Assembly (NCBI GenBank): GCA_902625415.1
Contig: CACOBG010000001.1
Location: 124,001-188,000, forward strand
Source of the DNA: an uncultured SAR86 cluster bacterium
GTDB lineage: Bacteria > Pseudomonadota > Gammaproteobacteria > Magnimaribacterales > AG-339-G14
Reading direction: 5' to 3'
Length of the DNA stretch: 64,000 bases
Shown here: positions 1-64,000 of the stretch, piece after piece
Position numbering within the stretch: position 1 is the stretch's first letter
Layout: every line of letters starts with the position of its first letter
Notes under the pieces: model-generated
Seen by the model: the letters and a program-made list of their open reading frames with translations, nothing else
Database searches by the model: none
What the model was told of the DNA's origin: nothing
Translations under genes and position numbers: made by a program

Positions 1-261
1 AATATTCGTTCCTATAGATAAATTATCTAAATAAAAATCTAAATCATTGCAAATGTTTGCTTTTATTCCTCCTACTTTTCCTGCGGCATTAATTATTAAA
101 TCTGGATGAGAATCCTGAATAAATTCTTTAGTCTTGCGTTCATCTAATAAATTTACTTCTTGTTTAGATGGAGAATTGATTTCATATCGATCTGCATATT
201 TACATTGTAAGAAATTTTTACCAACTAAACCTGTTCCTCCAAAAAGCAATATCTTTTTCAT
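1..261 (-). CDS. fcl: GDP-L-fucose synthase, 5' part (runs off the window)
   Basis: Partial gene: the first 87 codons are present and the gene continues past base 1. The product should be the NADPH-dependent epimerase/reductase that converts GDP-4-keto-6-deoxymannose to GDP-L-fucose. The start reads MKKILLFGGTGLVG, a Rossmann GxxGxxG nucleotide-binding loop at residues 8-14, followed by NAAGKVGGI at about residues 59-67, which is typical of the Fcl/WcaG family. It begins 8 bases after the gmd stop, so gmd and fcl form one transcription unit that supplies both steps from GDP-mannose. The catalytic Ser-Tyr-Lys lies outside the window, so activity cannot be judged. A related NDP-sugar epimerase is possible but less likely next to gmd. 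Confidence 0.88.
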   Translation of the reverse strand, partial: MKKILLFGGTGLVGKNFLQCKYADRYEINSPSKQEVNLLDERKTKEFIQDSHPDLIINAAGKVGGIKANICNDLDFYLDNLSIGTNI

Positions 262-269
262 TTAAAAAA

Positions 270-1358
270 TTAGCTTTTATTCTTTGACTCTAACAAAGCA
301 TTAGCAAAATCTTCCTTAATCATTTCTGAGCAAAGATCTCTTGTTGATATTGAAGGTTTCCAACCAAGCTTTTCTGAAGCTTTTTTTGCATCGCCTAATA
401 AATTATCTACTTCACTAGGTCTAAAATACTTAGGGTCAATTTTTATAATTGTCTCTCCTTTTTTAACCTTATATTTTTTAGAAGGATGTATTTCTGAAAC
501 AACTCCAACTTCCTTTGAACCCTTACCTTTAAAAGTTATTTTGATCCCTAAGTCTTCACAAGCCCACAACACAAAATCTCTTACTGAAAATTGTGTTCCT
601 GTTGCTATTACAAAATCTTCTGGTTTTTCTTGTTGAAGCATCAACCATTGCATCTCAACATAATCTTTTGCGTGTCCCCAGTCTCTTTTTGCGTCTAAAT
701 TTCCTAAATAAAGGAAGTCATCCAAACCAAGCATCACTCTTGATAACCCTCTAGAAATTTTTCTAGAAACGAATGTTTCCCCTCTTCTTGGAGACTCATG
801 ATTAAATAAAATTCCATTACATGCATAGATGTCATAAGCCTCTCTATAATTTACACAAATCCAATATGCAAAGAGTTTTGATACAGCGTAAGGGCTTCTT
901 GGATAAAATTGCGTGTCTTCATTTTGAGGAGTATTTTTGACTAATCCATAGAGTTCAGAACTAGATGCTTGGTAGAATTTACATGTTTTTTCCATTTTTA
1001 AAATTCTAATTGCTTCTAATACTCTTAATGCACCCAATGCAACAACGTCTGCGGTATATTCTGGTTCCTCAAAAGATACTGCAACATGAGATTGAGCTCC
1101 TAAATTATAAATTTCTGAAGGCCTTATCTCGCTTATAAGTCTTATAATGTTTGATGAATCTGTTAAATCTCCATAATGAAGAAATAAATTCTTATTTTCT
1201 TTGTGAGGGTCTTCAAAAATGTGATCTATCCTGCCTGTGTTAAAAGAGGAAGACCTCCTTTTCACTCCATGGACTTCATATCCTTTTTCTAAAAGAAATT
1301 CTGCCAAGTAAGAACCATCCTGGCCTGTGATTCCTGTTATTAAAGCGATTTTCTTCAA
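270..1358 (-). CDS. gmd: GDP-mannose 4,6-dehydratase
   Basis: This 362-residue short-chain dehydrogenase/reductase makes GDP-4-keto-6-deoxy-D-mannose, the precursor of GDP-fucose and GDP-rhamnose. It has the N-terminal loop [14 protein letters not shown], the signature [14 protein letters not shown], and the catalytic YxxxK in [12 protein letters not shown] followed by [16 protein letters not shown]. Length matches the family. The start codon is TTG: there is no nearby in-frame ATG, and a good GGAG ribosome site sits 9 bases upstream inside the last codons of wzz. It lies 6 bases after wzz and 8 before fcl, which places it in a minus-strand surface polysaccharide operon. Identity is secure; the final sugar is inferred from the neighbouring fcl. 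Confidence 0.95.
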
Positions 1359-1364
1359 AAGTTT

Positions 1365-2282
1365 TTACTCCAAAACCAAATCATTTTTTTTATTAGAAAA
1401 TAATACGTAATATAAACAGCTTAGAAAGAAAGAAAATAAGGTAACAAGGGTAACGATAACGAACCTTTGCGGTGAATCTTTTTCCTCTGGCGCATAGGGA
1501 AAAGAAAGGACACTAAAAAGATAATCTTTGCTAGATTTGGCTACCATAACTTTTTTTACCTGTTCTTGAACCAATGAGCTTAAAGCAATCCTTACTTCTG
1601 AAAGATTTGTTTTTATCATTTGCTCTTCTAAAAATTTAATCGATTGTTCTGCATTAGCAATATCTTTTTCTCTTTCAAGCTCATTCATTTCAAAAATGAT
1701 TGTCTCTATAGATTCTTTTGCTACTTGAGGAGAAAAATGTTCAATCGAGAGAAGTACATGTCCTGTTAAAGAATCTTTGAGTATTTGGAAATTATCTTCG
1801 TGAAAATCTTTATAAACTTCCTGAAGGGACGGTTTTCCGTCAATTGAAAATGGTTCGTTGCTTACCCATTTGTTTTGCGCGCTATCATAAATATCACCGT
1901 CTAAGATCAGATTACCTGAAGATTTATCCCACCCCGTAGAAGCTGAAAAAGCTAAATAAAAATCTTTTTTATTTATAAACCTTTCAAAAAAAGTTAAAGA
2001 CTTTAAAACTTCAATGGCATCATCGCTTTTCTTTTCTCCCGTATTTAAAAAAGGAATGGATAAACCCGCAATGGAAGACACTCCTCCAATTTGAGATGCT
2101 ATATTTGAGAGGTTAGAAGAATCTTCGTTCAGAACTACTATTACCTCGCTTTTGTATATATTAGGTAAACTTAAGGAATAAATTACAGACAAGAGAAAAA
2201 AGGCGATGGTGATTGAAAAAATACGTAATTTTTCCCTATAAATCAAAAAAAACGCTTCTCTGAGATCAATGTCTTTAGTCAT
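1365..2282 (-). CDS. wzz: Wzz-type polysaccharide chain-length regulator
   Basis: Inner-membrane polysaccharide co-polymerase that sets the modal length of O-antigen or capsule chains. From the chosen start it has 305 residues: an N-terminal MTKDIDLREAFFLIYREK, a first membrane helix at about residues 18-40, a large periplasmic part rich in coiled-coil sequence, a proline-rich FPYAPEEKDSP segment and a second helix near the C-terminus. The two-helix layout and the proline-rich lead into the second helix are classic for Wzz. An alternative ATG at 2297 adds five residues (MRVFI) and lies 1 base from the 3' end of tRNA-Leu. I prefer 2282 because Wzz proteins usually begin close to the DIDLRE motif and a weak GAGAG precedes it, but the choice is open. 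Confidence 0.85.
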   Translation of the reverse strand: MTKDIDLREAFFLIYREKLRIFSITIAFFLLSVIYSLSLPNIYKSEVIVVLNEDSSNLSNIASQIGGVSSIAGLSIPFLNTGEKKSDDAIEVLKSLTFFERFINKKDFYLAFSASTGWDKSSGNLILDGDIYDSAQNKWVSNEPFSIDGKPSLQEVYKDFHEDNFQILKDSLTGHVLLSIEHFSPQVAKESIETIIFEMNELEREKDIANAEQSIKFLEEQMIKTNLSEVRIALSSLVQEQVKKVMVAKSSKDYLFSVLSFPYAPEEKDSPQRFVIVTLVTLFSFFLSCLYYVLFSNKKNDLVLE

Positions 2283-2298
2283 AATAAAAACTCTCATC

Positions 2299-2385
2299 TG
2301 GTACCCAGGGCCGGACTTGAACCGGCACGATATTTCTATCGAGGGATTTTAAGTCCCTTGTGTCTACCAATTCCACCACCTGGGC
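2299..2385 (-). tRNA. tRNA-Leu (anticodon TAA)
   Basis: Read on the minus strand the 87-base sequence has acceptor stem GCCCAGG paired with CCTGGGT (a G-U at pair 1-72), discriminator A and an encoded CCA. The anticodon stem-loop has AGGGA and TCCCT around loop CTTAAAA, giving anticodon TAA. There is a long variable arm (CGATAGAAATATCG) and the T-loop GGTTCAAGTCC. The long arm and anticodon identify leucine. Its first base is also the last base of the galU stop codon, and wzz begins just past its CCA end. It corresponds by position to leuZ of the E. coli uvrC-pgsA-tRNA cluster. Confidence 0.97.
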
Positions 2386-3269
2386 TAATTTAATATCTCC
2401 TTCATATATCTTTTCATTTTAGGATCTTTTGAAGCTAAAGCAATATTAGCGCCTATTAAACCTTTGAAAGATCCACAATCATAAACTTTTGAGGAACTTA
2501 GGGTAGCATTTAAATTTACTTCAGAATTTATCATTGATAGCAGAGAATCAGTTAATTGGATTTCCCCATCTTTAGAAGGTCTAGCTTTTTTTAAAAATGA
2601 CATAGTTTCGCTAGGAAGAACATATCTACCAATTATTCTATAAGCTTCTTTTGATTTTAAAGATTTTGGTTTCTCTTTAAAGTTTGTAATTTTTTTAAAT
2701 TTTTGATTGTGTTTTCTACTTTTTAATAAATCTACTACACCATAATTTTTTGAAAATTTACTTGAAATTTTTTCAACTAAAACTTGGCCTTCTTTAGATA
2801 AATTAAAGTTATTAATCATATTTTTCAAATCTGATAAGGGCTTATTATTTAACAAGAATTCATCAGGCAAAAGAACGGCAAAAGGCTCATTACTTATAAA
2901 GTCACTAGCCCTGTAGATTGCGTTGCCTAAGCCAAGAGGCTTTTTTTGTTTAATGGAAGTAATTTTAATATTTTCTGGAATAATTCCTTTTACAGATTCT
3001 AAAAGTTTCTTTTTTTTGGTCTTTTTTAGAGAAGATTCTAAAAAAAAATTCTTTTCGAAATGTTTCTCAATAGCCTCTTTACTATCATTTGTGATAAAAA
3101 TAATTTGGCTTATTCCTGCATTAATGGCTTCTTCAACTACGTATTGGATAATTGGTTTGTCAAGAATGGGTAAAAGTTCTTTGGGAATGGCTTTAGAAGC
3201 GGGTAACATTCTTGTACCTAGACCCGCTACTGGAATAATAGCTTTTGTGACATTTTTAATTTCTGCCAT
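2385..3269 (-). CDS. galU: UTP-glucose-1-phosphate uridylyltransferase
   Basis: Makes UDP-glucose from UTP and glucose-1-phosphate in the cytoplasm, feeding surface glycans and, with the nearby ugd, UDP-glucuronate. The protein is 294 residues from MAEIKNVTKA. It has the sugar nucleotidyltransferase signature VAGLGTRMLPASKAIPKE at the N-terminus and PLGLGNAI and LPDEFLL later, as in GalU. A longer reading frame begins at a TTG at 3317, but MAEI gives the usual GalU N-terminus and only a 14-base overlap with the upstream fusion gene. The TAG stop shares its G with base 1 of tRNA-Leu, so there is no untranslated space between the two. Confidence 0.95.
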   Translation of the reverse strand: MAEIKNVTKAIIPVAGLGTRMLPASKAIPKELLPILDKPIIQYVVEEAINAGISQIIFITNDSKEAIEKHFEKNFFLESSLKKTKKKKLLESVKGIIPENIKITSIKQKKPLGLGNAIYRASDFISNEPFAVLLPDEFLLNNKPLSDLKNMINNFNLSKEGQVLVEKISSKFSKNYGVVDLLKSRKHNQKFKKITNFKEKPKSLKSKEAYRIIGRYVLPSETMSFLKKARPSKDGEIQLTDSLLSMINSEVNLNATLSSSKVYDCGSFKGLIGANIALASKDPKMKRYMKEILN

Positions 3270-4014
3270 ATCTATCTTCCAATCTAGTAATGTCATCCTC
3301 TGTAAGAATTTTTCCAAGCTGAACTTCTATGATCTCTAAATCTTCTTTTCCAGTATTCTCGATTGTATGAATTTCTTTTGGGTCAATGGAAAAGGTATCG
3401 CCATATTTTGCTGAACTCTCAGTTTCATTAATTTTTATTTTTCCAGATCCCTTAACTATCGTCCATTTTTCAGTTCTATGATTATGAAACTGAAGACTAA
3501 GTTTTTCTCCGCTTTTTATCGAAAGTTTTTTTACAAGAAAATAGTCGTCCTCAAAAAGATTTTCGAAGGATCCCCAGGGTCTTTTTTCTTTATAATTATT
3601 GAATTGTTCAGTTAAATCTGAGCTAGATTGAATTTTTCCACCACCTACGTCAAAAACCATTTCTATATTATTTTTTCTACAAACTTCATATTCAGGAATA
3701 TCTTTTAAGTTTTTTCGGTCACCTCCATTAGCAAAAATGTCAATCTTTCTGTTAGAAGAGAGTTTCTGTAAAGTTTTTATTACTGTGTGATCTTCGTCAA
3801 TGGAACCTATGACTTCATCGACACAGCTAAAACCCAAAATAATTTGTTTTCTCTCATTAAAAGGCATGAAAACAAAATTTTTCTTTTCTTCTAAAAATTT
3901 ATCTGAATTTACAATCACAATAAGATGATCGCCAAGTCGTTTTGCCTCTTCAAATAATTGGAGGTGTCCTATGTGCACTGGATCAAAACCACCGCTTACT
4001 ACAACTGTTTTCAT
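3256..4014 (-). CDS. Fusion: HIGH-type nucleotidyltransferase plus ManC-like cupin
   Basis: This 252-residue protein joins two domains. Residues 1-135 are a cytidylyltransferase-like fold: VVVSGGFDPVHIGHLQLF contains the HIGH motif (14-17), and a serine-rich IQSSS at 128-132 sits where family members have their second nucleotide-binding motif, as in HldE/TagD-type enzymes. Residues 143-252 match the C-terminal cupin of type II mannose-6-phosphate isomerase/ManC: RPWGSFENL, LSLQFHNHRTEKW with metal-ligand histidines 177 and 179, HTIEN and the ending ITRLEDRYGR. In ManC that cupin normally follows a GT-A pyrophosphorylase, not a HIGH domain. Context (galU, ugd, gmd, fcl) suggests activation of a sugar or polyol phosphate; substrate and nucleotide are unknown. 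No ribosome site precedes the ATG, and a strong -10 lies 14 bases upstream. Confidence 0.8.
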   Translation of the reverse strand: MKTVVVSGGFDPVHIGHLQLFEEAKRLGDHLIVIVNSDKFLEEKKNFVFMPFNERKQIILGFSCVDEVIGSIDEDHTVIKTLQKLSSNRKIDIFANGGDRKNLKDIPEYEVCRKNNIEMVFDVGGGKIQSSSDLTEQFNNYKEKRPWGSFENLFEDDYFLVKKLSIKSGEKLSLQFHNHRTEKWTIVKGSGKIKINETESSAKYGDTFSIDPKEIHTIENTGKEDLEIIEVQLGKILTEDDITRLEDRYGRN

Positions 4015-4028
4015 AAGGAATCAATTAG

Positions 4029-4037
4029 ATTATATCA
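4029..4037 (-). promoter_or_regulatory. Extended -10 promoter for the nucleotidyltransferase-cupin/galU unit
   Basis: The minus strand reads TGATATAAT, a perfect extended -10, with no convincing -35, which extended -10 promoters do not need. The expected start point is about 4022, only about 8 bases before the ATG at 4014. The intervening sequence (TTCCTT just before the ATG) has no ribosome site, so the transcript would be almost leaderless. It lies between tRNA-Cys and the fusion gene. Confidence 0.55.
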
Positions 4038-4062
4038 AAGGGAAAAGCAATAAGCTTCCTTT

Positions 4063-4136
4063 TGGAGGCTGAGGTCGGAATCGAACCGGCGTAGACGGAT
4101 TTGCAATCCGCTGCATGACCACTCTGCCACTCAGCC
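4063..4136 (-). tRNA. tRNA-Cys (anticodon GCA)
   Basis: On the minus strand 74 bases fold as a standard cloverleaf: acceptor GGCTGAG paired with CTCAGCC, discriminator T (usual for Cys), encoded CCA, anticodon arm CGGATTGCAAATCCG with anticodon GCA, and T-arm CCGGTTCGATTCCGA. It sits 13 bases after the ugd stop and about 48 bases before the fusion gene. In E. coli tRNA-Cys follows pgsA closely (with glyW) and precedes leuZ; here ugd separates it from pgsA. Confidence 0.97.
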
Positions 4137-4149
4137 AAATCAAAAGAAA

Positions 4150-5325
4150 TTAATCTACTTGAAAAATATCTCTTGTAAATACTTTTTTCTTAACGTCTCC
4201 TAATTTTTTTGAATGTCTATTAGCTAGAATCAAATCTGACTTTTCTTTAAAAACCTCAAAGTCTTTGACAACACTCAATCCTAAATAAGTTTTTTTATCT
4301 AGATGAGGCTCATATATTATTATTTCTTTCTTTGCTTTTTTTAACCTCCTTATGATTCCCTGTATAGATGAAGATCTAAAATTATCAGATCCTTTCTTCA
4401 TTGAAAGAAGATAAATTCCAATAATTTTAGAAGAAGAATTAATTATTTTTTCCGAAATTAAATCTTTTCTTACTTCATTTGAATTTACCACAGCCTTAAT
4501 CAGTCTTTGTGGAATAGAGTCATAGTTTGCTAGAAGTTGTTTAGTATCTTTTGGTAAACAATACCCGCCATATCCAAAGGACGGATTATTATAAAAATTC
4601 CCGATTCTTGGATCTGCGGAGACTCCAGAAATTATTGATTTTGAATCAAAATTTTTGAATAAACTATAGCTATCCAGCTCATTAAAAAACGAAACTCGCA
4701 TTGCTAAAAAAGTATTTGAAAATAATTTCACAGCTTCTGCTTCTGAGGATTTCATAAAATATACCTCTGTGTTCTTTTTAGAAATTTCTTGAAGAAGATT
4801 TGAAAAAATTTTAGCTTTTGCATTTGATGAGCCGATAATAATCCTTGAAGGAAAAAGATTATCCTTAATACTGCATCCTTCTCTTAAGAACTCAGGTGAA
4901 AAGATTATATTTTTTGTTTTGTGTTTTTTTTGCATCTTTTCCGTAAAACCTACAGGAACAGTAGATTTAATTACTATAAGAGCAGATTTATTTATCCTTC
5001 TTGTTTCTTGGATAACAAGTTCAACAATGGATGTATCGAAATTGTTATTTTTTTCGTTAAAGTTAGTAGGGGTGCAGACAATTACAAATTCTGATTTTTT
5101 TAAAGATTTCTTGTAATTTGTTGATGCTGAAAAAGTAAGTCTTTTTTCTTTTAAAAATTTTTTTAACTCATTTTCTTTAAGATGAGTTTTTTTATTTTGG
5201 AGCAGATCAACTTTTTTAATGTCCTTTTCCAAAAAAGTAACGTCATTTTTTCTAGCTAAAAGAGCTCCTAATGATGTTCCTACATATCCCGCGCCTACGA
5301 CTGTGATTTTAGTTTTGGTTTTCAT
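4150..5325 (-). CDS. ugd: UDP-glucose 6-dehydrogenase
   Basis: NAD-dependent double oxidation of UDP-glucose to UDP-glucuronate, a cytoplasmic step for acidic exopolysaccharide. The 391-residue protein begins with the NAD-binding loop ITVVGAGYVGTSLGALLA, carries CTPTN, STVPVGFTEKM, SPEFLREGCSIKDN and the catalytic-cysteine motif GYGGYCLPKDT, where the family consensus is GFGGSCFPKDT. The order of domains (NAD-binding, linking helix, UDP-binding) is normal. It overlaps the pgsA stop by 17 bases, so it is co-transcribed with pgsA, an arrangement that separates pgsA from tRNA-Cys. It is shorter than some Ugd proteins but similar to the bacterial short form. A dehydrogenase for a different UDP-sugar cannot be excluded, though galU next door supplies UDP-glucose. 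Confidence 0.92.
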   Translation of the reverse strand: MKTKTKITVVGAGYVGTSLGALLARKNDVTFLEKDIKKVDLLQNKKTHLKENELKKFLKEKRLTFSASTNYKKSLKKSEFVIVCTPTNFNEKNNNFDTSIVELVIQETRRINKSALIVIKSTVPVGFTEKMQKKHKTKNIIFSPEFLREGCSIKDNLFPSRIIIGSSNAKAKIFSNLLQEISKKNTEVYFMKSSEAEAVKLFSNTFLAMRVSFFNELDSYSLFKNFDSKSIISGVSADPRIGNFYNNPSFGYGGYCLPKDTKQLLANYDSIPQRLIKAVVNSNEVRKDLISEKIINSSSKIIGIYLLSMKKGSDNFRSSSIQGIIRRLKKAKKEIIIYEPHLDKKTYLGLSVVKDFEVFKEKSDLILANRHSKKLGDVKKKVFTRDIFQVD

Positions 5326-5845
5326 ACCATTTTTTAAAATAATTTAATAATGTAGCCCATGAAAAAATTGCACTTAACATTAGGAATGTTGCTGAAGTAT
5401 AAAAAACCAAATCAGAAAAATATGGAGAAATCAAAACAAGTGCTAATCCAATCATTTGAAAACTAGTTTTTAATTTTCCCAAAATGTCTGCTTTAACATC
5501 ATCGATACTAAAAGCTTTAGAGACCAAGAACAGCCTGAGATAGCTGATAGTAATTTCTCTTGAAACAATTAATAATGTAGATAATAAAATTAATAAGCTG
5601 TCGAAAAAAAAAGTCATCCAAATAAGTAATACAGAAACAAAGATTTTATCTGAGAGTAAATCAAGTAAGGCTCCTTGATCTGAATTTTGATTTTTCTTTC
5701 TTGCAATATAGCCATCTAAATAATCTGTAATTGCTGCCATTATAAAAATTATTAAAGATATTAAATAAAAGCTCTTATAAAAAAAAATGATGATCGGTAC
5801 CGTCAAAAAGATTCTTGAAAGAGACAGAATATTAGGAAGATTCAT
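5309..5845 (-). CDS. pgsA: CDP-diacylglycerol-glycerol-3-phosphate phosphatidyltransferase
   Basis: Integral membrane enzyme of phosphatidylglycerol synthesis, making phosphatidylglycerophosphate. The 178 residues contain the CDP-alcohol phosphotransferase motif D-x2-DG-x2-AR-x8-G-x3-D-x3-D, visible as DYLDGYIARKK and then GALLDLLSDK, with about four to five hydrophobic helices. Length is normal for PgsA. It lies 5 bases after uvrC, the conserved uvrC-pgsA order of gammaproteobacteria. The phosphatase for the next step, pgpA, is at 39161-39685. Confidence 0.95.
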   Translation of the reverse strand: MNLPNILSLSRIFLTVPIIIFFYKSFYLISLIIFIMAAITDYLDGYIARKKNQNSDQGALLDLLSDKIFVSVLLIWMTFFFDSLLILLSTLLIVSREITISYLRLFLVSKAFSIDDVKADILGKLKTSFQMIGLALVLISPYFSDLVFYTSATFLMLSAIFSWATLLNYFKKWYENQN

Positions 5846-5850
5846 AATTG

Positions 5851-7668
5851 TTAATTATTTTGTAAAAAAGAATGTATTTTTTTAGCCTTATTCTCTCCTA
5901 TTCCAGGCACAGATTTTAGATCTTCCTTAGATGCCTCTTTTAAGTTGTTTATGCCTCCAAAAAATTTTATCAAGCTAATTTTTAGTTTTGGACCTAAACC
6001 GTCTAAATCATCAAGACTTGATGAAATTAGAGTTTTTGATCTTCTTTTTCTATGATGGCTAATTGCAAACCTATGAGATTCATTTCTTAAAAGTTGAAGA
6101 AGTCTAGATATTTCTTCAAAACTTTTTAATTCAAAGCTATTGTTTTCAAAGTGTAACTTGTCATATTTCTCATTTCTATCAGGACCTTTGGAGATGGAGA
6201 CAAATTTCACTTTTTTCAAGATATTTTCTTCTAAGTATTTTTTTACGGTATTCAATTGACCCTTTCCTCCGTCTATCAAGATTACATCGGGTAGACTTAA
6301 ATCATTTTTTTGAAGGTTTTTACATCTTCTTGAAATCGCCTCACAAAGAGCAAAGTAATCATTATTGGCATCATCTTTAATATTCATTATTCTATAATTC
6401 TTTTTATCTGGTCCATCCTTTTTAAGGACCACGCATGAAGCAGAGACATTTTTTCCAGAAGTATGACTTATATCAAAAGCTTCAATTCTGTTTATTGTTT
6501 CTATGTTTAAAAAAGAAGATAAAGAATGCATAGATTTTTTAACCCAAGAATAGTGATTAGTTCGCAAAAGCGCATCTTCTGCCTGAGAAGAACATATTTC
6601 TATGAGGTTCTTATTTTTTCTACTTTCTCTAAGGATATTTATTTCAGGTAATCTTAAATTTTTTAATGATTCTTTCGTGTCAGGGTTAATGCTACCTTTA
6701 AATAAAAGATTAATTTTTTTTCGCTTTTTTTCATCAAAGATATATCCCTCTAAAAATGCAGACATGAGTTCTTCATCTGAAACGTTATCGTTTGTATCTG
6801 GATAAAAATTTTGAGAGCTAGTAATCCACCCCTCTTCAATTTTTAATACACTTAAACAAGCGCTAAATTTATTTCTTTTTAGAACTAAAACATCAAGATA
6901 TTCAAAAGAAGTTAGGACATTTTGATTTTTCTGCGTATCTCTGATCGATTGTATTTTATCTCTGTATAAGACTGCTCTTTCATAATCTTTTTTTTCAGAA
7001 TAAAAATCCATTTGTTTGTTTAAATCTTGGATTATTTTCTTTGTATCTCCTGAAAGAAAGTTTACTGCATTTTTTACATCTCTTAAGTATTCATCTTTTG
7101 AGATATGACCCACGCAAGGGGCAGAGCATCTTTTCATTTGAAACTCCATGCAAGGGCGGGATCTATTTTTAAAGTTTATATCTTTACAATTTCTTATTTT
7201 AAAAACAGACCTTATTAAATTTACATTATTTCTCATGGCTCCGACATTAGCAAATGGTCCAAAAACCTTACTATTTGAATCCTTTTGCCGAGAAACATAT
7301 ATAGCAGGATAGTCTTTAGAAGTAGAAAGGTGAATTGCAGGATAGGACTTATCATCTCTAAATTGAATATTAAATGGAGGTTTTATTTTTGAAATTAGGC
7401 CTTGTTCTAAAATTAAAGCATCTGATTCAGATCTTGTAATTATTATTTCTACATACTTGATAATTGATTTAAGTTTTGCAATTCTTTTTCCCTCTCCTTT
7501 TCTTACTTTGAGGTAGCTTTTTACTCTTTTTTTAATGTTTTTTGCCTTACCAATATAGATAATTTCATTTTTTTTATTAAAAAATTTATATACTCCAGAT
7601 ACTTCGGGAAAATCTAAAGTTTTATTAAATACAGTTTTATTACTTGTAAACTGCGCTTGCTTTGCCAT
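5851..7668 (-). CDS. uvrC: UvrABC excinuclease subunit C
   Basis: Makes the dual incision in nucleotide excision repair, with UvrB. From ATG 7668 it is 605 residues, close to the usual 610. The GIY-YIG nuclease domain is N-terminal (GVYKFF at about 25, IIYIGKAKNIKKRVKSYL at about 36-53), a cysteine-bearing RPCMEFQMKRCSAPCVG follows, then a UVR domain (about 200-235), the RNase H-like second nuclease (EAFDISHTSG and ILIDGGKGQ) and C-terminal tandem helix-hairpin-helix repeats. The upstream extension to 7737 is rejected: GGAGAAGG lies just before the ATG at 7668, and MAKQ gives the normal N-terminus. The start overlaps the end of ggt by 29 bases. Confidence 0.96.
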   Translation of the reverse strand: MAKQAQFTSNKTVFNKTLDFPEVSGVYKFFNKKNEIIYIGKAKNIKKRVKSYLKVRKGEGKRIAKLKSIIKYVEIIITRSESDALILEQGLISKIKPPFNIQFRDDKSYPAIHLSTSKDYPAIYVSRQKDSNSKVFGPFANVGAMRNNVNLIRSVFKIRNCKDINFKNRSRPCMEFQMKRCSAPCVGHISKDEYLRDVKNAVNFLSGDTKKIIQDLNKQMDFYSEKKDYERAVLYRDKIQSIRDTQKNQNVLTSFEYLDVLVLKRNKFSACLSVLKIEEGWITSSQNFYPDTNDNVSDEELMSAFLEGYIFDEKKRKKINLLFKGSINPDTKESLKNLRLPEINILRESRKNKNLIEICSSQAEDALLRTNHYSWVKKSMHSLSSFLNIETINRIEAFDISHTSGKNVSASCVVLKKDGPDKKNYRIMNIKDDANNDYFALCEAISRRCKNLQKNDLSLPDVILIDGGKGQLNTVKKYLEENILKKVKFVSISKGPDRNEKYDKLHFENNSFELKSFEEISRLLQLLRNESHRFAISHHRKRRSKTLISSSLDDLDGLGPKLKISLIKFFGGINNLKEASKEDLKSVPGIGENKAKKIHSFLQNN

Positions 7669-9334
7669 CTGGCCTTCTCCAATCAGAATAAGATTCAATA
7701 CTACCCTTCTTTGACAGGATAGAATGAACTTCTCCAAGTTTTCTATTGATAACTTTTTTTTCTTTTTTTAAATTTTTAAGTAAGCCTTCTTCAAATTTTT
7801 CATGAAATACCAAATCTGGTAAGTGTTGAAAATGAACCCTACTTTTTTCAGATGATTCTTTTAGTGTCATTTTAAAATCTAATACATTCAATATTTCCTG
7901 GAGAACTGTTGATATAATTGTGGAACCTCCTGGGGATCCAGTTATTAAAAAAGGTTTATCTTTTAAAAAAACAATAACGGGTGTCATAGATGATAGTGGA
8001 GTTTTGTTAGGTTCAATTTTATTTGCTTCAGAACCGACTAAGCCATACGCATTTGGATATCCAGGTTTTGAAGAAAAATCATCCATTTCATTGTTCATTA
8101 AAATTCCAGTACTAGAGGGAATAATTCCAGAACCATAGGCAGTATTAAGTGTATATGTATTGCTTACAGCGTTTCCCCACTTATCAAGGACTGAAAAATG
8201 AGTTGTTTCTTCTCCTTCTATGATATCGATTTTAATCTTTGGAGGAGATTTTTTTCTCTCAATTAATTTATATATATCTTTTGCATATTTTTTTGAAGTA
8301 AGTTTTTTTTGAGGTACATTAAAAAAATCCGGATCCCCCAAAAACTTTGCTCTATCGTGAAAAGCGTAATCCATTGAAGAGATTAATAATCTTAAATAAT
8401 CTTCTGAATTGTGTTCAAGTTTATTTAAATCATTATTTTCTAAAATATTCAACATTTGGATTAAAGCAATTCCACCTGAGCTAGGAGGAGGCATAGAACA
8501 GATTTTATATTCTCTATAAAATCCACAAACTGGATCTAAAATTCTTAATTTATATTCCTTCAGATCCTTTAAAGACAAGATGCCGTTTTTACTTTCAAAG
8601 AAATTAGAAATTTTTTTTGCTGTTTCGCCTGAATAAAATTCCTCTTTTCCATTTTTAGAAATTTTTTCTAGAGTATTTGCTAGATCTTTTTGGATTAATT
8701 TATCTCCTTCAACAAATCCATTTGGTCTGGTAAAGATTTTTTTGGCATCTTTATTTTTGCTAAACTTGGCTTTGTATTTATTTAAATTTTTTGCCTGAAA
8801 ATCTGAGAGAGTAAATCCATTTCTTGCTAGGTTTATCGAAGGTTTTATAAGATCTTTCATTTTTCTTGATCCAAAATTCTCTTGTGCATAAAACATTCCT
8901 GATATTGTTCCAGGTACGCCTGATGCTAGGATAGAATTTAAACTCAATCCTTTTATGACCTCTCCGTTTGGATCTTGATACATTGTTTCGAATGATTTGC
9001 TTGGAGCCCGTTCTCGATAATCTATTGCGATACTTTCCTTATTTTCTTTCAGGTAGATAAGCATAAATCCTCCACCACCTATATTGCCAGCTGATGGATT
9101 AACAACAGCTAATGCAAACGCAATTGCTATGGAAGCATCTATAGCATTACCGCCTTCTTCTAGAACTTTCATTCCAATATCTGTAGCAAGGTGATGCCTA
9201 GATGCAACTGCATAAGTATCAGATTTGATGAAGTTAGAATGTGAAAATAATAGAATTAAAAGAAATGCTATTTTTTGAAAATTTTGATTGTAAATATTTC
9301 TAATTTGGCTTTTCTTCAGTATGCCTTTCACCAT
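7640..9334 (-). CDS. ggt: Gamma-glutamyltranspeptidase
   Basis: Periplasmic N-terminal nucleophile hydrolase that cleaves glutathione and other gamma-glutamyl compounds; the precursor cleaves itself into two subunits. From ATG 9334 it has 564 residues; a TTG at 9349 is a less likely start. A hydrophobic export segment (KIAFLLILLFSHSNF) follows a rather long N-terminal stretch. The body shows NAIDASIAIAFALAVVNP, GNIGGGGFML and, at about residue 377, the autocatalytic threonine in EETTHFSVLDKWGNAV, then NTAYGSGI and GSPGGSTII. Total length is typical. In an oligotroph it may help recycle organic nitrogen and sulphur from peptides. Its start overlaps the upstream cupin gene by 35 bases, so translation is probably coupled. 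Confidence 0.94.
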   Translation of the reverse strand: MVKGILKKSQIRNIYNQNFQKIAFLLILLFSHSNFIKSDTYAVASRHHLATDIGMKVLEEGGNAIDASIAIAFALAVVNPSAGNIGGGGFMLIYLKENKESIAIDYRERAPSKSFETMYQDPNGEVIKGLSLNSILASGVPGTISGMFYAQENFGSRKMKDLIKPSINLARNGFTLSDFQAKNLNKYKAKFSKNKDAKKIFTRPNGFVEGDKLIQKDLANTLEKISKNGKEEFYSGETAKKISNFFESKNGILSLKDLKEYKLRILDPVCGFYREYKICSMPPPSSGGIALIQMLNILENNDLNKLEHNSEDYLRLLISSMDYAFHDRAKFLGDPDFFNVPQKKLTSKKYAKDIYKLIERKKSPPKIKIDIIEGEETTHFSVLDKWGNAVSNTYTLNTAYGSGIIPSSTGILMNNEMDDFSSKPGYPNAYGLVGSEANKIEPNKTPLSSMTPVIVFLKDKPFLITGSPGGSTIISTVLQEILNVLDFKMTLKESSEKSRVHFQHLPDLVFHEKFEEGLLKNLKKEKKVINRKLGEVHSILSKKGSIESYSDWRRPDGKASAVYK

Positions 9335-9629
9335 TAAATATTGCAGCAAATTCTAAAATCTCATTAGATTCATTAAAGACTCTATGAAATGCACCATCTG
9401 GAACTGGGATAACATCTCCTTGTTTAACTTCAAATTTTGAGTCATCAATTTGCATTACTCCTGTTCCTTTGTAAAAAACATAAACTTCTTCTTGGCCCTC
9501 ATGTTTATGGCCAGATGTACTTTTTTTTGGATTTAATTTAGTAATGCTAGGAACGAGTTTTGACAAAGAGCTATTGTCAAGAACTACATACCTATCGTCC
9601 TCTTTAACAACATGCCAATTATTATCCAT
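9300..9629 (-). CDS. Small cupin-domain protein
   Basis: A 109-residue single-domain cupin. Cupin motif 1 is visible as SGHKHEGQEEVYVFYKGTG (two histidines and a glutamate that bind metal) and motif 2 as GDVIPVPDGAFHRVFN with the third histidine. Proteins of this size include oxygenases, isomerases and sugar-binding regulators, and nothing in the sequence decides between them. It lies between pyrF (3 bases) and ggt (overlap 35 bases), so it is co-transcribed with both. No catalytic role is assigned. Confidence 0.85.
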   Translation of the reverse strand: MDNNWHVVKEDDRYVVLDNSSLSKLVPSITKLNPKKSTSGHKHEGQEEVYVFYKGTGVMQIDDSKFEVKQGDVIPVPDGAFHRVFNESNEILEFAAIFNGERHTEEKPN

Positions 9630-9632
9630 AAC

Positions 9633-10343
9633 CTAAATTATATATGATTCAATTTTTTTTATCATTTTAGAAATATTTTCTGAAGCAGTTATTTCTCTTC
9701 CTAAAACAATGTAATCGCTACCAATATTTGTAGCTTCTTCTAAAGTTGCTACTCTAGATTGGTCATCATTTTTCTGCTGAATTCTAATTCCTGGAGTTAC
9801 GGTAATAAAATTTTCGCCAAAATTTTTTTTGATTTCAGGGACTTCTTTTGCAGAACACACTACACCGTCAATATTGTTTTGCTTAGCGCTCTTAGAGAGA
9901 TTTTTAACTAATTCAGGAATTTGCATGTAGAAACCCATATTTTTAATATTTTTTTCAGTTAGACTAGTAAGAACCGAAACGCCAATTAAAAGAGCCTCGC
10001 TTTTCGTGCTTTCTCTTGCCTCTCTAGCAGCCTGTATCATTTCTTCTCCACCAAGCAAATGGATATTTGTCATCCAAACATCATGTTTAAGTAAGTTTTT
10101 CAAGGCTTTATAAACTGTATTGGGAATGTCATGAAGCTTTAAGTCTAGAAAAATATCAAAACCTTGTTTATTAAAATTTTCTATAATTTCAGGCCCTTCA
10201 GCACTAAACAATTGTTTTCCAATCTTTAGTCTATAAATTTCTGGATCTAAAAGTTTCGAAATTGAGTTAGCTTCTTTAAAGGAATCATAATCTAAAGCAA
10301 CAATAATTTGTTTTCGTTTAAGGATTTTCATCTTCTTTGACAT
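9633..10343 (-). CDS. pyrF: Orotidine 5'-phosphate decarboxylase
   Basis: Last step of de novo UMP synthesis. The 236 residues contain IIVALDYD near the N-terminus, RLKIGKQLF, the catalytic D-x-K-x-x-D in FLDLKLHDIPNTV, and the phosphate-binding VLGREIT near the C-terminus (usual form VxGRxIT). Two ATGs are possible, 10343 and 10331; both overlap the end of lapA (by 26 or 14 bases). The lapA-pyrF proximity is conserved in gammaproteobacteria, usually with lapB between them. Confidence 0.95.
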   Translation of the reverse strand: MSKKMKILKRKQIIVALDYDSFKEANSISKLLDPEIYRLKIGKQLFSAEGPEIIENFNKQGFDIFLDLKLHDIPNTVYKALKNLLKHDVWMTNIHLLGGEEMIQAAREARESTKSEALLIGVSVLTSLTEKNIKNMGFYMQIPELVKNLSKSAKQNNIDGVVCSAKEVPEIKKNFGENFITVTPGIRIQQKNDDQSRVATLEEATNIGSDYIVLGREITASENISKMIKKIESYII

Positions 10344-10560
10344 TGAGAGCTTTTGAATTTCTTCTAACTAACCTTGGTAACTGAAGAATCAAAGAAATAA
10401 TAGCCCCAATAAGAACAGAAAAAATCATGGCAAATCCAACTGATATGCCTTCAATTTTTACAAAAAATAAATCCAAAGCAATAATGTCTGGATTAATATT
10501 CGAAAATATAAAAAGGAATGTAATAGTAAGGATTAATAGGATGAAATAAAAATATTTCAT
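10318..10560 (-). CDS. lapA: LapA-family inner-membrane protein
   Basis: An 80-residue protein with two membrane helices (about residues 4-20 and 38-60) and a short basic then acidic cytoplasmic tail. The pattern FxxSNINPDIIALDLFFVKIEG, ending in the second helix, is typical of the LapA (DUF1049) family, involved in lipopolysaccharide assembly control together with LapB. Position supports this: it follows ihfB by 19 bases and precedes pyrF. The partner lapB, normally the next gene, is absent here. Confidence 0.85.
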   Translation of the reverse strand: MKYFYFILLILTITFLFIFSNINPDIIALDLFFVKIEGISVGFAMIFSVLIGAIISLILQLPRLVRRNSKALNVKEDENP

Positions 10561-10579
10561 AAATCTATTTTATCACAAC

Positions 10580-10855
10580 CTAATTGACTCTTTGTTTCAA
10601 TAACTTTGAAGCTCTAAAAAAGGGTACAGATCTTTTTGGTAGTTCTATAGACTCGCCTGATTTGGGATTTCTAGCCCTTATAGACTTTCTATCTCTTACA
10701 CAAAATGACCCAAAACCTCTAATTTCAATTCTATTTCTTTTTTTTAAGGATTCGATAATCGCCTTTTGGATCAGATTAGCTGAAATACTTACATCCATTT
10801 CACTGTAATCTTTAAGGTTCTTAGAAAGTAAATATATGAAATCAGATTTCTTCAT
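10580..10855 (-). CDS. ihfB: Integration host factor subunit beta
   Basis: DNA-bending nucleoid protein subunit of 91 residues, of the HU/IHF family. It starts MKKSDFIYLLSKNL, contains the signature IEIRGFGSFCVRDRKSIRARNPKSGE (given here as spanning about residues 43-68) with the intercalating RNPKSGE arm, and ends with the usual basic helix. The IHF-beta rather than HU assignment rests on its place directly after rpsA, with the ihfB start abutting the rpsA stop. It would pair with an IHF-alpha encoded elsewhere. Confidence 0.93.
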   Translation of the reverse strand: MKKSDFIYLLSKNLKDYSEMDVSISANLIQKAIIESLKKRNRIEIRGFGSFCVRDRKSIRARNPKSGESIELPKRSVPFFRASKLLKQRVN

Positions 10856-12529
10856 TTAATCTTTTGAAGAATCACTTAATTCTTCTTGAATAAGATCACC
10901 TATAGAAGTTTTGGTTTCTGATTCAATTTGTTTATTTTTGGATATATTCTCTTTGATAAGTTCTTTTTCTTGAGATTTTTCTAATGCAAAAATAGATAAG
11001 TTTACTTGTCTATTTTTCCTATCTATTGAAGTTACAAGAGAAGTTATATTTTCTCCTTCCGAAGGAAGATTGTCTTTAAATTCTTTACTCTTTATTTTTC
11101 CGATAACTTCCTCAGCCAAATTAATGAAAACCAAATCTTCTCCAATTGAACTTACTGGTCCAGATAATTCAGTTCCTTTTGGATTATTTTTTGCAAATGT
11201 ATCAAAAACATCTTCAGAGAGTTGCTTTATTCCTAAAGATATCCTTTCTTTGTGAGGATCTATTCCAAGAATAACAGCCTCAACTTCCTGCCCTTTAGCA
11301 AAAGACTTTACCGCCTCTTCTTCAGGTTGATTCCAAGATAGATCTGATAAATGAACAAGTCCATCAATATTCCCATCAAGGCCTATAAACATTCCAAAAT
11401 CTGTGATTGATCTTACTTCGCCTTTGACAACGTCTCCAAGGCTATTATTTTCAGAAAAAGTTAACCAAGGATTTTCTTGGCACTGTTTCATTCCTAGAGA
11501 AACTCTTCTTTTTTCTACATCAATCTCTAAAATCATCACATCAACTTCATCACCTAATGAGACTACTTTGGATGGATGAATGCTTTTATTTGTCCAATCA
11601 ATTTCAGAGATATGAACTAAACCTTCTGTATTTGAATCTAATTCTGCAAAAAAGCCATATTCAGCAATACTAGAAACTTTAGCTTTATGAATAGAATTAA
11701 TCGGGAAAGTATCTTTTATGTTTTCCCAAGGATCGCTTGTAAGTTGTTTTAATCCGAGAGAAATTCTTGACTTTTCTTTATCAAAATTAGTTACTTTAAA
11801 ATCAAGCTTATCGCCAACATTTAGAACTTCCGAAGGATGATTTATTCTTTTCCAAGTGATGTCTGTTATGTGCAGCAGACCATCAACCCCGCCTAAGTCA
11901 ACGAAAGCTCCGTAATCAGTTAAGTTTTTCACCGTTCCAGAAATCAATGAGCCTTCTTGGATGGTAGCAAAAATCTTTTCCCTTTCCTCTGAATTTAAGT
12001 CTTCTTGAACTGCCTTTCTAGAAAGGACAACATTACTTTTCTCTTTATCTAATTTTATTACCTTGAAGTCTTGAAAAGTTTTTTCTAAGTGATCAAAACT
12101 ATCCAAAGGTCTTGAATCTACTAAAGATCCTGGAAGAAATGCTCTCACACCAGCGACATCAACTGTCATACCACCTCTTACTTTTCCAGAAACATAGCCT
12201 CTGACTAATGCACCAGTTTCTAATGCTTCTTCTAAGTTCTTCCAGCTTTCATCATGCATGGCTCTTATTCTAGAAACTCTTGTAGAACCATGACCATCTT
12301 CAACAGCTTCAAGAGATACTTTCACTTCATCGCCTATTGATAGTTCTCCGTCTGCTTCATCTGCTAAAAATTCTGTTCTTGGAATGAGCGATTCTGATTT
12401 TAAACCAACATGCACGGTGACCCAATCAGAAGTTAAATCTACTATCACTCCAGAGATTAGAGCTCCTTGTTCAAAGTTCAAAGTTGTGAGACTTTCGTCT
12501 AAAAGTTTTTCAAATGCTGTTTCTGTCAT
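10856..12529 (-). CDS. rpsA: 30S ribosomal protein S1
   Basis: Ribosomal mRNA-binding protein of 557 residues with six S1 repeats: two divergent N-terminal ones (about 20-90 and 105-172) that anchor to the ribosome and RNA-binding copies at about 190-260, 275-347, 362-434 and 449-520. Repeated motifs such as YGAFVDLGGVDGLLHITDITW and EGLVHISEIDW show this directly. The length equals the E. coli protein. The ATG overlaps the cmk stop as ATGA. S1 matters here because many genes in the window lack a clear ribosome site and would rely on it. Confidence 0.97.
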   Translation of the reverse strand: MTETAFEKLLDESLTTLNFEQGALISGVIVDLTSDWVTVHVGLKSESLIPRTEFLADEADGELSIGDEVKVSLEAVEDGHGSTRVSRIRAMHDESWKNLEEALETGALVRGYVSGKVRGGMTVDVAGVRAFLPGSLVDSRPLDSFDHLEKTFQDFKVIKLDKEKSNVVLSRKAVQEDLNSEEREKIFATIQEGSLISGTVKNLTDYGAFVDLGGVDGLLHITDITWKRINHPSEVLNVGDKLDFKVTNFDKEKSRISLGLKQLTSDPWENIKDTFPINSIHKAKVSSIAEYGFFAELDSNTEGLVHISEIDWTNKSIHPSKVVSLGDEVDVMILEIDVEKRRVSLGMKQCQENPWLTFSENNSLGDVVKGEVRSITDFGMFIGLDGNIDGLVHLSDLSWNQPEEEAVKSFAKGQEVEAVILGIDPHKERISLGIKQLSEDVFDTFAKNNPKGTELSGPVSSIGEDLVFINLAEEVIGKIKSKEFKDNLPSEGENITSLVTSIDRKNRQVNLSIFALEKSQEKELIKENISKNKQIESETKTSIGDLIQEELSDSSKD

Positions 12530-13200
12530 AATTTTTTAAAATTCTCCATCACCTTATCTTCTACTTCCTCAATACTTAAATTACTCGTATCAATTACTAG
12601 TGAATCTTCAGCTGGTTTTAAAGGAGATACCTTTCTATTTGTGTCTTCTTCATCCCTTTGCTGAATTTGCTTTAAAAGGTCGTGCATGATAACGCTCATG
12701 CCCTTTTCTTTCAACTGATTGGCTCTTCTTTCTGCTCTTACTTCAGGAGATGCTAAAAGAAAAACTTTTAAGGCTGCTTCAGGAAAAATAATGGTTCCCA
12801 TATCTCTACCGTCCGCAATAAGGCCTTTTTTGGAATCATAGGCATCCCTTTGAATTTTTATTATCGCATTTCTTATTTCTGCTTCCTTAGCAAGTTCCGA
12901 CGCCCTAGAAGCAATATTTTCATTTCTAAGCTCTTTTCCTAGGATCTTATCATTCAGCTTTATTTCACAAATACTTTCGTTGAGATTGGTAATAAGTTTA
13001 ATTTTTGATTTCTTTAGAAATTGGACAATTTCTTGTGTTGTCTCTAATTCATCTTTAAAGCTTAAATACCCAACCAGCCTATAGAGGAGTCCACTATCAA
13101 GAACATTCCACCCTTGCCTATTAGCTAACGAAAATGCAAGAGTCCCTTTTCCTACGCCACTTGGGCCATCTATTGTTATTATATTTTTAACTAATTTCAA
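12526..13200 (-). CDS. cmk: Cytidylate kinase
   Basis: Phosphorylates CMP and dCMP. From the chosen TTG at 13200 it has 224 residues (E. coli 227), beginning MKLVKNIITIDGPSGVGKG, with the P-loop GPSGVGKGT, DGRDMGTIIFP and the lid FLLASPEVRAERRA. No ATG is available in frame; TTGs exist at 13224, 13212 and 13200. The last has GGA seven bases upstream and gives the usual N-terminus, with a 14-base overlap with aroA. The aroA-cmk-rpsA order is conserved in gammaproteobacteria. Confidence 0.93.
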   Translation of the reverse strand: MKLVKNIITIDGPSGVGKGTLAFSLANRQGWNVLDSGLLYRLVGYLSFKDELETTQEIVQFLKKSKIKLITNLNESICEIKLNDKILGKELRNENIASRASELAKEAEIRNAIIKIQRDAYDSKKGLIADGRDMGTIIFPEAALKVFLLASPEVRAERRANQLKEKGMSVIMHDLLKQIQQRDEEDTNRKVSPLKPAEDSLVIDTSNLSIEEVEDKVMENFKKL

Positions 13201-14494
13201 AATTACATCCAAGCTTTTTACCAAGTTTTATGAACTCTGGAAAAGACGTATTAATGCTTTCAGGTGTGGCGATTTCAATATGAGAATCGCTGTTCAAACC
13301 AGCTATAGCGAAAGACATGGCAATTCTGTGATCATAGTAAGTCTCAGCTAAAAAATTTGGTGATTTATAGTCTTTGCCCATACCTTCAATACAAAAAACA
13401 TTGCCATCCAAAAAATTTTTTATTCTCATTTTATTCAGACCGTCTTGCATAGCTTTCAGCCTATCACTTTCTTTATGTTTTAATTCTTCTATACCTATGA
13501 AACTTGAGGTGCCTTCTGCAAAACAACTAGCTATAAATAATATAGGAAGTTCATCAATTAAATTCGGTACATCATCTGGTGTCACTTCACAGGGATTTAG
13601 AACAGAACTCTTTATTTTTACATCTGCAATGGGTTCTTTCCCAAAAAAAGAGTGATTAAATACTTGGATATCTCCACCCATTTCCATTAATTTACCCAAA
13701 AGAGCAATTCGAGAAGGATTCATGCCAACTTCTTTAAGGGTAATATCAGAATTTTTTGAAATTAAAGCTGCAACAATAAAGAAAGCAGAAGATGAAAAGT
13801 CTCCGGGTATTTCTATATTTTGAGAAGTAAATTTATCTGTTTTTCTTAAATAAGTTTCTTTTTCAGAATAGGAAATGTTTGCTCCATAATATTCAAACAT
13901 CCTTTCAGTATGATCTCTTGAAATGGATTTTTCTATAATTTTTGTATCGCCTTGTGCGCCTAAACTGGCAAATAAAATTGCAGATTTTACTTGGGCACTT
14001 GCTACTGGCATCCTGTAATTTATTCCATATATTTTCTTAGAGGGAGTTATTTGCAAGGGAAGAGTATCTTCCTTTGAGCCAGATATGTTCGCTCCCATCT
14101 TCGATAAGGGATCTATTATTCTTTTCATTGGTCTTTTGGAGAGAGATTCGTCTCCGATAAGACTCGAAGAAAAATTCTGTATTGATAATAATCCAGACAT
14201 TAGTCTTATACCTGTTCCAGAATTTCCAAAATAAAGTTGGTTTTCAGATGCTTCTAATCCTCTAAATCCATTGCCTTCTACTTTATAAAACTCGTTTTCC
14301 TTTATGATATTTATCCCAAGTTGTTTTAAAGAGTTAAGAGTATTAATTACATCTTCACTTTCTTGAAGATTAGAAATCTTAGATGTGCCGTCTGAAATGG
14401 AAGCGCATATCAATGCTCTGTGAGATATAGACTTATCTCCTGGAATTTTTATTTCACCATGGAGTCCTTCGGCAGATTTAGAAATGAGTTTCAT
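13187..14494 (-). CDS. aroA: 3-phosphoshikimate 1-carboxyvinyltransferase (EPSP synthase)
   Basis: Sixth shikimate-pathway step, joining shikimate-3-phosphate and phosphoenolpyruvate. The 435 residues carry IKIPGDKSISHRALI near the N-terminus, GNSGTGIRLMSGLL at about 90, SRDHTERMFEYYG, DELPILFIASCFAEG and LKHKESDRL. Length is normal. It is separate from tyrA, whereas Pseudomonas has a TyrA-AroA fusion at this position; here the two genes overlap by ATGA. The loop near the first motif has not been tested for glyphosate tolerance class. Confidence 0.96.
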   Translation of the reverse strand: MKLISKSAEGLHGEIKIPGDKSISHRALICASISDGTSKISNLQESEDVINTLNSLKQLGINIIKENEFYKVEGNGFRGLEASENQLYFGNSGTGIRLMSGLLSIQNFSSSLIGDESLSKRPMKRIIDPLSKMGANISGSKEDTLPLQITPSKKIYGINYRMPVASAQVKSAILFASLGAQGDTKIIEKSISRDHTERMFEYYGANISYSEKETYLRKTDKFTSQNIEIPGDFSSSAFFIVAALISKNSDITLKEVGMNPSRIALLGKLMEMGGDIQVFNHSFFGKEPIADVKIKSSVLNPCEVTPDDVPNLIDELPILFIASCFAEGTSSFIGIEELKHKESDRLKAMQDGLNKMRIKNFLDGNVFCIEGMGKDYKSPNFLAETYYDHRIAMSFAIAGLNSDSHIEIATPESINTSFPEFIKLGKKLGCNFEIS

Positions 14495-15351
14495 CTGTTT
14501 AAAGATTCCTTCGTCTTTTTAATTTTTTTTAAGTGCCCTTCTAACCTACCGTCGTCTTGCAGAATGAATGTTTTAATTTTCTTAATTTCTTTTTCAATCT
14601 CACTTATATCTTTCAGTAAGTTATTTTTATTTAGAGAAAAAATATTCTCCCACATCGCTGGATCGCTTTCTGCGATTCTCGTGAAATCTTTTAAGCCTCC
14701 TCCAATAAATTTTTTATACTCAGATGTTTTTCTCTTTGAAAATAGAGAAATCAAGCTAAAAGCCACAACATGGGGAAGATGACTTGTTAAGGAAAATATC
14801 TTGTCATGTAATTTAAGATCTAGATTATGAGTTTTTGATCCCAACTCAAACCAAAGTTCTTGGCATTTTTGCAATGTAGAAATGGCCAGTCCTTTATGCT
14901 TAGAAATTATTGAAATTTTATCTCTAAACAAGTCTTCATTTGAATTCAAAAATCCGCTTTTTTCAGACCCAGCAATTGGATGAGATAAAATAAATTTTGA
15001 TTCAAGTTTGTTCTTTTTAATTATATTTATCAAAGATCCTTTTACACTAGTACAGTCGGTGACAAAGTCAGCTTTATGAAAAAGATCTAAATATTTGTCA
15101 AAATTACGCAGTAGAATCTTAGGTGGTAAAGCAACAATAACAAAAAGTTTTTTTGTGCTATCAATTTTTTCCAAACTACCAGTAATGATTTTTGATTTTT
15201 TAGCATGATTTAAATGGGACTTTTTCTTGTCAATTGCTAAAACCTCAAAACCATTTTTTGATAGTCTTTTTGCTACAGAACCTCCAATTAAACCAAGACC
15301 AATAATTAAAAACTGGATGTTTTTTTTATTTCTTAGAAAGGTCTTTTTCAT
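14491..15351 (-). CDS. tyrA: Prephenate dehydrogenase
   Basis: Makes 4-hydroxyphenylpyruvate for tyrosine. The 286 residues begin with a basic stretch and then the Rossmann loop LIIGLGLIGGSVAKRLS; VTDCTSVKGSL, LSHPIAGSEKSGF and SLTSHLPHVVAFSL follow, all typical of the TyrA_c class without a chorismate mutase domain. HSPIAG-like His and the SHLPH motif are intact. It overlaps the hisC stop by 26 bases. Cofactor preference (NAD or NADP) and the precise substrate (prephenate or arogenate) cannot be read off. Confidence 0.92.
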   Translation of the reverse strand: MKKTFLRNKKNIQFLIIGLGLIGGSVAKRLSKNGFEVLAIDKKKSHLNHAKKSKIITGSLEKIDSTKKLFVIVALPPKILLRNFDKYLDLFHKADFVTDCTSVKGSLINIIKKNKLESKFILSHPIAGSEKSGFLNSNEDLFRDKISIISKHKGLAISTLQKCQELWFELGSKTHNLDLKLHDKIFSLTSHLPHVVAFSLISLFSKRKTSEYKKFIGGGLKDFTRIAESDPAMWENIFSLNKNNLLKDISEIEKEIKKIKTFILQDDGRLEGHLKKIKKTKESLNR

Positions 15352-16453
15352 AGTCCTCTAATACTTGAAGAAAAAAATCCATCTCCTCTTCAGTACCAAT
15401 AGAAACCCTCAGATGCTGAGGCATTTCATATACTTTTAAAGATCTTAGGATAACCCCTTTTTCTAAAAAATATTGAAAAGCAACATCGGAGTCTTGCTTG
15501 GCATCAAAAGAAATAAAATTTCCCCAAGATTCGATAAAGTCGTAATCAAGATTGTTGAAGGCTTTTTTTACCCTATCCATACCGGAAGAATTAATTTTTA
15601 CAGATTTGCTTATGTGTTCTTGATCAGAAAGAGCAACTTTTCCCAAATCTAAGGCAAGTGAGTTTGCATTAAAAGGCTGTCTGACTCTATTAAGATAGTC
15701 AGACAACTCAGGATTTGAAACGCAAAAGCCCAATCTTAATGCTGCTAATCCATGGGCTTTAGAGAAGCTTCGTGAGATGACTAAATTAGGATGATCATCA
15801 ATTAATGAAAAGGGAATATCAAACTCTGAGCCTTCTATATACTCATAATAAGCTTGATCAAGAAAGACCAAGATATCATCAGGTAAATTATTCAAAAAAT
15901 CTTTAATCTCTAGAAGAGTTTTTGCTGTTCCAGTAGGATTATTTGGAGAGGCTATAAAAACAACTTTTGTCTTATCATCTATTAAATCTGTCATTAATTC
16001 CAAATCATGACCCCAATTTTTTGCTTTCGATTTTACTGGATGAGCTCCAGTTGCTTTTATGGCTAACGGGTAAATGGCAAAACCATGTTGAGAATAAATT
16101 GCTTTTTTTCCTTCTCCCAAAAAACATCTAGATACAAACTCAATTAAATCATTAGAACCATTACCTATTGTTATTTGGTTCGGATCTACAGAGTATTTTT
16201 TTGATATTGCTTCTTTTAATTCATAAGCATTTCCATCAGGGTATCTGTTTAATTCGGATGAAAAGCTATTCATTTTTCCCTGAAGCAAATCCAAAGCCTT
16301 TGGACTTGGTCCCAAAGGATTCTCATTGCTCGCCAATTTGATCATTTTTTCCAGACCTAATTTCTTTTGAGTATGTTCTAGCGGCAATCCTGGTTCATAT
16401 GGTTTTAGTACAAGAACACCTTGATTTAGATTTTCTAAAAATGAATTTTTCAT
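15326..16453 (-). CDS. hisC: Histidinol-phosphate/aromatic aminotransferase (HisC2 type)
   Basis: PLP-dependent fold-type I aminotransferase of 375 residues. Visible motifs are LASNENPLGPSPKA near the N-terminus, ASPNNPTGTAKT, LDQAYYEY and the PLP-lysine motif SRSFSKAHGLAALRLGF. It belongs by position to the hisC2 copies found between pheA and tyrA/aroA in pseudomonads, which are thought to serve aromatic amino acid synthesis as well as, or instead of, histidine synthesis. It lies 3 bases after pheA and overlaps tyrA. Confidence 0.92.
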   Translation of the reverse strand: MKNSFLENLNQGVLVLKPYEPGLPLEHTQKKLGLEKMIKLASNENPLGPSPKALDLLQGKMNSFSSELNRYPDGNAYELKEAISKKYSVDPNQITIGNGSNDLIEFVSRCFLGEGKKAIYSQHGFAIYPLAIKATGAHPVKSKAKNWGHDLELMTDLIDDKTKVVFIASPNNPTGTAKTLLEIKDFLNNLPDDILVFLDQAYYEYIEGSEFDIPFSLIDDHPNLVISRSFSKAHGLAALRLGFCVSNPELSDYLNRVRQPFNANSLALDLGKVALSDQEHISKSVKINSSGMDRVKKAFNNLDYDFIESWGNFISFDAKQDSDVAFQYFLEKGVILRSLKVYEMPQHLRVSIGTEEEMDFFLQVLEDYEKDLSKK

Positions 16454-16456
16454 GGA

Positions 16457-17545
16457 TTAGTAAGCTGCTGGATAGGAACCTAAGACTTTTAGGTCATAAC
16501 TAACTTTTTGAAGTTCTTTGAATAATTTTAAAACATTCGTATCTGAGGCATGTCCTGAGAATTCTAAAAAGAAAGAATATTGCCACTTATTTTTCTTAAC
16601 TGGCCTAGATAAAATATTTGTGAGATTGATTTTATTCTTATTAGCTATCTGTAAAACTTTTAACAAGGCTCCTTGTTCATTTTTTAAACTTAAGCTTACT
16701 GACGTTTTATCATCAGAGGTTTTTCCTGGAAATTCGTTTCCAATCACTAAGAACCTTGTTGTGTTGGTTATTTGATCTTGAATTTTTTCTTTCAATAAAT
16801 TTAACGAATATATCTCAGATATTTGTTTTGGCCCTATAGAGCCTTTTCCCGATTTATTCTTAATCAGCTGGGCTGCTTTGGCAGAACTCTCAGTTTCGAC
16901 AATCTTAGCTCTGGGAAGATTTTTACTTATCCAGTTACGACATTGCGCAAGAGCTTGAGGATGTCCATAAATGGTATTAAGTTTATTTATATTTTTTTCA
17001 GATGAAATAAGACAGTGCTCTACAGGTAATTCCAATTCTGAACAAATTTTTAAATTACTTTCTATGAGATTATCTAAAGATTGATTCACCATACCTTCTA
17101 TTGAATTTTCAAAAGGTAACATTCCGTAGGAATTTTTGTTTTTGGCTACTTCTTTAAAAATATCTCTAATATTTTCTGTTTCTACCTTTTCAACAGAGCT
17201 TCCAAAATGCTTTGTTGTTGCAATTTCTGAAAAAGTACCTTTAGGACCTAAATAATAAACTTTAATTTTTTTTTCAAGGGTAAAGCATGCAGAAATAATT
17301 TCTTTGAAAATAAATTTAATATTTTCCGCAGGGATAGAACTTTTGTTTTTCTTTTGTAGAGTCTTAATTAAACTTGCTTCTCTATCCGGCCTGTAGAATG
17401 TTTTATCGCCTGATTTCTTTTTTATTTTTCCAGCATTTATAACAAGCTTGGATCTTTCGTGGATGAGGTTCAGAAGTTTTTGGTCAATTTGATCAATTTC
17501 TTTTCTATTCTCAGTTAGATCTTTTGGTAGATTTTTTTCAGCCAT
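16457..17545 (-). CDS. pheA: Chorismate mutase/prephenate dehydratase (P-protein)
   Basis: Bifunctional enzyme that turns chorismate into phenylpyruvate. Domains in order: AroQ chorismate mutase (about 1-90; IDQIDQKLLNLIHERSKLV), prephenate dehydratase (about 95-275; VYYLGPKGTFSEIA and the catalytic TTRFLVIG) and a C-terminal ACT domain for phenylalanine feedback (about 280-360; SLSLKNEQGALLKVL, SRPVKKNKWQYSFF). The phenylalanine-binding ESRP motif reads LSRP here. The start is taken as ATG 17545 (MAEK); the four residues before it come from a TTG. It overlaps serC by 8 bases. Length 362. Confidence 0.95.
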   Translation of the reverse strand: MAEKNLPKDLTENRKEIDQIDQKLLNLIHERSKLVINAGKIKKKSGDKTFYRPDREASLIKTLQKKNKSSIPAENIKFIFKEIISACFTLEKKIKVYYLGPKGTFSEIATTKHFGSSVEKVETENIRDIFKEVAKNKNSYGMLPFENSIEGMVNQSLDNLIESNLKICSELELPVEHCLISSEKNINKLNTIYGHPQALAQCRNWISKNLPRAKIVETESSAKAAQLIKNKSGKGSIGPKQISEIYSLNLLKEKIQDQITNTTRFLVIGNEFPGKTSDDKTSVSLSLKNEQGALLKVLQIANKNKINLTNILSRPVKKNKWQYSFFLEFSGHASDTNVLKLFKELQKVSYDLKVLGSYPAAY

Positions 17546-18620
17546 TATTTTTTTCAAATTCTTTCATAAAATCTATTAAAGCATCTACTCCCTCTTCCGG
17601 AACTCCATTGTAAATACTTGCCCTCATACCACCAACAGATCTGTGACCGGCAAGATTTAATAATCCGTTGCCTTCAGACTCTTCTAAGAATTTATTGTTT
17701 AAGGAATCATCTCCCAAAAGAAATGGAACATTCATTAGAGATCTAGATTCTTTATCAACATCATTTTTATAAAAATCGCTTTGGTCGATGTAAGAGTAAA
17801 GTTTGTTAGCTTTTGACTCATTAACATTCTTTTGGTTCGAAAGACCCCCATTCTTTTTTAGCCATTTAAAAACCATGCCCGATAAGTACCATGCAAATGT
17901 AGGCGGAGTGTTATACATTGAATCAGAATCAGCATAAGTTTTATATTGCATCATAGCTGGCAAACTATCTTTTTCCTTCAGAAGTTCTTTTTTTATAACA
18001 ATAATGGCCAGCCCAGAAGGACCAATATTTTTTTGAGCCCCCGCGTATAGCATACTGAATTTTCTAACATCGAGAGGTTCAGAAAGAATACAAGAAGAGC
18101 AATCTGCAACAAGTCTTTTTTTCGGAAGATTATCTAAGTTCCTTAGACAAACTCCATCAATTGTTTCGTTCAATACAAGGTGAGTGAAAATAGAATCAGG
18201 ATGGATTTCCCAAGTGTCAGGTTTTGGGTATTTTTTGTAAGATAAATCTGCTGAAGATGCAGAAATTTCTACCTGTCCAAATTTCTTTGCCTCCTTAATT
18301 GCTTTCTTAGACCACTGCCCAACATCGAGATAACTGCATAAAGCTTGATTATTTTCTAAAAAATTCATTGGGATCATTGAAAATTGCAGGGAAGCACCAC
18401 CCTGTATGAAAAGAACTTCGTAGTCATCATTTATTTCCAATAAATCGATGAAATCCTGTTTTGCAGTTTCAGCAATCTCGACAAATTCTTTACTTCTATG
18501 GCTCATTTCCATGACAGATAAACCTTTTCCTTGCCAATCAGGTATTTCCGATTTTAGTTGATCCAAAACTTCATTTGGAAGTGCTGCAGGTCCAGCACAA
18601 AAGTTGTAATTTCTAGACAT
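17538..18620 (-). CDS. serC: Phosphoserine aminotransferase
   Basis: Second step of serine synthesis and also used in pyridoxal phosphate synthesis. The 360-residue fold-type IV-like small aminotransferase begins YNFCAGPAALPNEVL, with FIQGGASLQFSMIPMN and the PLP lysine in YAGAQKNIGPSGL; MNVPFLLGD and GHRSVGGMRASIYN near the end are also family hallmarks. It starts 11 bases after gyrA, the standard gyrA-serC-pheA arrangement of pseudomonads and relatives. Confidence 0.96.
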   Translation of the reverse strand: MSRNYNFCAGPAALPNEVLDQLKSEIPDWQGKGLSVMEMSHRSKEFVEIAETAKQDFIDLLEINDDYEVLFIQGGASLQFSMIPMNFLENNQALCSYLDVGQWSKKAIKEAKKFGQVEISASSADLSYKKYPKPDTWEIHPDSIFTHLVLNETIDGVCLRNLDNLPKKRLVADCSSCILSEPLDVRKFSMLYAGAQKNIGPSGLAIIVIKKELLKEKDSLPAMMQYKTYADSDSMYNTPPTFAWYLSGMVFKWLKKNGGLSNQKNVNESKANKLYSYIDQSDFYKNDVDKESRSLMNVPFLLGDDSLNNKFLEESEGNGLLNLAGHRSVGGMRASIYNGVPEEGVDALIDFMKEFEKNNG

Positions 18621-18631
18621 AGTTAAATTAT

Positions 18632-21154
18632 TTACGAATCAATAGCCAATGCAAGTCCATTCAGAGCCTCATCCTCTTTGAGCTTGATCACTCTAACCCC
18701 TTGAGTATTTCTACCGATCAAACTAATTTCTGATACTTTTGTTCTTACAAGCATCCCCTTGTTGGTGATAAGAATAACTTCATCCGTTTCTCTAACTTCC
18801 TTAGCAGAAATTAAGCCTCCATTTCTATCAGAAGTCTGCATGGCTATAACACCTTTAGCTCCTCTTTTGGTTTTTCTAAAATCATTAACTTTTGATCTTT
18901 TCCCATACCCATTTTCAGAAACGGTTAATATCTCAGATTCTTTAGAGGGTTTTAATAGAGAGATTACTTTTTGGTTTCTATCTAGAGTAATACCTTTGAC
19001 TCCTCGAGTATCTCTTCCCATAGATCTAGCATCTATCTCGTTGAAAAATACTGCTTTTCCAGCATCAGAAACAACCATCAAATCAGCGCTACCATTGGTC
19101 AAAAGAGTACCGACAAGCTCATCATTGTCGTCAAGTTTTATTGCTCGTTTGCCATTCTTTCTAGGTTTCTTAAATTCCGATAGGGGAGTTTTTTTAACAA
19201 TCCCATTTTGCGTAGCCATGAATACATAGGCTTCACCCTCGAAAGACTCTACGTCTAAGAGACTAGTAACTCTTTCTGATTCATCCAAATCAATTAAATT
19301 TACAAGTGGTCTTCCTTTTGCTGTTCTAGAAGCTTGAGGAATTTCATAAACTTTAAGCCAGTAAACCTTTCCCAAGTTTGAAAAACACAAAAGAGTTCTA
19401 TGAGTATTGGCAACTATTAATTGTTCGACAAAATCCTCATCTTTTAATGATGCGGCTGTTTTGCCCATACCGCCTCTTCTTTGAGATTGATATACCTCAA
19501 GAGGTTGAGTTTTTGCGTAACCCATATTCGAAATGGTAACAACCATATCTTCAGGCTTGATTAAATCTTCAGTGGAAAGATCTAATTTATCTTCAATAGG
19601 AGTTTTTCTTTCATCGCCAAATTCTTCCTTTACGGATAATAGTTCTTCTTCAATTACTTCTTGCAACCTTTCAGTATTTTCTAGAATTTCATTTAAAGCA
19701 GCTATGTCTTGAAGAACTTCTTCGTACTCTTTAATTAAATTATCTTGCTCTAAACCTGTAAGTCTTTGTAGCCTTAAATCAAGAATAGCTTGTGCTTGTT
19801 TTGAAGAAAGTTTGTAGCTGGAACCAGTAAGACCAAATTCTTCAAATATATCCTCAGGACGAGTATCAATTGAACCTGCTTTTTTTAATAAATTGTTTAT
19901 CAAAGTAGATTTCCACTTTTTAGCTAGTAGTTTGCGTTTAGCTTCATTGGGATCTTTAGATTTTTTTATTAAATCGATTATTGGATCAATGTTTGAAAGG
20001 GCAATCGTTAAACCTTCTAGAATGTGACCTCTGTCTTTTGACTTTGCTAAGTCAAAAGATGTTCTTCTTGAGACAATAGACCTCCTGTGACTTAAGAATA
20101 TTTCAAGAAGCTCCTTTAAATTTAAAACTTTTGGAACTCGATCGACGATTGCAACATTATTAATGCCGAAAGAGGTTTCTAGCTGAGACTGAGCATACAA
20201 ATTATTTAAAATAACTTCAGGATTTTGACCAGTTTTGAGATCTACAACTATTCTTACTCCTTCCCTATCTGATTCATCTCTAATTTCAGATATGCCGTCA
20301 ATTTTTTTGTCTTTTGAAAGGTCTGCAATTTTTTCTACCAAGTTTGCCTTATTTACCTGATAAGGAATTTCAGAAATGATTAATCTGCTTTTCTCGTTTT
20401 TCTCATTTTCAATTTCTACTTTGGCCCTGAGAACTACTTTTCCTCTTCCGGTCTTAGCAGCTTCAATAGCACCCGCTTTTCCATTTATAATTCCTCCAGT
20501 AGGAAAATCAGGTCCAGGAATTATGGTTACCAATTCATCAATGGATATTTCTGGATTTTTTAAAATTGCCAAAGCTCCATCAATTGTTTCACTCAAATTA
20601 TGAGGAAGAATATTGGTGGCTAATCCAACAGCTATACCAGAAGATCCATTAACCAATAAATTGGGATACGATGCTGGTAGTACTTCTGGAATAAGTTCTG
20701 TACCGTCGTAATTCTCTACATAATCAACAGTTTCTTTGTTTATATCGTTTAGAAGAGCATTGCTAATTTTTGCCATTCGAGCTTCGGTATATCGCATGGC
20801 TGCTGCACCATCGCCGTCCATAGAACCAAAATTTCCCTGACCGTCGACTAAAGGGTAACGAAGGCTAAATTCTTGAGCCATTCTGACCACTGTTTGATAG
20901 ATTGCTGAATCTCCATGAGGGTGATATTTACCCATTACCTCACCGACAATTCTTGCAGATTTCAAATGAGGCCTATTCCATTCGTTATTGAGTCTGAACA
21001 TGGCGTAAAGAGTTCTTCTGTGAACAGGTTTTAAACCATCCCTGGCGTCAGGCAAAGCTCTTCCTACAATTACACTCATTGCATAATCCATATAAGAACT
21101 CTTTAATTCGTCCGTAATATTAACGGGAATTACATCTTCTGTTATGTCATCCAT
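18632..21154 (-). CDS. gyrA: DNA gyrase subunit A
   Basis: Breakage-reunion subunit of gyrase, 840 residues. E. coli numbering holds at the N-terminus: active-site Tyr122 in AAMRYTEAR, and in the quinolone region [15 protein letters not shown] serine is at 83 but residue 87 is glutamine instead of the usual aspartate or glutamate. The coiled coil and gate follow, then the GyrA box as QRRGGMG (consensus QRRGGKG), so this is GyrA and not ParC, and a six-bladed C-terminal domain with a short tail (E. coli 875). There is no ribosome site before the ATG; the leader is rich in pyrimidines. Confidence 0.97.
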
Positions 21155-21183
21155 AGAGAAAAATTAATGAAAAACTAATGAAA

Positions 21184-21212
21184 TTTATAGTAAAAATAGT
21201 GGCTCATTTAAT
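21184..21212 (-). promoter_or_regulatory. Possible gyrA promoter
   Basis: In the 107-base gap between pntB and gyrA the minus strand has TATAAA (21189-21184) with a poor -35 (ATTAAA) 17 bases further upstream. It would leave a leader of about 24 bases. AT-rich DNA gives such matches by chance, so this is weak. No other convincing signal was seen in the gap apart from a short stem without a T-tract near the pntB stop. Confidence 0.3.
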
Positions 21213-21261
21213 GCCATTATTTTAACATTTTATGGATATTTTAGCTCTTAAAAATGGGGCT

Positions 21262-22665
21262 TTAAGTCTTAAATTCAGAGACTAAAGTTGAAATGGATTC
21301 TTTAGCATCACCAAATAACATTCTTGAGTTTTCTTTGAGGAAAAGAGGGTTGTCAATGCCTGCGAACCCTGCAGCCATACTTCTTTTCAAAATAAATACC
21401 GTCTTTGCTCTATCGACTTCAATAACCGGCATGCCGTATATAGGACTTCCTTCGTTTTCTCTTGCATCAGGATTAACAACATCATTTGCTCCTATGACAA
21501 TGCATACATCAACGGTATCCATCAAAGGGTTAACATCATCTGGTTCCGCTAAAACATCATATGAAACATTAGCCTCAGCAAGAAGAACATTCATGTGTCC
21601 AGGCATTCTGCCAGCCACAGGATGAATGGCGTATTTGACCTCGCAGCCATTATCTTCTAGCAGTTCACCTAATTCCCTGACAACATGTTGCGCTTGAGAC
21701 ACTGCCATGCCATAACCAGGAACGACTAAAACAGAATTTGCAGCTTCTAAAATAAGATAAGCATCCTCGGCTGTAATTGGTTTAACCTCTCCTTGAATCT
21801 GTCCGCCTCCTTCCGAGGAAGAAGTAGCTGCTCCAAAGCCACCAAAAAGAACGTTTGATAATGACCTATTCATTGCCTTACACATAATGTTGGTAAGAAT
21901 AAGTCCACTTGCTCCAACCAAAGCACCAGCAACTATAAGCACGTTATTATTAATTACGAAACCTGCTGAAGAGGCTGCAAGACCGGAGTAACTATTTAAC
22001 AAGGCAATGACTACTGGCATGTCGGCCCCACCAATTGGTGCAGTTAGAAGTACACCCAATATCAAAGTCACGCCAATTAGAATAAAGAGAATAGTTTGTG
22101 AAGAAATATTTAATATGCCCGTTGATATGATTAATTCAAGAGCTAATAGAAAGGCAATTAATAATAAAGCTGATAAAACAAATCTCTGACCAAATAGGAT
22201 TAGTGGCTTACCAGAAATAATTTCGGATAATTTTCCAAAAGCTACAAGACTTCCTGAGAAAGTAATTCCGCCTATTAAAACAGTGAAAGAAATTGCAATT
22301 ATCTGAATAAGAGTCGAGCTGGATGGATTAATGAATTCAGCAACTCCGACCAACAGACTAGCAATTCCTCCAAAACCATTGAACAAAGCCACTAATTCCG
22401 GCATTGAAGTCATTTTGACGAGTGAGGCAGCCAAAACTCCAACAAGCAAACCACCAATAAGAGCAACTAATAGATACTCATAAGCAATAATTTCGTTTTG
22501 AGTTAGAGTAACTAGGATTGCTATCAACATTCCTGATGCAGAAACAAGATTTCCTCTTTGAGCTGTCTCCGGTGAGCTCAGCATTTTTAAACCAAAAATA
22601 AATAGAATAGAAGCAAATATGTAAGCTAGATTTACAAAAATTGGAGATTGAAAAAAAGCGATCAT
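21262..22665 (-). CDS. pntB: NAD(P) transhydrogenase subunit beta
   Basis: Membrane subunit of the proton-translocating transhydrogenase, 467 residues. About nine hydrophobic helices fill the first 270 residues (domain II); the C-terminal third is the NADP-binding domain III, with VPGYGMAVSQAQHVVREL, GRMPGHMNVLLAEA, IGANDVVNPDA and GMPVIEVDRAKTV. It overlaps the preceding alpha-2 gene by ATGA. The enzyme uses the proton gradient to make NADPH from NADH. Confidence 0.97.
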   Translation of the reverse strand: MIAFFQSPIFVNLAYIFASILFIFGLKMLSSPETAQRGNLVSASGMLIAILVTLTQNEIIAYEYLLVALIGGLLVGVLAASLVKMTSMPELVALFNGFGGIASLLVGVAEFINPSSSTLIQIIAISFTVLIGGITFSGSLVAFGKLSEIISGKPLILFGQRFVLSALLLIAFLLALELIISTGILNISSQTILFILIGVTLILGVLLTAPIGGADMPVVIALLNSYSGLAASSAGFVINNNVLIVAGALVGASGLILTNIMCKAMNRSLSNVLFGGFGAATSSSEGGGQIQGEVKPITAEDAYLILEAANSVLVVPGYGMAVSQAQHVVRELGELLEDNGCEVKYAIHPVAGRMPGHMNVLLAEANVSYDVLAEPDDVNPLMDTVDVCIVIGANDVVNPDARENEGSPIYGMPVIEVDRAKTVFILKRSMAAGFAGIDNPLFLKENSRMLFGDAKESISTLVSEFKT

Positions 22666-22949
22666 TTTTTCTTAAACATTTTTAACATTCTATTCGTTAC
22701 TAAATAACCCCCTACAACGTTTATGGAGGCAAAGAAAACTGCAAAGGTACCAACTAATACCGATGAAAAAGTACCCTCTCCTCCTGAAGCTAAAAGAGCT
22801 CCAACAATAGTAATTCCAGATATCGCGTTAGCTCCTGACATCAAAGGAGTATGAAGTGTTGATGGCACTTTATTGATAAGTTCAAAACCCAAGAATATTG
22901 AGAGCACAAGAACAAACAAAAGCAAAACCAGTAAAGCTTGGGATTCCAT
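22662..22949 (-). CDS. pntAB: NAD(P) transhydrogenase subunit alpha, membrane part
   Basis: A 95-residue protein with three membrane helices that corresponds to the C-terminal, membrane half of E. coli PntA. Motifs LFVLVLSIFLGFELINKVPSTLHTPLMSG (helix and loop, about residues 10-40) and GAFGTFSSVLVGTFAVFFAS-like helices match the separate PntAB of three-gene operons. It abuts pntAA (1 base) and overlaps pntB. The split form is common in alphaproteobacteria and many marine bacteria. Confidence 0.94.
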   Translation of the reverse strand: MESQALLVLLLFVLVLSIFLGFELINKVPSTLHTPLMSGANAISGITIVGALLASGGEGTFSSVLVGTFAVFFASINVVGGYLVTNRMLKMFKKK

Positions 22950-24077
22950 TTAATTCATTATCTCCTTTATAGTTTTGTTTATGAATTCTTTTTCATGAGA
23001 TACAAGACAAATTGATAAAATTTCGTCTGTAATATCAAGATTTAATTGTTTCTCTTCTTCATTCCAAAACTCTTCTATCAAATTGAATATATTTGAAGAG
23101 TAAACTTGACTTGAGTGATAAGGAAGTTCACCAGGGAGATTGGTATTTCCAACTATTTTTACGCCATTAAGATCAATAGTTTCATTTGGAACAGATCCTT
23201 CAACATTACCTCCTGTTCCTACTGCCATATCAACAATTACAGAACCTTGACTCATAGCGGAAACCATTTCACTCGTGACAAGTGTGGGAGCCGGTCTCCC
23301 AAAGACCTGTGCTGTGGTGATTACGATGTCTGATGAAGCGCAAACTTTTTTCATCCCTTCTCTTTGCATCTCTATTTGTTCTGGAGTTAATTCTTTTGCA
23401 TATCCCTGTTCAGTTTCTCCTGTTTCTCCAATATCAATCTTTACGAAACGAGCTCCCAAAGACTTAACTTGTTCTTCTACGACAGGTCGAGTGTCAAAAG
23501 CTTCTACCTTTGCACCTAACCTTTTCGCCGTTGCTATTGCCTGTAGTCCAGCTACTCCTACACCAATGACAAATACTTTTGAAGGAGAGATTGTACCAGC
23601 AGCAGTCATCATCATAGGTAAGGCTTTCTGAAGTTCTTGTGAGGCAATTATGACTGCAGAGTATCCAGCCAAATTTGCTTGTGAGCTTAAGGCATCCATC
23701 TTTTGAGCTCTAGTGATTCTGGGAACAAGTTCCATACTGATAGCTGATATATTTTTTTCTCTAATTTTTTTAACAAGAGATTTTTCATTAAAGGGGTCAA
23801 GAAAACTTACCAACAAGGTGCTCTCATTAATTTTATCCAATTCATTTTCAGTAAGATTTCTAACACTGCAAACTATTTCAGATGAAGCAAAACCATCATC
23901 TCGGTTCGATAGTTTCACTCCAAGATCTTTAAATTCTTTATCGCTACTACCCAAGTGCTCAGCGAAAGATTTTTCTATTGAAATATTAAAACCTTTATCC
24001 AAGAATTTCTTAGCAGATTCCAAGGTCAAAGAAACTCTTGTCTCAGATTCAGGTTCTTTTGGGAAAAAAATATTCAT
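22950..24077 (-). CDS. pntAA: NAD(P) transhydrogenase subunit alpha, NAD-binding part
   Basis: Soluble NAD-binding domain I of transhydrogenase, 375 residues, resembling alanine dehydrogenase. Seen: ETRVSLTLESAKKFLDKG at the start, FVIGVGVAGLQAIATAKRLG with the dinucleotide loop, EAFDTRPVVEEQVKSLGA, and IVDMAVGTGGN and GNTNLPGELPYHSS towards the end. It heads the pntAA-pntAB-pntB operon and is divergent from ubiG with 58 bases between start codons. Confidence 0.96.
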   Translation of the reverse strand: MNIFFPKEPESETRVSLTLESAKKFLDKGFNISIEKSFAEHLGSSDKEFKDLGVKLSNRDDGFASSEIVCSVRNLTENELDKINESTLLVSFLDPFNEKSLVKKIREKNISAISMELVPRITRAQKMDALSSQANLAGYSAVIIASQELQKALPMMMTAAGTISPSKVFVIGVGVAGLQAIATAKRLGAKVEAFDTRPVVEEQVKSLGARFVKIDIGETGETEQGYAKELTPEQIEMQREGMKKVCASSDIVITTAQVFGRPAPTLVTSEMVSAMSQGSVIVDMAVGTGGNVEGSVPNETIDLNGVKIVGNTNLPGELPYHSSQVYSSNIFNLIEEFWNEEEKQLNLDITDEILSICLVSHEKEFINKTIKEIMN

Positions 24078-24098
24078 ATAAGATTCTTAGACTTTAAT

Positions 24099-24126
24099 TT
24101 GAAAAGCAGTATAAATCTAACATAAT
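24099..24126 (+). promoter_or_regulatory. ubiG promoter, probably leaderless
   Basis: TTGAAA (24099-24104), a 16-base spacer and CATAAT (24121-24126) form a good sigma-70 promoter. The -10 ends 9 bases before the ubiG ATG at 24136, so transcription should start 2-3 bases before, or at, the start codon. A lone AGG at 24130-24132 is too close to act as a ribosome site. A TATACT on the opposite strand at 24109-24114 may serve pntAA, so the two promoters would overlap. Confidence 0.5.
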
Positions 24127-24135
24127 GATAGGCAA

Positions 24136-24828
24136 ATGAATATCGATCCAAAAGAAAAAGAAAAATTCAATAAAATAGCTGAAGAATGGTGGGATCCTTC
24201 TGGGAAATTTGCTCCCTTACACAAAATCAATCCTCTCAGAGCAAATTATATTGCTGAAAGAACTGAACTAAAAAATAAGAAAATTCTTGATGTTGCTTGC
24301 GGTGGTGGTTTGTTGGCAGAAGCATTATCAATTAAGGGAGGAAATCTATCTGGGGTTGATATATCGGATGTTGCCATTCACACAGCTAAAAATCATGCAA
24401 CCAAAGAGAATATTGACATCAACTATATTTTAGGAGAGGCAGAAAATTTACTTCCTGAAAAAAACGAACATTTTGATGTTGTAACCTGTCTCGAAGCTAT
24501 TGAACATGTTCCAGATCCTAATCAACTGGTAAAAACATGTTCCGATCTTTGTAAAAAAAATGGTGATATTTTCTTTTCAACCATAAACAGAAATCCAAAG
24601 TCATTTCTTTTTGCGATAGTTGGGGCTGAATATGTTTTGAATTTGTTACCTAAAGGAACTCATGAATATGAAAAATTTATAAAGCCATCTGAGCTTATAC
24701 AAATGATGGAAAATAATAGCCTTACAATCAAAGAATTAACTGGTATGAGTTACAACCCCCTGACTAAGAATTATTGGTTAGGCAAAAATGTTGATGTTAA
24801 TTATCTGATTCATGCAAAAAAAATATAA
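24136..24828 (+). CDS. ubiG: Ubiquinone biosynthesis O-methyltransferase
   Basis: SAM-dependent methyltransferase for both O-methylation steps of ubiquinone. The 230 residues have KFNKIAEEWWDPSGKFAPLHKINPLR at about 9-34, which is diagnostic for UbiG, then SAM motif I LDVACGGGLLAEAL, and VTCLEAIEHVPDP. Length is normal. It is followed by a HAD phosphatase gene overlapping by 17 bases, the ubiG-mupP/gph order of pseudomonads; in E. coli ubiG is divergent from gyrA, whereas here the pnt operon lies between. Confidence 0.95.
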   Translation: MNIDPKEKEKFNKIAEEWWDPSGKFAPLHKINPLRANYIAERTELKNKKILDVACGGGLLAEALSIKGGNLSGVDISDVAIHTAKNHATKENIDINYILGEAENLLPEKNEHFDVVTCLEAIEHVPDPNQLVKTCSDLCKKNGDIFFSTINRNPKSFLFAIVGAEYVLNLLPKGTHEYEKFIKPSELIQMMENNSLTIKELTGMSYNPLTKNYWLGKNVDVNYLIHAKKI

Positions 24829-25465
24829 ATGTTTTCTATTTGATCTAGACGGCACTCTCTTAGATACAGCACCAGAGTTTTTAACTTGTCTAAACGTATT
24901 ATTAAAAAAAAATAAAAAGAAGTCGGTTTCTTATGAATTTGTTAGAAACAGAGTCTCTGACGGTGTAGGAAGATTGATTCAAGATAGCTTCATTATTGAC
25001 GAAAATCATTCTGAGTTTGAAGAATTAAGAAATGATCTGTTAACTGAATATCATAAGAACTATCTTCTTTCTAAAACTTTTCCTGGCGTCGATGAATTTC
25101 TTAGTAAATTATCCAAAGACAGGATTGATTGGATGATTGTAACCAATAAACCAAAAAAGTTTTTTGAAGATATTTGTCAAAGATTTGGATGGCATAAATA
25201 TGCAATAGCTATGGTTTCTCCCGAAGATGTAAATGGAAAAAGAAAACCAAATCCAGCAAGTTTAGATGCAGCCTTAGTAAAGACATCTGTAAAAAAAGAA
25301 CAATCTATTTACATTGGAGATAATTGGCGAGATATAGAAGCAGCAAATAATTCTGGAATTGACTCTGCACTTGCTTTGTACGGTTACATAGATGAAAAAG
25401 ACGCTTCTCTTTTGAAGCCAACCTCAAAAATAAATCAAATAACAGATTTAATGAACTATATTTAA
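24812..25465 (+). CDS. HAD phosphatase (MupP or phosphoglycolate phosphatase)
   Basis: A 217-residue haloacid dehalogenase hydrolase. All four motifs are visible: FLFDLDGTLLDTAPEF (nucleophile Asp and acid Asp), MIVTNKP, the lysine in GKRKPNPASLDAAL, and YIGDNWRDIEAAN. The cap is the C1 alpha-helical type. Two related assignments are possible: Gph (2-phosphoglycolate) or MupP (N-acetylmuramate 6-phosphate, cell-wall recycling). Location directly after ubiG is the position of mupP in pseudomonads, which favours MupP, but sequence motifs alone do not separate them. Its TAA stop overlaps that of convergent rluB. Confidence 0.88.
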   Translation: MQKKYKCFLFDLDGTLLDTAPEFLTCLNVLLKKNKKKSVSYEFVRNRVSDGVGRLIQDSFIIDENHSEFEELRNDLLTEYHKNYLLSKTFPGVDEFLSKLSKDRIDWMIVTNKPKKFFEDICQRFGWHKYAIAMVSPEDVNGKRKPNPASLDAALVKTSVKKEQSIYIGDNWRDIEAANNSGIDSALALYGYIDEKDASLLKPTSKINQITDLMNYI

Positions 25466-26166
25466 CCTGATATTTCATGAGGACTAATTCTTTTGAACTT
25501 TCCTTCCTTGAGATCTTTTGGTAAAAATAATTTTCCTAGTCTTACTCTCTTAAGCCTAGATACCTCATGACCTATTGAATCCCATAACTTTCTTACAGAT
25601 CTATTTTTGCCAGACATGATGACCATAGCAAACCAAGTATGAGATGTAGTTTCCTTACCCTTTACAAGATCAGTAAAAAATACTTTTTCTTTGTCGATTG
25701 TAATGCCTAACATTAATTTTTTAAGGTTTGAATCCGAGGGCTTACCCCGAACTCTAGCAATGTATTCCCTTTCAATTTCATTAGATGGATGAATTATGTC
25801 ATTTGCTAATTTTCCGTCATTTGTGATTAACAAAAGTCCGCAAGTATTAATATCCAATCTTCCTATGGATATCCATTTTCCAGATTTTGGTTTAGGTAAA
25901 TTCTCAAATATGTTTCTCTTTGATGTAGCATGTGAGCATTCTTCCCCGACTGGTTTGTTATACATTAATAGTTCGGATGAAATCCTCTCGGAAATGTTTA
26001 TTACTTTGCCATCAATATAAACCTTATCCTCTTCAGAAATTTTATCTCCTAACTTAGCCGGTGTGTCATTGATGAATACCCTGCCTTCTTTGATTAGACT
26101 TTCAACTTTTCTTCTTGATGAGTATCCGTTTTGAGCTAATATTTTTTGAATTCTTTCTTTAGACAA
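25462..26166 (-). CDS. rluB: 23S rRNA pseudouridine synthase, RluB type
   Basis: Modifies 23S rRNA near position 2605 in E. coli. The 234 residues have an N-terminal S4 RNA-binding domain (about 3-60; RIQKILAQNGYSSRRKVESLI) and the RsuA/RluB-type catalytic core with the nucleophile Asp in GRLDINTCGLLLITNDG. The late motif reads NRSVRKLWDSIGHEV where most relatives have NRQVRRM. It starts with TTG at 26166, giving the usual family N-terminus. It follows scpB by 5 bases, the conserved scpA-scpB-rluB order. Confidence 0.92.
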   Translation of the reverse strand: MSKERIQKILAQNGYSSRRKVESLIKEGRVFINDTPAKLGDKISEEDKVYIDGKVINISERISSELLMYNKPVGEECSHATSKRNIFENLPKPKSGKWISIGRLDINTCGLLLITNDGKLANDIIHPSNEIEREYIARVRGKPSDSNLKKLMLGITIDKEKVFFTDLVKGKETTSHTWFAMVIMSGKNRSVRKLWDSIGHEVSRLKRVRLGKLFLPKDLKEGKFKRISPHEISG

Positions 26167-26171
26167 TGCTT

Positions 26172-26747
26172 CTATTCTGAATTGCTAGGAGAAGGTTCGT
26201 TCAAAAGGGAAATTTGGGCTTCCTCAGGAATATTTTGAATTTCTGGTAATTCAGGTAAGTCTGAAAGTTTAGAAAGATTTAAATCATCTAAAAAATCTTT
26301 TGTTGTTGAGAATAATGCTGGTCTTCCGGGGACATCTCTATGTCCCACAACTTTGATCCAAGATCTATCTAAAAGGGTCCTGATGATTTGACTGCTAACA
26401 GAAACCCCTCTTACCTCTTCAATTTCTCCTCTTGTAATAGGTTGTTTATAGGCTATCAAAGCTAAAGTTTCTAAAAGCGCTCGAGAATATTTTTGAGGTT
26501 TAGCTTCCCATAATTTTGCAACCCAAGAAGAATACTCCTGTCTTATTCTTAGACGATAGCCACTCGCAACTTTTACCAATTCAATTGAATTTTCTGAATA
26601 TTTTTGCTCGATGGATTTCAAAGCTTCCTTTATTTCGCTTGATGTCGGGGGACTTCTTAAGTCAAAAGCAGATAATATTTCTTTTTCGCTCAAAGGTCTT
26701 GAAGAAGAAAAAAGTAAAGCCTCAATGATTAAAGATAAATTATCCAT
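26172..26747 (-). CDS. scpB: Segregation and condensation protein B
   Basis: Kleisin-partner subunit of the SMC-ScpAB condensin complex. The 191 residues contain two winged helices, with IIEALLFSSSRPLSEKEI at the start, ALLETLALIAYKQPITRGEIEEVRGV in the middle and VGHRDVPGRPALFSTTKDFLDDL at the second wing: all ScpB hallmarks. It follows scpA by 3 bases. Its SMC partner is not in the window. Confidence 0.95.
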   Translation of the reverse strand: MDNLSLIIEALLFSSSRPLSEKEILSAFDLRSPPTSSEIKEALKSIEQKYSENSIELVKVASGYRLRIRQEYSSWVAKLWEAKPQKYSRALLETLALIAYKQPITRGEIEEVRGVSVSSQIIRTLLDRSWIKVVGHRDVPGRPALFSTTKDFLDDLNLSKLSDLPELPEIQNIPEEAQISLLNEPSPSNSE

Positions 26748-26750
26748 ACT

Positions 26751-27566
26751 CTAATGCACCTTATCTTTAGCTTTGACATGAATTGGTCCAAAGGAATCAG
26801 ATTGAACTAATTGAATCATAGAGTCTTTAACTAACTCTAAAACGGCTAAAAAAGTTACGATCAAGCCAAGCTTTCCATCGGCCTTCTTGTAAAGGTTGTA
26901 AAATTCCAAAAAGTTTTCGCTTACCAGCAGTTCTAATACATTAGACATTTTTTCTCTAGTAGAAAGTTTTTCAAACTCGATAATATGACTGCCTCTAAGT
27001 TTTTGTTTTTCTAATAACTCATAAAAAATATTTGATAACTTCTCTAATTCTAATGATGGCAGAGCTTCTTTAGATTCAAACTCGGGAAGAGCCGTACTTG
27101 CTGGAAAGAAATCTCTGTTTATTCTTGGCATGGACTCAATTTTCATGGATGCTGTTTTGAAACGCTCATATTCTTGAAGTCTTTTAATAAGTTCTGCTCT
27201 TGGATCGTCTTCCAGTTCATCTTCAGCCGTTTCAACTGGCAACATCATTCTGGACTTTATTTCAGTTAAATATGCTGCCATCAGGAGATACTCACCAGCC
27301 AGATCGAACTGCAATTTTTCCATTAATTCAATATACTCGACATACTGGTTTGTGATTTCAGCGACATTGATATCAAGAATATCTAAATTTTGTTTTCTAA
27401 TAAAATAAAGAAGAAGGTCCAAAGGACCTTCAAATGATTCAAGAAAAATTTTTAAAGCGTTTGGCGGAATATAAAGGTCGTCGTGCGGAAGTAATATTTG
27501 CTCACCATTGACCGTAGCTAGATTAAACTCCGATTGCCTCGGGTTATTTTCCTGCTCTTTTTTCAT
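26751..27566 (-). CDS. scpA: Segregation and condensation protein A (kleisin)
   Basis: Kleisin of the SMC-ScpAB complex, 271 residues. The N-terminal SMC-neck-binding region has FEGPLDLLLYFIRKQNLDILDINVAEITNQY (about residues 44-74), then EYLLMAAYLTEIKSRMMLP, an acidic linker and a C-terminal winged helix with VTFLAVLELVKDSMIQLVQSDSFGPI. The start ATG has no ribosome site and lies about 7 bases after the predicted transcription start. Confidence 0.95.
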   Translation of the reverse strand: MKKEQENNPRQSEFNLATVNGEQILLPHDDLYIPPNALKIFLESFEGPLDLLLYFIRKQNLDILDINVAEITNQYVEYIELMEKLQFDLAGEYLLMAAYLTEIKSRMMLPVETAEDELEDDPRAELIKRLQEYERFKTASMKIESMPRINRDFFPASTALPEFESKEALPSLELEKLSNIFYELLEKQKLRGSHIIEFEKLSTREKMSNVLELLVSENFLEFYNLYKKADGKLGLIVTFLAVLELVKDSMIQLVQSDSFGPIHVKAKDKVH

Positions 27567-27579
27567 AACATAAAGCGCA

Positions 27580-27609
27580 ATTATAGTTTAAAAAGCCTAA
27601 ATTACACAA
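27580..27609 (-). promoter_or_regulatory. scpA-scpB-rluB promoter, built into the nadE terminator
   Basis: On the minus strand TTGTGT (27609-27604), an 18-base spacer and a perfect TATAAT (27585-27580) precede scpA. The -35 is one arm of the inner stem of the terminator hairpin at 27594-27628. The predicted start point near 27573 leaves a leader of about 7 bases with no ribosome site. Confidence 0.55.
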
Positions 27610-27628
27610 AATATTGTGTTTTTAGGCT
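27594..27628 (-). terminator. Intrinsic terminator after nadE
   Basis: Nested inverted repeat: outer arms AGCCTAAA (27594-27601) and TTTAGGCT (27621-27628), inner arms ACACAA (27604-27609) and TTGTGT (27614-27619), loop AATA. A-runs on the left and T-runs on the right give a T-tract after the stem on the minus strand. It lies 10 bases beyond the nadE stop and ends its transcript before scpA. One of only two strong intrinsic terminators seen in the window. Confidence 0.8.
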
Positions 27629-27637
27629 AAAAATCGT

Positions 27638-29251
27638 CTATATATTGTTTTTCCAGAAGTTGGTAATTGGATATCTTCTATCTTTGCCAAAATTTCTGGC
27701 AGAAATCTTTATTCCAAGTGGTACTTGCCTTCTTTTGTACTCATTGAAATTGATTAAATCTATAACCTTTTGAACATCGTCTGAGTTAAAACCTGAGTCA
27801 ATAATTTCTTTTTTGGTTTTGTCGTCCTCAACATATGCTTCAATAATTGGATCAAGTAAATCATATGTTGGCAGAGAGTCACTGTCTTTCTGATCCTCTG
27901 ATAGCTCAGCGCTAGGTTCTCTATCAATTATTCTTTGTGGGATGGCTTTACTGAGAGAATTTCTGTATCTAGCCAGATCATAAACTGTTGTTTTGTAAAC
28001 ATCTCTGAGAACAGAAAACCCTCCTGCAGTGTCGCCATATAAAGTTGAATAACCTACAGCTGCCTCACTTTTATTACCTGTTGTGAGAACTAAATAGCCC
28101 AAATTGTTGGAAAGAGCCATTAGCGTAACTCCTCTGCATCTTGATTGAAGATTTTCTTCGGTTTTATCAGATTCTCTTGGCTCTAATTTACCATCCAAAG
28201 AATTTTTAAATGCTGTAAACATCTCGCTTATGGGAATTACCTCATGGGTGAAGCCAAGATTCTCTGCTAGCTGTTGAGCATCTTCTATACTAATGTCTGC
28301 AGTATATTTAAAAGGCATCATAACTGTGTTGACCTTGTCGGGTCCTAATGCATCTGATGCTATTGCGGCAGTTAAAGCCGAATCAATTCCTCCAGATGAG
28401 CCAATTAATATTCCTTTAAAATTATTTTTTTGAACATAGTCTCTAGTTCCTAAAACCAAAGCTTGGTAAATATCAGATATATCTCCTACCTTGCTTAATT
28501 GATCTTCTTTTAAGTTTGTTGAAATATTATTTTCATCTATTTCAACTACGGCCTGATCTGTTTCAAAACTCTTCAAACGCTTCACAGTATCTTTTGAATC
28601 TACTATTAAAGAACTTCCGTCAAATACGAGCTCGTCTTGTCCACCTACCTGATTCACATAGATTATTGGTTTTTTAAATTTAGTAAAATAATTACAAAGC
28701 ATTTCTTCCCTAAGATTTTTTTTATCTAAGGTAAAAGGCGATGCACTTAAATTTATCAGTAAGTCTATGTCTTGATTGCATACTTCTTTTGTAAAATCTT
28801 CATTCCAAATATCCTCACAAATAGAAATGCCAAACTTAAGGCCTCCATCTTCAAAAACTTCGTGAGCTTCTCCTCTCAAAAAGTATCTTTTTTCATCGAA
28901 TTCTTTGTAATTAGGAAGGATTTGTTTTTTATAATTTTTAACAATTTTTCCGTTTTGATAAAAAAGTGCCGAATTAAAAATATTTTTTTCTATACGAGAG
29001 GGACAGCCAATGATTATAGATATTTCTTTTGATAACCCTTCAAGCTCTTTAGAACACCTCTCGCTTTCATCTAAAAAATCCTCCCTTAAAAGCAGATCCT
29101 CTGGCGGATAGCCGGTTAAAAACATCTCAGAAAATAGAATTAAATTCATGCCTTTTTCTTTAGCTTCGATAATATGTGACTTTGCAAGGTCTAAATTACC
29201 TTGAATATCACCAACTTTTGGGTTTTCTTGAACTAATTTTATTTTGTACAT
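27638..29251 (-). CDS. nadE: Glutamine-dependent NAD synthetase
   Basis: Last step of NAD synthesis, 537 residues in two domains. The N-terminal nitrilase-type glutaminase (1-250) shows its triad as the glutamate in FSEMFLTGYPPEDLL, a lysine in ILPNYKEFDEKRYF and the cysteine in FGISICEDIW. The C-terminal ATP-pyrophosphatase domain shows IGSSGGIDSAL and LVLTTGNKSEAAVGYSTLYGD (about 385-405). It ends QVPLGIKISARNFGKDRRYPI, also a family trait. It is divergent from aroG with 52 bases between start codons; no ribosome site is visible. Confidence 0.96.
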   Translation of the reverse strand: MYKIKLVQENPKVGDIQGNLDLAKSHIIEAKEKGMNLILFSEMFLTGYPPEDLLLREDFLDESERCSKELEGLSKEISIIIGCPSRIEKNIFNSALFYQNGKIVKNYKKQILPNYKEFDEKRYFLRGEAHEVFEDGGLKFGISICEDIWNEDFTKEVCNQDIDLLINLSASPFTLDKKNLREEMLCNYFTKFKKPIIYVNQVGGQDELVFDGSSLIVDSKDTVKRLKSFETDQAVVEIDENNISTNLKEDQLSKVGDISDIYQALVLGTRDYVQKNNFKGILIGSSGGIDSALTAAIASDALGPDKVNTVMMPFKYTADISIEDAQQLAENLGFTHEVIPISEMFTAFKNSLDGKLEPRESDKTEENLQSRCRGVTLMALSNNLGYLVLTTGNKSEAAVGYSTLYGDTAGGFSVLRDVYKTTVYDLARYRNSLSKAIPQRIIDREPSAELSEDQKDSDSLPTYDLLDPIIEAYVEDDKTKKEIIDSGFNSDDVQKVIDLINFNEYKRRQVPLGIKISARNFGKDRRYPITNFWKNNI

Positions 29252-29287
29252 TGCTTAATTTAAGCTTTAATTTAAATTTAGAAGAGA

Positions 29288-29293
29288 TAAAAT
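29288..29293 (+). promoter_or_regulatory. aroG -10 element
   Basis: TAAAAT ends 10 bases before the aroG ATG, predicting a start point 3-4 bases upstream of the codon. The -35 is poor (CTTTAA at 29265-29270 with 17-base spacing). No ribosome site can fit, so the mRNA is likely leaderless. AT-richness limits confidence. Confidence 0.4.
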
Positions 29294-29303
29294 CAACGGT
29301 CAA

Positions 29304-30374
29304 ATGAAATACTTAACGGATAATACCAGAATAACAGGTTTGATGGAGGTGTCTCCTCCTGTAGAAGTTATTGAAAAACTTCCAATTTCAGAAAAGGTTT
29401 CGGAACTGGTGTTTAACTCCAGAAACGAAATTTCAGACATTCTTCATGGGAATGAGGATAGATTGGTTGTGGTTGTTGGCCCTTGCTCTATTCACGATCC
29501 CAAAGCCGCAATCGAGTATGCTAAAAATCTTAAAACTCTCGAAAAAGATCTTAAAGACCAACTCAAAATTGTCATGAGAGTTTATTTTGAAAAACCAAGA
29601 ACAACTGTGGGTTGGAAAGGTCTTATCAACGATCCTGACTTAGATAATAGTTACGATGTAAATAAAGGGCTTAAAGTGGCTAGAAAGCTTTTGTTAAAGA
29701 TTAACGAATTGGGTTTACCTGCAGGTACTGAGTTTTTGGACATGATCACTCCGCAATATATTTCAGACTTGATTTCGTGGGGAGCCATTGGAGCTAGAAC
29801 CACCGAAAGCCAAATACATAGAGAATTAGCCTCAGGGTTATCATGCCCAGTCGGATTTAAAAATTCTACCAACGGTTCAATTCAGGTTGCCTTGGATGCA
29901 ATTGGCTCATCTTCAAACAGTCATATTTTTCTTTCCATCACAAAAGAAGGAAAATCTGCTATTTTCAATTCCTCTGGAAATAAAGATTGTCACGTCATAC
30001 TTAGAGGAGGAGAGGCTCCAAATTATTCAAAAAAAGATATACAAAAAGTTAGTGACGATTTGAAAAACTCTAATTTAACTCAAAAAATTATGGTTGATAT
30101 GTCTCACGGGAACAGTCAAAAACAATTCAAAAAACAACTCATTGTGAATAAAGATATCTCAGATCAAATTGCATCAGGAGATCAAAGTATTTTTGGAGTC
30201 ATGATTGAAAGTAACCTTGAGGAAGGTAACCAAAAAATAGATTCTCTCAAGAACCTTAAATATGGTCAAAGTGTTACTGATGCTTGTGTCAGTTGGAAAG
30301 ATACTGAAGTAATGCTAAAACTTTTAGCTAAAGCAGTTGATGCAAGGAGAGAAAAACTTAAGCGTTCTGCCTAA
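29304..30374 (+). CDS. aroG: DAHP synthase, type I (AroF/G/H family)
   Basis: First committed step of the shikimate pathway: phosphoenolpyruvate plus erythrose-4-phosphate. The 356 residues have VVGPCSIHDPKAAIEYA, MRVYFEKPRTTVGWKGLINDP, GARTTESQIHRELASGL, CHVILRGGEAPNY and VDMSHGNSQK, covering the metal-binding Cys and His. Length equals the E. coli isozymes. Which feedback type (Phe, Tyr or Trp) cannot be told by eye; the symbol denotes the family. aroA, tyrA, pheA and hisC elsewhere in the window continue the pathway. A DnaT-like gene follows 4 bases after the stop. Confidence 0.95.
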   Translation: MKYLTDNTRITGLMEVSPPVEVIEKLPISEKVSELVFNSRNEISDILHGNEDRLVVVVGPCSIHDPKAAIEYAKNLKTLEKDLKDQLKIVMRVYFEKPRTTVGWKGLINDPDLDNSYDVNKGLKVARKLLLKINELGLPAGTEFLDMITPQYISDLISWGAIGARTTESQIHRELASGLSCPVGFKNSTNGSIQVALDAIGSSSNSHIFLSITKEGKSAIFNSSGNKDCHVILRGGEAPNYSKKDIQKVSDDLKNSNLTQKIMVDMSHGNSQKQFKKQLIVNKDISDQIASGDQSIFGVMIESNLEEGNQKIDSLKNLKYGQSVTDACVSWKDTEVMLKLLAKAVDARREKLKRSA

Positions 30375-30378
30375 GTTG

Positions 30379-31335
30379 ATGTCAAAAAAAACAAATTTGT
30401 TAGACTTTGATAAAGAAATTGCATCTAGCATTGGCCTATATGAAGCAATTGTTCTTCAGATATTTAAGTCTGAAAAAAAACAAAATTTAACTCAACTGTT
30501 TGACAAACTTTCATTTATTGAAAATGAGGAAGTTCATAAAGTCTTAAAGAAACTCCTTAAGCTTAAATTAGTCGAAGAGATATCAAGAGAAACTTTTTGT
30601 CTAAAATCAAAGAGCATAGAAACTAGCCCTGAAAGGAAGCAAAATATTTCTAAAGGATATCTTCCTTCGGACAATATCTTGAAAGAAGCCAAAAGCCTAG
30701 GCATATCGAAAGACTTCATTAGAAATAAACTACCTGAATTTAGAGCTTATTGGTCTGATCGAAAGGATAAAAGTTTTTCTTGGGATTATAAGTTTCTCAA
30801 ATATCTTCTGAAAGAATGGAGAGCAGAACAAGAAAGCTTAAATAAAGCATCAAAAATGAAACCAATTCAAAAAAATTGGAAACCCTCCAAAGAAGCATTA
30901 CAAATATTAAAACATGCCGAAATAGACGAAAAATTTATCATCGATGCCTTGCCAGAATTTATCTTATATTGGAGTGAAAGGAATACCGCCTCTGATTCCT
31001 GGAATACTAAATTTCTTAACCACATTAAAAACCAATGGGTTAGGTATCAAAACTTGATTTCTATGGTACAAAAACCAACTAGGATGAATAAAGATTGGAA
31101 ACCTTCAAAAGATTGTTTTGATGTTTTGAGTTTAGCCAAAATAAATAAAAGTTTTGCTGTATCTCAAATTCCAGAATTTAAATTGTATTGGTTGGAGACA
31201 AAAGAAATGCGAAATTGCTGGAACTCAAAGTTCATCCAACACGTAAAATTTAAATGGAAAGCTAAACATGGGAATACAAAAAATGTATTATCAAGATTAA
31301 AAGATCATGAGTGGGCAGTTAACTTCAAAAATTAA
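30379..31335 (+). CDS. Primosomal DnaT-like protein with three ssDNA-binding repeats
   Basis: A 318-residue protein from ATG 30379, five bases after the aroG stop; an upstream ATG at 30337 would overlap aroG and is rejected. Residues 1-80 look like a winged helix (SIGLYEAIVLQIF, then VHKVLKKLLKLKLVEEI), as in phage and plasmid replisome organizers. Three repeats of about 59 residues, 73 apart (about 93-151, 166-224, 239-297), each read W/YxPS...F...LPEF..YW......SW..KF..H.K..W. That pattern matches the DnaT ssDNA-binding domain, of which E. coli DnaT has one. The next gene overlaps by 29 bases and resembles a phage P helicase loader. A role in primosome assembly is inferred. The assignment is by eye and an HMM search would settle it. 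Confidence 0.7.
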   Translation: MSKKTNLLDFDKEIASSIGLYEAIVLQIFKSEKKQNLTQLFDKLSFIENEEVHKVLKKLLKLKLVEEISRETFCLKSKSIETSPERKQNISKGYLPSDNILKEAKSLGISKDFIRNKLPEFRAYWSDRKDKSFSWDYKFLKYLLKEWRAEQESLNKASKMKPIQKNWKPSKEALQILKHAEIDEKFIIDALPEFILYWSERNTASDSWNTKFLNHIKNQWVRYQNLISMVQKPTRMNKDWKPSKDCFDVLSLAKINKSFAVSQIPEFKLYWLETKEMRNCWNSKFIQHVKFKWKAKHGNTKNVLSRLKDHEWAVNFKN

Positions 31336-31906
31336 AATACCTAAAAGCCAAGTAGAGCTCATTAACCTTATTTTTGCCGAATTAGAAATTACCTTTCACA
31401 ATCAATTCCACAAAGCATTTCCTGATGAGGAAACCCTAACCTTAGCTAAGCAACTTTGGCTCGCAAAGCTAGAAAAATATCAAAATGAGATAGTATTCCG
31501 AGCGATAGATAAAATCATAGAAACTTCAAAATATTTACCATCTCTTAGTGCAGTTTTAAATCAAATTAAGGAAATAAAACTTCTTGATCAAAATATCCCC
31601 TCTTCAAACACTGCTTATATTGAAGCCAGTTCTTTGGGAGAGACAAATCCGTTGGATTTTAATTGGTCTCATCCATTTATTTATCATGCAGGTGCAAAAG
31701 TAGGCTGGTATAGGCTAAAAACAGAGTCTGAGTTTGAAATAAAAAAGGAATTCTTAGAGGTCTATGAGGAAATATTAGAAGCAAGTGAATTTCAGGAAAG
31801 TCTACTTCTCCTACCTGAAATCAAAGAAGAAGTTACTAAAGAAAAACCACTTTCTGGTGATTTACAAAAAGAAAGATTGAAGAGAATAAAAAAGAAATAT
31901 TTATAG
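31307..31906 (+). CDS. Phage replication protein P-like, candidate DnaB helicase loader
   Basis: A 199-residue soluble protein with no signal peptide or membrane helix. Residues 10-90 follow the lambda P family pattern: INLIFAELEITFHNQFHKAF, then LAKQLWLAKLEKYQNEI and KYLPSLSAVLNQIKEI, resembling the INxLFxxL...FP...W...L...FLPSPxxF layout of P. The C-terminal half is charged, rich in Glu and Lys, and ends in a basic KERLKRIKKKYL. It overlaps the DnaT-like gene by 29 bases, so the two are translationally coupled, like dnaT-dnaC in E. coli. Function as a helicase loader is inference; it could instead be an uncharacterized helper of the DnaT-like protein. Confidence 0.5.
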   Translation: MSGQLTSKIKIPKSQVELINLIFAELEITFHNQFHKAFPDEETLTLAKQLWLAKLEKYQNEIVFRAIDKIIETSKYLPSLSAVLNQIKEIKLLDQNIPSSNTAYIEASSLGETNPLDFNWSHPFIYHAGAKVGWYRLKTESEFEIKKEFLEVYEEILEASEFQESLLLLPEIKEEVTKEKPLSGDLQKERLKRIKKKYL

Positions 31907-31914
31907 GTTTTCCT

Positions 31915-31923
31915 TGATATAAT
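31915..31923 (+). promoter_or_regulatory. Extended -10 promoter of the RND efflux operon
   Basis: TGATATAAT, a perfect extended -10, begins 9 bases after the preceding stop codon. The start point near 31930 leaves a 32-base leader with an AAGG ribosome site about 12 bases before the ATG at 31962. This is the same TGATATAAT as at 4029-4037, but here with a normal leader. Confidence 0.6.
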
Positions 31924-31961
31924 CGCCCCTCGCCTCTATATATAAGAAAGGTAATTAATAA

Positions 31962-33017
31962 ATGAATATCGTCTCAAAGGCTCTTACAAGATCCAACTTA
32001 GAATGGGCATCAATCTTTATTGGCTTTGCAATTATATGGATGGTCTCAGGATTATTTGTTGAAGAACCAGCTCCTCCAGCGTTAATTGAAAAAAAAGATG
32101 CGGTAGTTAGGGTTATCGATCAAAAAGCGGAAAATTTTTCTAAAGAAATAGTAGTAAAGGGTTTTACCAAAGCTGATAAAAAAGTATCAATTAAATCAGA
32201 AACTTCAGGAAAAATTATAGACTTACCAATTGTTCAAGGAACTTTCGTAAAACAAGGTGAGATTATTTGTTCTTTATTTGTTGCCGAAAGGCAAGCTAAT
32301 TTTGATAAAGCTTTGCTTGATTTTAATTCAGCAAAAAAACTTTTTGAAGAAGAGTTATATTCGTCAAAACAGCTCCAAAATGCGAAATCTAATTATGAAA
32401 GGGCTAAGTTAGAGTTAGATTATGCATCTATCAAAGCACCATTTGATGGCGTAGTAGATAAAATTGATTTAGATGTTGGAGATTTTTTAAATCGTGGATC
32501 AACTTGTGCAACCCTTTTGGATTTAGACCCAATGATGATTACGGGAGATATTTCTGAAGATGAGCTTTTAGATTTAACAAAAGATAGTGGCGTCAAAGTA
32601 GTAACAAATGATGGTCAAGAGTTCGAAGGTCAAATTACCTTCATATCATCCTCTGCAGATGAAATGATGCATACTTTCGATATTGAAATTTCGATCCCAA
32701 ATCCACTTGGTAAAATCAAAGATGGTCAAACAGCCAAAGTTATTGTATCTGCTACTCCTGAACCCGCTCATATTGTCCCATTATCAATTCTTAGATTAGA
32801 TGAAGCAGGTAATATTGGAGTTAGAGTTGTAAATAAAGAAAATCTTGTTGAATTTTACACTGTTGAAATTATCCAAGATACAGAAAAAGGTGTTTGGGTA
32901 ACTGGTCTTCCTTATAACTCAAGGATCATCACTGTTGGTCAAGACTACGTCAACAATAATCAGAAAGTGGATATCGCAATTGACTATCGAATGAACACGG
33001 ATGAAAACATTAATTGA
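31962..33017 (+). CDS. RND efflux periplasmic adaptor subunit
   Basis: Membrane-fusion protein of 351 residues that links the inner-membrane RND pump to an outer-membrane channel. It has an N-terminal anchor (about residues 15-33), a lipoyl/barrel-sandwich half (KVSIKSETSGKIIDLP, VKQGEIICSL), a short alpha-hairpin (about 105-145) and the returning half ASIKAPFDGVVDKIDLDVGDFL, then beta-barrel and proximal domains. The anchor is a membrane helix and not a lipoprotein Cys. It overlaps the pump gene by 17 bases. No TolC-type gene is in the window and the substrate is unknown. Confidence 0.9.
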   Translation: MNIVSKALTRSNLEWASIFIGFAIIWMVSGLFVEEPAPPALIEKKDAVVRVIDQKAENFSKEIVVKGFTKADKKVSIKSETSGKIIDLPIVQGTFVKQGEIICSLFVAERQANFDKALLDFNSAKKLFEEELYSSKQLQNAKSNYERAKLELDYASIKAPFDGVVDKIDLDVGDFLNRGSTCATLLDLDPMMITGDISEDELLDLTKDSGVKVVTNDGQEFEGQITFISSSADEMMHTFDIEISIPNPLGKIKDGQTAKVIVSATPEPAHIVPLSILRLDEAGNIGVRVVNKENLVEFYTVEIIQDTEKGVWVTGLPYNSRIITVGQDYVNNNQKVDIAIDYRMNTDENIN

Positions 33018-36000
33018 TTTTTTTGTAGATCGTTATAAAGCTACATTCACATTCTTAACTTTTGTATTGGTTTGGGGATTTACTTCTATCATTCAGCTCC
33101 CTGCCTCAGCCTATTCAGATATCAATATCCCGTATGTATTTATTTCAACATACTACGATGGTGTTTCTGCTCAGGATGCAGAAAGACTTTTGACAAAACC
33201 TTTAGAGCAAAAATTAAAAACTGTCGATGAACTGGTAGATATTCAATCTTACAGTAGGCAAAGCATGTCTTATGTTATTTTAGAATTCCCGGTTGAATAT
33301 TCTAAAGATGAGGCTGTAAAAGATGTCAAAGATATTATTGATGAAGTTAAACAAGAGTTACCTTCAGAATCTGATGAACCTGTTGTAAAAGAATTCACTC
33401 TAGATGAGTATCCAATATTGGATATAAACCTCATTTCTAGTTCCTCAAACCGTAGAGAACTTTTAGCCTTTGCAAGGGAACTTCAAACGGCAGTCGAAAC
33501 AATTCCAGAAGTTCTAGAAGCCGATTTAAGAGGTGTTCCTGATGACCTCTTAGAAGCTACTATCGATAAAACTAAATTAGAAAGTTACAACGTATCTCCG
33601 AGAGATCTTTACAATGCGATTGGAGACGCAAATAGGGCAATTCCTGCAGGTGACTTAAGGTCATCCACAGGTAAGTTTTCCGTTTTAGTCCCTTCTGTTT
33701 TTGAGGACGTTAGCGATGTAGAGAACATTCCAATCATTGAGAATGATGGAAAAGTAATTACTCTTAAAGATTTAGTTACCTTAAGAAAAACTTTCAAAGA
33801 TAGAGATTCCTTCTCTAGAGTAAATGGCAAAGATGCTGTGACCTTATCGGTGATGAAAAGACAAGATGCTAAAGAAGTTGTAGCAGCAAAAAAAGTTAAT
33901 TTTGTTCTGGATGAATTTCGTCCTAATTTACCTAATGGAGTAGAAGTAATGATCACCCAAGACAGAACTGGTTGGTCCACAATGATGGTCGGTGAACTTG
34001 GAGGAAACATTCTCACTGCCTTAATTCTAGTAATGACGATTGTGGTTGGAACAATGGGTTTAAGATCTTCGACGATGGTGGCTATGGCAATTCCCACCTG
34101 CTTTCTTTTTGCTTCAATTTTTCTAGCTGCAATAGATTATAGTTTTAACTTTATGGTTTGTTTTGGTCTTTTAATATCTTTAGGTATGTTAATTGATGGT
34201 TGTGTTGTTGTTGTTGAATATGCTGACAGGAAAATGGCTGAAGGCTTGAATAGAATAGAAGCTTATAAGTTTTCTGCAAAAAGAATGTTTTGGCCAGTTA
34301 CGATTTCTATCGGAACAACGCTCTCAATATTTGTCCCAATGTTTTTTATGCCAGGTGTTTCAGGACAATTTTTAAGGCCGATGATAGTCACATTATTCAT
34401 TGTTTTGCTGGGATCTATTTTATATGCATTGGTCTTCACACCAGCAATTGGTTCTAGATTTGGAAATTTAGGAATTAGAAAGTCCAGAACTTTACAAAAT
34501 GCCAGTATTCTTGAAAATGGAGATCCTACAGAAATAGAAGGTATTACAGGGTTGTATGCAAGAGCTTTAACCAAAGTTATTCAGTCTCCAGGGAAGTTTA
34601 TAGTTTTTGTCTTACTAACCGTCACGACCATTTTTCTTTTGTATTCTCAACATGCCCCTGGAAGTAGATTTTTTATTGAGGAAGAACCAATTGAGATGGA
34701 GGTAAAAATCGAGGGTAGAGGAAGTTTCGGTGAATTAGAAAAACTTGGCTTCTTAAAAGAAATAGAAAATATAGTTTTAAGTATTCCTGGTCCAAACTCC
34801 ATTTCGTTGAACATGAATGGGGTTGGAGATCCAAGAGATAGAGGAAATTCTGATGAAATTGGAACTATATTTATCGAGATGCCTTTTGAAAAAGACTTAC
34901 AACGATCAGGCTGGGATGTCTATGACGAACTTATAGAAAAAACACAAGATATTCCCGGACTCGTAGTAAACGCAAAAATTAGAGAAAATGGTCCGCCTAC
35001 AGACTCTCCTATTGAGATAGATGTATTTGGTAAAGATTTCGACATGGTCACAGATGCAACTATTGCCTTGACAAACTATATGAAAGATTTTGTACCAGGT
35101 GCTAAAAATATCTATAACACCATTCCAACTAATCTTCTGAAATGGACCATCAAAATTGATAAGGAAAAGGCAAAACAATTTGGAGTTACTACTCAAGACA
35201 TAGGTGCTGCCATACAATTTATGACTGCAGGGGTAAAAGTAGGAGAATACAGGCCTGCAGAACTGGATGAAGAAGTTGAAATTAGAGTTAGATTTCCTGC
35301 TGACCAAAGAAGATTAGATCAGTTCAACGATCTAACTGTGAATACAAGATTTGGACAAGCTCCGTTAAGCAGTTTTGTAGAAGTTGTTCCAGCCTATATA
35401 CCCCCATCAATCAGAAGGGTTTCTGGCGAAAGAGCTTTTACGGTTGCGGCTGAATATCAAAAGGGAGCATTAGTGGAAGATGTTATTCCAAAAATTGAGC
35501 AATGGATTGCAGATAACAATGAATATGAGCGTCTACAATTTAGATTTGGCGGACAACAAGCTGAGTCAGATGCTAATGCAGCTTTTTTCTTATTTGCATT
35601 CATAGTCGGGATATTTTTGATGTCTATTTTATTAATGGTTCAACTTAATAGTTTTTACCAAGTATTTATAATTGTCTCAGCTGTAATTTTATCAACGGCT
35701 GGTGTTCAATTAGGTTATTTAGTTACTCAACAAATATCCAGTGCTTTGTTTACTAGTTTAGGAGTAATTGCATTGGCCGGAATTGTTGTAAACAACAATA
35801 TCGTTCTAGTTGATACCTACAATGTTATTTCAAAAGAAAATCCAAATTTATCCAGAGAACAAATTGTGGTTCGTACCGCAGCACAAAGATTAAGGCCTAT
35901 CATTTTAACAACAGCAACTACCGTTATTGGTTTATTACCATTAGCCTCAGGTATTGGAGTTGATTTTTATCAAAGGAATATTGAGATTGGTGGGAGAGTC

Positions 36001-36165
36001 TCTGAATGGTGGCAACCTATGTCGTTTGCCGTCGTTTGTGGTCTGACCTTTGCCTCAGCAATAACCTTGTTCTTAACTCCTTGTTGGCTTATGCTACCTG
36101 TATCTATAAGAAACACTTTTAATAACTTAAAAAACTCATTTTTAAAGGCAGCAAGTGAACGATAA
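33001..36165 (+). CDS. RND efflux transporter permease (AcrB/HAE family)
   Basis: Inner-membrane proton-driven pump, 1054 residues, with the usual twelve helices and two large periplasmic domains (about 35-330 and 555-860). The proton relay differs from AcrB: the Asp-Asp pair of helix 4 is Asp399-Gly400 ([18 protein letters not shown]), and where AcrB has Lys940 in helix 10 there is Asn931 ([13 protein letters not shown]). Other RND subfamilies also have single-Asp or Asn variants, so it may still use protons. It forms an operon with the adaptor and with xseB, which overlaps its last 11 bases. Substrate range cannot be read from sequence. Confidence 0.93.
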
Positions 36166-36397
36166 TTCTAAAGAAAAAAGTTTAGATTTTGAAAAGTCTT
36201 TAGCGAAACTCGAAAATATTATTGAGGCGCTTGAAGATGGTGATTTACCCTTAAACGAATCAATAAAAACTTTTGAAGAGGGAGTAAAGTTAACTAAACA
36301 CTGTCAAGAACTTCTCACCAAAGCTGAATTGAAAATTCAAAAGCTTTTAGAAAAAGATGATGGCACGCTTGATCTAGAAGATTTTGATGAACAATAA
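36155..36397 (+). CDS. xseB: Exodeoxyribonuclease VII small subunit
   Basis: An 80-residue helical hairpin protein with [38 protein letters not shown] (about residues 8-45), the XseB signature, and an acidic tail. The start is GTG at 36155, inside the end of the RND pump gene. XseA is not in the window. It begins the conserved xseB-ispA-dxs order and overlaps ispA by 11 bases. Confidence 0.93.
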
Positions 36398-37304
36398 TTC
36401 AAAAGTTTTAGATCTAAAAGACCTGCCCTTTTTAAACAAAAACTTAAAAAGGATCGATAAGTCTATTCTAAAATCTTTGCCTCCAAAAAATTATTCAAAA
36501 ATTTCCAAGGCTATTCATTATTCTGTTCTAAATGGTGGCAAAAGAATTAGACCGCAACTTGTTTTACTAATGGCTGAGGCTCTTAAAGTTGATGTAAGTC
36601 CAAAAACTATTGACTTAATGGCAGCTGCGGGAGAATTAATTCATTGTTACTCTTTGATACATGATGATCTGCCCTCAATGGATGATGATGATTTCAGAAG
36701 AGGCAAGCTTTCTTGTCATAAAAAATTTGATGAAGCTACAGCAATTTTAGCTGGAGATGCAATTCAACCTCTTGCATTAGAAATTTTGACAACCATTAAA
36801 GATGAAAAACTCAAGTCAGACCAAAAACTTAAAATCATAAATCTTTTTGCAAAAGCTTGTGGTCCAAAGGGAATGGTTGAAGGACAAAGTAGAGATTTAG
36901 CTGCAGAAGGAAAAAAAATTAACATTAAAGACTTGGATAAAATACATTATTTGAAGACGGGAAAGCTAATTGAAGCTTGTGTAGAGTCTATATGTATTCT
37001 TAAAGACGGGCTTTCAAAAAAAGACGCTAAAGCTTTTTTGAATTTTGCTAGAAAATTTGGATTAGCATTTCAAGTCAAGGATGATATTTTAGACATCCTT
37101 GGAGAAGAAAAGAAAATTGGCAAGCCTTTAAATTCTGATTCTAAAAAAAATAAAGCTACTTACCCAGCTATAATCGGCCTAAAAGCATCTCAAGAAAGAG
37201 CTGAAAAATTATGTTTTGATGCTTTAAAAATTTTATCGAAGCTCCCTTATAATACGAAGAATTTAGTTAAATTATCAAAATTTATAATTTTGAGAGATAA
37301 ATAA
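36387..37304 (+). CDS. ispA: Farnesyl diphosphate synthase
   Basis: Condenses IPP and DMAPP to farnesyl diphosphate for ubiquinone side chains and undecaprenol. The 305 residues have the first aspartate-rich motif in [16 protein letters not shown] and the second in [12 protein letters not shown], with [11 protein letters not shown] near the start and YLKTGKLI in the middle. The bulky residue pattern before the first motif (HCYSLIHDD) fits C15 chain length. An extra TTG codon upstream (36384) is ignored. Its TAA shares a base with the dxs ATG. Confidence 0.94.
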
Positions 37305-39196
37305 TGAAGATTTATTCAGAAATTCCAAAATCTCTTCCTCTCACGCCATTGCTCGATAAAGTTAACTATCCTACTGATTTAAAGCAATTAAGCAAAAAGG
37401 AAATCCATCAGCTAGCTGACGAATTAAGAGAGTATTTGATTTATTCTGTTGCTAAAAGTGGCGGTCATTTTGGGGCTGGTCTGGGCGTAATAGAACTAAC
37501 CGTTGCCCTACACTACATCTTTAATGCTCCCGAAGATAACTTAATCTGGGATGTTGGTCATCAAAGTTATCCGCATAAAATCATAACAGGCAGAAAAAAA
37601 GAAATTTCTACTATTCGATCAAAAGACGGTTTGCATCCTTTTACAAATATAGAGGAAAGTGTTTATGATTCTTTTGGTACAGGTCATTCAAGCACTTCAA
37701 TAAGTGCGGCTTTGGGTATGGCTATCGCAAAACCTGAAAGAAACCATGTCGCAATAATTGGCGACGGCGCAATGACCGCTGGCATGGCATACGAAGCTTT
37801 AGCTCATGCAGGCTCATTAGACTCTGATATTTTAGTGATCTTAAATGATAACAGCATGTCAATTTCCAAAAATATTGGAGGTTTCTCAAACTATCTAGCA
37901 AGAATTTGGGCAAGCAAATTTTACACTTCGATCAGAGAAGGAGGAAAAACAGCCTTAAGATTTATTCCATCTGCCAAAAACTTTGCCAAAAGAGCAGAAA
38001 CTCATTTCAAAGGTATGTTGGCGCCTGGAACTCTTTTTGAGGAATTGGGATTTAATTATATTGGGCCAATGGACGGCCATAACCTAAATGAGATGCTCAG
38101 AACTTTGAAAAATTTAAAAAACCTTAAGGGCCCAAAACTTTTGCATTTAATTACTACAAAAGGAAAAGGCTTTTCACCAGCAGAAAAAAATCCAATTGGA
38201 TTTCATGCTTTAAATAAAATCGAAACAAATACAAAAAAAACAAATGGAAAAAAATACTCCAAAGTTTTCGGTGATTGGCTCTCAAAAAAAGTTGAAGAAG
38301 GCGATGATGATTTGGTAGCAATTACTCCAGCAATGTCAGAAGGATCAGGCATGAATGATTTTGCAAAAAAGAATCCAGATAAGTTTTACGACGTTGCAAT
38401 CGCTGAACAACACAGTATGACTTTTGCCGCAGGTTTGGCTAAAGAAGGAAAAAAACCAATTCTTGCTATCTATTCCACATTTTTACAAAGAGCATACGAT
38501 CAATTAATCCATGATGTCGCTTTGCAAAAATTAGATGTGACTTTGGCTATTGATAGAGCCGGTTTCGTAGGTGGAGATGGCGCGACGCATGCAGGTATTT
38601 TTGATGTTTCGTTTTTAAGATGTATTCCAAATATTATCATTATGAGTCCTTCAGACGAAAACGAATGTTGGAAAATGCTTTCGACTGGATACAATTATTC
38701 GGGTCCTGCAGCAATTAGGTATCCTAGAGGAGAAGGCCCTGGTGCAGAAATTTATGAAAATTTTGATTTACTAGAAATTGGTAAAGCGAGAGTGATTAAT
38801 GAATCGTCGTCCGATTTGGTTATTTTCTCTTTTGGAAATATGTTGGATTTATCAAAGGAAATTGCAGATCAAATAAATTGTTCGTTGGTGGACATGAGAT
38901 TTATTAAACCTCTTGATGAGGAACTAATTGAAAGATGCGCCAAAACATACAAACACATTATCACGATTGAAGAAAATGTAATAACTGGTGGAGCTGGTTC
39001 AGCGGTAAATGAATTCCTTGCTGAAATAGGATATTCGGAAAAACTTAAAATCTTTGGTATCCCTGACGAATTTCCAATAGTAGGTTCTCAAGAAGACCAG
39101 AGAGACGCAGCAGGCTTAACCAAAAACAAAATTTTAAAATCGCTTGCTTCAGAGTTGAACTTAGAAGATTTGGAAAAAAAAGTTTCCGCCCAATAG
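37304..39196 (+). CDS. dxs: 1-deoxy-D-xylulose-5-phosphate synthase
   Basis: Thiamine-diphosphate enzyme starting the MEP isoprenoid pathway, 630 residues. It shows WDVGHQSYPHKIITGR, the ThDP/Mg motif GDGAMTAGMAYEALAHAG with LNDNSMSIS, EELGFNYIGPMDGHN, DVAIAEQHSMTFAAGLA with the catalytic glutamate, and AIRYPRGEGPG. Length is normal. Translation follows ispA directly (TAATG). Its last 36 bases overlap the end of pgpA on the other strand. Both dxs and thiL depend on thiamine, as product use and kinase respectively. Confidence 0.97.
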   Translation: MKIYSEIPKSLPLTPLLDKVNYPTDLKQLSKKEIHQLADELREYLIYSVAKSGGHFGAGLGVIELTVALHYIFNAPEDNLIWDVGHQSYPHKIITGRKKEISTIRSKDGLHPFTNIEESVYDSFGTGHSSTSISAALGMAIAKPERNHVAIIGDGAMTAGMAYEALAHAGSLDSDILVILNDNSMSISKNIGGFSNYLARIWASKFYTSIREGGKTALRFIPSAKNFAKRAETHFKGMLAPGTLFEELGFNYIGPMDGHNLNEMLRTLKNLKNLKGPKLLHLITTKGKGFSPAEKNPIGFHALNKIETNTKKTNGKKYSKVFGDWLSKKVEEGDDDLVAITPAMSEGSGMNDFAKKNPDKFYDVAIAEQHSMTFAAGLAKEGKKPILAIYSTFLQRAYDQLIHDVALQKLDVTLAIDRAGFVGGDGATHAGIFDVSFLRCIPNIIIMSPSDENECWKMLSTGYNYSGPAAIRYPRGEGPGAEIYENFDLLEIGKARVINESSSDLVIFSFGNMLDLSKEIADQINCSLVDMRFIKPLDEELIERCAKTYKHIITIEENVITGGAGSAVNEFLAEIGYSEKLKIFGIPDEFPIVGSQEDQRDAAGLTKNKILKSLASELNLEDLEKKVSAQ

Positions 39197-39685
39197 AGTC
39201 AAGCCAGCAAAAACACCGGCTACTAAATCATCTAAAACAATCCCAAAACCCGATTTAAATTTGTTATCAATAAAAGAAATTGGATGAGGTTTTAAAATAT
39301 CAAAAAAACGAAAAAGAAGAATCAAAATAAATGCCGCTAAATAAGACTCTTTTTGCCATTCTAGCGTTGAAAAATTGTATATTCCTAAAATAGGTATGAA
39401 TAAAAAAGATAGTCCTGACCCTGCTACCTCATCAATCACTATCATTTTGTGATCCTTCTCATCTAAATCTTTAGATACAATTTCACAAATAATTATTGAT
39501 ACAATAGAAAAAAAAATAAAAATAATAAAATAAAGCAAGAAACTAATCTGCGCATAAATTAAACCGAAAAATAAAAAAAGTGCTGCAAATGAACCCCAAG
39601 TTCCAGGAGCTTTAGGTAAAAGACCTACTCCAAAAAAAGTAGAGGATAAGTGAGAAAATTTTTTTAAATCTGGGAATTTATTCAT
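39161..39685 (-). CDS. pgpA: Phosphatidylglycerophosphatase A
   Basis: Membrane phosphatase that makes phosphatidylglycerol after PgsA. The 174 residues contain GLLPKAPGTWGSFAAL, IDEVAGSGLSFLF (usual form VDEVVGQ) and FRFFDILKPHPISFIDNK followed by GFGIVLDDLVAGV, all PgpA hallmarks, with about three to four membrane helices. It overlaps the preceding thiL by 8 bases and the convergent dxs by 36 bases. The thiL-pgpA pair is conserved in gammaproteobacteria. Confidence 0.95.
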   Translation of the reverse strand: MNKFPDLKKFSHLSSTFFGVGLLPKAPGTWGSFAALFLFFGLIYAQISFLLYFIIFIFFSIVSIIICEIVSKDLDEKDHKMIVIDEVAGSGLSFLFIPILGIYNFSTLEWQKESYLAAFILILLFRFFDILKPHPISFIDNKFKSGFGIVLDDLVAGVFAGLTLLGGNFFFQIF

Positions 39686-40631
39686 GATTTAAGTGATTAT
39701 AACTTTTTCTCTTCAATTGAATTTCTTTAGTTCCTTGAAAAATCTTTATTCCTTTATCTCTAGTGATTGTTCCAATTTTGAATTTTTTAATTTTTAGCTT
39801 TTTCAAGATTCCGTCTAGTGTGGTCTCTTTATTTTTAGGGACAGTAAAACAAAGTTCATAGTCGTCACCCCAAGTTAAGGCATCTTTAAAGGATCCTTCG
39901 TGAGGTATCGAATCAACATAAATTCTTGCCCCCAATTTGCTTTGCTGACAAATATGTCCTAAATCTCCAATCAAGCCGTCCGAAATATCAATGCAACTAT
40001 TAGCAATTCCACTTAAATTTTTTCCAAGCGTAGTCTGAATCTTGGGTTTGAGAAACTTGTTGCGGTATTTTTTTTCTAATGAACTAAGGTTTTTTTTCTT
40101 TGACTTTATTACCTTCAATCCTAATTTGGCAGTGCCCAAAGTACCGCTGACATATATAGCGTCTCCTTCTTTCGCTCCATGCCTAGACAGAAATTGATCA
40201 GAATTAATTTCGCCACATACACCCACCGAAACAGAACATTCTTTTCCTTTTACTAAGTCTCCCCCGATAATCGGTACTTGATATTTTCTAGTGAAAAGTC
40301 TCACACCTTTAGCAAATTCTTGTAACCAGCTGATCTCTTTGCTTGGCGTTACAAGGCTAATAGAAAGCCATTTAAGAGTCCCTCCGCAGGCTGGAATATC
40401 GCTTACTGCAACAGAGCAGGATCTGTAAGCAATTAGATCGGGTGCTAAATCTTTAGGAAAATGAATATCAGAAACTGAGACGTCCGTAGAAAAAATTAAA
40501 TCTGTATATTTTGTCGAGAAAAGACCAGCATCGTCACCTGGCCCAATCAAAATTCCTGAGGAGTCGTTATATTGACTCCCCAAGTTTTTAAAGTATTTTT
40601 GAAGGACTAAAAATTCATCCGATTCTTTCAT
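39678..40631 (-). CDS. thiL: Thiamine-monophosphate kinase
   Basis: Makes thiamine diphosphate from thiamine monophosphate. The 317 residues carry IGPGDDAGLF, STDVSVSDIHFP, AVSDIPACGG, IIGGDLVKGKE, DISDGLIGDLGHIC and WGDDYELCFTVP, the AIR synthase-related ATP-binding pattern with its metal aspartates. No ribosome site precedes the ATG; instead the start codon sits in the 7-base loop of a perfect 10-bp hairpin (40617-40643). It begins 18 bases after the thiolase stop. It normally follows nusB, which here is near 51.5 kb. Confidence 0.95.
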   Translation of the reverse strand: MKESDEFLVLQKYFKNLGSQYNDSSGILIGPGDDAGLFSTKYTDLIFSTDVSVSDIHFPKDLAPDLIAYRSCSVAVSDIPACGGTLKWLSISLVTPSKEISWLQEFAKGVRLFTRKYQVPIIGGDLVKGKECSVSVGVCGEINSDQFLSRHGAKEGDAIYVSGTLGTAKLGLKVIKSKKKNLSSLEKKYRNKFLKPKIQTTLGKNLSGIANSCIDISDGLIGDLGHICQQSKLGARIYVDSIPHEGSFKDALTWGDDYELCFTVPKNKETTLDGILKKLKIKKFKIGTITRDKGIKIFQGTKEIQLKRKSYNHLNHE

Positions 40632-40643
40632 TTAGAATCGGAT
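40617..40643 (-). promoter_or_regulatory. Perfect 10-bp hairpin with the thiL start codon in its loop
   Basis: Plus-strand arms ATCCGATTCT (40617-40626) and AGAATCGGAT (40634-40643) are exact reverse complements around the loop TTCATTT, which on the minus strand is AAATGAA and contains the thiL ATG. On the minus strand the stem is followed after GAA by TTTTT. It therefore resembles an intrinsic terminator or attenuator after the thiolase gene and could also control thiL initiation. The right arm is thiL codons 3-5. Confidence 0.6.
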
Positions 40644-40649
40644 AAATAA

Positions 40650-41843
40650 TTAAGAATTGTAAGCTTCAAAGAGGCCTGTGGCTCCCATACCACCACCAAC
40701 ACACATAGTTACGATACCGTATTTACCGCCTCTTCTATTGAGTTCTCTAGCAACATGGCCTACTTGGCGCGAGCCTGTCATACCAAAAGGATGTCCGATA
40801 GAAATAGAACCACCATTGACATTTAGTTTGTCACTTGGAAGGCCGAGCTTATCTCTGATATAAACTACTTGAGAAGCAAATGCTTCATTAAGCTCCCAAA
40901 GATCGATATCTTCTAGTTTTAAATCAGCTGATTTTAAAAGCTTAGGAATGGAATAAACAGGACCAATTCCCATTTCATCCGGTTGACAACCGACCACTGT
41001 AAAACCTCTGAAATAAAGTTTTGGTTCAAGTCCTAATTCTTTAGCTTTGTCTTCACTCATCACCAAAGTAACTGATGCACCATCGGATAATTGCGAGGAA
41101 TTTCCAGCTGTTACTGACCCATTCTCAGGATCAAAAACAGGTTTCAAGGAAGATAGACCTTCGATAGTAGTTTCTGGACGGTTACAGTCATCACGATCTA
41201 CGGTTACTTCTACGTCTTTTTCCTCTCCGGATTCTTTGTTGACCAATTTCATTACAGTATCCATTGGCACAATTTCATCATCGTAGTAGCCTGCTTCTTG
41301 TGCAGCTGCTGTTCTTTGTTGACTGGATAAAGCATACTCATCTTGAGCTTCTCTGGTGACGTTGTAACGCTTAGCTACACATTCAGCAGTTTGTCCCATA
41401 GCGTGGTAAATTCCAGGAACGTCAGCGGCAAGCTTGTCATTTACATACATGTGCATGTTGGTATTACCCTGGGTAGTGGATATTGACTCCACACCGCCTG
41501 CAATAATGCAATCGCTAAAGCCACTTTGAACTTGAGTAGCTGCCATAGCAACAGTTTGCAATCCAGACGAACAATATCTATTCACAGTTGTTCCTCCAAC
41601 TTCAATTGGTAAATTGGACAACACTGCAACATTTCTTGCTATGTTATGTCCTTGGGCTCCCTCTGGTGCTCCGCAACCCAATATCATATCTTCCACCATA
41701 GAGGGATCCAGTCCTGGATTTCTCTCTAAAAGCGCATTTACTAGGTGGGCTGTCATATTGTCGGCTCTAGTTTGATTAAAACCTCCTCTGAACGATTTAG
41801 CTAATCCAGTGCGGACGCTATCAACGATTACTACGTTTCTCAT
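40650..41843 (-). CDS. Acetyl-CoA acyltransferase (thiolase)
   Basis: Type II thiolase of 397 residues, biosynthetic or degradative. Acylation cysteine 91 is in VNRYCSSGLQTVAMA; the catalytic histidine lies in NVNGGSISIGHPFGMTGSR and the second cysteine in IVTMCVGGGMGATGLFE; NEAFASQV is also present. This pattern fits acetyl-CoA C-acyltransferases of fatty-acid degradation (FadA/FadI-like) or acetoacetyl-CoA thiolases, which are hard to separate by eye. It has its own promoter and a good AGGAG ribosome site. No beta-oxidation partner gene lies beside it; an acyl-CoA synthetase is at 56.8 kb. Confidence 0.92.
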   Translation of the reverse strand: MRNVVIVDSVRTGLAKSFRGGFNQTRADNMTAHLVNALLERNPGLDPSMVEDMILGCGAPEGAQGHNIARNVAVLSNLPIEVGGTTVNRYCSSGLQTVAMAATQVQSGFSDCIIAGGVESISTTQGNTNMHMYVNDKLAADVPGIYHAMGQTAECVAKRYNVTREAQDEYALSSQQRTAAAQEAGYYDDEIVPMDTVMKLVNKESGEEKDVEVTVDRDDCNRPETTIEGLSSLKPVFDPENGSVTAGNSSQLSDGASVTLVMSEDKAKELGLEPKLYFRGFTVVGCQPDEMGIGPVYSIPKLLKSADLKLEDIDLWELNEAFASQVVYIRDKLGLPSDKLNVNGGSISIGHPFGMTGSRQVGHVARELNRRGGKYGIVTMCVGGGMGATGLFEAYNS

Positions 41844-41869
41844 AAAATCTCCTATTTATTAGTTCTAGA

Positions 41870-41875
41870 ATTATA
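41870..41875 (-). promoter_or_regulatory. Thiolase -10 element
   Basis: A TATAAT on the minus strand in the gap between the TonB receptor terminator and the thiolase gene. The start point near 41863 leaves a leader of about 20 bases that contains AGGAG 8 bases before the ATG. The -35 (TAGATA) is weak. Confidence 0.5.
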
Positions 41876-41906
41876 AAGATTAATTAATATTTTATCTAAC
41901 ATAAAA

Positions 41907-41930
41907 AAACCCTTGCCGGAGCAAGGGTTT
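41907..41930 (-). terminator. Strong intrinsic terminator after the TonB receptor gene
   Basis: AAACCCTTGC (41907-41916), loop CGGA, GCAAGGGTTT (41921-41930): a perfect GC-rich stem flanked by A-runs and T-runs, so it can act in both directions. It lies 16 bases beyond the receptor stop codon on the minus strand and separates it from the thiolase promoter. Confidence 0.93.
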
Positions 41931-41946
41931 TTTTTATTAAGTCTTT

Positions 41947-44900
41947 TTAGAAATCAATTCCAAAAGACATACCCCAAGATCTAGGCTCTCTTAAACTTAT
42001 AGCGCTGAAGAAACCTTGGGAAGAAGCTGATAAGCCCTTTCCAGTGATGTTTCTTTCGTCGGTTAAGTTTTGAACATAGAATCTGATATTCCAGTCAGCA
42101 TCGGTTGGAACAATTCGTAATGAGAAGTTCCATTCGTCCCAAGCAGCTATTTTATCGGCCTCTATATTGTACAAACCTTGGTAGAAATCACTTTGATAGT
42201 AATAATCAAGTCTTGGAGTGATTTCTAGGTTACCTGCTTGTGCAGTATAACCAATCCCCATTGAAACAGTTAAATCAGGGAAAGGCATTTCATTACCAGT
42301 AATTGGGGTTGGAAGACCGGTAGAAACAAACGAACCTTTTTGAGTAAGTGTAGTTACACATTCTTCATCCGTACCAAACTTAACTTCTCCTGCACTTCCC
42401 GCAACAGTTCCAGCACTATCTGCATGGTCATTCATAGCAGTGAACAATTTACATATTCCATCAGTTTGTTGTCCGGAACCTGTTCCTCTTACTATGATTG
42501 AAGGAAGTAAAGTACCCTCAGTCGAGTGTGTTCCCAAGGCTGAATTAATAGGTGAGTAAAGTAAAGTTTTACCAGTAGCTGGAGCACCAGCAGTAGCATT
42601 TGCAGGATTACCAATACAAGTTTGCGGTAGACCAGGACTTAGGTTGCTCAACATGTGACAAACCGTACCTTTTTCACCATACGCCGTGGCATGCGCACTA
42701 AACTCAACTGGAATGATAATTGTAGCGAGATCCGTAGATGTTAACTTAAGACCTGAAGAACCTCTTGCGGTTCCATTATCACATCCACCTGCCCATTTAT
42801 AACCATTACCAAGCTCGACGTTTGCTGCAGCAGTTAGGTCAGGAGCATCTCCGCTACCTGTTGTGGTTGAACAATTTAAAGCAAATGCGAGCTCATTTCC
42901 TAGAGCTCCCTGAGTTTTGTCAGCTCCTGATAATTGGACAGCAGAAGGAGTAGCTCCCAGTCCTGCTCGAGTTGCCAATATATCCATTACTCTCATAGAA
43001 GTGACGCCCAACTCATCTTTTTTAATTAGATAAGTATTTGCTTGTTGACCTTTAGCAGCATGCCAATTTTTGGATTCAGCCGTACCAGCATAATGTCCAC
43101 CAAGGTCAGCCGGGTTGATAAGTTCTTTAGTACCAATTTCAGATGAAATATAACTCATCATGAAATTAAAGGTAAGACCAGGAACTGTTGGAGGATTAAG
43201 TAGTAACTCCAACTCAGCTCCATAGTTTTCTACTGGCATACCTTCGTTAATTCCGGTTTCATTCCTAATGACACTTAAATGATAATTATCAAAGTCGTTG
43301 TAGTAAATTGAAGCATTAGCTACCAATCCGACTTCTGGAACGGTTGCTTTTACACCAAACTCTAAAGCGTCAACTTTCATTTCATCAAAAGTAATAGGAG
43401 TGTTAGGGAACCTTGAAGCATCAAAAGGCGGGTTGAACCCTCCCCCTTTGAAACCTGTAGAGTAACTCATGTAGAAAAGCGTATCGTCGTTTATTTGATA
43501 ATCCCAAACAAAACGTCCAGTTGTATTCGTAAAGGATTTCACAGGTTCTACACCTACATTCTTATAGTCAGCGTTAAGTTCAGGCAAACCTCGAAGACCA
43601 ACTGAACCGTTAACCGAATTAGGCGCACCCATTCCAGGGGCAACACCAACCCTTTGTCCAATTGTGTTGGCGTGATCTTCAGTTACACCACCAGTAAAAC
43701 AAGCAGGATTGTATGTTGTTGTAAACAAGTTAAGAACATTTGCTACACCACCTGCTGCAATAGCACCGGAAGTTCCATTATCTTGGATACCACAAAGGGC
43801 AGCTGAGCTGTCAACATCGGTCGGGAGACCATTTGTTCCATCAAGAGGATTCCAAGCAGAAACTAAAGGAATTTTGTAAAAGTAATTATTAACTTTTACC
43901 TCTTTGGTATCTTCTGTGTATCTCAAACCTAAAGTAAGTTTGTGTTGATCGTTTACATCAAAGTAAAACTCGGTAAATAGTGCTTGTGCGTCTAAGGCAT
44001 AAGTATCCGTTAAACTTTGGTAGTGCTCTGAATACAACCCATCTACTCTTGCAACGATATCTCTCGCAACAGTCGCAGCCGAAGGTGCTGTTGAGTTGTT
44101 TTTATAAAGTCCAGCATCAATGAATTGTTGACCTGCAGCTATAAGTAGATTTCCGGTTGCAATATTAGTTGGGGAACAAATCGTAGAGCCCAATGCCACA
44201 GCATGAGGAATTACATCACCCGCCTTACCCACATTAGGCACATCAACAGGTAAAGTAGTAGATTCCGTACAAGCTATCAACGTATTGAAAGATGTTCTGG
44301 TTGGACCAGTAATCGCAGTCGGAGCGTCTATTCCATTCATGGTGATACCCGTTGCGTATACATCATAGAAAGAACTGGAACTGTTGGAAATGTCAATCGC
44401 TCCAATTAAGAAATTAAATGGACCATCCAAATCGGATTGGAATTTCATCTCGATTGATTTTGATCTTGCATCAGATTGTGAAGCGTCACCACTGACTGGA
44501 TGTTCAAAGTATCCTGCGATACCTGCTCCACCAGGACAGAAAGAAGCATCTTTCATTGTGAACATATCACATTCGGGTTTGATTATTCTGTTTGAATAAC
44601 CTAAAGGTAGCCCTTTATTTCCGGAAGCAGCAACACCTGCTTGTGGTTGGGCCAAAGCACCAGCTGAGAATCTTATGTTTGTAGTTTCTGTTGATGCAGA
44701 AATTGTATCTCTGTAAAACTGTCTGCGATTGTCAAGGTAGGAAATTGACAAAGAACCTTGATCAAAAACTTTTTCTAAACGAAGCTGACTAGTAGATTCT
44801 TGGTTATCGTGTAAAGGGGATCTGATAACGTTGGATTCAAAAAAATCTTTTGGTTTATTTTTTCCAGTATCGATGAAAGTTGCTGGGACACCAGTTGGGA

Positions 44901-45858
44901 CATAAACTCTTCCACTTCCAGCGGCGCCATTTGCACCCACTTCAGCAGTATCTGGAAGATAAAAACCAGCCAAAGTTCCTCCTAAAGTAAGAGGTACAGT
45001 TGAACCAGTTGACATCGGGTGAACTGAATGAAAACTTTGCGTCCCACCGATCACACAACCTTGAACTAAATTACCACCGACCTCACAGAAAGCACCTTGC
45101 CTTTGTGTTCTTGCTGATTCCTCATCATAAGCTTGATGCATAAAATCTATAGTAAGATCGTCATCGGCTTCCCATCTGAATGATGCACGCCACATGTAAG
45201 AGTCTCTGTCATCGAAGCCGTCTGCTGCTGCTGAGTTAAGGTTTTTATTAACACCATCTCTTTCGTAATTGGAAAGAGCAAAACGAGCTCCTAAAGTATC
45301 GCTGATTGGGATATTGAGCATCATTTTGACCATCTTTTCATTGTCAGCACCGTACTGAATATCTGCTCTACCTGAAAAAGCATCAAGATCAGGAACGGCA
45401 GTAATCAAATTCACAACACCACCAGTTGAGTTCCTTCCAAATAAAGTACCTTGTGGACCACGGAGAACCTCGATTCTTTCCATATCTAGAAAACCAATCT
45501 CATTTGTAGAAGTGTTTCCTAAAGGAGCACCATTAATGTGCATCTCGACACCAGCGTCGCCACTAGCGGCTGTTAAAAAGTTTGTGATACCTCTAATTGA
45601 AAATCCACCGCCACTAAAGGAGTTTGATGAATAAGAAAGTCCTGGAACTTGCAATTGAAGATCACTTGCATATTCAATTTGACGGTCGCCTAAAACTTCA
45701 TCGGTGAAAGCGGATACTGAAATTGGTACATCTTGAAGACTTTGTTCAGTTCTTTGTGCCGTAACAATAACTTCTTCAATGGTAGATTGCGTAAATGCTG
45801 TGATGGATAGAAAAAACGACCCAACAACAGCCAAGCTTAGTTTAAGAAATTTACTCAT
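41947..45858 (-). CDS. Very large TonB-dependent outer-membrane receptor
   Basis: A 1303-residue receptor, against about 650-950 for most of the family. A signal peptide (about 1-24) is followed by a TonB-box-like IEEVIVTAQR, the plug domain (about 37-165; DLQLQVPGLSYSS, FSIRGITN, ERIEVLRGPQGTLFGRNSTGGVVNL) and a beta-barrel ending in SWGMSFGIDF, with the usual C-terminal Phe. The extra length lies in extracellular-type insertions (for example about 500-620 and 950-1180), rich in Gly, Ala, Thr and scattered cysteines. Substrate is unknown. A strong ribosome site (GGGGAGGA), an upstream nested palindrome and a private terminator show an independently controlled, highly expressed gene. Large receptors of this kind are prominent in SAR86-like marine bacteria. 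Confidence 0.95.
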   Translation of the reverse strand: MSKFLKLSLAVVGSFFLSITAFTQSTIEEVIVTAQRTEQSLQDVPISVSAFTDEVLGDRQIEYASDLQLQVPGLSYSSNSFSGGGFSIRGITNFLTAASGDAGVEMHINGAPLGNTSTNEIGFLDMERIEVLRGPQGTLFGRNSTGGVVNLITAVPDLDAFSGRADIQYGADNEKMVKMMLNIPISDTLGARFALSNYERDGVNKNLNSAAADGFDDRDSYMWRASFRWEADDDLTIDFMHQAYDEESARTQRQGAFCEVGGNLVQGCVIGGTQSFHSVHPMSTGSTVPLTLGGTLAGFYLPDTAEVGANGAAGSGRVYVPTGVPATFIDTGKNKPKDFFESNVIRSPLHDNQESTSQLRLEKVFDQGSLSISYLDNRRQFYRDTISASTETTNIRFSAGALAQPQAGVAASGNKGLPLGYSNRIIKPECDMFTMKDASFCPGGAGIAGYFEHPVSGDASQSDARSKSIEMKFQSDLDGPFNFLIGAIDISNSSSSFYDVYATGITMNGIDAPTAITGPTRTSFNTLIACTESTTLPVDVPNVGKAGDVIPHAVALGSTICSPTNIATGNLLIAAGQQFIDAGLYKNNSTAPSAATVARDIVARVDGLYSEHYQSLTDTYALDAQALFTEFYFDVNDQHKLTLGLRYTEDTKEVKVNNYFYKIPLVSAWNPLDGTNGLPTDVDSSAALCGIQDNGTSGAIAAGGVANVLNLFTTTYNPACFTGGVTEDHANTIGQRVGVAPGMGAPNSVNGSVGLRGLPELNADYKNVGVEPVKSFTNTTGRFVWDYQINDDTLFYMSYSTGFKGGGFNPPFDASRFPNTPITFDEMKVDALEFGVKATVPEVGLVANASIYYNDFDNYHLSVIRNETGINEGMPVENYGAELELLLNPPTVPGLTFNFMMSYISSEIGTKELINPADLGGHYAGTAESKNWHAAKGQQANTYLIKKDELGVTSMRVMDILATRAGLGATPSAVQLSGADKTQGALGNELAFALNCSTTTGSGDAPDLTAAANVELGNGYKWAGGCDNGTARGSSGLKLTSTDLATIIIPVEFSAHATAYGEKGTVCHMLSNLSPGLPQTCIGNPANATAGAPATGKTLLYSPINSALGTHSTEGTLLPSIIVRGTGSGQQTDGICKLFTAMNDHADSAGTVAGSAGEVKFGTDEECVTTLTQKGSFVSTGLPTPITGNEMPFPDLTVSMGIGYTAQAGNLEITPRLDYYYQSDFYQGLYNIEADKIAAWDEWNFSLRIVPTDADWNIRFYVQNLTDERNITGKGLSASSQGFFSAISLREPRSWGMSFGIDF

Positions 45859-45902
45859 TTAGAATCCTCCCCTAATGAGTTGATAATTATTTCGTGAGAA
45901 AT

Positions 45903-45952
45903 CTAAGCTTAAATAATCAAGTGAAATATATAACTTTCACTTATAAGCTTAG
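45903..45952 (-). repeat. Nested palindrome upstream of the TonB receptor
   Basis: Outer arms CTAAGCTTA (45903-45911) and TAAGCTTAG (45944-45952) are perfect reverse complements; inside them AAGTGAAA (45919-45926) and TTTCACTT (45935-45942) form a second perfect pair around an 8-base loop. Seventeen paired bases in 50, in a 212-base gap that separates the receptor gene from nth. It lies about 30 bases before the ribosome site (minus-strand GGGGAGGA, plus coordinates 45866-45873). It could be a dimer operator or an mRNA leader structure; the rest of the gap shows no further clear signal. Confidence 0.7.
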
Positions 45953-46054
45953 GGATTCTCCCCCTATACCAATCGATAATACCTTTTTTTGTCTCTACTG
46001 CAACCCTTAAAAGTTAAAAAAATAATATCCCTACAACAAAAAAGAAATTTAATC

Positions 46055-46060
46055 TATATT
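46055..46060 (+). promoter_or_regulatory. nth -10 element
   Basis: TATATT ends 10 bases before the nth ATG. No ribosome site lies between, so the transcript would be leaderless or nearly so. No clear -35. Confidence 0.35.
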
Positions 46061-46070
46061 GGAATTCTAG

Positions 46071-46724
46071 ATGAATAAAAAAGAACGAGCTCTGTTCATA
46101 GAAGCAAAACTCAACGAGCTTTTTCCTAGGCCCAAAGCGCCACTTAACCATACCAATGCCTTTACTCTTTTAATAGCAGTTCTATTAAGTGCACAAACAA
46201 CAGACAAAAGGGTCAATGTCGTCACTAAAGAACTTTTCAAAAAGGCGCAATCTGCCAAGGATATGTTAAAACTTGGTGAACAAAATGTTTATCAATTTAT
46301 TAAGACTTGTGGCTTAGCACCAAAAAAAGCCAAAGCAATAATCGAAACTTCAAAAATCATCGAAGAAAAATACAGTGGCGAAGTTCCTAATGAGTTAGCT
46401 TTGTTGGAAGAGTTACCCGGAGTTGGTCATAAGACAGCATCGGTCGTTGTCAGTGAATTTTTCAATAAGCCGGCTTTCCCTGTAGATACGCATATTCATA
46501 GACTGGCCCAAAGATGGGGACTTTCCAATGGAAAATCAGTAAAACAAACCGAGGAAGATTTGAAATCTCTTTTCGACGAAAGCAAATGGCGAGATCTGCA
46601 CCTACAAATTATCTTTTATGGCAGAACATTTTGTTCGGCAAGAGGCTGCGATGGCACAACATGTTTTATGTGCAAAAGTTTATATCCTAATAGAAAAAGA
46701 AGAATTAAAACTTTAAAAGCTTAA
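46071..46724 (+). CDS. nth: Endonuclease III (base-excision DNA glycosylase/lyase)
   Basis: Removes oxidized pyrimidines and cleaves the abasic site. The 217 residues carry helix-hairpin-helix ELPGVGHKTASVV with catalytic Lys121 and the catalytic aspartate at 139 in PVDTHIHRLA (E. coli Lys120 and Asp138). The C-terminal cysteines are at 188, 193, 198 and 201 (FCSARGCDGTTCFMC). E. coli spacing is C-x6-C-x2-C-x5-C; here it is C-x4-C-x4-C-x2-C, so the 4Fe-4S cluster binding, if kept, is arranged differently. The rest of the protein is normal. Confidence 0.93.
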   Translation: MNKKERALFIEAKLNELFPRPKAPLNHTNAFTLLIAVLLSAQTTDKRVNVVTKELFKKAQSAKDMLKLGEQNVYQFIKTCGLAPKKAKAIIETSKIIEEKYSGEVPNELALLEELPGVGHKTASVVVSEFFNKPAFPVDTHIHRLAQRWGLSNGKSVKQTEEDLKSLFDESKWRDLHLQIIFYGRTFCSARGCDGTTCFMCKSLYPNRKRRIKTLKA

Positions 46725-46742
46725 ATTTATTTTCGAGCCGAG

Positions 46743-46748
46743 TATAAT
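46743..46748 (+). promoter_or_regulatory. glyA -10 element
   Basis: A perfect TATAAT between nth and glyA. The start point near 46755 gives a leader of about 14 bases with no ribosome site. The -35 is not clear. Confidence 0.45.
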
Positions 46749-46768
46749 TGGTTTTTTGATTCAAACAT

Positions 46769-48025
46769 ATGTACGGAAATAATTTATCTATCAAATCTTT
46801 TGACGAAGATCTTTGGCAGGCTCTTGAAAAGGAAAAGCTCAGACAAGAACAACACATCGAATTGATCGCTTCAGAAAATTATGCTTCGCCTAGAATTTTA
46901 GAAGCTCAAGGCTCAATTCTAACCAACAAATATGCTGAGGGATATCCAGGTAAAAGATATTACGGCGGTTGCGAATTTGTGGACATCGCAGAACAACTGG
47001 CAATTGATAGGGCTAAAGAATTGTTCAAAGCTGATTACGCTAATGTACAACCTCATTCTGGAGCTAGTGCAAATGCTGCGGTCTTTTTAGCTCTACTAAA
47101 TGCTGGCGATAAAATTCTTGGAATGAGTCTGGATCATGGCGGGCATTTGACTCACGGTTCTAAGGTAAATTTTTCTGGAAAAATTTATGAGTCATACAGT
47201 TATGGCATCGATCCAGAAACAGGAGATATAGATTATGCTCAAGTTGAATCCCTAGCAAAAGAACATAACCCCAAATTAATCATCTGCGGTTTTTCAGCTT
47301 TCTCCGGAATCTTGGATTGGGCAAAATTTAAAGAAATCGCTAATTCCGTTGGTGCTCTCTTGTTAGCGGATATATCACATGTTTCTGGTTTAGTTGCTGC
47401 GGGTCTTTACCCTAACCCTTTTCCTCATGCGGATGTAGTTACAACGACAACTCATAAAACTCTAGTTGGTCCTAGGGGTGGATTGATTCTAGCTGGGCCA
47501 GATGAAGATTTACAAAAGAAACTCAATTCAGCATTATTTCCTGGATCTCAAGGGGGCCCTTTGATGCATGTCATTGCCGCAAAGGCTGTTTGCTTTAAAG
47601 AAGCTATGGAAGATGATTTTAAATCTTACCAACAACAAATTCTTACTAATGCTAAAACCATGAGCCAAAAGTTTATGGCCAATGACATCGACATTGTCTC
47701 CAACGGAACTTCCAATCATATGTTCTTGGTCAATCTCATAAAAAACGATGTTACTGGAAAGGAACTTGAAGCAGCTTTAGGCGAAGCCTTTATTACTGTA
47801 AATAAAAACTCAGTTCCCAATGATCCCAAATCTCCATTTGTAACTTCAGGTATTAGAATTGGAACGCCCGCAGTCACTAGAAGAGGTTTTGAAAAAGCCG
47901 AGGTTACTCAAGTTGCCGATTGGATTTCAGAAATTATCAAAAACATCGATGATATAAACTTAATTGCTAGTATCAAAGAAGAAGTTATATCTCTTTGTGG
48001 TAATTTTCCTGTTTATTCCCAGTAA
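46769..48025 (+). CDS. glyA: Serine hydroxymethyltransferase
   Basis: PLP enzyme interconverting serine and glycine and charging tetrahydrofolate. The 418 residues contain [34 protein letters not shown], the PLP lysine in [16 protein letters not shown] and [15 protein letters not shown]. Length equals the E. coli protein (417). It begins the glyA-nrdR-rib-nusB run, with nrdR 3 bases downstream. With serC in the window it connects serine synthesis to one-carbon supply. Confidence 0.97.
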
Positions 48026-48028
48026 ATC

Positions 48029-48481
48029 ATGCACTGCCCCTATTGTTCCTTCGAAGAAAGCAAGGTTATCGACTCTCGTCTGGTAACTGAAGGAAGTGAA
48101 ATCAGAAGAAGAAGGGAATGTCTTAAGTGTGGGGAAAGGTGGACCACCTTTGAAGTTGGAGAATTGGTCATGCCAAAAATAATCAAACAAGATAAGTCGA
48201 GAGTCCCTTTTGACGAAACCAAAATCAGAGAGGGTATAGCTAGGTCCCTCGAAAAAAGACCAGTAAGCGATGCTCAATTTCAAACTCTAATTGAAACCAT
48301 AAAAAAAGAAATCAGAGATTTTGGAGAAAGAGAGATTGAGTCAAAACAAGTGGGCGAAACGGTAATGAGGCACCTTAAAAAATTGGATGAAGTTGCTTTT
48401 GTTAGATTTGCCTCAGTATATAGAAGTTTCCAAGATCCGAATGAATTTAGCGAAGAAGTCAAAAAACTGAGTGATGAATGA
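48029..48481 (+). CDS. nrdR: Transcriptional repressor NrdR
   Basis: ATP/dATP-sensing repressor of ribonucleotide reductase genes, 150 residues. The zinc ribbon is Cys3, Cys6, Cys31 and Cys34 (HCPYC and CLKCG); an ATP-cone follows (about 49-137; VPFDETKIREGIARSLEKRPV). NrdR boxes for its targets were not searched for outside this window. The end overlaps ribD by 8 bases. The glyA-nrdR-ribD order is conserved in gammaproteobacteria. Confidence 0.96.
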   Translation: MHCPYCSFEESKVIDSRLVTEGSEIRRRRECLKCGERWTTFEVGELVMPKIIKQDKSRVPFDETKIREGIARSLEKRPVSDAQFQTLIETIKKEIRDFGEREIESKQVGETVMRHLKKLDEVAFVRFASVYRSFQDPNEFSEEVKKLSDE

Positions 48482-49574
48482 CTCCTTCTTCATTTCCGAA
48501 GCTATATCTCTTGGTCTGAAAGGTAGATTTACTGTAAAACCTGGAGTGAGAGTTGGCTGCGTGATTGTTAAAGAAAATAGAATAATTGGTCGAGGTTTCT
48601 ATGAAAAGTATGGCGGCTCTCATGCTGAAATAAATGCCATCAACGATGTTAAAAAAAAATACAAAACAAACTATCTTTCTAAACTATCCGGAAGCGATTT
48701 ATTCGTTACTCTCGAACCTTGCAGTAAGAAAGGTAAAACAGGCGCATGTGTAAATGAACTTAAGAAATATGATTTCAAGAGGATTGTGGTCGGTGTAAAA
48801 GATCCCACTCAGAAAGGAATTAACAACCTTCAACGTGCTGGTTATGAAGTAAAAAATTTGAATAATCAGCAATGTCAGGCTTTGAACGAATCCTTCTTTC
48901 ACAAAGTAAAATTCAAAAAACCTTTCGTAAGAGCAAAAGTTGCCATGTCAAGTGACCATAAATCTGTTTTTGCTTCAAAACATAGAAAGTGGATTACTGG
49001 AATTCCTGCTCGTAATGATGTTCAAACACTTCGAGCAGAAGCAGATATTATCCTTACTGGAGCTGGCACAATAAATGAAGATAACCCATCAATGAATGTG
49101 AGATCTAAAAAAATTATTGCAAATAAGAATTTTATCCAACCTGAAAGGTATGTGTTCTCAAATAGTCTTAAGTTGAATTGGTCTGCACCCTTTTTTAAAC
49201 TGCCAGGGAAAAAAGTAGTTGTAACTTCAAAAAAAAGTCTTCCAAAACTTTCTCAAGGTATGAATGATATTTCTTTGATGACTCTTAAAAAAAACAGCAA
49301 CTCCCTAAGTTCCAAAGACTTCATAAAAAGAATATCTAAATTAAATGTAAATAATATTTTAATAGAAGCAGGACCAAGGTTATTAGGAAGTTTTGGTGAT
49401 CATGATTTAGTTGATGAATACATTTTTTACATTTCTCCAGAAAAACTTGGAGACAAGGCTCTTCATTTTTATGAGGGCAATAAACAATTAAACTTTTTTG
49501 ATAAGAAGCTATTCGATATAGTTGAAGAAACAAATATTGGAAAAGATAAAAAGATAACTTTAAGGAAAAAATAA
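48474..49574 (+). CDS. ribD: Riboflavin biosynthesis deaminase/reductase
   Basis: Two-domain enzyme for the second and third steps of riboflavin synthesis, 366 residues. The deaminase (1-140) has the zinc motif GSHAEINAI and LEPCSKKGKTGACV; the reductase follows (about 145-366; RAKVAMSSDHK, WITGIPARNDVQTLRAEADIILTGAGTI given here in part, and NNILIEAGPRLLGSF). The start is ATG 48474; a GTG lies just before it. It is followed 2 bases later by ribBX. The usual next gene, ribE (riboflavin synthase), is missing here. Confidence 0.95.
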   Translation: MNDSFFISEAISLGLKGRFTVKPGVRVGCVIVKENRIIGRGFYEKYGGSHAEINAINDVKKKYKTNYLSKLSGSDLFVTLEPCSKKGKTGACVNELKKYDFKRIVVGVKDPTQKGINNLQRAGYEVKNLNNQQCQALNESFFHKVKFKKPFVRAKVAMSSDHKSVFASKHRKWITGIPARNDVQTLRAEADIILTGAGTINEDNPSMNVRSKKIIANKNFIQPERYVFSNSLKLNWSAPFFKLPGKKVVVTSKKSLPKLSQGMNDISLMTLKKNSNSLSSKDFIKRISKLNVNNILIEAGPRLLGSFGDHDLVDEYIFYISPEKLGDKALHFYEGNKQLNFFDKKLFDIVEETNIGKDKKITLRKK

Positions 49575-49576
49575 AA

Positions 49577-50668
49577 ATGGATTTGAATGGCACAAAGGAG
49601 CTTATTTCTGAAATAAAAAGGGGAAATATGGTACTTCTAATGGATGATGAAGATCGAGAAAATGAAGGCGATCTTATTCTTGCTGGAGAAAAAGTTAATG
49701 CTGAAAAGATAAATTTTATGGCAAAACATGCCAGAGGATTGATTTGTTTAGCAATGAGTCAGAATAAATGTGAAGCTTTAAACTTAAACCAAATGGTCAA
49801 CGATAATAAGAGTGGTCACGGTACTGGCTTCACCGTTTCAATTGAAGCTGCTTCAGGGATAACAACTGGTATTTCCGCGGCAGATCGAGCAAGAACTATT
49901 GCAGTTGCTTCAAAAGCAAAAGCAAAGGCCACTGATATAGTTTCTCCTGGTCATGTTTTCCCTGTCAGAGCGGTTCCAGGAGGAGTTCTATCTCGAACTG
50001 GTCATACAGAGGGAAGCACCGATTTATGTAGATTGGCAGGATTAACAGAATCAGCAGTAATTTGCGAAGTCATGAATGAGGATGGAACCATGGCGCGTAA
50101 AAAAGCCTTACTAGATTTTAGCCAAAAACATAATCTCAAGATTGGTACTATTGCTGATCTAATTAACTATCGAATTTTAAATGAAAAAACTGTCGAGAAA
50201 ATTGACCAAAAATCAGTTAGGACAGAGTATGGAAAATTTAATCTAATTTTATATAAAGACCTGATTTTTGATGAAACGCATTTGGTACTTCAAAAAGGAA
50301 AAATTTCAAAAAAAAGTCCGACCTTGGTAAGAGTTCAGCAAAGTAATTTCTTTCATGATTTGCTAAACATCAATGAATTTGGCGCTAGATGGTCTGTATC
50401 GGATTCTATGAGAAAAATTAATGAAGCTGGAAAGGGAATAATCTTGCTGATTGACGGGGAGAACAAAAAACAAGATGAATTCAATGAAATAAATGCCTCT
50501 AAGAAAAAAAGAATAACTGCGCCAAACAATGACCCAAGAAGAATTGGCATTGGGTCGCAGATCTTAAGAGATTTAGGAGTTCAAAAAATTAAATTAATGG
50601 GCTCTGAAGTAAGATACCCTTCCTTGTCAGGGTTCGACTTAGAGGTTTCTGAGTACTTGAAAAAATGA
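49577..50668 (+). CDS. ribB: DHBP synthase with degenerate GTP cyclohydrolase II domain (RibBX)
   Basis: Makes 3,4-dihydroxy-2-butanone 4-phosphate for riboflavin. Residues 1-200 are a complete Rib[58 protein letters not shown]. Residues 210-363 are related to GTP cyclohydrolase II but lack its zinc cysteines and SLRCDCG-type motif; the late section keeps [18 protein letters not shown]. This matches the RibBX type known in gammaproteobacteria, where only the RibB half is active. An active ribA must lie elsewhere. It overlaps ribH by ATGA. Confidence 0.9.
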
Positions 50669-51117
50669 AAACTTCAAAACTAGATATAAAAAAACCCTCT
50701 TCGGATTTAAGCAATGTCAAAGTTGCTGTAGTAAGCACAAATTGGCACGAAGAAATTATCAAGCCTATGCTTGAAGACTGTATCACTGTGCTTAAAGAAC
50801 ATAACTTAGAAAAGAAATCTTTTGTTGTTCCTGGGGCTTATGAATTGCCTTTTATAGCACAGGTTCTATGTAAAAATTACGATGCAGTAATTTTGCTTGG
50901 CTGCATCATTAAAGGAGAAACACCGCATTTTGAGATTATTTCTCAAAGTATCAGTGATAAAGTTTTAGAAACATCCCTTAATAAGAAAACTCCTATTATA
51001 TTTGGCGTCTTGACGACCAACAATGAAAGTGAAGCTAAAGAAAGAGCGGCATATAAAGGATCTGAATTTGCAATGTCAGCAATAAGTATTTTGGATACTC
51101 TAAACAAACTAAAGTGA
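50665..51117 (+). CDS. ribH: 6,7-dimethyl-8-ribityllumazine synthase
   Basis: Joins the products of RibD and RibB into lumazine. The 150 residues carry VSTNWHEEI, FVVPGAYELPFIAQ and the substrate-binding GCIIKGETPHFEII with catalytic histidine, then PIIFGVLTTNNESEAKERA. Length is normal. A four-base GTGA overlap joins it to nusB, the order found in most gammaproteobacteria. Confidence 0.96.
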   Translation: MKTSKLDIKKPSSDLSNVKVAVVSTNWHEEIIKPMLEDCITVLKEHNLEKKSFVVPGAYELPFIAQVLCKNYDAVILLGCIIKGETPHFEIISQSISDKVLETSLNKKTPIIFGVLTTNNESEAKERAAYKGSEFAMSAISILDTLNKLK

Positions 51118-51512
51118 AAGCCAGTCCGTCTCCTACTAAAACAAGAGAATTGGTTATTCAGACTCTCTATCAAAAAACCATTTCTGGGGATTCCAATACA
51201 AAAGTTCTCAAAGAACTAAAACAAACACAAAAAGGTTTAAATACAGAAAAGGTCAGTAAAATCGTAAAAGATATAAAAACCCTTGAGCAAAAGTTCCTAG
51301 ATACAATAAGTAAATTTTCAAATATTCCCACTTCTAGAATAGGAGAGATTGAATTATCTATTTTATATTTAGCTTTGTATGAAATTTCAGAATCTAAATT
51401 GGATAAGCCAATCATTATCAATGAGGCAATAAAGCTTGCAAAGAAATTTGGTCAAAATTCGAGCCACAAATTTATCAATGCAGTTTTAGATCAAGCAATT
51501 AAGAATAATTGA
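51114..51512 (+). CDS. nusB: Transcription antitermination factor NusB
   Basis: All-helical partner of NusE (S10) in rRNA antitermination, 132 residues. Seen: TKTRELVIQTLYQ at the start, IPTSRIGEIELSILYLALYEI and KPIIINEAIKLAKKFG, then NAVLDQAI at the end, matching NusB. The start is GTG at 51114. It converges on purA with a single base between the two stop codons, so no separate terminator exists. The usual followers thiL and pgpA are 11 kb away, beside dxs. Confidence 0.94.
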   Translation: MKASPSPTKTRELVIQTLYQKTISGDSNTKVLKELKQTQKGLNTEKVSKIVKDIKTLEQKFLDTISKFSNIPTSRIGEIELSILYLALYEISESKLDKPIIINEAIKLAKKFGQNSSHKFINAVLDQAIKNN

Positions 51513-51513
51513 A

Positions 51514-52785
51514 TCACCTAATGATAGTGCTTTGATCGTCAGGTCCAGTGGAAATAATTTTTACAGGTACCTTACAAATATCCTCAATGTAAGAAATGAA
51601 ATCTATTGCCTCTTTCGGCAGCTCTTTATATTTTGTTAAATTCTTTGTTGGAGATTCCCATCCAGGGAAAGTTTCATAGATAGGTTTAACATTCTCTAAG
51701 TTCATGCATTCTCCGAAAACAGAATCATCGCTACCTTTATATGTCTTACAAATTTTTATCTCATCAAGGCCATCAAGCACATCTATTTTTGTGAGACAAA
51801 GTCCTGAGATACTATTTGTTTGAATTATCCTTTTCATAAGAACTGCATCAAACCATCCACATCTTCTTGGTCTGCCAGTAGTTGCGCCGATCTCCCCGCC
51901 TGTCTTGGCAATGTATTCTCCAAGTTCATCATAAATTTCTGTTGGCATCGGTCCTTCTCCAACACGAGTCACATAAGCTTTAACTACGCCCAAAATGTTA
52001 CCTACATCTAAAGGTCCGCAGCCTGCTCCAGCTGCTATGCCAGAAGGAGAACAATTGCTTGATGTCACAAATGGATAAGTACCCTGATCAATATCTAATA
52101 AAGTACCTTGAGCGCCTTCAAACAAAACTGATTTTTCTTCTGAATTGATTTTTTTTATTAGCATAGATATATCAGCAAGCATTGGTTTTATTTTTTCACC
52201 AAAAGCTAAGTTTTCATCTATAAGCCTATTCAAAGATAAGGCTTCTTTGCCAAAAAACTTCTCAATCGTAAAATTATAAAAGTCCAGGGTTTCTTCCAAT
52301 AAGGGTCTAAGATGGTTTTCATTAAGGGTATCAACAACTCTTATTGCTCTTCTAGCTACTTTGTCCTCATATGCTGGACCTATACCTCTTAAAGTAGTGC
52401 CAATGGTTTTTTGACTATTGGATTTTTCTTTATAAAGATCTATTAGCTGATGGTAAGGCTGAATCAAAACACATGCAGGGCTGATCTTTAATCTATCAGT
52501 TATGCCAGAAGTAACGTTGCTTATTTCATCAATTTCAGAAAAGAGAGCTTCATATGAAATAACAACTCCTTTTCCGATCAAGGATAACGAATCTTTATGA
52601 CAAATTGATGAGGGCAGTAAATGCAGAACAATTTTTTTTCCATCTACTATTAGAGTGTGACCAGCATTATGGCCACCTTGATATCTACAAGCAGCACCAA
52701 AATTACTTGCTAAATAATTTACAATTTTTCCTTTCCCTTCATCACCCCATTGCAATCCTAAAATAGCTGTGTTCGGAAAAGTCAT
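51514..52785 (-). CDS. purA: Adenylosuccinate synthetase
   Basis: GTP-dependent first step from IMP to AMP, 423 residues. It begins NTAILGLQWGDEGKGKIVN with the GTP-binding GDEGKGK, followed by YQGGHNAGHTL, RGIGPAYEDKVARRAIRV, EGAQGTLLDIDQGTYPFVTSSN (about 225-246) and GEIGATTGRPRRCGWFD. Length is normal. It follows hisZ by 2 bases; the hflK-hflC-hisZ-purA order is widespread in gammaproteobacteria. Confidence 0.97.
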   Translation of the reverse strand: MTFPNTAILGLQWGDEGKGKIVNYLASNFGAACRYQGGHNAGHTLIVDGKKIVLHLLPSSICHKDSLSLIGKGVVISYEALFSEIDEISNVTSGITDRLKISPACVLIQPYHQLIDLYKEKSNSQKTIGTTLRGIGPAYEDKVARRAIRVVDTLNENHLRPLLEETLDFYNFTIEKFFGKEALSLNRLIDENLAFGEKIKPMLADISMLIKKINSEEKSVLFEGAQGTLLDIDQGTYPFVTSSNCSPSGIAAGAGCGPLDVGNILGVVKAYVTRVGEGPMPTEIYDELGEYIAKTGGEIGATTGRPRRCGWFDAVLMKRIIQTNSISGLCLTKIDVLDGLDEIKICKTYKGSDDSVFGECMNLENVKPIYETFPGWESPTKNLTKYKELPKEAIDFISYIEDICKVPVKIISTGPDDQSTIIR

Positions 52786-52787
52786 CT

Positions 52788-53741
52788 TTATTTATTCAAC
52801 TTAGTAAGAGAAGAAACATTAACATCAAAACCAATTGCCTCACGAACAATATGATTTTGCATGCTTTTATATTGTCCACCTTTTGCAATGGAAAAGCCAA
52901 ATCCCAAAACGTGTACTGAAAATACTAAACCGGAATGGTAATCAAATCCTGGAAAATCAGAAAAATCTAAATGGTAATCAATTGAGACAGGTAAATTTTT
53001 AACAATTTTTTCTATTTTCCTCGCAGAAGCTTGAAAAACTTTATTTTTATGTTTTTTTAAATACTTGAGACATTCAATTTTGCCATTGACTTCCATAAGG
53101 TTTTTTATCTCAATTAAGCTTCTAGTACTCAAAGCTTTCGAATTGAAAAATTCTTCTAGATCTGTTTTTGACTTGGATGCGATGATTTTTTTTAATCTTC
53201 TATTTTCATTAAGGGACAAGTCCAGACCATTCAAGATTTCTGATAAAGGTTCTGTTCTGCCCAATGAAATTGTCATTTTATATTTCCCAGCTTTTTTTAA
53301 GCTGAGTAACATAAGTTTTATAAGATCTATTTCGTCTGTTATTGAAATTTTTCCAAAAATTTCTACACCAGTTTTGAAGGCAATTTTTGATTTTGTTAAT
53401 GAGTCTTTTGTTTTTCTGAGAGTTTCACCAAAGTAGCAGTATTTCTTTTTGTCTCTGGTGCCTTGTTGAAGGTCTATCCTTGCTATTTGCTGAGAGATAT
53501 CAGGCCTTATTGAAATATTTTTTAGATTTTCATCAGAAAAACTATAAGCGTAATCCCTAAGAGATTCATTAAAGTTTCCGCCTATAATCTCAGAAAACTC
53601 AACGAGAGAAGGAACAACAAGTTCACAGTTGTTTTTGTAAAAAAAATTCAGAAAAAGTGAACGAAGCTTTTCAAGCTCTTCAGCTCTAACACCTACAAAA
53701 TCTTCCGTTCCATCTGGAAGACCTAAGTTGGAAGCAGACAT
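52788..53741 (-). CDS. hisZ: ATP phosphoribosyltransferase regulatory subunit
   Basis: A histidyl-tRNA synthetase-like protein without aminoacylation that regulates the short form of HisG. The 317 residues contain LPDGTEDFVGVRAEELEKLR, VPSLVEFSEII, SIRPDISQQIARI, YFGETLRK and a C-terminal DFPGFDYHSGLVFSVHV. It is shorter than the usual 380-390, with truncation in the C-terminal region. The class II motifs 1 and 2 are recognizable but the tRNA anticodon domain is missing, as expected. hisG is not in the window. Confidence 0.88.
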   Translation of the reverse strand: MSASNLGLPDGTEDFVGVRAEELEKLRSLFLNFFYKNNCELVVPSLVEFSEIIGGNFNESLRDYAYSFSDENLKNISIRPDISQQIARIDLQQGTRDKKKYCYFGETLRKTKDSLTKSKIAFKTGVEIFGKISITDEIDLIKLMLLSLKKAGKYKMTISLGRTEPLSEILNGLDLSLNENRRLKKIIASKSKTDLEEFFNSKALSTRSLIEIKNLMEVNGKIECLKYLKKHKNKVFQASARKIEKIVKNLPVSIDYHLDFSDFPGFDYHSGLVFSVHVLGFGFSIAKGGQYKSMQNHIVREAIGFDVNVSSLTKLNK

Positions 53742-53747
53742 TTTAAA

Positions 53748-54632
53748 TTATTCGGTTTTTTTTCCTTTAGAACTATCTAAGTACTTAAAGAAATCACTGT
53801 CAGGATCAATAAGAAGTACATCAGATTTATTTTCAAAAGTAGATTGATAAGCTTTTAAACTTCTAGTGAATTCATAAAATTCTGGATCCTTGTTATAGGC
53901 GTCAGCATAAATACCAGTAGCTTTGGCATCACCATTTCCTCTGAGTTCTTCTGCTTTTTTATAGGCTTCTGCGAGAATAATTGTTCTTTCACGATCTGCA
54001 TTTGCTCTGATACCTTCTGCAATTTCTGTACCTTGCGCACGAAGCTCTTGAGCTAGCCTCTCTCTTTCAGTTCTCATTCTGTTATAAACAGATTCGTTTA
54101 CCTCGGTTGGTAATTCAATTTTTTTAACTCTTACATCTAAAACTTCAATTCCGAGTTCACCGCCTGCTACAGTATTCAAGTCAGTAGTTAAAATATTCAT
54201 CAATTCGTCTCGTTCGCCAGAAACTACCTCTTGGACAGTTCTAGTACCAAATTGGTTCCTAAGACCCTCATCCACCCTTTGGGTCAACAAGGTCCTCATT
54301 GCGCTTAATTGTCCTCCAGATGAAGTTATATAAAACTGCTCATTATTCGTAATGCGCCATTTAACAAAAGCATCAACAATAAGTCTCTTCTTTTCCGCTG
54401 TAAAATACGGCTGAGGAAGAGCATCAAGTGTTAAAACTCTCGAATCAAATTTTTTTACTGTGTGATAGATCGGCACTTTAAAATGTAGACCTGGATTAAT
54501 TACAGGCTCAACAATTTCACCAAATCTAAGCAAAATTGCAGTTTGTTTGTCATTTACTATATAAATGGCATTGCTAAGAATTACGATAATAATCAAAGCA
54601 ATGATTCCTATATTTAGATTCAATGACTTCAT
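53748..54632 (-). CDS. hflC: HflC membrane protease modulator
   Basis: SPFH-domain protein that with HflK forms a periplasm-facing cage around FtsH. The 294 residues have a single N-terminal membrane anchor (about 6-26), then the SPFH domain (VNDKQTAILLRFGEIVEPV, ALPQPYFTAEKKRLIVDAFVKWRI given here in part) and a long coiled coil (about 190-255). It follows hflK with one base between and precedes hisZ. Confidence 0.95.
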   Translation of the reverse strand: MKSLNLNIGIIALIIIVILSNAIYIVNDKQTAILLRFGEIVEPVINPGLHFKVPIYHTVKKFDSRVLTLDALPQPYFTAEKKRLIVDAFVKWRITNNEQFYITSSGGQLSAMRTLLTQRVDEGLRNQFGTRTVQEVVSGERDELMNILTTDLNTVAGGELGIEVLDVRVKKIELPTEVNESVYNRMRTERERLAQELRAQGTEIAEGIRANADRERTIILAEAYKKAEELRGNGDAKATGIYADAYNKDPEFYEFTRSLKAYQSTFENKSDVLLIDPDSDFFKYLDSSKGKKTE

Positions 54633-54633
54633 A

Positions 54634-55776
54634 TTACCTTCGATCTTGTCTTCTTCTTAATTCTTCGATAACTCGGTCAGTAATTTCTTGGATGTCTGAC
54701 CCAAGGGTAGTGGGAGATGTAGATGATGGATTTTCATCTCTAGATCTTCTGTTGGGATCTAATGAGGCAGCTGCAATTTGGTCTAAGGGTAAATATAAAA
54801 TGTTGTTACCCTCTTTAACGTCAATCATCACTTTGGTACTGCTATTCATGACAGACTGAACTGCATCTAAATATAATCTTTGTCTAGTAACTTCAGGAGA
54901 TTTTGAATATTCAACCAGGAGTTGATCAAATCTTGAGGCTTCACCTTGAGCTTCAGATATTACTTTTTGTTTGTATCCTTCAGCATCTTCAAGGGCTCTT
55001 TTGGCTTCACCCCTCGCTATAGGAACAACTTCATTTGCATATGTCTCAGCCTCATTTCTAAGCCTGACTTCGTCTTCCCTTGCTTTTACCACATCATCAA
55101 AAGCTTCTTTTACTGCATCAGGAGGCCTTGATTCTCTAATTGATACTGCTACGACTTCAATACCAGTTTTGTAAGTATCTAACCTAGTTTGTAATCTAGA
55201 CTTAACATCCATGGCTATTTGCTCCCTACCTACTGTCAAGGTGCTATCCATAGTGGTGCTTCCCACAACATGTCTTAATTCTGCTTCGGAAGCTTGAGCT
55301 AAACTGTCTTCAGGAGCCGATGCTTCAAGAAGAAAAAATACCGGGTTGGAGCGTTTATATTGAACTGCAACCTCAACGTTAACAATATTCTCATCCTTTG
55401 TGAGCATTGAAGAATTCGTAGTATGTGTAAATAGTTTTTCGGTGTTAACAATAAATCTGTTATCGATAAAGGGAGGATTCCAATGAATCCCAGGTCCCTT
55501 GGTGGTTGAATATTTTCCGAATCTCAAAATGACAGCCTCTTCTTGAGCATCAACTGTATAAATCCCAAAGGCTGAATATAAAAATACTACAGCAATTAAA
55601 ATTGAAGGTAGGATTTTTTTTATACCTCCACCTCCACTTCCAGAGCCGCCTCCAAAAATTGAATTAATTTGAGCTCTGAATTTTTTGATTAGTTCATCAA
55701 TATCAGGGGGAGGATTATTATTTCTACCCCACGGATCTCTAGAGCCATTGTTATTTCCTTGATCATTCCATGACAT
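54634..55776 (-). CDS. hflK: HflK membrane protease modulator
   Basis: Partner of HflC in the FtsH-HflKC complex, 380 residues. The N-terminal cytoplasmic part is rich in Asn, Gly and Pro (WGRNNNPPPDIDELIK, FGGGSGSGGGG), followed by one membrane helix (about 56-75), the SPFH domain (EAVILRFGKYSTTKGPGIHW) and a C-terminal coiled coil. In E. coli hfq and hflX come between miaA and hflK; here only a 36-base gap separates miaA and hflK. Confidence 0.95.
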   Translation of the reverse strand: MSWNDQGNNNGSRDPWGRNNNPPPDIDELIKKFRAQINSIFGGGSGSGGGGIKKILPSILIAVVFLYSAFGIYTVDAQEEAVILRFGKYSTTKGPGIHWNPPFIDNRFIVNTEKLFTHTTNSSMLTKDENIVNVEVAVQYKRSNPVFFLLEASAPEDSLAQASEAELRHVVGSTTMDSTLTVGREQIAMDVKSRLQTRLDTYKTGIEVVAVSIRESRPPDAVKEAFDDVVKAREDEVRLRNEAETYANEVVPIARGEAKRALEDAEGYKQKVISEAQGEASRFDQLLVEYSKSPEVTRQRLYLDAVQSVMNSSTKVMIDVKEGNNILYLPLDQIAAASLDPNRRSRDENPSSTSPTTLGSDIQEITDRVIEELRRRQDRR

Positions 55777-55812
55777 GTGGCCATTCTAAGTTGTTAATTG
55801 CAATAATGGAAT

Positions 55813-56721
55813 TCAATTTTTGATGATAGATAGAATCTTCATAACCTTATCATCATCATCTGAAAAAAGTGTCTCATCCAAATCGAATTTTTTGAGCCAA
55901 GTAATTTGTCTTTTTGCAAGCTGATAGGTAGCGTTGGTCGCTAATTCGATCATTTCCTCAAAAGAAGTCTTATCTTGCAAGAAATCTACCACTTGTTTGT
56001 AACCTACTGTGTTAAGGACTTTTATCCTTTTTCCACCACCGCGTTCCAGTATGGTTTTCGTTTCTTCGATGAGGCCTAATTCAAGCATTTTTTTGAATCT
56101 TTCTTTTAGTTGATTTTTAAAAGATTTTTTGTTTCTGGGAATAATCGCAAAAGTGAATTTTTGATAATCCTCAATCACACTTTTTTCTTTCATTGTTTTA
56201 AGCTTGCTAAAAGTATTTTTGGATAAATGATTAACTTCCAATGCTCTAAGTATTCTTTGTGAGTCGCTAGCTTTTATTAACCTTGCTGCATCAGGATCTA
56301 TTACTTCAAGTCTTTCATGCATAAATTTCCAGCCTTTATTTTTGGCTTCTTCTTCGAGTTTTTTTCTGAATTGAATATTTTTTTCTGGCAACTTTGATAT
56401 GCCATTGAATAGAGAATAAAAGTACATCATGGTTCCTCCAACAAATAAAAGATCTTCTTTGAAATCGCAAAACTGATTTGAAATTTCATTGAGAAAATCT
56501 TTTACTGAAAAGTCATCCTCTGGGTCTAAATAATCTATTAAGCCATGATGAATTTTATCTAAAATCTTTTGATTAGGTTTGCTACTTCCAATATTCGCCC
56601 CTTTGTATATCTGAACAGAATCTACGCTTATTATTTTTGTTGGAAAGTGTTTATTAATTTCTATGGCAAGTTCGGTTTTTCCACAATGTGTGGGTCCTAA
56701 AATAGAAATTGCTTTCTTCAT
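55813..56721 (-). CDS. miaA: tRNA dimethylallyltransferase
   Basis: Adds the isopentenyl group to A37 of tRNAs that read UNN codons, including the tRNA-Leu(TAA) and tRNA-Cys in this window. The 302 residues have the P-loop GPTHCGKTEL (usual GPTASGKT), ISVDSVQIYKGANIGSSKP, GLIDYLDPEDDFS, FVGGTMMYFYSLFNG and a C-terminal ATYQLAKRQITWLKKF. The two P-loop substitutions (Ala-Ser to His-Cys) leave the essential Gly-Lys-Thr. It is divergent from the acyl-CoA synthetase gene. Confidence 0.95.
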   Translation of the reverse strand: MKKAISILGPTHCGKTELAIEINKHFPTKIISVDSVQIYKGANIGSSKPNQKILDKIHHGLIDYLDPEDDFSVKDFLNEISNQFCDFKEDLLFVGGTMMYFYSLFNGISKLPEKNIQFRKKLEEEAKNKGWKFMHERLEVIDPDAARLIKASDSQRILRALEVNHLSKNTFSKLKTMKEKSVIEDYQKFTFAIIPRNKKSFKNQLKERFKKMLELGLIEETKTILERGGGKRIKVLNTVGYKQVVDFLQDKTSFEEMIELATNATYQLAKRQITWLKKFDLDETLFSDDDDKVMKILSIIKN

Positions 56722-56742
56722 GTTTTTTTGGTTTTATTTTAG

Positions 56743-56748
56743 GATAAT
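56743..56748 (+). promoter_or_regulatory. Acyl-CoA synthetase -10 element
   Basis: GATAAT precedes the acyl-CoA synthetase gene. The start point near 56755 leaves a leader of about 16 bases containing AAAGGGAG (56757-56764), a strong ribosome site 7 bases before the ATG. The -35 is weak. Confidence 0.4.
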
Positions 56749-56770
56749 TAGTACTTAAAGGGAGATAAAG

Positions 56771-58746
<1,976 letters not shown>

Positions 58747-58803
58747 TCATACACCCTTCTTATAGAAAAAAATAATTACTTTTTATTAGGTAAATAATCT
58801 TCA

Positions 58804-58819
58804 AACCTAAATATAGGTT
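58804..58819 (-). repeat. Short inverted repeat at the waaA stop
   Basis: AACCTA, loop AATA, TAGGTT: a perfect 6-bp stem with a 4-base loop that overlaps the first two bases of the waaA stop codon. It is AT-rich and only a short TTTGAAGATT follows on the minus strand, so it would be a weak terminator at best. Confidence 0.4.
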
Positions 58820-60044
58820 ATAAAGAGAGATGTTTGAAAGCTCTTAGAGATGCTCCCATTCTGTGTTTGAGATAGTCATCAGTCTTTTCATAAATTTGAT
58901 TTGAAACTGAATTTAATTGTTCTTCCCAGATCAACTTTAGTTGCTCTGCTGAATTACCTACTTTAAGAATATCCATTTCGATAAGATCTTCTGCAATTTC
59001 TTGAAAATTGTAAAAACTTTCACCAGAAGAGATTGGGAGTGAAAACTTTAATGCTTCTAAAAAGTTTTGGCCTCCACGTGGAATCAAGCTTCCCCCAATA
59101 AAGGCAATATTAGCTTGAGAAAATAAGCTTTCAAGATATCCAATTTCATCAATCAAATTTATTGTGTTTGACAAATCTATTTTTAAATTATTTTTAGAAA
59201 ATAGCGAAGGATTTATGCCCAATTTTTTTAAATCTTTGATGATTTTAGATGCCCGTTCAGGATGTCTTGGAACTAAAACTAAAATAGCATGTTCGTTATT
59301 TAACATCGAAAAAGCTTTGACTAAAATTTTTTCTTCGGGATCATGAGTGCTTGCACAAATTATTAACTTTTTTCCTTTATTTTTAAAATTATCTCTTTCG
59401 TTTGGTATAGATAAAGAATCAAACTTGAAAGAATAATCTTTAATGACTCTGTCTTTGTTCACGCCAAGCTCGATAAATCTTTTTAAGTCTTTATTTCCTT
59501 GGCAAATAGTAAAATCTAGTTTAGAAAAAACATTATCAAGAATTGGCATAACTAATTTATATCTATTGAAAGATTTTTCCGACATTCTGCCGTTGACTAG
59601 AAAAACTTTTCTTTTTTGTACATGCAAAAGGTTTATGAGGTTAGGCCATATTTCCGTCTCCAAAATGAAGGTAATTTCTGGCTTCCAGTTTTTAAGGAAT
59701 CTTTTAATAAAGAATTTCAAATCAAAAGGCATGTATTGATGTAATACCGAATCACCATAGAGCCTTTTGATTGTCTCGGAACCAGTTTGCGTAGTACAAG
59801 TAATTAATGTTTGATGATCTGGAAATCTTTTTTTTATTTCCTCAATAAATTTTCTACTTGCAAGAACTTCTCCTACTGAAACCGCATGAATCAGAATGAT
59901 TGGTTTAGAACTTTTTTTCCCTCCATAAATAGAAAACTTTTCCATAATCCTTTTTGGATTTTCGCCAAACTTGAGGGATTTATATAAGCTCCTAAAAAAA
60001 ATAAGAGGAAAGAGTATTATCAAGAAAAAATTATAAACTTTCAT
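58818..60044 (-). CDS. waaA: 3-deoxy-D-manno-octulosonic acid (Kdo) transferase
   Basis: Adds Kdo to lipid A precursor on the inner membrane. From ATG 60044 it has 408 residues: an N-terminal membrane anchor (MKVYNFFLIILFPLIFF), GT-B N-domain with IHAVSVGEVLASRKFI and its catalytic glutamate, TTQTGSETIKR, LETEIWPNLI and the C-domain with IFIGGSL-like IAFIGGSLIPRGGQNFLEAL. A longer frame to 60161 is rejected because it would overlap the divergent acyltransferase gene and lacks family similarity. Number of Kdo residues added is unknown. Confidence 0.93.
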   Translation of the reverse strand: MKVYNFFLIILFPLIFFRSLYKSLKFGENPKRIMEKFSIYGGKKSSKPIILIHAVSVGEVLASRKFIEEIKKRFPDHQTLITCTTQTGSETIKRLYGDSVLHQYMPFDLKFFIKRFLKNWKPEITFILETEIWPNLINLLHVQKRKVFLVNGRMSEKSFNRYKLVMPILDNVFSKLDFTICQGNKDLKRFIELGVNKDRVIKDYSFKFDSLSIPNERDNFKNKGKKLIICASTHDPEEKILVKAFSMLNNEHAILVLVPRHPERASKIIKDLKKLGINPSLFSKNNLKIDLSNTINLIDEIGYLESLFSQANIAFIGGSLIPRGGQNFLEALKFSLPISSGESFYNFQEIAEDLIEMDILKVGNSAEQLKLIWEEQLNSVSNQIYEKTDDYLKHRMGASLRAFKHLSL

Positions 60045-60092
60045 TATTGGTGATTTTCTTATTTGTACTATGAATAAGCAAATCGTTAAAAG

Positions 60093-60098
60093 TATAAT
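60093..60098 (+). promoter_or_regulatory. Acyltransferase -10 element
   Basis: A perfect TATAAT ends 10 bases before ATG 60109, predicting a start point about 4 bases upstream of it. This supports 60109 over the upstream ATG at 60070. No clear -35 and no ribosome site. Confidence 0.5.
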
Positions 60099-60108
60099 CT
60101 TATTAAAA

Positions 60109-60993
60109 ATGGAAATTCTCTTAAAAACATTCCTTTGGCTTCTAAGCCTTATTCCTTTCAAAGTTCAAATGTTCCTTGGGAAAATTCTTGGGAAGATTTT
60201 GTACAAATTACTCTCTAAAAGAAGAAAGGTTGTAACTTGGAACATATACAAATGTTTCCCAGATTTTAATAAAGACGATATTACCAAACTTGCTAAGGAT
60301 AATTTTACAAGACTTGGTCAAGGTATTTTTGAGATCTGTAACTCTTATTTTTGGTCAGACAAGAAATATTTGAAAAGACTTAAAAATATAGAGGAATTAC
60401 AAGCAAAGATAGATGCAATCAAAAATTCCAAAAATCTTTTATTAGTTCCACATACTGGAAATATTGATTTTGTGGTAAGAGCTCCTTCTTTATTTATGAA
60501 GGTGAATGGTATGCAGAGATCAGCAGAAAATAAAATTTGGGATAAAATTATGACTGAAGGAAGAAAAAAATTTATAAACGAACTTTTTCTGCCAAACGAA
60601 GGGAGGAAGCTTCTAAAAGCTCTAAACAAAGGAGATTCGGTTTTATATTTACCAGATCAAGATTATGGTTATAAAAAATCTATCTTTTTAGATTTTTTTA
60701 ATCATAAGGCTTTGACTGTTATTTTTCCGTCACTATTAGTTAAAAGAACCCGTTGCAAAGTATTCTTATTAACACTTGTAAAGGAAGGTGACTTCTATAA
60801 AGCAGACATAGAACAATTAATGCTTACAGGAGAAAGCATTGAAGAAGATCTTAAGATTGTTAACTCTGCTATAGAAAATTTTGCTCAAAATCATAAATCA
60901 GAATATTTTTGGATCCATAGAAGATTTAAAAATCGACCCGAAGGAGAAAAAAACTTCTATCCTGATAGTGCATTAAGAAAAGAATGGTTATAA
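60109..60993 (+). CDS. lpxL: Lipid A biosynthesis acyltransferase (LpxL/HtrB family)
   Basis: Adds a secondary acyl chain to Kdo-lipid A. From ATG 60109 it has 294 residues with an N-terminal membrane helix (LLKTFLWLLSLIPF), the catalytic H-x4-D motif in LVPHTGNIDFVV and the DQDYG motif in LPDQDYGYKKSIF (DQDHG in E. coli). The choice between LpxL and LpxM cannot be made by eye. An ATG at 60070 would add 13 residues. It is divergent from waaA and its last 6 bases overlap panC. Confidence 0.88.
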   Translation: MEILLKTFLWLLSLIPFKVQMFLGKILGKILYKLLSKRRKVVTWNIYKCFPDFNKDDITKLAKDNFTRLGQGIFEICNSYFWSDKKYLKRLKNIEELQAKIDAIKNSKNLLLVPHTGNIDFVVRAPSLFMKVNGMQRSAENKIWDKIMTEGRKKFINELFLPNEGRKLLKALNKGDSVLYLPDQDYGYKKSIFLDFFNHKALTVIFPSLLVKRTRCKVFLLTLVKEGDFYKADIEQLMLTGESIEEDLKIVNSAIENFAQNHKSEYFWIHRRFKNRPEGEKNFYPDSALRKEWL

Positions 60994-61797
60994 AGAAACA
61001 AGAATATTATCAATCAATCTAACTTTTTTGTAATTTACAGCAACTGCTATCAAGATTTTATTTGTTCTTTCAGAAATTTCTGAGAGATTGTCTGCATCTA
61101 AAATTTTTAAATAATCCATTTCAAAGCCAGCGTTTTGTAAAAAATCAGTTGCTTGTTTTGTCGCAATTTTTACGGAAGAAGTTTTTAAAGATTCAGCTGT
61201 TTTTTTAATACAAGAATAAATCTTTCCGCAATACTCCCTGTCATCCTTTGACAGGTAATTATTTCTTGATGACATTGCTAATCCTGAATTTTCTCTTATT
61301 ATTGGAAGGGAAATAATATCTGTTCTGAGTTTTTTTCTATGAACATAATCTCTAATAATTAATTGTTGTTGATAATCCTTTAGCCCAAATAAACACGCAT
61401 TGGGTTTTATTAATCTCAGGAACTTATCTATTATGGTTAGTACTCCGTGAAAATGTGTTGGTCTAGATAGACCGCACAAAACATCAGAGAAATTGGGATT
61501 AATGATTTCTAGATTTTCTGCAAAATTTGGTTCTGGCAGAAACAGATAATTGCATTCCAAATCCTCTAAGATTTCAATATCTTTATCGAGAGTTTTTGGA
61601 TAGCTAGCAAAATCTTCATTTTTTCCAAATTGCAAAGGATTTACAAAAATTGAGGCGATAACCTCAGAATAATTTTCCTTTGCAAATTTAATTAGAGATA
61701 AGTGGCCTTCATGAAGATTGCCCATTGTAGGAACAAAAGCAAAAGGATTTTGAAAATTTATAGAGTTTAGTGCACTGCTAGACTTTACTATTACCAT
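60988..61797 (-). CDS. panC: Pantoate-beta-alanine ligase
   Basis: ATP-dependent last step of pantothenate synthesis, 269 residues (E. coli 283). The HIGH-type motif is FVPTMGNLHEGHLSL, then SIFVNPLQFGKNEDFASYPKTL (about 49-70), FGLKDYQQQLIIRDYV and ENSGLAMSSRNNYLS (the KMSKS equivalent). It follows panB by 9 bases. Beta-alanine supply (panD) is not in the window. Confidence 0.95.
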   Translation of the reverse strand: MVIVKSSSALNSINFQNPFAFVPTMGNLHEGHLSLIKFAKENYSEVIASIFVNPLQFGKNEDFASYPKTLDKDIEILEDLECNYLFLPEPNFAENLEIINPNFSDVLCGLSRPTHFHGVLTIIDKFLRLIKPNACLFGLKDYQQQLIIRDYVHRKKLRTDIISLPIIRENSGLAMSSRNNYLSKDDREYCGKIYSCIKKTAESLKTSSVKIATKQATDFLQNAGFEMDYLKILDADNLSEISERTNKILIAVAVNYKKVRLIDNILVSL

Positions 61798-61806
61798 TTA
61801 AATTTT

Positions 61807-62610
61807 TTAAAAAGAATTATCAGCAGATGGAAATTTTAAACTTTTGACTTCTGAAACATATTTTTCAAATGCTTCGAAAATTGAATTAGATTCATTCATG
61901 AAATTTTTTACAAATTTAGGTTGAGGCTGGTCATCCCAGGAGTAAGCCCCAATTGCATCATAGCAAACCATTATTTGACCATCGGTAGCAGAGCCTGCTC
62001 CAATTCCTATTGTTGGAATTTTAAGGCTAGACGATATCTCTTCTGCGAGACTTGCAGGAACGCATTCCAACAAAATAATTTCCGCTCCAGCATTCTCAAG
62101 TTGCTTAGCTTCAGACAAAATCCTATTTTTGTCTTGAAGATCTCTACCCTGCACATAATATCCTCCCAGCCTATTGATTGATTGAGGAGTGAGGCCTAAA
62201 TGAGCACATACTGGAATACCTCTTTGAGACAAAAGTTCAGTTGTTTTTAGAATCCATTCACCTCCTTCAACTTTTACAGAATTTGCTCCAGCTTGCATCA
62301 AGCGCATTGCGTTGTCGTAAGCAAGGTTTTCTGTTGCATAACTCATAAATGGCATGTCCGCCATTATATGACTTCCTATATTTCCTCTTTTCACACATCT
62401 AAGATGATACAAAAGATCCTCCATAGAAACAGGTATTGTGGAATCATGACCTTGCACAACCATCCCTAAAGAGTCTCCAACTAAAATCAACTCTACCCCT
62501 GCTTTAGACATTAATTCAGATAAAGATGCATCGTATGCAGTTAAACAAGCAAATTTAGTTTTTTTCTTTTTATGATTTCTAAAATCATCGATGGTGATAC
62601 TTTTAATCAT
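61807..62610 (-). CDS. panB: 3-methyl-2-oxobutanoate hydroxymethyltransferase
   Basis: Makes ketopantoate from 2-oxoisovalerate and methylene-THF. The 267 residues have FACLTAYDASLSELMSKAG near the start, LVGDSLGMVVQGHDSTIPV with metal-binding aspartate, DMPFMSY, VKVEGG and IGIGAGSATDGQIMV. Length is normal. It overlaps the hydrolase gene by 8 bases and heads a panB-panC unit. Confidence 0.96.
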   Translation of the reverse strand: MIKSITIDDFRNHKKKKTKFACLTAYDASLSELMSKAGVELILVGDSLGMVVQGHDSTIPVSMEDLLYHLRCVKRGNIGSHIMADMPFMSYATENLAYDNAMRLMQAGANSVKVEGGEWILKTTELLSQRGIPVCAHLGLTPQSINRLGGYYVQGRDLQDKNRILSEAKQLENAGAEIILLECVPASLAEEISSSLKIPTIGIGAGSATDGQIMVCYDAIGAYSWDDQPQPKFVKNFMNESNSIFEAFEKYVSEVKSLKFPSADNSF

Positions 62611-63523
62611 CTTGCCTTATAAAGGTTGAAATTTTGCTACATATTAAATCCTTTTCTTCCATTGGAAAAAAGTGGCTGCCATCTATTTTTTCAAAAAGAA
62701 AATTAGCTTTGCTTGAAAGCAAATCTCTTACCTCTGGTGAAAGCGTTGATGCTTCGGAAGCGTATGGAACATATATTTGTTTGCTTAATTTTTTTATGAA
62801 ATTTGTTCTTGCAGCATATGAAACTGCAAAAGTTTTTGCCTCCCAATCAGGTGCGCAGCTGAGGTTAATTTTGTTTTCCTCTTCTATTACACCTCCACTT
62901 ATATATGCCTTTAAAGATTCTTCTGGCCAATTTGTAAAGGCGCCTCTCCCTTGATAATGCTTAAAAATCTCTTCTTTATCAGAAAAAACCGATCTTCTTT
63001 TTTTCGCATTATTAATCATCTCGCTTGCACGGTTTTTTTTAAAAAAATTTAATAGTGAGATAAAAGATTTATTTGAGATATTAAAGAAAGGGATTTGGAA
63101 TTTTAAACTTTGTGCTTGAAGAACAGGATCAATTAGAATGCTTTTTTGAATTTTGTCTTCAAAGTCATAGGCTAATCTTGCAGCAACAACTCCTCCCATT
63201 GAATGACCCATTAAAATATTTTCTGATGATAGAAATTGACTTATAAAATTTTTCCCGTCTTCAAAATAGGTTTGCCATGAGGATAGCTCTGAAGGAATTG
63301 CAGTTGCTTCGGAAAGTCCATGACCTCGTTGATCTAAGGCATAAATCGAATATTGATTATCAAGAAGTTCGCCGAGTTTTAAAAAGAAAGGTGTATAAGT
63401 TTCAGCATTAAAACCTGTCGCATGAAAAAAAAATATATTCTTATCTTGTTTTTTACCTTCTACATACATGTAAGAAAAACTGTCTTTATAAATTTCAACT
63501 TCTTTTCTTTTTGCTTTATCCAT
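62603..63523 (-). CDS. Alpha/beta hydrolase of unknown substrate
   Basis: A 306-residue alpha/beta-hydrolase without signal peptide. The nucleophile elbow is LMGHSMGGVVAARLA (Ser at about 107), an oxyanion-side motif ALDQRGHGLSEA, FFHATGFNAET early, and a late histidine in IDGSHFFPME. The acid residue is probably the Asp near ILIDPV or later and is not certain. It could be an esterase, peptidase or haloalkane-type hydrolase. It overlaps panB and is probably co-transcribed, with no evident functional link to pantothenate. Confidence 0.8.
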   Translation of the reverse strand: MDKAKRKEVEIYKDSFSYMYVEGKKQDKNIFFFHATGFNAETYTPFFLKLGELLDNQYSIYALDQRGHGLSEATAIPSELSSWQTYFEDGKNFISQFLSSENILMGHSMGGVVAARLAYDFEDKIQKSILIDPVLQAQSLKFQIPFFNISNKSFISLLNFFKKNRASEMINNAKKRRSVFSDKEEIFKHYQGRGAFTNWPEESLKAYISGGVIEEENKINLSCAPDWEAKTFAVSYAARTNFIKKLSKQIYVPYASEASTLSPEVRDLLSSKANFLFEKIDGSHFFPMEEKDLICSKISTFIRQDD

Positions 63524-63524
63524 T

Positions 63525-63532
63525 GATATTAT
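63525..63532 (+). promoter_or_regulatory. Extended -10 of the methyltransferase gene
   Basis: The sequence TTGATATTAT (with TATTAT at 63527-63532 and TG at 63524-63525) is an extended -10. It ends 6 bases before GTG 63539, so transcription would start at or next to the start codon. It lies in the 15-base gap between divergent start codons and reaches into the hydrolase start. Confidence 0.4.
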
Positions 63533-63538
63533 TGTTGA

Positions 63539-64000
63539 GTGTTAGGTGTAAAAGGTTTTTTAAGTGATAAAGAGGCTAAAAAACTACAAGAATTGTTTCT
63601 AAATGTCCACCACCTTGGGGCAGTTTTAGAAATTGGAACTTATTGTGGTAAATCAACTTTAAATTTTGCACTTGTTGCCGAGAAAATAAATGGACTTGTT
63701 TATACCGTTGATCACCATACGGGTTCAGAAGAACATCAGTTTGGAGAAGAATATCATGATGAAGATCTTTACGACGAAAGAATTGGAAAGTTCAATACTT
63801 TGCCTGAGTTTTTGAACAATATTAGATCTTCGAATTTGTTTGAATATGTAATCCCTGTGATAAATAATTCCAAAGAGGCATCTAAAACATTTTCCGAATC
63901 AGTTGGTCTGCTATTTATAGATGGTGGCCATTCTCATGAAGCTGCTTTAGATGATTATAATTCTTGGAAAGATAAAATAAGTTCAGGAGGACTGCTAGTA
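63539..64000 (+). CDS. Class I SAM-dependent methyltransferase, 5' part (runs off the window)
   Basis: The reading frame is open from GTG 63539 (preceded at once by an in-frame TGA) to base 64000, 154 codons. SAM motif I is VLEIGTYCGKSTLNFAL, then VYTVDHHTG with the acidic ribose-binding residue, and LLFIDGGHSHEAALDDYNSW, the pattern of the Methyltransf_24 family (small class I enzymes with an IDGxH motif). There is no ATG option before the motif, so GTG is very likely the start. Substrate unknown; the 3' end is outside the window. Confidence 0.8.
   Translation, partial: MLGVKGFLSDKEAKKLQELFLNVHHLGAVLEIGTYCGKSTLNFALVAEKINGLVYTVDHHTGSEEHQFGEEYHDEDLYDERIGKFNTLPEFLNNIRSSNLFEYVIPVINNSKEASKTFSESVGLLFIDGGHSHEAALDDYNSWKDKISSGGLLV

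What the first reader, a model, noticed from the sequence alone, without database searches (positions are those of the whole stretch)
3256..4014. Fusion of a HIGH-type nucleotidyltransferase with the cupin of ManC
Seen: residues 1-135 hold an HxGH motif and a serine-rich second motif, and residues 143-252 match the type II mannose-6-phosphate isomerase cupin, ending in LEDRYGR. Known: that cupin normally follows a GT-A pyrophosphorylase in ManC. Inference: a sugar phosphate could be isomerized by the cupin and then activated as a CDP-, ADP- or other NDP-sugar by the same protein, a combination I do not recognise as a standard two-step enzyme. It lies among GDP-fucose, UDP-glucose and UDP-glucuronate genes, suggesting a rare sugar in the surface glycan.
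Basis: partly seen in the sequence, partly recalled or inferred. Interest (0 to 1): 0.6.

Follow-up and report, generated by a model that had tools for sequence, protein, structure and literature searches.

The report
Unusual GDP-mannose enzyme replacing ManC
This protein joins a sugar-phosphate isomerase to an unexpected, unrelated type of sugar-activating enzyme; comparison of about 110 genomes suggests that it is a second, independently built version of the bacterial enzyme that makes GDP-mannose, used by abundant ocean bacteria, tiny ground-water bacteria and many phages.

Summary
The two-domain ORF is real: HIGH-type nucleotidyltransferase (PF01467) plus type II mannose-6-phosphate isomerase cupin (PF01050), 252 aa on the minus strand. 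It is no artefact and not rare: full-length homologues occur in SAR86, SAR11, Patescibacteria, other phyla and many uncultivated phage contigs. All four metal-site positions shared with ManC (Q175, H177, E182, H216) are invariant, and the cupin's nearest solved structures are phosphomannose isomerases.

Among 75 SAR86-order genomes, 48 have the fusion and 9 have classical GT-A ManC; none has both. All 17 genomes with GDP-mannose 4,6-dehydratase have exactly one of the two. In one SAR86 genus, ManC and the fusion occupy the same slot beside rnd. Outside SAR86 the fusion often neighbours gmd-fcl(-gmm); one Patescibacterium encodes fusion and gmd as a single 665-aa protein. This genome has no other detected mannose-1-phosphate guanylyltransferase or type I isomerase.

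Best explanation: a ManC analogue. The cupin makes mannose-6-phosphate, a separate phosphomannomutase makes mannose-1-phosphate, and the HIGH domain makes GDP-mannose: a non-homologous replacement of the GT-A enzyme. Activity and GTP specificity are inferred, untested.

The parts
3256..4014 (-). fusion gene, 252 aa: HIGH-type nucleotidyltransferase + PMI type II cupin (proposed ManC analogue)
3610..4014 (-). HIGH-superfamily nucleotidyltransferase domain, residues 1-135
   Evidence: PF01467; structure Z 17.2 to glycerol-3-P cytidylyltransferase 1coz, Z 16.0 to HldC 5xf2
3964..3975 (-). HIGH motif, residues 14-17 (H-I-G-H); H14, G16 and H17 invariant in 45 aligned homologues
3619..3627 (-). second NTase motif S130-S131-S132, invariant
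3259..3600 (-). type II mannose-6-phosphate isomerase cupin domain, residues 139-252
   Evidence: PF01050; structure Z 17.6, rmsd 1.2 A to Thermococcus phosphomannose isomerases 7zvm/7zvy
3367..3492 (-). span of the inferred metal-site positions Q175 (3490-3492), H177 (3484-3486), E182 (3469-3471), H216 (3367-3369), invariant in 45 fusions and 6 ManC proteins
2385..3269 (-). galU-like UTP-glucose-1-phosphate uridylyltransferase, downstream, likely ATG start at 3269 overlaps the fusion gene
   Evidence: TIGR01099 273 bits, below its cut-off of 326.8
1365..2297 (-). wzz-like chain length determinant
   Evidence: PF02706
270..1358 (-). gmd, GDP-mannose 4,6-dehydratase: the consumer of GDP-mannose in the same cluster (fcl-like gene next, outside the window)
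   Evidence: TIGR01472 574 bits, cut-off 415; fcl-like L236 17329-18261
4150..5325 (-). ugd, UDP-glucose 6-dehydrogenase (context)
   Evidence: TIGR03026 320 bits, above its cut-off

Best explanation
The protein is a bifunctional GDP-mannose-pathway enzyme, an analogue of ManC with its pyrophosphorylase half replaced. The C-terminal cupin interconverts fructose-6-P and mannose-6-P (metal-dependent type II PMI). A separate AlgC-type phosphomannomutase makes mannose-1-P. The N-terminal HIGH-superfamily domain transfers GMP from GTP to mannose-1-P, giving GDP-mannose and PPi, in place of the GT-A guanylyltransferase. In this SAR86 genome the product feeds Gmd and an fcl-like enzyme (GDP-6-deoxyhexoses such as GDP-fucose or GDP-colitose) for a surface glycan. 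Shown: domains, intact motifs, distribution, synteny, absence of other candidates. Inferred: both catalytic activities, the GTP preference and the physiological product.
For: (1) Mutual exclusion: of 75 SAR86-order genomes 9 have GT-A ManC, 48 the fusion, 0 both (naive p 3.7e-5, 5.7e-4 without family f2). (2) All 17 genomes with gmd over cut-off have exactly one (12 fusion, 5 ManC); 18 genomes with neither have no gmd. (3) Same slot: rnd and its conserved flank follow ManC in G012 and the fusion in G009 and congeners. (4) Own genome: GT-A proteins are only galU-like, MurU (beside amgK) and GlmU; PF20511 type I PMI absent; PMM-type genes present. (5) Of 33 fusion genomes from other groups only 3 have a GT-A GMP, and 16 of the 36 sampled have gmd over cut-off, none of these with a GT-A GMP. 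(6) gmd lies within 2.4 kb in 10 non-SAR86 loci; gmd, gmm-like and fcl-like genes adjoin in L034 and L037. (7) L042 is one 665-aa ORF of NTase + cupin + GMD, then fcl-like. (8) The split form in L048/L053 stands beside two GH130 genes, a family of mannoside phosphorylases that release mannose-1-P. (9) Cupin matches phosphomannose isomerases (Z 17.6) and keeps every metal-site position of ManC. (10) NTase resembles HldC/HldE, which act on a manno-configured sugar 1-phosphate.
Against: No enzymology, and nothing tested shows which nucleotide is used. Three of 33 fusion genomes also carry a GT-A GMP. Known HIGH-type nucleotidyltransferases use CTP or ATP; HldC/HldE take the beta-anomer whereas GDP-mannose is alpha. 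The genomes are incomplete (own 90.6%). The fusion also occurs in phages with no GDP-mannose gene in view. Genomes share ancestry, so the naive p-values overstate the case. MurU and galU-like assignments score below their curated cut-offs.
Confidence: 0.74

Rival explanations
1. The cupin is a real PMI, but the HIGH domain makes another NDP-sugar (CDP-, ADP- or UDP-linked, possibly from a mannose-type sugar), while GDP-mannose comes from an undetected guanylyltransferase.
For: Known HIGH-type relatives use CTP or ATP; the closest profiles are TagD and HldE.
Against: PF00483 finds only galU-like, MurU and GlmU in this genome; the same missing enzyme would be needed in all 12 SAR86-order and all 16 other gmd-bearing genomes without ManC; the ManC/fusion locus swap and the NTase-cupin-GMD protein would be unexplained.
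Confidence: 0.16
2. The cupin is a non-catalytic or regulatory ligand-binding domain and only the NTase is an enzyme; mannose-6-P comes from elsewhere.
For: The second His of the literal H-x-H triplet (H179) is not conserved, and stand-alone NTase homologues exist.
Against: H179 is not a ManC-conserved position either; Q175, H177, R180, E182, W184, H216 are invariant in 45 fusions and 6 ManC. The alignment puts Q175-x-H177...E182...H216 on the H-x-H...E...H of Thermococcus PMI. No type I PMI in the genomes tested.
Confidence: 0.09
3. A sugar other than mannose, for example GDP-manno-heptose: the cupin isomerises a heptose phosphate and GMD-like enzymes act on GDP-heptose.
For: HldC/HldE similarity of the NTase; some GMD homologues act on GDP-heptose (own knowledge).
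Against: gmd scores far above the GDP-mannose dehydratase cut-off; fcl-like and GDP-mannose mannosyl hydrolase-like neighbours; swap with true ManC.
Confidence: 0.05
4. Artefact: two genes fused by a sequencing or assembly error.
For: None found.
Against: Continuous full-length ORFs in more than a hundred independent contigs.
Confidence: 0.005

Closest known systems
ManC/AlgA, mannose-1-phosphate guanylyltransferase/mannose-6-phosphate isomerase (TIGR01479)
   Same: Same C-terminal PF01050 cupin with the same invariant residues, same gene neighbourhoods (gmd, fcl, gmm), same genomic slot in one SAR86 genus, proposed same two reactions.
   Different: The GT-A guanylyltransferase half (about 350 aa, PF00483) is absent; an unrelated HIGH-superfamily domain of about 135 aa takes its place.
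[quoted passage not shown] 5xf2)
   Same: Same superfamily and fold (Z 16.0, rmsd 2.1 A over 128 residues); shares the NSD, K(K)G and GGD motifs that docking placed at the sugar site of HldC (PMC7993394).
   Different: Second motif SSS instead of STT, invariant NGGDR-type motif, fused cupin, no heptose genes needed; scores far below the curated cut-off (51-75 of 181.5 bits).
TagD glycerol-3-phosphate cytidylyltransferase (1coz)
   Same: Best overall structural match of the N-domain (Z 17.2); profile TIGR01518 57.6 bits.
   Different: Far below cut-off (165.4 bits); no teichoic-acid context.
Thermococcus cupin-type phosphomannose isomerase (7zvm, 7zvy)
   Same: Best structural match of the C-domain (Z 17.6, rmsd 1.2 A), metal positions aligned.
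   Different: Stand-alone; H-x-H where ManC and this family have Q-x-H.
Phage glycan clusters with HIGH nucleotidyltransferases and cupin isomerases (jumbo phage survey, PMC7824862)
   Same: That survey proposes that HIGH NTases and cupin isomerases in phages make NDP-sugars.
   Different: No fused protein, no link to GDP-mannose or ManC is described in the passages found.

Membership tests
ManC (GMP/PMI, TIGR01479) | full-length match above the curated cut-off | tested here: not met
   105.1 bits of 372.95, positions 345-467 only
ManC (GMP/PMI, TIGR01479) | GT-A nucleotidyltransferase domain (PF00483) | tested here: not met
   only PF01467, PF01050 and Cupin_2 match
ManC (GMP/PMI, TIGR01479) | C-terminal PMI cupin with the conserved residues | tested here: met
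ManC (GMP/PMI, TIGR01479) | PMI and GDP-mannose pyrophosphorylase activities | not testable with these tools
   needs assay
Type II PMI cupin (PF01050) | profile match above gathering score | tested here: met
   102.6 bits, cut-off 23.6
Type II PMI cupin (PF01050) | metal-site positions retained | tested here: met
   Q175, H177, E182, H216 invariant in 45 homologues and shared with 6 ManC
HIGH-superfamily nucleotidyltransferase (PF01467) | H-x-G-H motif and Rossmann-type fold | tested here: met
HldE/HldC heptose adenylyltransferase (TIGR02199) | equivalog score cut-off | tested here: not met
   51 of 181.5 bits
TagD glycerol-3-P cytidylyltransferase (TIGR01518) | equivalog score cut-off | tested here: not met
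   57.6 of 165.4 bits
Mannose-1-phosphate guanylyltransferase (function) | use of GTP and mannose-1-P | not testable with these tools
   inferred from genome context only

The most novel reading that the evidence does not exclude
A second, non-homologous kind of GDP-mannose pyrophosphorylase exists: a HIGH-superfamily (HldC/TagD-like) domain fused to the ManC isomerase cupin that has displaced the GT-A enzyme in SAR86, SAR11, many Patescibacteria and other groups, and is carried by many uncultivated phages as a glycan-precursor gene.
Probability: 0.7. Interest if true: 0.75.

Novelty: new variant of a known kind. Interest (0 to 1): 0.68.

Why it matters
GDP-mannose is a central sugar donor, and the guanylyltransferases I know of that make it are GT-A enzymes (own knowledge). 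A HIGH-fold replacement would be non-homologous displacement of a core enzyme in some of the most abundant marine bacteria, would fill an apparent pathway gap in their genomes and in reduced Patescibacteria, and would correct annotations that now read 'cytidyltransferase' or 'cupin'. It also suggests what the same gene does in phages, next to their glycosyltransferases. It is cheap to test with one recombinant protein.

Tried and rejected
Literature: ten searches found no description of this fusion or of a HIGH-type mannose-1-P guanylyltransferase; only open PMC papers are covered. Considered and rejected: loss of metal binding, because H179 is variable; comparison with ManC and archaeal PMI shows that the conserved positions are Q175, H177, E182, H216. 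Considered and rejected: the 222-232 aa GT-A protein present in all ten genomes checked as the guanylyltransferase; its best profile is MurU (182 bits, cut-off 250) and it lies beside an amgK-like kinase gene. The weak GT-A hits in fusion genomes G088, G097 and G110 read as RmlA-type (my reading of L238, L240, L241); G091 has a MurU-like one that I cannot exclude. Foldseek's full-length hit to CapF (2zkl) is a cupin match with a wrong overall superposition (rmsd 14-18 A). Cultured phage records give only single-domain matches, and plasmid records give no fusion among the rows listed. No nucleotide specificity could be read from sequence.

Full report
OBSERVATION. The gene is 3256-4014 on the minus strand, 252 aa. 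Residues 7-99 match PF01467 (E 3.5e-13) and residues 139-247 match PF01050 (E 1.9e-29). NCBIfam finds no equivalog above its cut-off: the cupin part matches TIGR01479 positions 345-467 with 105 of the required 373 bits, the N-domain TagD with 57.6 of 165 and HldE domain II with 51 of 181.5. The AlphaFold model from 45 homologues has mean pLDDT 92.9.

RECURRENCE. Full-length homologues lie in 46 (intact) of 75 SAR86-order genomes of at least 85% completeness, plus two with frameshifts. So the architecture is widespread. In the N-domain tree the query's clade mixes SAR86, Flavobacteriaceae, Woeseia and stand-alone NTases, a sister group holds the Patescibacteria, and most other SAR86 proteins group with phage ones; the tree has few columns and many unresolved forks. 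The evolutionary direction of fusion and fission is not settled.

ACTIVE SITES. In 45 diverse fusions H14, G16, H17, K44, K45, R55, G97-R100, K127, S130-S132 of the NTase and Q175, H177, R180, E182, W184, H216, E230 of the cupin are invariant. The same cupin residues are invariant in six ManC proteins. The aligned Thermococcus phosphomannose isomerase has H-x-H...E...H where this family and ManC have Q175-x-H177...E182...H216; that these are the metal ligands is an inference from the cupin family. H179, which looks like the second His of H-x-H, varies and is not a conserved ManC position. Structurally the cupin is closest to phosphomannose isomerases 7zvm/7zvy (Z 17.6, rmsd 1.2 A), the N-domain to TagD 1coz (Z 17.2) and, among others, HldC 5xf2 (Z 16.0). 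HldC's sugar-site motifs by docking, NSD, KG and KGG (PMC7993394), have counterparts here: N36-S37-D38, K44-K45, and the GGD of NGGDR; TagD, by contrast, reads STD and GDD.

WHO HAS IT. In the 75 SAR86-order genomes GT-A ManC occurs in nine (G012, G025, G028, G029, G031, G034, G049, G056, G063), the fusion in 48, both in none. Family f2 holds four of the nine and no fusion; without it the counts are 5 and 48 of 64. Genera g1, g6 and g14 each contain both kinds of genome, so switches happened several times. gmd above cut-off is present in 17: twelve fusion/no ManC, five ManC/no fusion. The 18 genomes with neither have no gmd. Naive probabilities: 3.7e-5 for no overlap (5.7e-4 without f2), 0.005 for gmd always within the carriers; shared ancestry makes these too optimistic.

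SAME SLOT. In G009 the fusion lies directly beside rnd, and the same rnd neighbour is seen next to the fusion in loci L009 (G014), L010 (G011), L013 (G006) and L017 (G002). In G012, same genus, ManC lies directly beside rnd, and the following genes match G009 one by one (51, 44, 69, 99, 89, 86% identity). One enzyme has taken the other's place at the edge of the glycan island.

OWN GENOME. Its PF00483 proteins are the galU-like one in the window, GlmU and a MurU-like one beside an amgK-like gene. Type I PMI (PF20511) is absent and two PGM/PMM-family genes are present. The only strong PF01050 match is the fusion. Yet the window encodes gmd, followed outside it by an fcl-like gene and an RfbH-like aminotransferase. 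GDP-mannose must come from somewhere, and the fusion is the only candidate found; the genome is 90.6% complete.

BEYOND SAR86. Of 36 genomes reached through loci of other groups (33 fusion, two split, one stand-alone NTase), three have a GT-A GMP; 16 have gmd above cut-off and none of those 16 has a GT-A GMP by TIGR01479. gmd lies within 2.4 kb of the fusion in ten such loci. L034 and L037 show gmd, a GDP-mannose mannosyl hydrolase-like gene and fcl-like gene beside the fusion, a set that I know from gmd-fcl-gmm-manC clusters of enterobacteria. In L042 NTase, cupin and GMD are one 665-aa ORF (PF01467, PF01050, PF16363; TIGR01472 587 bits) followed by an fcl-like gene. In L048 and L053 NTase and cupin are separate neighbouring genes followed by two GH130 genes.

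MECHANISM. Best reading: F6P to M6P by the cupin; M6P to M1P by a separate mutase; M1P + GTP to GDP-mannose + PPi by the HIGH domain. The first step is well supported, the third by context only. Steps 1 and 3 are joined in one protein, as in ManC. Works like: ManC. Member of ManC: no, the GT-A half is missing.

WHAT REMAINS OPEN. Nucleotide and anomer; the role in phages; why three genomes have both enzymes; the function of stand-alone NTases, including one in G038 in a slot (between gyrA- and pntB-like genes) where other SAR86 genomes have the fusion.

Noticed in passing
L042 3413-5410 (+): Single 665-aa ORF of HIGH NTase, PMI cupin and GDP-mannose 4,6-dehydratase in a Patescibacterium, followed by an fcl-like gene.
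   Followed up: yes
L243 4106-4549 (-) (genome G038): SAR86 genome with only the NTase half (147 aa) in a slot, between gyrA- and pntB-like genes, that holds the fusion in other SAR86 genomes: apparent loss of the cupin. It has neither ManC nor gmd.
   Followed up: partly
window 9300-9629 (-): Stand-alone 109-aa cupin that just passes the PF01050 cut-off (23.7 bits), conserved beside the pyrF-like gene in relatives; function not examined.
   Followed up: no
window 2299-2385 (-) and 4063-4136 (-): tRNA-Leu(taa) and tRNA-Cys(gca) genes lie between the glycan genes, next to pgsA- and uvrC-like genes: the glycan island sits in a tRNA locus.
   Followed up: partly
L236 16161-17342 (-) (own genome, just outside the window): RfbH-like PLP enzyme beside gmd and the fcl-like gene; this set would also fit GDP-colitose rather than GDP-fucose.
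   Followed up: no
L126 6380-6823, L168 6396-6833, L173 6478-6936 (viral contigs): A second short ORF of 145-152 aa, clustered with the family by sequence and probably another HIGH-type NTase, follows the fusion two genes downstream in phages with a ClpX-like gene.
   Followed up: no
viral contigs such as L108, L117, L165: Conserved phage block: RecA/UvsX-like, small protein, 150-aa protein, methyltransferase, fusion, GT8-type glycosyltransferase, further large unknown family (cluster c2).
   Followed up: partly

Follow-up and report, generated by a model that had tools for sequence, protein, structure and literature searches.

A palindrome before a SAR86 TonB-dependent receptor gene probably marks a conserved, structured mRNA leader

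A nested perfect palindrome upstream of a TonB-dependent receptor gene in SAR86, an abundant ocean lineage, is probably the core of a 5′-proximal hairpin (helices P0, P1 and P2) in the mRNA leader of the receptor. Together with a second hairpin at the start codon (P3), it would serve in the post-transcriptional control of receptor output. The original prediction had offered two readings of the palindrome, the operator of a dimeric regulator or a leader hairpin; the leader hairpin is supported by a promoter-like pair of elements upstream, by a tendency of the putative RNA to pair and by P3, whereas the dimeric operator is not. Judged by comparison of orthologous sequences, the promoter-like pair, the leader and P3 are supported as predicted features, and the pairing of the 5′ hairpin is supported but not proven. 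The element is probably a conserved, structured mRNA leader of an ordinary kind, without a match in Rfam.

The window, by which we mean the whole stretch of DNA analysed here, comprises 64,000 nt and corresponds to positions 124,001-188,000 of contig CACOBG010000001.1 (GCA_902625415.1, uncultured SAR86 cluster bacterium). The draft genome, in which it forms part of contig C1, measures 1.22 Mb and is 90.6% complete.

Results

The palindrome and its surroundings

The two concentric inverted repeats predicted at 45903-45952 are both exact: the arms of the outer repeat (45903-45911 and 45944-45952) match at 9/9 positions and those of the inner repeat (45919-45926 and 45935-45942) at 8/8. Taken alone, the outer 9-bp repeat is ordinary, as the window holds 41 perfect 9-bp inverted repeats inside 50 bases, compared with a mean of 27.6 and a maximum of 43 in 60 dinucleotide shuffles. 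By contrast, the nested 9-bp and 8-bp form occurs a single time in the window and in none of the 60 shuffles, and the pattern CTAAGCTTA-N20..40-TAAGCTTAG has one site in the 1.22-Mb draft genome. The AAGCTT within the outer arm, which had been proposed as a dimer site of its own, is indeed palindromic but carries little weight, with four occurrences of TAAGCTTA in the window against 2.2 expected.

The palindrome is located in the 212-bp gap between the receptor gene and the divergently oriented nth gene (46071-46724). Its predicted placement between the ribosome site and the promoter agrees with the features that we assign to this gap, which are listed below in the direction of transcription.

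45998-46003, minus strand: -35 element TTGCAG, identical and with a 16-nt spacer in 16/16 orthologous leaders
45976-45981, minus strand: -10 element TATTAT within the conserved block GGTATTATC, identical in 16/16
45956-45960, minus strand: predicted 5′ arm of P0, the GAGAA of the conserved AGGGGGAGAA at the presumed RNA 5′ end (folds; fitted alignment)
45944-45952, minus strand: predicted 5′ arm of P1, CTAAGCTTA, the right outer arm of the original palindrome; conserved in sequence, (C/T)TAAGC(T/A)TA in orthologs
45935-45943, minus strand: predicted 5′ arm of P2, UAAGUGAAA, which includes the inner arm of the original palindrome (repeat and folds)
45927-45934, minus strand: apical loop GUUAUAUA, with GUUAU invariant in 14 aligned leaders (alignment)
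45918-45926, minus strand: predicted 3′ arm of P2 (repeat and fold)
45903-45911, minus strand: predicted 3′ arm of P1, UAAGCUUAG, variable in sequence and spacing among orthologs (repeat; ortholog comparison)
45896-45900, minus strand: predicted 3′ arm of P0, UUCUC, in most orthologs UUCUUC (folds; fitted alignment)
45874-45880, minus strand: predicted 5′ arm of P3, ACUCAUU, able to pair with the start codon region (7/7 pairs in 14/16 leaders, 6/7 in 2/16)
45866-45873, minus strand: Shine-Dalgarno sequence (SD) AGGGGAGG, flanked by the P3 arms (sequence; ortholog comparison)
45853-45859, minus strand: predicted 3′ arm of P3, AAUGAGU, with the AUG at 45856-45858 (pairing in 16 leaders)
41947-45858, minus strand: TonB-dependent receptor, 1303 aa (Plug PF07715, 1.8e-18; TonB_dep_Rec_b-barrel PF00593, 8.5e-19)

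We take the receptor to be the gene that the leader regulates. At 1303 residues it is long, and its Pfam matches span the plug domain and portions of the barrel. With regard to its substrate, NCBIfam matches fall far under the cut-offs and matches to solved structures lie mainly on the plug. Downstream follow a thiolase gene (40650-41843) and thiL (39678-40631).

A promoter-like pair and a probably transcribed leader

The 16 orthologous leaders share a common pattern, TTGCAG-16-TATTAT followed 8-10 nt on by AGGGGGAGA, and the order of promoter-like pair, leader and start codon is the same in 16/16. Beyond AGGGGGAGA there follow the conserved 5′ arm TCCTTAAGC(T/A)TATAAG, GUUAU, a segment that varies in length and sequence, a conserved UUCUUCAC-like block and, finally, ACUCAUU-SD-AUG. 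A scan with the sigma-70 consensus did not list the TTGCAG/TATTAT pair, because TTGCAG matches the consensus TTGACA in only 3/6 positions, and its one listed site, with 1.4 expected, is on the other strand; the promoter is therefore recognised via its conservation. Transcription would start at about 45967-45969. Since the palindrome lies downstream of the promoter-like pair, it is probably transcribed, within a receptor 5′ leader of about 110 nt. No intrinsic terminator or attenuator, i.e. a GC-rich stem with a trailing T run, was found in 45800-46120.

Conservation and distribution of the leader

In a search with 241 bp of DNA, the leader was detected in 14 of the 16 genomes of the genus, the source genome included, each time before the same receptor and with 73-81% identity in the others. 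The two remaining genomes, G002 and G005 (drafts of 91% and 89% completeness), yielded neither the leader nor an nth match at E 1e-40, and no receptor ortholog was found in them, the best match having 27-28% identity over part of the query as compared with 67% in G003; the leader and the receptor therefore appear to occur either together or not at all, as far as drafts allow. A sequence-only model of promoter and leader found these 14 genomes again, with 15 loci at E 5e-28 or better; elsewhere it gave only weak matches, both within the family (40 genomes) and among 199 genomes drawn from across the order, where the best match outside the family has an E of 3e-4.

On a broader scale, a scan for the promoter-leader pattern in a collection of 84,980 species returned 16 stretches, 15 of which represent the receptor-leader locus: 12 with both nth and the receptor, two with nth alone and one with the receptor alone where the stretch ends. 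The sixteenth, from Thalassobacillus, has neither gene and is unrelated. According to their titles, the records that carry the locus are single-cell and metagenome genomes, labelled as SAR86 cluster or as gammaproteobacterial. One of them, L105 (NZLM01000067.1), is instead filed as Euryarchaeota archaeon IN35, carries a SAR86-type nth (79% identity) and the receptor, and is probably mis-binned. This mislabelled contig and the 15 loci of the 14 genomes constitute the set of 16 leaders used throughout. In G001, the locus is found twice, on contigs C3 and C8, each time near a contig end and with small differences, probably reflecting two strains in one assembly; the near-identical second copy was omitted from alignments A1 and A2, which thus hold 14 of the 15 leader loci.

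Fourteen weak matches (E 3e-4 to 0.08) were considered as copies of the leader outside the genus, and none was accepted. Eleven of the 14 lie in stop-free frames of at least 204 codons; the three outside such frames are L084 and L087, both judged by eye only, and L090, which is located in G005 and features TATTAT and TAGGGGGAGA. L090 is not a receptor leader, because the neighbouring receptor gene downstream is oriented towards it and presents its 3′ end. A further weak match, in G020, is the orthologous locus; it has a predicted P0-like helix of 8 bp, but its whole-leader fold (z -0.93) is no better than that of shuffles, and it was left out of the leader counts.

Absence of the motif from orthologous upstream regions, which had been named as an argument against the original prediction, applies to the exact palindrome, found in one of the 16 leaders, but not to the leader itself. 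In L109, a 9-bp repeat differs in its outermost pair, and elsewhere the longest perfect repeats measure 5-8 bp and lie in differing places.

Pairing of the predicted 5′ hairpin

In the window, the predicted P0+P1+P2 hairpin has a folding energy of -21.7 kcal/mol (z -3.4). Among 14 orthologs, the z-score of the whole-leader fold is below -1.5 in three, and most are unremarkable. A further comparison concerns the variable part: when this part alone was shuffled and the 5′ part kept fixed, the mean fold became weaker in 16/16 leaders, with p<0.05 in 6/16 and a Stouffer p of 5.6e-10 that is uncorrected for the relatedness of the leaders. A stricter shuffle, in which the sequence from the UUCUUC block onwards was also fixed, again gave weaker folds in 16/16, with p<0.05 in 5/16. 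For ten groups of leaders, which were picked by eye after the first shuffle test and without a tree, the stricter shuffle gave combined p values of 2.5e-5 (one representative per group) and 1.7e-4 (nine representatives, the window omitted), or of 6.1e-5 and, without the window, 4.0e-4 when the weakest member of each group was used. These comparisons suggest, if less firmly than those for the promoter and P3, that the 3′ arm changes in sequence and length yet tends to pair with the near-invariant 5′ arm.

Model R2 was derived from six of the 16 leaders only, because MAFFT mis-registered the group of L105, L109 and L112. In the alignment fitted to the model, which leans towards its own structure, 93.6% of the pair cells are standard, compared with 30.9-49.4% when the partners are slid. 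P0, the predicted closing helix GGAGAA/UUCUUC, is paired in 98.6% of cells over 15 distinct rows, and P1 is unpaired in 14% of its cells. Changes on both sides of a pair affect three pairs in five cells, and three pairs are reached by 5/500 shuffles; those in P0 hinge on the register of the L105 and L112 rows, and further pair types show no excess (10 compared with 9.8 in shuffles). A clean both-sided case is the outermost pair of P1, which is C-G in the window and U-A in 13 leaders. RNAalifold, applied to the MAFFT alignment, neither recovered the hairpin nor found any both-sided change. In L108, at both 37 and 20 °C, and in L114, at 20 °C, the predicted folds favour pairing of the UUCUUC region with the SD, likewise a point against the hairpin. 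The covariation among these leaders is modest.

It is very unlikely that the palindrome arose by chance and is functionless. Such an origin would fit its exact form being confined to the genome of the window, one of 16 leaders, and AT-rich DNA does yield many 9-bp repeats; it does not fit the absence of the nested form from the shuffles, the presence of the leader in 14/16 genomes or the retained tendency to pair.

A more serious alternative, possible if of fairly low probability, is that the hairpin is a passive 5′-terminal stabiliser that only slows RNase access, with P3 being incidental. The model for this is Escherichia coli ompA: excerpts of PMC7509114 describe 5′ stem-loops, and the ompA leader among them, as mRNA stabilisers, and the ompA stem-loop likewise is a hairpin close to the 5′ terminus of an mRNA that encodes an outer-membrane protein and has a strong SD. 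The SAR86 hairpin also begins a few nucleotides from the presumed RNA 5′ end, and its pairing tends to persist as the sequence of the 3′ arm drifts. Unlike ompA, however, it has a 5′ arm and a loop that are conserved in sequence, and the start codon resides in a second predicted hairpin; the conservation of the 5′ arm, the GUUAU loop and the spacer from SD to start exceeds what a passive stem would need. We retain a control leader as the preferred reading.

In some folds of the bare leader, a 5′ GAAUCC paired with GGAUUC to mask the SD. We rejected this anti-SD pairing: with coding sequence included, its probability is no higher than 0.01, and several orthologs disrupt it with no compensating change.

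The predicted start-codon hairpin P3

After the promoter, we judge P3 to be the firmest part of the predicted leader. Its arms ACUCAUU and AAUGAGU, the latter holding the AUG, would enclose AGGGGAGGAUUCUA and retain six or seven of the seven pairs in 16/16 leaders, the two losses both affecting a terminal pair. Changes on the coding side, which are seen in 4/16 leaders, remain pairable as G-U. A 7-nt complement of this kind within 30 nt upstream accompanies 12 of the 2030 ATGs in the window, that of the receptor included. In the window, P3 alone has a predicted energy of -7.2 kcal/mol.

A possible DNA operator and the Fur box

An operator, with a dimeric repressor or activator binding to the inverted repeat immediately after the promoter, is unlikely. 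The perfect nested inverted repeat itself speaks for such a site, as does the strong conservation of the 5′-arm block CTTAAGC(T/A)TATAAG, which in most leaders contains a CTTA-N6-TAAG dyad of its own; an operator confined to this block is conceivable. The exact outer repeat, however, is present in only one of the 16 leaders, its 3′ arm is not conserved, and the conserved blocks off the dyad (UUCUUC and ACUCAUU) would be left unexplained. Nor did the proposed search for the same motif upstream of other TonB receptors produce a recurrence: inspection by eye of the 250 nt before six other plug-domain genes revealed none, and no second copy of the element was found in the 90.6% complete draft, where a second match (E 0.17), judged by eye, resembles coding sequence.

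The Fur-like regulator that had been suggested as an example is likewise not borne out. The Fur box is a 19-bp consensus, which we used for scoring, and its best match at the palindrome reaches 12 of 19. This resembles the scores of 10-13 before four of the six other plug-domain receptors, which lack a box, and differs from those of 16 and 17 before the other two. The latter two, strong Fur-like boxes, lie in the receptor upstream regions L094 and L097 (G000:C1, at ~264 and ~260 kb, respectively); Fur may therefore exert iron control in this genome, but not at the receptor of the window.

Discussion

A possible mode of action

If the preferred reading of a post-transcriptional control leader is correct, the leader would set receptor output at the level of translation and/or mRNA stability. 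P3 would bury the start codon in a stem, with the SD between its arms, and so limit the entry of ribosomes. The 5′ hairpin, in turn, could protect the RNA 5′ end and/or hold UUCUUC in P0, off the purine-rich SD. The structure might be opened or closed by an sRNA, by a protein that binds RNA (CsrA, for instance), by temperature or by a ligand.

A bolder version, which we regard as an unlikely one, is a switch with two states specific to one SAR86 receptor: UUCUUC would pair either with the 5′ purine tract, forming P0 and leaving the ribosome site free, or with the SD, shutting it, and a signal or factor would read the 5′ arm and GUUAU.

Several known systems resemble parts of this arrangement. 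In the Yersinia ompA RNA thermometer (PMC8245352, in excerpt), the ribosome entry region is likewise enclosed in RNA structure, whereas the SAR86 host is a marine plankton bacterium, its leader has an extra upstream hairpin and the comparison draws on predicted folds at 37 and 20 °C. Cobalamin and TPP riboswitches also provide structured leaders before TonB-dependent receptors (PMC2659441, in excerpt), and in Caulobacter, the repression of chvT mRNA by the sRNA ChvR is an instance of a TonB-dependent receptor controlled post-transcriptionally via its mRNA (PMC6237742, in excerpt). We rejected membership in a known Rfam riboswitch or leader family: at the gathering score, the window matches two tRNAs only, and at E values of up to 10, it has seven matches, all with E of at least 1.9, far under the families' own scores and none of them credible near the leader. 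Among the matches listed from the open-licence PMC literature, titles and the beginnings of abstracts describe no such SAR86 leader; it may be unpublished, although we do not intend this as a firm statement.

With its close conservation across the genus, the leader of this one receptor is well suited to probing and to reporter assays. Should it be a control element, it would indicate that nutrient uptake in a small genome is regulated post-transcriptionally; if it is a stabiliser only, an otherwise puzzling palindrome would still be explained.

CsrA and the sister genera

A more specific proposal, which we regard as unlikely, is that the leader is a CsrA/RsmA target, in which CsrA, bound to GGA both at the 5′ end and at the SD, would repress translation. 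The genome does encode csrA, and in 16/16 leaders the SD contains GGA twice and a further GGA lies close to the RNA 5′ end. However, the 5′ GGA overlaps P0, SDs contain GGA anyway, and a GGA-loop hairpin with at least five pairs is found in 0/16 leaders of the genus. The two-GGA spacing rule, as used for Alteromonas according to excerpts of PMC5864184, holds in three of the 16, the leader of the window not among them.

The syntenic receptor leaders of sister genera speak for the CsrA proposal. Genera g2 (six loci) and g4 (two loci) have a divergent receptor, with 36-42% identity over part of the query, and different leaders. GGA occurs in a hairpin loop of 5-7 nt in five of the six examined leaders of g2 and in three of the four of g4, as compared with 3-11% of same-leader shuffles. 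The g2 leaders stem from six of seven genomes, the seventh, G019, being without an nth match, and the g4 leaders are those four of eight fetched loci that have the required promoter pattern. Under the unlikely two-state reading above, these syntenic leaders may have swapped the device for CsrA-type hairpins.

The hairpins themselves, located in the nth-receptor gap of L071-L075, L118, L119 and L124, have AGGGAA or AGGAN-like loops on differing stems and resemble a CsrA/RsmA-type site. In a third genus, g3, the thiolase gene is the immediate neighbour of nth in 8/8 fetched loci, with no match to the receptor found there, which suggests that a receptor was lost or gained at the nth-thiolase spot.
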